Assembly: GCA_937128785.1 (NCBI GenBank) | Contig: CAKZMS010000028.1 | Coordinates: forward strand, 1 to 11,256 | Reading direction: 5' to 3' | DNA from: an uncultured Opitutaceae bacterium | Lineage (GTDB): Bacteria > Verrucomicrobiota > Verrucomicrobiia > Opitutales > Opitutaceae | DNA: 11,256 bases | Part shown: piece after piece, positions 1-11,256 of the stretch | Numbering within the stretch: position 1 is the first letter of the stretch | Layout of the letters: each line of letters opens with the position of its first letter | Translations under genes and position numbers: made by a program | Notes under the pieces: model-generated | Databases searched by the model: none | What the model was told of the DNA's origin: nothing | What the model saw: the letters and a program-made list of their open reading frames with translations, nothing else

Positions 1-112
1 GGACCCGGTTGTGGACATAGCCGGTGTGCCACAGTTCCCGCATCCCCGCGTCAACGAACGGATAGCCCGTCAGCCCCTTTTGCCAGGCCGTCAGATCCGC
101 CGGATCATCGCG
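1..112 (-). pseudogene. DNA photolyase fragment (FAD-binding domain), 5' end missing, 3' end outside window
   Basis: Read on the minus strand from about position 112 to 1, the DNA encodes RDDPADLTAWQKG, then TGYPFVDAGMREL, then WHTGYVHNRV. This is the hallmark of the FAD-binding (PHR) domain of the cryptochrome/photolyase family, which repairs UV pyrimidine dimers using light; E. coli PhrB has the related TGYPIVDAAMRQL and TGWMHNRL. The frame is open to the left edge, so the C-terminus lies outside. Upstream of about position 112 the frame runs antisense to a HAD hydrolase gene and no longer resembles photolyase; an ATG at 136-134 is in frame but would delete the whole antenna-binding N-terminal domain and much of the FAD domain. 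I therefore call it a broken gene or an assembly junction. The family call is confident; the subclass (CPD class I-like) is less so. Confidence 0.85.
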
Positions 113-544
113 CTTGCCCACGACATGTTGGACCATCCCGTGGACATGCTGGAGGGCGTGCCTGAAACCGTTTCGGCCCTCGCCGGTGACTACCATCTGC
201 TGGTCATCACCAAGGGCGACCTGCGCGACCAGTCCCGCAAATACCGCCTTTCCGAGCTCGATCCCCACTTCGCCGAATTGGAGGTCGTCACGGAGAAGGA
301 TCCCGCAACCTATGATCGCATCCTCAAACGCCACCGCATCGATCCAGATGAGTTCCTGATGGTGGGCAACTCGATCAAGAGCGACATCCTGCCGGTGCTC
401 GATATTGGGGCGCACGCCGCCCATGTACCTTATCCGCACACGTGGGTGCTCGATGAAGCCGACCGCGAACCCGCCGGACCGCGGTTTCATGCACTTAACG
501 GTATTGCCGACCTTCCCGACCTTCTGCGACGGTTGGCTGGATGA
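11..544 (+). CDS. HAD-superfamily hydrolase, N-terminally truncated
   Basis: The C-terminal part of a haloacid-dehalogenase-like phosphatase. Homology appears to begin near position 92 (QIRRIIALAHDML). Visible are motif II (LLVITKGD), a likely motif III lysine (RKYRLSELD) and motif IV (FLMVGNSIKSD), plus the conserved DILPVLDIGAHAAHVPY stretch that follows it in YjjG-like members. The N-terminal DxDxT nucleophile motif and most of the cap domain, roughly 100 residues, are absent. The nominal GTG start at 11 is not credible: residues encoded by 11-91 are the antisense of the photolyase fragment, and the frame is open to the window edge. As it stands the product would lack the nucleophile aspartate and be inactive. 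It ends 50 bp before glgA on the same strand. Substrate unknown. Confidence 0.75.
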   Translation: MDIAGVPQFPHPRVNERIARQPLLPGRQIRRIIALAHDMLDHPVDMLEGVPETVSALAGDYHLLVITKGDLRDQSRKYRLSELDPHFAELEVVTEKDPATYDRILKRHRIDPDEFLMVGNSIKSDILPVLDIGAHAAHVPYPHTWVLDEADREPAGPRFHALNGIADLPDLLRRLAG

Positions 545-594
545 CGTCTCCTCGTCTCCGTCACTTCACCCGCCTTCCAGCCTGATCCTAGTCC

Positions 595-2070
595 GTGCCT
601 CCGCTAAAAGTTCTTTTCGTCTCCCCTGAAGTAGATCCGTTTGTCAAAGTCGGCGGACTCGCCGATATGGTGGGATCATTGCCCAAAGTGCTCGCCGAGC
701 GCGGGCACGATGTGCGGGTGGTTTGCCCGGCCTACGGCAGCATCAAAATCGACGAGGACTTCGTCGCCCGCGATGAACCTCTCGGTGTCGACGTCGGCGT
801 GGCGGCCCACTGGGGCAAGACCTGGCAGACGCACCTGCCCGATTCGAAAGTGCCCCTGTATTGTCTGGAGCACGCGCAGTTTTTTGACCGCCCCGAGGTC
901 TACGCCGGACCGTGGGGCGACCATCCCGACAACGATCTCCGGTTCACCTTCCTCTGCCGCGGGGCCCTCACCCTTTGCCAGCAGCTGGGTTGGATTCCGG
1001 ATGTGGTGCACTGCCACGATTGGACCACCGGTTTTATTCCGCTGATGCTGAACACCACGCTACGCGACACCCCGATCGGCCGCGCCGCCACCGTATTCAC
1101 CATCCACAATCTTGAGCACCAAGGCTACTGCGACCAGCGCGCACTGGATTTCGCCCGCATTCCGGTCGCGGAGTTCCGACCCGACAGCACCGAGTCCCAC
1201 GGCAAGGTGAACATGATGAAGGCGGGGCTCTATCACTCGACCAAGATCACCACGGTGAGCCCCACCTACGCCGAAGAAATCAAGGCACCGGCGGGCGGCT
1301 TCGGACTCGACAGCGTCCTGCGTTTTCGCGCGGCGGATCTGGTGGGCATCGTAAACGGCATCGACACTTCCATCTGGAATCCTGCCATCGATTCCAAGAT
1401 CCCCGCGACCTACACGGCGGCCGACCTCACAGGCAAGGCAGCCTGCAAGGCCGCCCTCCAAAAACAACTCGGTCTCGCCGTCGATGAGAACGTGGCGTTG
1501 TTCGGCGTGGTGTCGCGATTCGCCACGCAAAAGGGCCTCGATCTGCTCGCCCAATGTCTGCCCAGCGTACTCGAAGGCATGCACGTGCAGTTTGCCGTGC
1601 TCGGCAGCGGCGACGGCGCGCTCGAAGCGATGTTCCGCAATACCGCGGCCCGATTCCCGCAGAAACTCGGACTGCATGTCGGGTTCAACGCTCAACTCGC
1701 CAAACTCATTCAGGCGGGCTCCGACTTCTTCGCCATGCCCAGCCGCGCCGAGCCCTGCGGCCTCACGCAGCTCTACGCCATGCGCTACGGCACCCCGCCC
1801 CTCGTGCGGGCAACCGGCGGCTTGATCGACACCGTCGACCAATACGAAGACACCAGCCCCGCGACCGGCACCGGCTTCAAATTCGAAGATGCCACCGCGC
1901 TCGCTCTGGCCAATACCATCGGGTGGGCCTGTGCGACCTACTACGATCGCCCCGACGATTACCGCCAGCTCCAGCAAAACGGCATGGCCCAGGACTTCAG
2001 CTGGGGCGCATCCGCCGACGGTTATCTCGACGTCTACCGCTGGGCCATCAAAGCGCGCCGCGGCGAGTAA
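595..2070 (+). CDS. glgA: Glycogen (starch) synthase, ADP-glucose dependent, GT5
   Basis: Transfers glucose from ADP-glucose to the non-reducing end of an alpha-1,4-glucan; cytoplasmic, glycogen pathway. The 491-residue product has the usual length and two GT-B Rossmann halves. The ADP-glucose-binding loop KVGGLADM is at residues 18-25 (usually KxGGLADV). VHCHDWTTGFIPL, TIHNLEHQGY and VGIVNGID follow in the expected order. The C-terminal half has SRFATQKGLDLL and the catalytic-site block SRAEPCGLTQLYAMRYG (Glu about 386) followed by RATGGLIDTV. The start is GTG at 595, giving the expected beginning PPLKVLFVSPEV; no Shine-Dalgarno sequence is seen, and the upstream 25 bases are pyrimidine-rich. 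The gene lies 50 bp after the HAD remnant and only 16 bp from the stop of the convergent terC-like gene. No other glg genes are in the window. Confidence 0.97.
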   Translation: MPPLKVLFVSPEVDPFVKVGGLADMVGSLPKVLAERGHDVRVVCPAYGSIKIDEDFVARDEPLGVDVGVAAHWGKTWQTHLPDSKVPLYCLEHAQFFDRPEVYAGPWGDHPDNDLRFTFLCRGALTLCQQLGWIPDVVHCHDWTTGFIPLMLNTTLRDTPIGRAATVFTIHNLEHQGYCDQRALDFARIPVAEFRPDSTESHGKVNMMKAGLYHSTKITTVSPTYAEEIKAPAGGFGLDSVLRFRAADLVGIVNGIDTSIWNPAIDSKIPATYTAADLTGKAACKAALQKQLGLAVDENVALFGVVSRFATQKGLDLLAQCLPSVLEGMHVQFAVLGSGDGALEAMFRNTAARFPQKLGLHVGFNAQLAKLIQAGSDFFAMPSRAEPCGLTQLYAMRYGTPPLVRATGGLIDTVDQYEDTSPATGTGFKFEDATALALANTIGWACATYYDRPDDYRQLQQNGMAQDFSWGASADGYLDVYRWAIKARRGE

Positions 2071-2086
2071 CGTCGGACGGACGGAG

Positions 2087-2839
2087 TCACCGGTAAGGCT
2101 GGTTGAGCGCGACCGGCTGCTTGGCCTTGGCTTTGGCGCGGAGGCGAAGATTCAACATCTCAACCATGAAGGCAAAAGCCATGGCGAAGTAGATGTAACC
2201 TTTCGGGATGTGCTGGTGGAATCCTTCCGCGACCAACATCACGCCGATGAGGATGAGAAAACTCAGGGCCAGCATTTTGAGCGTGGGGTGCCGGTTGACG
2301 AAATCGCTGATCGATTTCGCCGACCATAGCATGATGCCCATCGCGATCACCACGGCGGCCACCATCACGGCAAGATAATCAGCCATGCCGACCGCGGTGA
2401 TCACCGAGTCGAGCGAGAATACGACGTCCAGAATCAGAATCTGGATCACCACGCTTTGAAACGTCGCGGTTTTCATGCCGCTGGTCGCGTGGCCATCTTC
2501 GCCTTCAAGTTTTTCGTGAATTTCGAAGACGCTCTTACCAATTAAAAATAGTCCGCCAAACAGTATGATCAGGTCCTTGCCCGACATGGCGTGATCGACG
2601 ATCGGGAGGGTAAACAGCGGCGCCGTAAGCTTCATCAGCCAGGAGATGCTCATGAGCAGCAGAATCCGCATGACCATCGCGAGGATCAGGCCGACCTTGC
2701 GCGCCTTATCCTGCTGATCGGGGGGCAGCTTACCCGCCAGGATCGAAATGAAGATGATGTTATCGATGCCGAGCACGACCTCCAGGGCCGTCAAAGTCAG
2801 CAGGGAGATCCAGATCTGCGGGTCGGCCATCCATTCCAT
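2087..2839 (-). CDS. TerC-family integral membrane protein
   Basis: A 250-residue polytopic membrane protein of the TerC family, whose members are linked to tellurite resistance and, in characterised cases, to metal (manganese) export or metalation of secreted proteins. The family signature is clear: TALEVVLGIDNIIFISIL at about 18-34 with the intramembrane acidic Asp26, and its inverted-repeat counterpart VVFSLDSVITAVGM at about 139-152 with Asp144. About seven hydrophobic segments are visible; a charged loop (EIHEKLEGEDGHATSGMK) lies in the middle and the C-terminus is basic (RLRAKAKAK). The first ATG (2839) is preferred because homologues begin MEW-x-DP; the Met at residue 4 is the alternative. 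No Shine-Dalgarno sequence. It lies 33 bp downstream of the AEC permease gene and is probably co-transcribed with it. The transported ion cannot be told from sequence. Confidence 0.92.
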   Translation of the reverse strand: MEWMADPQIWISLLTLTALEVVLGIDNIIFISILAGKLPPDQQDKARKVGLILAMVMRILLLMSISWLMKLTAPLFTLPIVDHAMSGKDLIILFGGLFLIGKSVFEIHEKLEGEDGHATSGMKTATFQSVVIQILILDVVFSLDSVITAVGMADYLAVMVAAVVIAMGIMLWSAKSISDFVNRHPTLKMLALSFLILIGVMLVAEGFHQHIPKGYIYFAMAFAFMVEMLNLRLRAKAKAKQPVALNQPYR

Positions 2840-2872
2840 GGTGGGTCAGCCAGAGCCAAGCAGCCCCCCGCG

Positions 2873-3826
2873 TCAATCGATCCAAGCGAGACCCAATCGC
2901 AGCCACAACGGAATCGCGATCAGACTCACCGCCGTCGTGCCCACCACGACCTGCACCGCCGTCAGCGGCTGTCCGCCGTAGTGCCGGGCGATGAGGATCG
3001 GGATGATTCCCGCGGGCATCGCGGCCTCGACCAGCATGACGCGCTTCAGTTCAAGACTGATCGGCAGCACTTTCGCCAGCGCCAAAAATACCGCGGGGAA
3101 CAACACCAACCGCAATGCACACGCCGCCGGCGTTACCCGGGCCGAGAGCAACTGTGAGGGTTTACGCAGGGTCTCCGACAAGGCCGATCCGATCGCAATC
3201 AAGCCCACCGGGATCGCGCAGGCCGCGGCCATTCCGATCGTCGTATCCACCGCCTCCGGCATCACCGCATCAAGATCGAGCAGGTTGCCGATTCCGGCGG
3301 CGACCAGTCCGATAACCGGCCCACTGATCAGCCGCCGCCAGCCATCCCGCAGAGAGAGGCCCGACAATACCAACACCCCGACGGTCCAGATCGCGACTTC
3401 ACAGCCGACGTTGTGCACCAACAGAACGCCGATGCTTTCGGGACCAAACAACGACTCCATCAACGGAATCGGAATGTAGCCAAAGTTAAAAATGCCGACC
3501 GCAAACGCGAACGTGCGCAGGCCCTTGCCTTTGGAAAACCCGAGGAACCGGCCGATCCACCACGCCGCGAGAATGCCACCGGCCATCGTGCCATACCCCA
3601 CCAGCGGCGGCCAAAATACATTCCGGGGATCAGCCAAGGCGGCATTGCCCAACACGTTTTTGAAGATCAACGCCGGATAGAGCACGTTGACCACCAACTT
3701 CAGCAGACTGCTGTCCGCTTCGGCCGACAGCCACCCCAATGCCCGCGCCAATGACCCCAGCGCGATCAATGCAAAGACCGGAGCAATGAGCCCGAGGAGT
3801 TCGAAATAAGTTGGCACCGCCCCCAC
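2873..3826 (-). CDS. AEC-family (auxin efflux carrier-like) transporter
   Basis: A permease of up to 317 residues in the AEC family, whose bacterial members carry small organic acids such as malate or malonate; substrate unknown here. The N-terminus (LLGLIAPVFALIALGSLARALGWL) is typical. Next comes the conserved LLKLVVNVLYPALIFKNVL helix. The glycine-rich helices GYGTMAGGILAAWW and FNFGYIPIPLMESLFG follow, and the C-terminal half repeats the same arrangement with AMPAGIIPILIARHYGG. About ten membrane segments are visible and there is no soluble domain. The start is uncertain: an in-frame stop lies at 3859-3857, leaving GTG at 3826 or GTG at 3817 (product beginning PTYFELL); neither has a convincing ribosome-binding site. 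The stop codon is 33 bp before the terC-like gene on the same strand, suggesting a two-gene membrane-transport operon. Confidence 0.9.
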   Translation of the reverse strand: MGAVPTYFELLGLIAPVFALIALGSLARALGWLSAEADSSLLKLVVNVLYPALIFKNVLGNAALADPRNVFWPPLVGYGTMAGGILAAWWIGRFLGFSKGKGLRTFAFAVGIFNFGYIPIPLMESLFGPESIGVLLVHNVGCEVAIWTVGVLVLSGLSLRDGWRRLISGPVIGLVAAGIGNLLDLDAVMPEAVDTTIGMAAACAIPVGLIAIGSALSETLRKPSQLLSARVTPAACALRLVLFPAVFLALAKVLPISLELKRVMLVEAAMPAGIIPILIARHYGGQPLTAVQVVVGTTAVSLIAIPLWLRLGLAWID

Positions 3827-4017
3827 GCCAAGGACGCGGGCGTGCTTCGGCGAGACCTAAGTCAGCGAGCATGGCCTCAATCCATCCCAACACCGCGCCC
3901 GGCTTGTCCGCGAAGGCGGGCGGTCGAGCCCTATCTTCATTCCAGCCTATCCGCTGCGCGCTCGCGGCACGCTGTTTCTTGATACTTGGAACTTGTCACT
4001 TGGAACTTCGCGGGGCG
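3827..4017. other. Intergenic stretch with 14-bp-period direct repeat
   Basis: This 191-bp spacer separates the flavoprotein stop from the AEC start, both on the minus strand, so it should hold the AEC promoter. No convincing -10/-35 pair stands out. The only clear structure is at 3984-4008: two copies of ACTTGGAACTT with a 14-bp period (3984-3994 and 3998-4008), directly beside the flavoprotein stop. No small gene is supported; the open frames here are shadows of neighbouring genes. Confidence 0.6.
3984..4008. repeat. Two-copy tandem direct repeat, 14-bp period
   Basis: ACTTGGAACTT occurs at 3984-3994 and again, identically, at 3998-4008. Each unit also contains a short imperfect palindrome around GGAA. 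It lies 10 bp past the end of the minus-strand flavoprotein gene. There is no T-tract, so it is not an obvious terminator; a dispersed intergenic repeat or a regulator-binding pair for the AEC gene are both possible. Confidence 0.6.
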
Positions 4018-5250
4018 CTAAGCGTCCCGGGCCGCCGCTTTTCCCGCCAGATGCCCAGTGGTCCAGGCCGACTGAAAATTGAACCCACCCGTGATCCCAT
4101 CGATATCGAGCACCTCGCCGGCAAAGTGCAGTCCCGGGCACTTACGGCTTTCCATGCGTTTGAAATCGACCTCCTTCAATCGCACGCCGCCGCACGTTAC
4201 AAACTCCTCCTTGTTCATGCTCTTGCCGGTGACCTGAAAGGCACTGCCCGCCACCGCCGCCGCCAGCGCGTTCAATCCCGCCTTCGGCAGATTCACCCAC
4301 ATGGTGCCCTCCGCGATATCGGCCGCCTGCACCAACCGTTCCCAAAGCCGACCCGGCAACCCCAGCGGGTTGGCATTAGGAATCTGTTTCTTGCCGAGCG
4401 CTCCCCGCCCCTCACCAAGTTGCTCCCGCAGGCGTTGTTCGTTGGCATCACCGCTCCAAGCGACTCTCACCTCGAACCGATAATCGTGGGCGGCCAGCTC
4501 GCGGGCTCCCCAGGCCGACAGTCGCAGGATCCCGGGACCGCTCAGTCCCCAATGGGTCACCAACACCGGGCCTCGTTCCCGCAGTTTCGTGCCGGGCACC
4601 CAGACCTCCGCCTCAGGCACCGACAGACCCTCGATACCCGTCAGACGCTCATCTTCGATTTGAAACGTGAAAAGCGACGGCGCCAGAGACTCGATCGTAT
4701 GACCCAGGGACTCCGCCATGGCGTGCCCCCCCGATCCTCGATTGCCGCCGGTGGTGATGATCACGCGATCAAACCGCTCCACGTTGCCGTCGCCCAAAGT
4801 GAGTTGAAATTCGGTTTCGGCGGAACCTTCCAGCGCCCGCACCGGGGTCCGCATGCGCACGGCCACCGCCAACTCCGCCACCGCATGCTGCAGGCAATCC
4901 ACAATCGTGCTCGAGTCATCGGTCGTGGGAAACATCCGCCCAGCGGCTTCGGTTTTCAGGTCCACCCCCCGCGCGGCAAACCAGGCAATCGTTTCCCGGG
5001 GTCCGAATTGATGCAACGGCCCGATGAGCTCCCGCGATCCCCGCGGATACCGTTTTACGAGCTCCCGGGGTTCGAAACACGCATGCGTGGTGTTGCACCG
5101 TCCGCCACCCGAGATCCGGACCTTGGCCAGCGTATGCGCCGTGGCCTCGAAGAGCACCACCTTGGCCGCCCGGTCGGTTTCCGCTGCAGTGATTGCCGCA
5201 AAATACCCCGCGGCCCCTCCGCCAATGATTGCGATTCGTCTCGGATCCAT
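4018..5250 (-). CDS. HI0933/YhiN-family FAD-dependent oxidoreductase
   Basis: A 410-residue flavoprotein of the HI0933/YhiN (BaiN-like) family, predicted to bind FAD non-covalently; the reaction of most members is unknown. The N-terminal Rossmann dinucleotide-binding motif IAIIGGGAAGYFAA (about 6-19) is intact. The family-specific block VRISGGGRCNTTH is at 44-56, followed by GPRETIAWFAARGV and GRMFPTTDDSSTIVDCL. The middle holds RVIITTGGNRGSGGHAMAES and VLVTHWGLSGPGIL, and the C-terminal FAD-contact block GEVLDIDGITGGFNFQSAW is at about 378-396. Length is normal for the family. Its ATG (5250-5248) is only 14 bp from the proposed GTG start of the divergent metallopeptidase, so promoter elements must overlap coding sequence. 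No Shine-Dalgarno sequence is seen. Confidence 0.94.
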   Translation of the reverse strand: MDPRRIAIIGGGAAGYFAAITAAETDRAAKVVLFEATAHTLAKVRISGGGRCNTTHACFEPRELVKRYPRGSRELIGPLHQFGPRETIAWFAARGVDLKTEAAGRMFPTTDDSSTIVDCLQHAVAELAVAVRMRTPVRALEGSAETEFQLTLGDGNVERFDRVIITTGGNRGSGGHAMAESLGHTIESLAPSLFTFQIEDERLTGIEGLSVPEAEVWVPGTKLRERGPVLVTHWGLSGPGILRLSAWGARELAAHDYRFEVRVAWSGDANEQRLREQLGEGRGALGKKQIPNANPLGLPGRLWERLVQAADIAEGTMWVNLPKAGLNALAAAVAGSAFQVTGKSMNKEEFVTCGGVRLKEVDFKRMESRKCPGLHFAGEVLDIDGITGGFNFQSAWTTGHLAGKAAARDA

Positions 5251-5264
5251 GGTTCAACCAACCC

Positions 5265-5636
5265 GTGACGTTTGCGGAGCTGAAAGCAATAGCCGACCAC
5301 GAAGTCGCCACCACCCTCGACGAGCTGCCGGACGAACTACGGGCCCTGGCAGAACGCATCCCCGTGCTCCACCACCACCTGCCCTCCGCCGAGATCCTCG
5401 GCGAGCAGTTCGAGCCCGACATCCTGGGAATGTTCGTGGGTCCTCCCCACAGCGAGACCGGCGGCGACACCAATGACATGCCCTCGCAAATACTGCTGTT
5501 TCTCGGCAATCTCTGGGAATTTGCGGAGGCCGATCGCCAGATCTTCGCCGACGAAGTCCACATCACCTACCTGCACGAACTGGGACACTACTTCGGCTGG
5601 GACGAAGACGATCTGGCCGCGCGGGACTTGGACTGA
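5265..5636 (+). CDS. Small zinc metallopeptidase, DUF1025/zincin-like family
   Basis: A compact acidic protein (123 residues from GTG 5265) of the zincin-like family PF06262 (formerly DUF1025). The zinc-binding and catalytic motif HELGHYFGWDEDDL is near the C-terminus (about 104-117): two histidines and the catalytic Glu, with downstream Gly, Asp and Glu typical of the family's HExxHxxGxxED pattern. Ahead of it are PPDILG-like (EPDILGMFVG) and ILLFLGNLWEFA blocks, the latter matching the family's I-x-x-Y/F-x-x-L-x strand region. Physiological substrates are not known. Start choice: the frame is open from TTG at 5229, but homologues begin with a short TFxEL segment, so GTG 5265 (VTFAELKA) is preferred; the TTG start would overlap the divergent flavoprotein gene by 22 bp. 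No signal peptide; probably cytoplasmic. Confidence 0.88.
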   Translation: MTFAELKAIADHEVATTLDELPDELRALAERIPVLHHHLPSAEILGEQFEPDILGMFVGPPHSETGGDTNDMPSQILLFLGNLWEFAEADRQIFADEVHITYLHELGHYFGWDEDDLAARDLD

Positions 5637-5654
5637 AGGTCGGCCGGAGAGGGT

Positions 5655-5782
5655 AAAAGGGGTCGGTGTCGTTAAAATGTGAATGGAGCCCGACAGGGCA
5701 GAATTCACATTTTCCGACCCGACCCCTTTTCGGGTCCGTCGGCGTCCCTGGGCTGCATTCACATTTTAACGACACCGACCCC
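5655..5782. repeat. REP/MITE-like composite palindromic element
   Basis: The left arm 5659-5685 (beginning GGGGTCGGTGTCG) is a perfect 27-bp inverted repeat of 5756-5782. A third, diverged copy of the right-arm sequence lies inside at 5703-5730 (ATTCACATTTT, then CCGACCCCTTTT); it pairs with 5655-5684. The loop between left arm and inner copy holds a small stem, GCCC-GACA-GGGC (5688-5699). So one inverted and two direct copies of the same roughly 26-bp unit fill the metallopeptidase-SYLF spacer. This layout resembles repetitive extragenic palindromes moved by REP-associated tyrosine (Y1/RAYT) transposases; no transposase is in the window, so that link is inference. The transcript would form a strong hairpin and could also end or stabilise mRNA. 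Confidence 0.8.
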
Positions 5783-5898
5783 GCCCTTCTCGGCTCGACT
5801 CACAGAGCTTTTGCGCGGTTAAAGATGGAACATCCCCCACAATTCGGCATTCCAATGGACGGAGTCCCGTGCATAGTGCGGGATAGATCCTTTTCGAT

Positions 5899-6582
5899 AT
5901 GAAGCGTTTTATCCTCCTCGCCCTCGCCTTCACGGCCACCGCACTTGCTGTGCAGGCCGATCGCGCCCTGCCCCGCAAAGACTACGTCACGCGCGTGGAA
6001 TCCTGCGAAGCGATCATCCGCGAATTCCAATATGACCCCGCCACCCGCATTCCCGCGGAGGTCCTCCAGGCCGCGAAAACGATCGTAATCACCAACCAGT
6101 TCAAGGCCGGTTTTATTTTCGGCGTGAAGGACGGATACGGCGTTGTGCTCTCCAAGCGACCCGACGGCACCTGGGGGCTCCCCGCATTCGTCAACGCCGG
6201 TGAAGCCAGCTTCGGCCTGCAACTCGGCGCCAACGCCATCGAGACCGTTCTCATCATCACGGATGAGTCCGTCCAACCCCTGCTCTATAAAAACAAGTTC
6301 AACGTGGGCGTGGACGCCAAGGCCATCGCGGGACCGAGTGTCGCCGAGGCCGAGAAGGTCACCAAGATGCTCAAGGAAGCGCCCATTCTGGTCTACACCA
6401 AGAAGAAGGGGCTCTTCGCCGGAGCGACCGTGAAAGCGGGATGGCTCTCCGCCAACAACCGCGGCAACCGCGCCTTCTACAACACCCGCTACTCCATGCC
6501 GGAGATCCTGGTCGGGGATTGGATTCCTACCCAGCCTGAGGTGGAACCCCTCCGCGACTACATCGGCCAGATCACGCGCTGA
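5899..6582 (+). CDS. Secreted SYLF-domain (Ysc84/YSC84-like) lipid-binding protein
   Basis: A 227-residue protein with an N-terminal signal peptide (MKRFILLALAFTATALAVQA, cleavage likely after QA near residue 20) followed by one SYLF domain. This domain binds phosphoinositides and actin in eukaryotes; in bacteria the proteins are periplasmic or envelope-associated and poorly understood. Typical blocks are seen: EVLQAAKTIVI, KAGFIFGVKDGYGVVL, GLPAFVNAGEASFGLQLG, TVLIITDESVQPLLYKNKF, and the FNVGVDAKAIAGP strand. ATG 5899 is chosen because it begins a clean signal peptide; there is no Shine-Dalgarno sequence. The gene stands alone, preceded by the REP-like element and followed 27 bp later by an intrinsic terminator. 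An envelope stress role is possible but not shown by the sequence. Confidence 0.92.
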   Translation: MKRFILLALAFTATALAVQADRALPRKDYVTRVESCEAIIREFQYDPATRIPAEVLQAAKTIVITNQFKAGFIFGVKDGYGVVLSKRPDGTWGLPAFVNAGEASFGLQLGANAIETVLIITDESVQPLLYKNKFNVGVDAKAIAGPSVAEAEKVTKMLKEAPILVYTKKKGLFAGATVKAGWLSANNRGNRAFYNTRYSMPEILVGDWIPTQPEVEPLRDYIGQITR

Positions 6583-6609
6583 GCGTTTTCGAACCCGACC
6601 CAATTCTTC

Positions 6610-6637
6610 GCCCGGACCGCGCGTCCGGGCTTTGTTG
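6610..6637 (+). terminator. Rho-independent terminator after the SYLF gene
   Basis: GCCCGGAC (6610-6617) and GTCCGGGC (6623-6630) form a perfect 8-bp GC-rich stem with loop CGCGC, followed by TTTGTTG. It begins 27 bp after the SYLF stop codon, the expected place. Confidence 0.8.
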
Positions 6638-6716
6638 TGGTCTCAATAGTTCAAGCCCGTCAGCGCGGGTAGAGCGAGCGTACGAAACCCCACCCCAACG
6701 GGGCCGGGAGGGATTG

Positions 6717-7814
6717 TCAGCTCCGCGACTCACGCGGTGGACTCTTGAGCGTCTTGACCATGGCGGCGATGACTTTATCCGCCACCTTCGCCTGCATGGC
6801 CACCCGGCTCAAACCCTTGCCACTCACTTTGCCCGTCTTGTAGCTCCACTTCCGCCCGGGGCCTTTCTGCGCAATGGCCCAGAAGGCGAACGGGTGCTTT
6901 ACCCCGTTGGCCGAATCCGGCTCCGCATACCCCGTCGTGGCCACACCGATGCTGGCGCCCAACTTGGTCGCAGCGCCTTTCGCCATCTGCTCCGCCACCT
7001 TCGGGCTCACCGCATTGCAGTCCTCCGCGAGTTTACGGTTCACGCCCAATTGGGAGACCTTCGCATCGATGGTGTAAGCCGTGATGCCCCCGCGGAAGAA
7101 GTTCGATGCGCCCGAAATCAAGCCAATCCGGGACTGGATCTGTCCCGCTGTCAGGCTTTCGGCGACCGCGAGCGTGCGGCCGGCCCCGGCACCCGTGGTG
7201 AGCCGGGCCTTCAGTCGCATCAAGTCCCCCCAGTCGAACTCACCCATCGGATTAATCGGGTGGCGATAGTGGGACTTTTTGTTGGAGGCCTCTTCGCCCT
7301 TTTTCTCTGCCTTGGCCTGAGCCTGCGCACGGCGCACCCGCCAGCGGAATTCCTTTTTCAGAATGAAACCACAACAGGTCGGCGCCCCGCATCGGCACGG
7401 ATGCTCCTCGTAGTTTTCCCAATCGAATCCGTAGTCGTAATTGAGCTCCTCCCCCGCTGCGATATTACGAACCGCTGAAATCCAAATACCGCCGTCGACA
7501 TAGTCGGTGTCACAATTCGGATCACAGGAGTGATTGATCAACCGCGCCGTGTTCCATTCCACATCGCCGTCGAGATCGTAGCGTTTGTTCAACTCGAAGA
7601 GATAGACACAACCGTCGCCGCCCTTCTCCTGTCGCGCCCGCCGTACTTCGTCGCGTCGATCGGATTCCGCCTTGGTTATTTTTTCACCCACATATTCGAT
7701 CACCTTCGTGCCCGCCGGAATGTCTTTGGCCGCGTAGAGACCGTATCCGTGCACGGCGGAGTCCGCTTTGCGGGCCCAGGGAGAGGTAGTGGGTTTGGGG
7801 TTCTTTTTGCTCAT
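6717..7814 (-). CDS. SET-domain lysine methyltransferase fused to a CinA/PncC-like domain
   Basis: One uninterrupted 365-residue frame joins two domains. Residues about 15-155 are a SET domain (SAM-dependent protein-lysine methyltransferase): [14 protein letters not shown] at 22-35, [24 protein letters not shown] at 78-101 with the NHSCxPNC motif, [10 protein letters not shown] at 121-130, and a post-SET zinc cluster CRCGAPTCC (140-148). A lysine- and alanine-rich linker (about 160-190) leads to a CinA C-terminal/PncC-like domain (about 205-355): AESLTAG at 218-224, [19 protein letters not shown] at 234-252, then [15 protein letters not shown] and [11 protein letters not shown]. PncC enzymes deamidate nicotinamide mononucleotide, but here the usual AGPGG loop reads AEPDS, so activity is uncertain. 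ATG 7814 is chosen because it overlaps the exonuclease stop as ATGA; the open frame continues upstream to 7871 only inside that gene. Confidence 0.92.
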
Positions 7815-8566
7815 GCGATTTCTACGCCAACCGGGCAATGGTCGCTGCCCATGACTTGAGGACTGATCCACGCGCCTTTTACGCGGGGGAGAAATTTCTG
7901 GGAGGCCATGAAGTAATCAATGCGCCACCCGATGTTGCGGCCGCGCGCCCCGGCCCGGTAGGTCCACCACGAGTAGTGCCCGGGGCCTTTTTCGAATTCC
8001 CGAAACGTATCGACAAACCCCTTGGCCAAAAAGCGATCGAACCCCGCCCGCTCTTCCTCCGTGAAACCGGGGTTACCCACATTGGCCTTCGGCCGCGCAA
8101 GGTCGATTTCCTGGTGCGCTACATTCAAATCACCGCAGAAAATGACCGGCTTCTTGCGATCGAGCTTTTTGAGATACTTGCAGAAATCCTCATCCCACCG
8201 TTGGCGATAATCCAGCCTCCGCAGCTCGTTCTGGGCGTTGGGCACATAGACATTAACCAGGAAGAAGTCCTCAAACTCGGCTGTCTGCGTGCGGCCCTCC
8301 TGGTCGTGCTCTTCGCTGCCGATACCTTCGGTCACCTGCAGCGGTGTCACCCGGGAGATGAACCCGGTGCCGCTATAGCCCTTTTTGACCGCGGCGCTAA
8401 AGACGGCAGTGTAGCCTTCGGGCCAATCGACATGCGCCACATCGGCCGGTTGGCACTTGGTTTCCTGGAGACACAAGACGTCGGGCTGCTCGGTCGCCAT
8501 GAAGTCCAAAAACCCCTTCTTTAATACCGCACGCAGGCCATTCACGTTCCAGGAAACCAGTTTCAT
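7811..8566 (-). CDS. xth: Exodeoxyribonuclease III / AP endonuclease
   Basis: A 251-residue ExoIII-type enzyme (AP endonuclease, 3'-5' exonuclease, 3'-phosphodiesterase) of base-excision repair, in the endonuclease/exonuclease/phosphatase fold; cytoplasmic and Mg-dependent. All catalytic landmarks are present: SWNVNGLR with Asn7, CLQETKCQ with metal-binding Glu35, VNVYVPN with Tyr107, FCGDLNVAH with Asp146 and Asn148, GWRIDYF with Asp217, and the terminal [11 protein letters not shown] with Asp242-His243. Length and start ([10 protein letters not shown]) are those of the family. The stop codon TGA overlaps the ATG of the SET-CinA gene by the ATGA arrangement, implying translational coupling. 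It is divergent from the cystathionine gamma-synthase-like gene with a spacer of about 100-118 bp. No Shine-Dalgarno sequence. Confidence 0.97.
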
Positions 8567-8577
8567 GGCCGCGCAGG

Positions 8578-8600
8578 CTTCGGATGACAGCCGAAGTTTT
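8578..8600 (+). promoter_or_regulatory. Short hairpin followed by T4 in the divergent xth/PLP-gene spacer
   Basis: CTTCGG (8578-8583) and CCGAAG (8591-8596) form a 6-bp stem around a 7-base loop, followed on the plus strand by TTTT. It lies 12 bp upstream of the xth start and about 85 bp upstream of the PLP-enzyme start. It could be a weak attenuator, an operator shared by the two divergent genes, or chance. It does not match SAM or SAH riboswitch layouts that I know. No clear promoter boxes are seen around it. Confidence 0.25.
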
Positions 8601-8684
8601 CAACCCTCCACTTGCTGAAATTGCGGTCACGGCCGTTCGGATTGCCAAGCGCCTCTTCGCCACCCCATGTTGCTCCGCTCCGCC

Positions 8685-10181
8685 ATGTCCATCTTTGCAC
8701 CACTTCCTCTTGGGCAACCCATTCCCGACCGCCCCCACGCGGTTTCGTGCAGCATCCCCACGATGCGGGATGTGGTCGGGTATGAAGAGAAGAATCCGGC
8801 CACCGTCCAGCATCTGACCAGCGGCTACCCGCGCTTCGTACTGCACCAATTTAATGAACGACTAACCGCGTGCATTCGAGAGGAGATCGGGATCGAAGCC
8901 CCCCACACGTGGTTGACCTGTTCCGCGGCGATGGCTCGAAACTTGGTCCAGGAATTGGGCCATGGCGCGCGCGCCTTCGAACATCAAGGTATCCACGGGG
9001 TCGCCCACTCCGGTGATGCCGCCACGGCAACCCAGGCCCGTCGCTATTTGCAGAACATCGGGGGATTCCTCAGTAGCCGCGAAGCCGAAGACCAACTCGC
9101 AGTCCGCGGGTTGATCGCATCGGTCACCGAAGAGCTGGCGCCCCTCGAGGAGGCGGCCGCGACGATTCGCGACGTGCTGGTGGAGGCCCATGCCGGTTCG
9201 CGAACGCAGGATATCTGGCTCGCTCCATCTGGCATGAATGCCTTCCACGCTGCCTGGCGGTCGGTCGCCGACCTTCAGGCGGAACGGGGTCGTACGGTAT
9301 GGATTCAGCTCGGCTGGCTCTACCTCGATACCATCGCCCAGTTAAAACGCTTCGCGCCAGAGAAGGCCGACTACGTCTGCCTCGCCGACGTCAATGACCT
9401 CGCCGAGTTGGAACAAGTCGTCACCGCCGCCGGCGACCGCCTGGGTGGCCTCGTGACGGAAGTGCCCACCAACCCGCTGGTCCACACCGCCGACATCTCG
9501 CGGGTCGCCGGCATCGTCCACCGGGCCGGCGGGCGCGTGGTGCTCGATCCGACCTTGGTTTCGCCTTTCAACATTCGCCTGCTCGAACACAGCGATGTGG
9601 TGGTCAACAGCCTCACCAAATACGCGGCCAACGAAGGCGATGTAATTGCTGGCTCGGTCATCATTAATCCTCACGGCCCCGATGCGGACGTATTACGCGA
9701 GCGTATCGCTTCCCGACTCGATCCCGTTTACCCGCGCGACCTACAGCGATTGGCGGCCCAGATTCCCTACTACGAATCGACTGTTCAGCGCACCAACGAA
9801 ACCGCCCTGCAGGTGGTCGAGTATCTACGCAGCCATCCCACCGTGGAGCGCGTGTGGTGGAGCCTGCAGCCGGAAACCGCCGAAAACTTTGCCCGGATCG
9901 CCCGTCGTCCCGGCAACATCGGCAGCATGGTGAGCTTCACCGTCAACCGCCCCCTGGCCGACATTTACGACCGTCTGCCCCTGCCCAAGGGTCCGAGCTT
10001 TGGCATGAAGCATACGCTCATCTGCCCCTTCATCTACTTGGCACACTATGATCTGGTGACCTCGGAACCCGGCCGCGCCGAACTGGCGGCCGCCGGCATC
10101 CCGACGGAGCTCCTCCGCCTCTCCGTCGGCACCGAATCCGCCGCCGACATCATCGCCGCCCTGGCCGCCGGGTTGGACTAA
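8685..10181 (+). CDS. Cystathionine gamma-synthase-like PLP enzyme (fungal STR2-like)
   Basis: A fold-type I PLP enzyme of the Cys/Met metabolism family, expected to condense an activated homoserine with cysteine to give cystathionine, feeding methionine synthesis. At 498 residues it is about 100 longer than bacterial MetB (about 390), and its N-terminus (GQPIPDRPHAVSCSIPTMRDVVGYEEK) resembles fungal STR2-type enzymes. PLP-site features are TEVPTNPL, VVLDPT with the Asp expected to contact the pyridine nitrogen (Asp288), and NSLTKY with the Schiff-base Lys312; the C-terminal SVGTES block replaces the usual SxGxE. ATG 8685 is preferred over the in-frame ATG 8667 because homology begins close to it; neither has a Shine-Dalgarno site. 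O-acetyl- versus O-succinylhomoserine preference and gamma-lyase activity cannot be excluded from sequence. Confidence 0.85.
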   Translation: MSIFAPLPLGQPIPDRPHAVSCSIPTMRDVVGYEEKNPATVQHLTSGYPRFVLHQFNERLTACIREEIGIEAPHTWLTCSAAMARNLVQELGHGARAFEHQGIHGVAHSGDAATATQARRYLQNIGGFLSSREAEDQLAVRGLIASVTEELAPLEEAAATIRDVLVEAHAGSRTQDIWLAPSGMNAFHAAWRSVADLQAERGRTVWIQLGWLYLDTIAQLKRFAPEKADYVCLADVNDLAELEQVVTAAGDRLGGLVTEVPTNPLVHTADISRVAGIVHRAGGRVVLDPTLVSPFNIRLLEHSDVVVNSLTKYAANEGDVIAGSVIINPHGPDADVLRERIASRLDPVYPRDLQRLAAQIPYYESTVQRTNETALQVVEYLRSHPTVERVWWSLQPETAENFARIARRPGNIGSMVSFTVNRPLADIYDRLPLPKGPSFGMKHTLICPFIYLAHYDLVTSEPGRAELAAAGIPTELLRLSVGTESAADIIAALAAGLD

Positions 10182-10501
10182 GTTGAAGGCCGTTTATGAA
10201 TCAGAAAACCCGCACAACCGGGCGCCTCGAGAATGGGGCCGGGAAAAACGATCATGGAAAATCCTCGCTCTCAATTTGGGTCGGCGCCGGCCCCCCCCCA
10301 CCCGCCACGGTAAGCAGACCACAACCAAGGACTACCTGACTGAGATCAGAAACCGCGACCGAATCCAGAGCCGTGACACCCCTTCGCATTCGCCCTAACG
10401 ATGCTGGCGCGCGCGGCGAACCCGCGCTACCTGGAGTCGGGACATCGAACCCTCAGCCAAGTGGGGCGGTTTCGCCGAAACCGCCGCGGCCACCTCCTTC
10501 G
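10182..10501. other. Gene-free stretch with palindromes and C9 run
   Basis: About 320 bp lie between the PLP enzyme and the DUF167 gene. I see no convincing gene: the open frames here are short, arginine- and proline-rich and resemble no family. It holds a 16-bp GC palindrome with one G-T wobble (10278-10293, GGGTCGGCGCCGGCCC), a run of nine C overlapping its end (10291-10299), and a perfect hairpin at 10465-10485. The composition differs from neighbouring coding DNA, with A-rich patches around 10316-10365. It should carry the promoter for the DUF167-nuclease pair and the end of the PLP-enzyme transcript, but no classical intrinsic terminator with a T-tract is visible. Confidence 0.6.
10465..10485. 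promoter_or_regulatory. Perfect 9-bp hairpin/operator-like palindrome upstream of the DUF167 gene
   Basis: GGCGGTTTC, a 3-base spacer GCC, then GAAACCGCC form a perfect inverted repeat centred 27 bp upstream of the proposed ATG at 10502. There is no T-tract, so it is not a standard terminator. It could be an mRNA leader hairpin or a binding site for a dimeric regulator. Confidence 0.45.
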
Positions 10502-10771
10502 ATGCCACCAACATGCATTTTGCCCATCAAGGCGGTCCCGAATGCCGCTCGCACGGAGGTGGTGGGTTGGCTGGGGGAAGCGCTTAAGGTTCGCGTCAAA
10601 GCACCACCGGTGGACGGCAAGGCCAACGCTGAGCTTTGCCGGTTCATGGCCGGGGAGCTGAAACTGCCCAAATCGGCTGTTTCGATCCATGGCGGAGCAA
10701 CCACTCGCCAGAAACGATTGGAAATACACGGCGTTTCTATAACCGCTTTGCGGGAACGGTTTCCGTTATAA
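10502..10771 (+). CDS. YggU/DUF167 family small protein
   Basis: An 89-residue protein of the YggU/DUF167 family (UPF0235), a small alpha/beta fold of unknown function conserved from bacteria to man. Conserved parts are IKAVPNAARTEVVGW at 9-23, the signature LKVRVKAPPVDGKANAEL at 28-45, LKLPKSAVSIHGGATTRQK at 53-71, and the C-terminal KRLEIHGV. The open frame extends upstream to 10373 as proline- and glycine-rich sequence unlike the family, so ATG 10502 is chosen; it lies just after a hairpin and lacks a Shine-Dalgarno site. It ends 19 bp before the secreted nuclease-like gene on the same strand, so the two are probably co-transcribed. No function can be assigned. Confidence 0.9.
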   Translation: MPPTCILPIKAVPNAARTEVVGWLGEALKVRVKAPPVDGKANAELCRFMAGELKLPKSAVSIHGGATTRQKRLEIHGVSITALRERFPL

Positions 10772-10790
10772 ACGGTCTTCCTGCCATTCC

Positions 10791-11256
10791 ATGCTTCGTC
10801 TGCGGTCCATCTTCACTTTCATCTCAACCCTGCTGTGGGCGGGGCTCGCCGCGGCTACCGAGTCGAATCACGATGCTCCGATTTTCCCCGACGAGGAGTG
10901 TTGCGGCCAAGCCATTGCAAGCCCGCCGCCGGCAAAGGCAGTCCCCGCCAACCTGGTCGAGGAGTTCAAAATCGTGTCGTGGAACATCGCCAAGGGCCAC
11001 ACCGACGGTTGGCTGGATGACCTGCGCGCGTTCGCTCATGACGCTCAACTGGTCATGCTGCAGGAGGCCGTCTTCACCGACAAAATGCGCCAACCCCACC
11101 CCGAGCCGATTTACTGGTCGTTTTCACCGGGCTATCGCACGGACGCCTACCGCAGCGGGGTCATGACGCTGAGTCGCGTAGAACCCACCATGATTTGCTC
11201 GCTGTCGTCCCGGGAGCCTTGGCTGCGCAGTCCGAAGACGACGAGCATCACGCAAT
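10791..11256 (+). CDS. Secreted endonuclease/exonuclease/phosphatase-family protein, 3' end outside window
   Basis: The first 155 codons of a gene that is open to the right edge. An N-terminal signal peptide (LRLRSIFTFISTLLWAGLAAA, cleavage near residue 22) is followed by an acidic segment with an adjacent Cys pair (PDEECCG), a Pro/Ala linker, and the start of an EEP fold. FKIVSWNIAKG supplies the catalytic-site Asn and LVMLQEA the metal-binding Glu; GYRTDAYRSGVMTLSR follows. The remaining active-site residues (the GDxN and SDH blocks) would lie beyond the window. Family members include secreted nucleases, sphingomyelinases and phosphatases, so the substrate is open. ATG 10791 is chosen because it begins a clean signal peptide; no Shine-Dalgarno site is seen. 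Confidence 0.88.
   Translation, partial: MLRLRSIFTFISTLLWAGLAAATESNHDAPIFPDEECCGQAIASPPPAKAVPANLVEEFKIVSWNIAKGHTDGWLDDLRAFAHDAQLVMLQEAVFTDKMRQPHPEPIYWSFSPGYRTDAYRSGVMTLSRVEPTMICSLSSREPWLRSPKTTSITQ

Follow-up and report, generated by a model that had tools for sequence, protein, structure and literature searches.

A SET–CinA/PncC-like fusion gene in an exonuclease III gene block of the Opitutaceae

In the stretch of DNA analysed here (the window; 11,256 nucleotides from an uncultured Opitutaceae bacterium) a complete SET domain with its post-SET cysteines and a CinA/PncC-like domain are encoded in a single frame (Table 1), and this SET-CinA* fusion is a genuine single gene under purifying selection. 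CinA* is the name given here to the CinA/PncC-like type associated with the gene block described below, as distinct from ordinary CinA. A sequence-only reading had proposed that the SET domain runs without a stop into a CinA domain, and both halves were borne out by profile search. The SET half matches Pfam PF00856 with 88.4 bits (cut-off 22.4; E 4.9e-25), and the downstream half has the CinA fold, matching PF02464 with 98.8 bits (cut-off 23.5; E 3e-28) and TIGR00199 with 84.0 bits (cut-off 68.9). SET and CinA are the only Pfam matches of the protein at E up to 0.01, the COG1058/MocF N-terminal domain being absent. A longer gene starting from a GTG at 7871 is possible; the fused relatives examined start near the ATG of the window gene. 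The same reading knew of no characterised protein with such an architecture, and our literature search for a SET-CinA/PncC fusion likewise found nothing relevant. Both domains are themselves known; the SET-CinA* join, the gene block of exonuclease III, optional SET and CinA*, and the E109 signature of CinA* are new to us. The SET half also matches the model of the Legionella effector AnkI/LegAS4 weakly (24.2 bits, cut-off 550), which reflects ordinary SET similarity only.

Table 1. Positions in the window of the fused gene, its parts and the neighbouring genes.
Feature	Position	Strand	Remarks
Fused SET-CinA* gene	6717..7814	-	365 aa, ATG start
SET domain	7428..7748	-	Residues 23-129; HGYG 22-25, NHSC 94-97, ELNYDY 123-128
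Post-SET cysteines	7374..7397	-	Residues 140-147; zinc-type C140, C142, C147
Linker	7200..7334	-	Residues 161-205: end of helix 154-172, low-confidence 181-190, first CinA* helix from 195
CinA/PncC-like domain (CinA*)	6753..7184	-	About residues 211-353; predicted nucleophile S220, Y247, K252, T294-G295, R337
Exonuclease III (xth)	7811..8566	-	Directly upstream of fused gene; TIGR00633 335.1 bits (cut-off 99.05)
Ysc84/SYLF-domain gene	5899..6582	+	Conserved downstream flank of block
Zincin-like metallopeptidase gene	5229..5636	+	Conserved flank
PLP enzyme, Cys/Met family, BesB-like	8667..10181	+	Divergent; conserved flank
DUF167/YggU gene	10373..10771	+	Conserved flank

A search of 5.8 billion proteins found 458 relatives of the window protein, and both Pfam domains are present in 20 of the best 120 of these (P0002–P0020 and P0025), among them P0002, which is nearly a copy (99%) of the window protein. 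In the match list for 252 genomes of the family, where spanning matches stand at the head, a stop-free spanning match was found among the matches listed in five (G000, G002, G004, G005, and G007), all of them from the source genus and accounting for five of its eight genomes. The sequence-only reading had pointed to a sequencing error as a way in which its proposal could fail. The assembly of the source genome is fragmentary (774 contigs), and an assembly or sequencing artefact might have joined two genes; however, four further genomes of the genus and the 20 relatives have the identical stop-free join, and dN/dS across the joint is low, which rules this out, and we give it practically no credence. 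Among the five fused genes (10 pairs) dN/dS (NG86) was 0.06–0.08 for the SET half, 0.12–0.21 for the CinA half, and 0.11–0.44 for the linker, ranges that cover the pairs with unsaturated dS, as dS was near saturation overall (saturated in 6/10, 2/10, and 1/10 pairs, respectively). The low ratios in SET, CinA and linker indicate that both halves and the join between them are maintained.

The fusion may on the other hand be a harmless accident, i.e., a stop was lost between neighbouring genes and the two halves work independently without affecting each other. Merging would be mutationally easy, as six further family genomes show, among the matches listed, SET and CinA* in a spanning match interrupted by exactly one stop, and at three more loci (L073, L074, and L111) a single stop is all that separates the two within a common frame. 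The fused state is also rare (five of 252 genomes among the matches listed), and the linker is the least conserved part of the fused genes (42–61% identity over 10 pairs) and the least confidently modelled at residues 181–190. Against this, the fused state has been kept in the 19 proteins of the main fused clade (P0001–P0019; 64–81% identity to the window protein, the near-copy P0002 aside), the linker dN/dS where measurable argues that the join is not free to decay, and P0020 and P0025 perhaps represent further fusions, with a single origin not rejected. We regard an accident as unlikely, yet far from negligible.

The trees contain 25 fused rows, i.e., 21 proteins (one of them the near-copy of the window protein) and four locus copies. 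Of these rows, 23 group together as one clade both for CinA* (SH-aLRT 99) and for SET (96), supporting a single origin for the main fused clade. P0020 and P0025 were placed outside this clade in quick trees of both SET and CinA*, and it is possible that they are extra independent fusions. AU tests do not reject one fused clade, with p 0.36, 0.053, and 0.059 for SET and over 0.78 for CinA, where the free search had missed a better tree. As the tests are compatible with a single clade, repeated independent fusion is not claimed.

The plain reading of the genomic data is that two neighbours in an apparent operon merged when the intervening stop was lost in one sub-clade of the genus. In the window the exonuclease III stop and the SET start share the 4 nt ATGA, and in three genomes of the same genus (G001, G003, and G006) SET and CinA* are separate genes, adjacent on one strand behind exonuclease III. 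CinA matches were found in 196 of 200 family genomes and SET in 105. The distance between the two was counted in the 72 of these 105 genomes that had CinA* among the matches listed: they lie less than 5 kb apart in 42 and not within 5 kb on one contig in 30, where some assemblies are fragmentary. The 42 genomes hold 44 close pairs, 41 on the same strand with CinA* downstream and three divergent. At unfused same-strand loci the distance from the SET stop to the matched stretch of CinA* is 14–218 nt in 25 of 33 cases and 646–1585 nt in the other eight.

Gene order was compared in 60 hand-chosen (not random) neighbourhood stretches, scanned with the window's own proteins, and in 18 further stretches chosen likewise; L103, one of the 60, carries an ordinary CinA and was excluded from the CinA* counts and tree. 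In the 60 stretches the order in the family is DUF167 and PLP enzyme, exonuclease III, an optional SET, CinA*, and sometimes a PlsC-like gene, followed by Ysc84, zincin, an HI0933-like gene, a membrane transporter, and TerC or GlgA, with some members missing in places. Exonuclease III precedes the pair in 30 of 31 same-strand SET-CinA* loci outside the genus, the lone exception being cut by a contig end, and in all six loci of the genus; where CinA* has no adjacent SET, exonuclease III precedes it in 12 of 14 loci. The pattern does not hold for L100, L102, the divergent L090–L092, and four of five SET loci without CinA*. Outside the family exonuclease III was found near SET in only one of 15 loci, there downstream of SET, and near CinA* in none of three, which makes the block a feature of the family; an ancient pairing of exonuclease III with SET was accordingly rejected. 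As the fusion arose inside this conserved block, exonuclease III is the most consistent genomic partner of CinA*. SET and CinA* distances were correlated after correction for exonuclease III (partial r 0.48; 36 loci), none of 2000 label permutations giving a value as high, a test that does not fully remove shared ancestry; the correlation is consistent with a functional tie and also with shared ancestry. For a SET gene in a family-wide block with exonuclease III and a PncC-like gene, merged with the latter in one sub-clade, repair and NAD recycling suggest themselves as the concrete cellular context of a search for its substrate.

Two observations on the neighbourhood may be added. The divergent loci L090–L092 (G020, G035, and G058) show a second arrangement, in which SET shares a strand with DUF167, CinA* is divergent from them, and the stretch contains no exonuclease III. 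The PLP enzyme, which often accompanies the block in the family, matches over nearly its full length the model of BesB (L-2-amino-4-chloropent-4-enoate dechlorinase/desaturase) with 390 bits, below the 800-bit cut-off.

From its residues and fold the N-terminal half is predicted to be a SAM-dependent protein-lysine methyltransferase. The GxG, NHS, and ELxYDY motifs and the post-SET cysteines are all present (Table 1), and H22, G25, N94, H95, C97, E123, Y128, C140, C142, and C147 are invariant in 95 of 95 aligned rows. MLL/KMT2-type SET-post-SET proteins (COMPASS, MLL1-4) differ in that the SET of the window is bacterial and that reader domains and partner subunits are absent from the protein. 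Many bacterial SET proteins are not known to have a substrate within the bacterium itself, and a literature search on SET in Verrucomicrobia found nothing on function. The Chlamydiae, which together with the Verrucomicrobiota belong to the wider PVC superphylum, likewise have bacterial SET proteins (cpnSET, NUE). In a review of bacterial SET proteins the targets described are mostly from the host or in vitro, while cpnSET methylates the bacterium's own H1-like protein Hc1 (PMC3980110); a term search of its main text gave no mention of CinA. An Hc1-like histone, an obvious candidate substrate for the window SET, was dropped: unlike the case of cpnSET, the PF07432 profile found no Hc1 homologue in 29 genomes including the source genome, a profile that matched one of 14 control genomes and that Lys-rich proteins outside the Hc1 family could escape. 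Two unfused SET proteins of the genus (L110 and L111, in G001 and G003) carry a Lys/Arg-rich, histone-H1-like C-terminal tail (Lys or Arg at 24 of 47 and at 30 of 60 positions), which suggests contact with nucleic acid. In the fused proteins compared a less basic linker takes the place of this tail.

For the C-terminal half residues and fold again allow a prediction, namely a PncC-superfamily Ser/Lys amidohydrolase whose substrate would be a nicotinamide nucleotide or a closely analogous compound. Residues are numbered here as in the Agrobacterium tumefaciens enzyme, mapped via the source genome's ordinary CinA, and the 120 CinA* compared, to which all fractions of 120 below refer, are the best 120 of 3261 matches. 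E30, S31, T33, G35, G46, S48, Y58, K63, M88, T105, G106, A108, and R145 are kept in 120/120 of these and in 21/21 fused proteins. This includes the whole NMN deamidase catalytic set (S31, K63, Y58, R145, T105, and G106), and CinA* is likely to be catalytic. Replacing S31, K63, Y58, or R145 of the A. tumefaciens enzyme by Ala gives inactive protein, in the case of R145A because the structure is lost (PMC5384747). The motif ESLTAG is common to the window protein and Streptococcus mutans CinA (6mr3).

Around this conserved core CinA* has changed. In the same best 120 of 3261 matches C32 is replaced by L/M/I/V and G34 by C/S/A, N60 by L/I (119/120), the first G of GAVS by N (106/120), and G120 by P (120/120), and position 107 is Y (120/120) where known PncC have V/I. 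G109 of the ribose loop is replaced by E in 118/120 and in 20 of 21 fused proteins, P0010 keeping the G. The PncC/CinA C-terminal NMN deamidases (E. coli YgaD, A. tumefaciens 2A9S, and T. thermophilus CinA 4CT8) accordingly have V/I, G, and G where CinA* has Y107, E109, and P120; the window protein further differs from them in having no COG1058 domain and in sitting behind a SET domain. Y107 is also found in alignments of the enterobacterial homologues 5kol, which we take to be E. coli YdeJ, and 5kvk. YdeJ is reported as inactive on NMN, a loss attributed to other residues (PMC3855486). These loop changes, E109 above all, imply that the substrate of CinA* may not be NMN. Of the proposals of the sequence-only reading, the fusion itself stands, with two halves that both look catalytically complete; an activity responsive to a nicotinamide nucleotide and the targeting of a PncC-like enzyme to a methylated partner gained no support, and because of G109E and the changes at 107 and 120 NMN itself is perhaps not the substrate.

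It is thus possible, if somewhat doubtful, that CinA*, though related to PncC, acts on a substrate other than NMN and that the fusion links lysine methylation to another amide, e.g., another nicotinamide-bearing compound, a reading that can coexist with the operon part of the explanation preferred below. The near-uniform E109, Y107, and P120 alongside invariant catalytic residues speak for it, as does the score on the NMN amidase model (NCBIfam PRK03661, cut-off 212 bits), where the window protein with 51.9 bits and the stand-alone CinA* P0122, P0125, and P0186 with 51.4–60.9 bits reach about one third of the 164.6 bits of the same genome's ordinary CinA. As that ordinary CinA also falls below 212 bits, however, the cut-off does not discriminate, and it was dropped as proof against NMN. 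Moreover, A108 and G109 touch the ribose through backbone amides (PMC4246079, PMC5384747), so that NMN could still bind after a side-chain change, and one fused protein (P0010) has G109. YxNxxK and GA/VVS have been treated as marks of active lineages (PMC3855486). The window protein is changed at C32, N60, the first residue of GAVS, G109, and G120; T. thermophilus CinA, an active enzyme (PMC4246079), also departs at the first three of these positions in the alignment but keeps G109. CinA* with E109 is best regarded as a CinA subfamily whose substrate is to be tested rather than presumed to be NMN. A further CinA-like protein, from Terrimonas (Bacteroidota; L008, 4944–5435), has a TGYA signature with Ser/Lys/Tyr and is without the phosphate-binding Arg in the alignment. 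The gene preceding it presumably resembles an inorganic pyrophosphatase, and no SET is present among the listed open reading frames of that stretch.

AlphaFold gave a confident two-domain model of the monomer (pTM 0.86), in which residues 181–190 form the lowest inner stretch (pLDDT 67). Its alignment contained neither rows with CinA alone nor the near-copy P0002 nor P0025, a fused protein with a long linker, and the model replaced a first one with a poor SET half (pLDDT blocks mostly 33–67), for which SET-only and CinA-only rows had been mixed. The variable, low-confidence linker gives no hint of coupling between the halves.

The explanation that we prefer, with moderate confidence, is that the protein is a two-headed enzyme derived from the apparent exonuclease III-SET-CinA* operon, in which the heads were joined for co-expression and co-localisation. 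In relatives exonuclease III, SET and CinA* lie next to each other on the same strand; one sub-clade of the genus has lost the SET stop, and purifying selection has kept the joined gene since then. The N-terminal head would carry out SAM-dependent lysine methylation and the C-terminal head would act as a Ser/Lys amidohydrolase. PncC enzymes are dimers in which S48 is contributed across the interface (PMC5384747), and by analogy a CinA* dimer would probably present two SET domains. The fusion would secure equal amounts and one location of both heads, rather than allosteric control.

More tentatively, a DNA repair setting may be suggested by the exonuclease III next door and by the literature, where NMN removal has been connected with NAD-dependent ligase and with repair in a proposal on pncC in recA operons (PMC3680494). 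Exonuclease III would open sites and the NAD-dependent ligase would seal nicks, releasing NMN, an inhibitor of that ligase; the task of CinA* would be to remove NMN or something related to it, and SET would methylate a basic nucleoid or repair protein. The source genome also encodes an ordinary CinA, the NAD-dependent ligase LigA, and NadD, and with an ordinary CinA in the same genome NMN clearing does not need CinA*. It is tempting to go one step further and tie methylation to nicotinamide turnover, SET marking a nucleoid protein, the ligase or a repair protein while CinA* senses or removes a nicotinamide product released by ligation. The methyl mark would then track local ligation or NAD consumption, but we consider this version improbable.

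The sequence-only reading had suggested a methyltransferase responding to a nicotinamide nucleotide; similarly little credence is given to such an allosteric sensor of NAD status, in which binding of the nucleotide by the CinA half would switch SET activity. A SAM enzyme joined to a nicotinamide-nucleotide-binding fold would suit such a role, a pTM of 0.86 leaves room for a defined arrangement of the domains, and SET and CinA* co-vary beyond exonuclease III. On the other hand, a catalytically complete CinA* site favours an enzyme over a pure sensor, the inter-domain stretch is variable and of low confidence, SET and CinA* also occur apart, and SET is present in 105 of the 200 family genomes against 196 with a CinA match. 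A passage that pairs PncC with uL16 (PMC13063428) was set aside, its authors having judged the pair a likely false positive.

The two-headed enzyme proposed here has a parallel in the COG1058-PncC proteins (CinA), in which PncC is likewise joined to a second enzyme and for which a connection with recA operons and with DNA repair has been published (PMC3680494). There, however, PncC is accompanied by an ADP-ribose pyrophosphatase with ties to NAD recycling, whereas its partner in the window is a methyltransferase. Similar SET sequences are also joined to other partners. SET followed by a TrmH-type RNA methyltransferase domain (PF00588) makes up proteins of 341–345 aa (P0069, P0074, P0076, P0078, P0081, P0086, P0088, P0090, P0098, and P0117), some of which are named Omnitrophota TrmH-family proteins by their source. 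P0021–P0023 and P0028, high-ranking relatives of the window protein without a CinA fusion, are tandem SET-SET proteins of about 350 aa.
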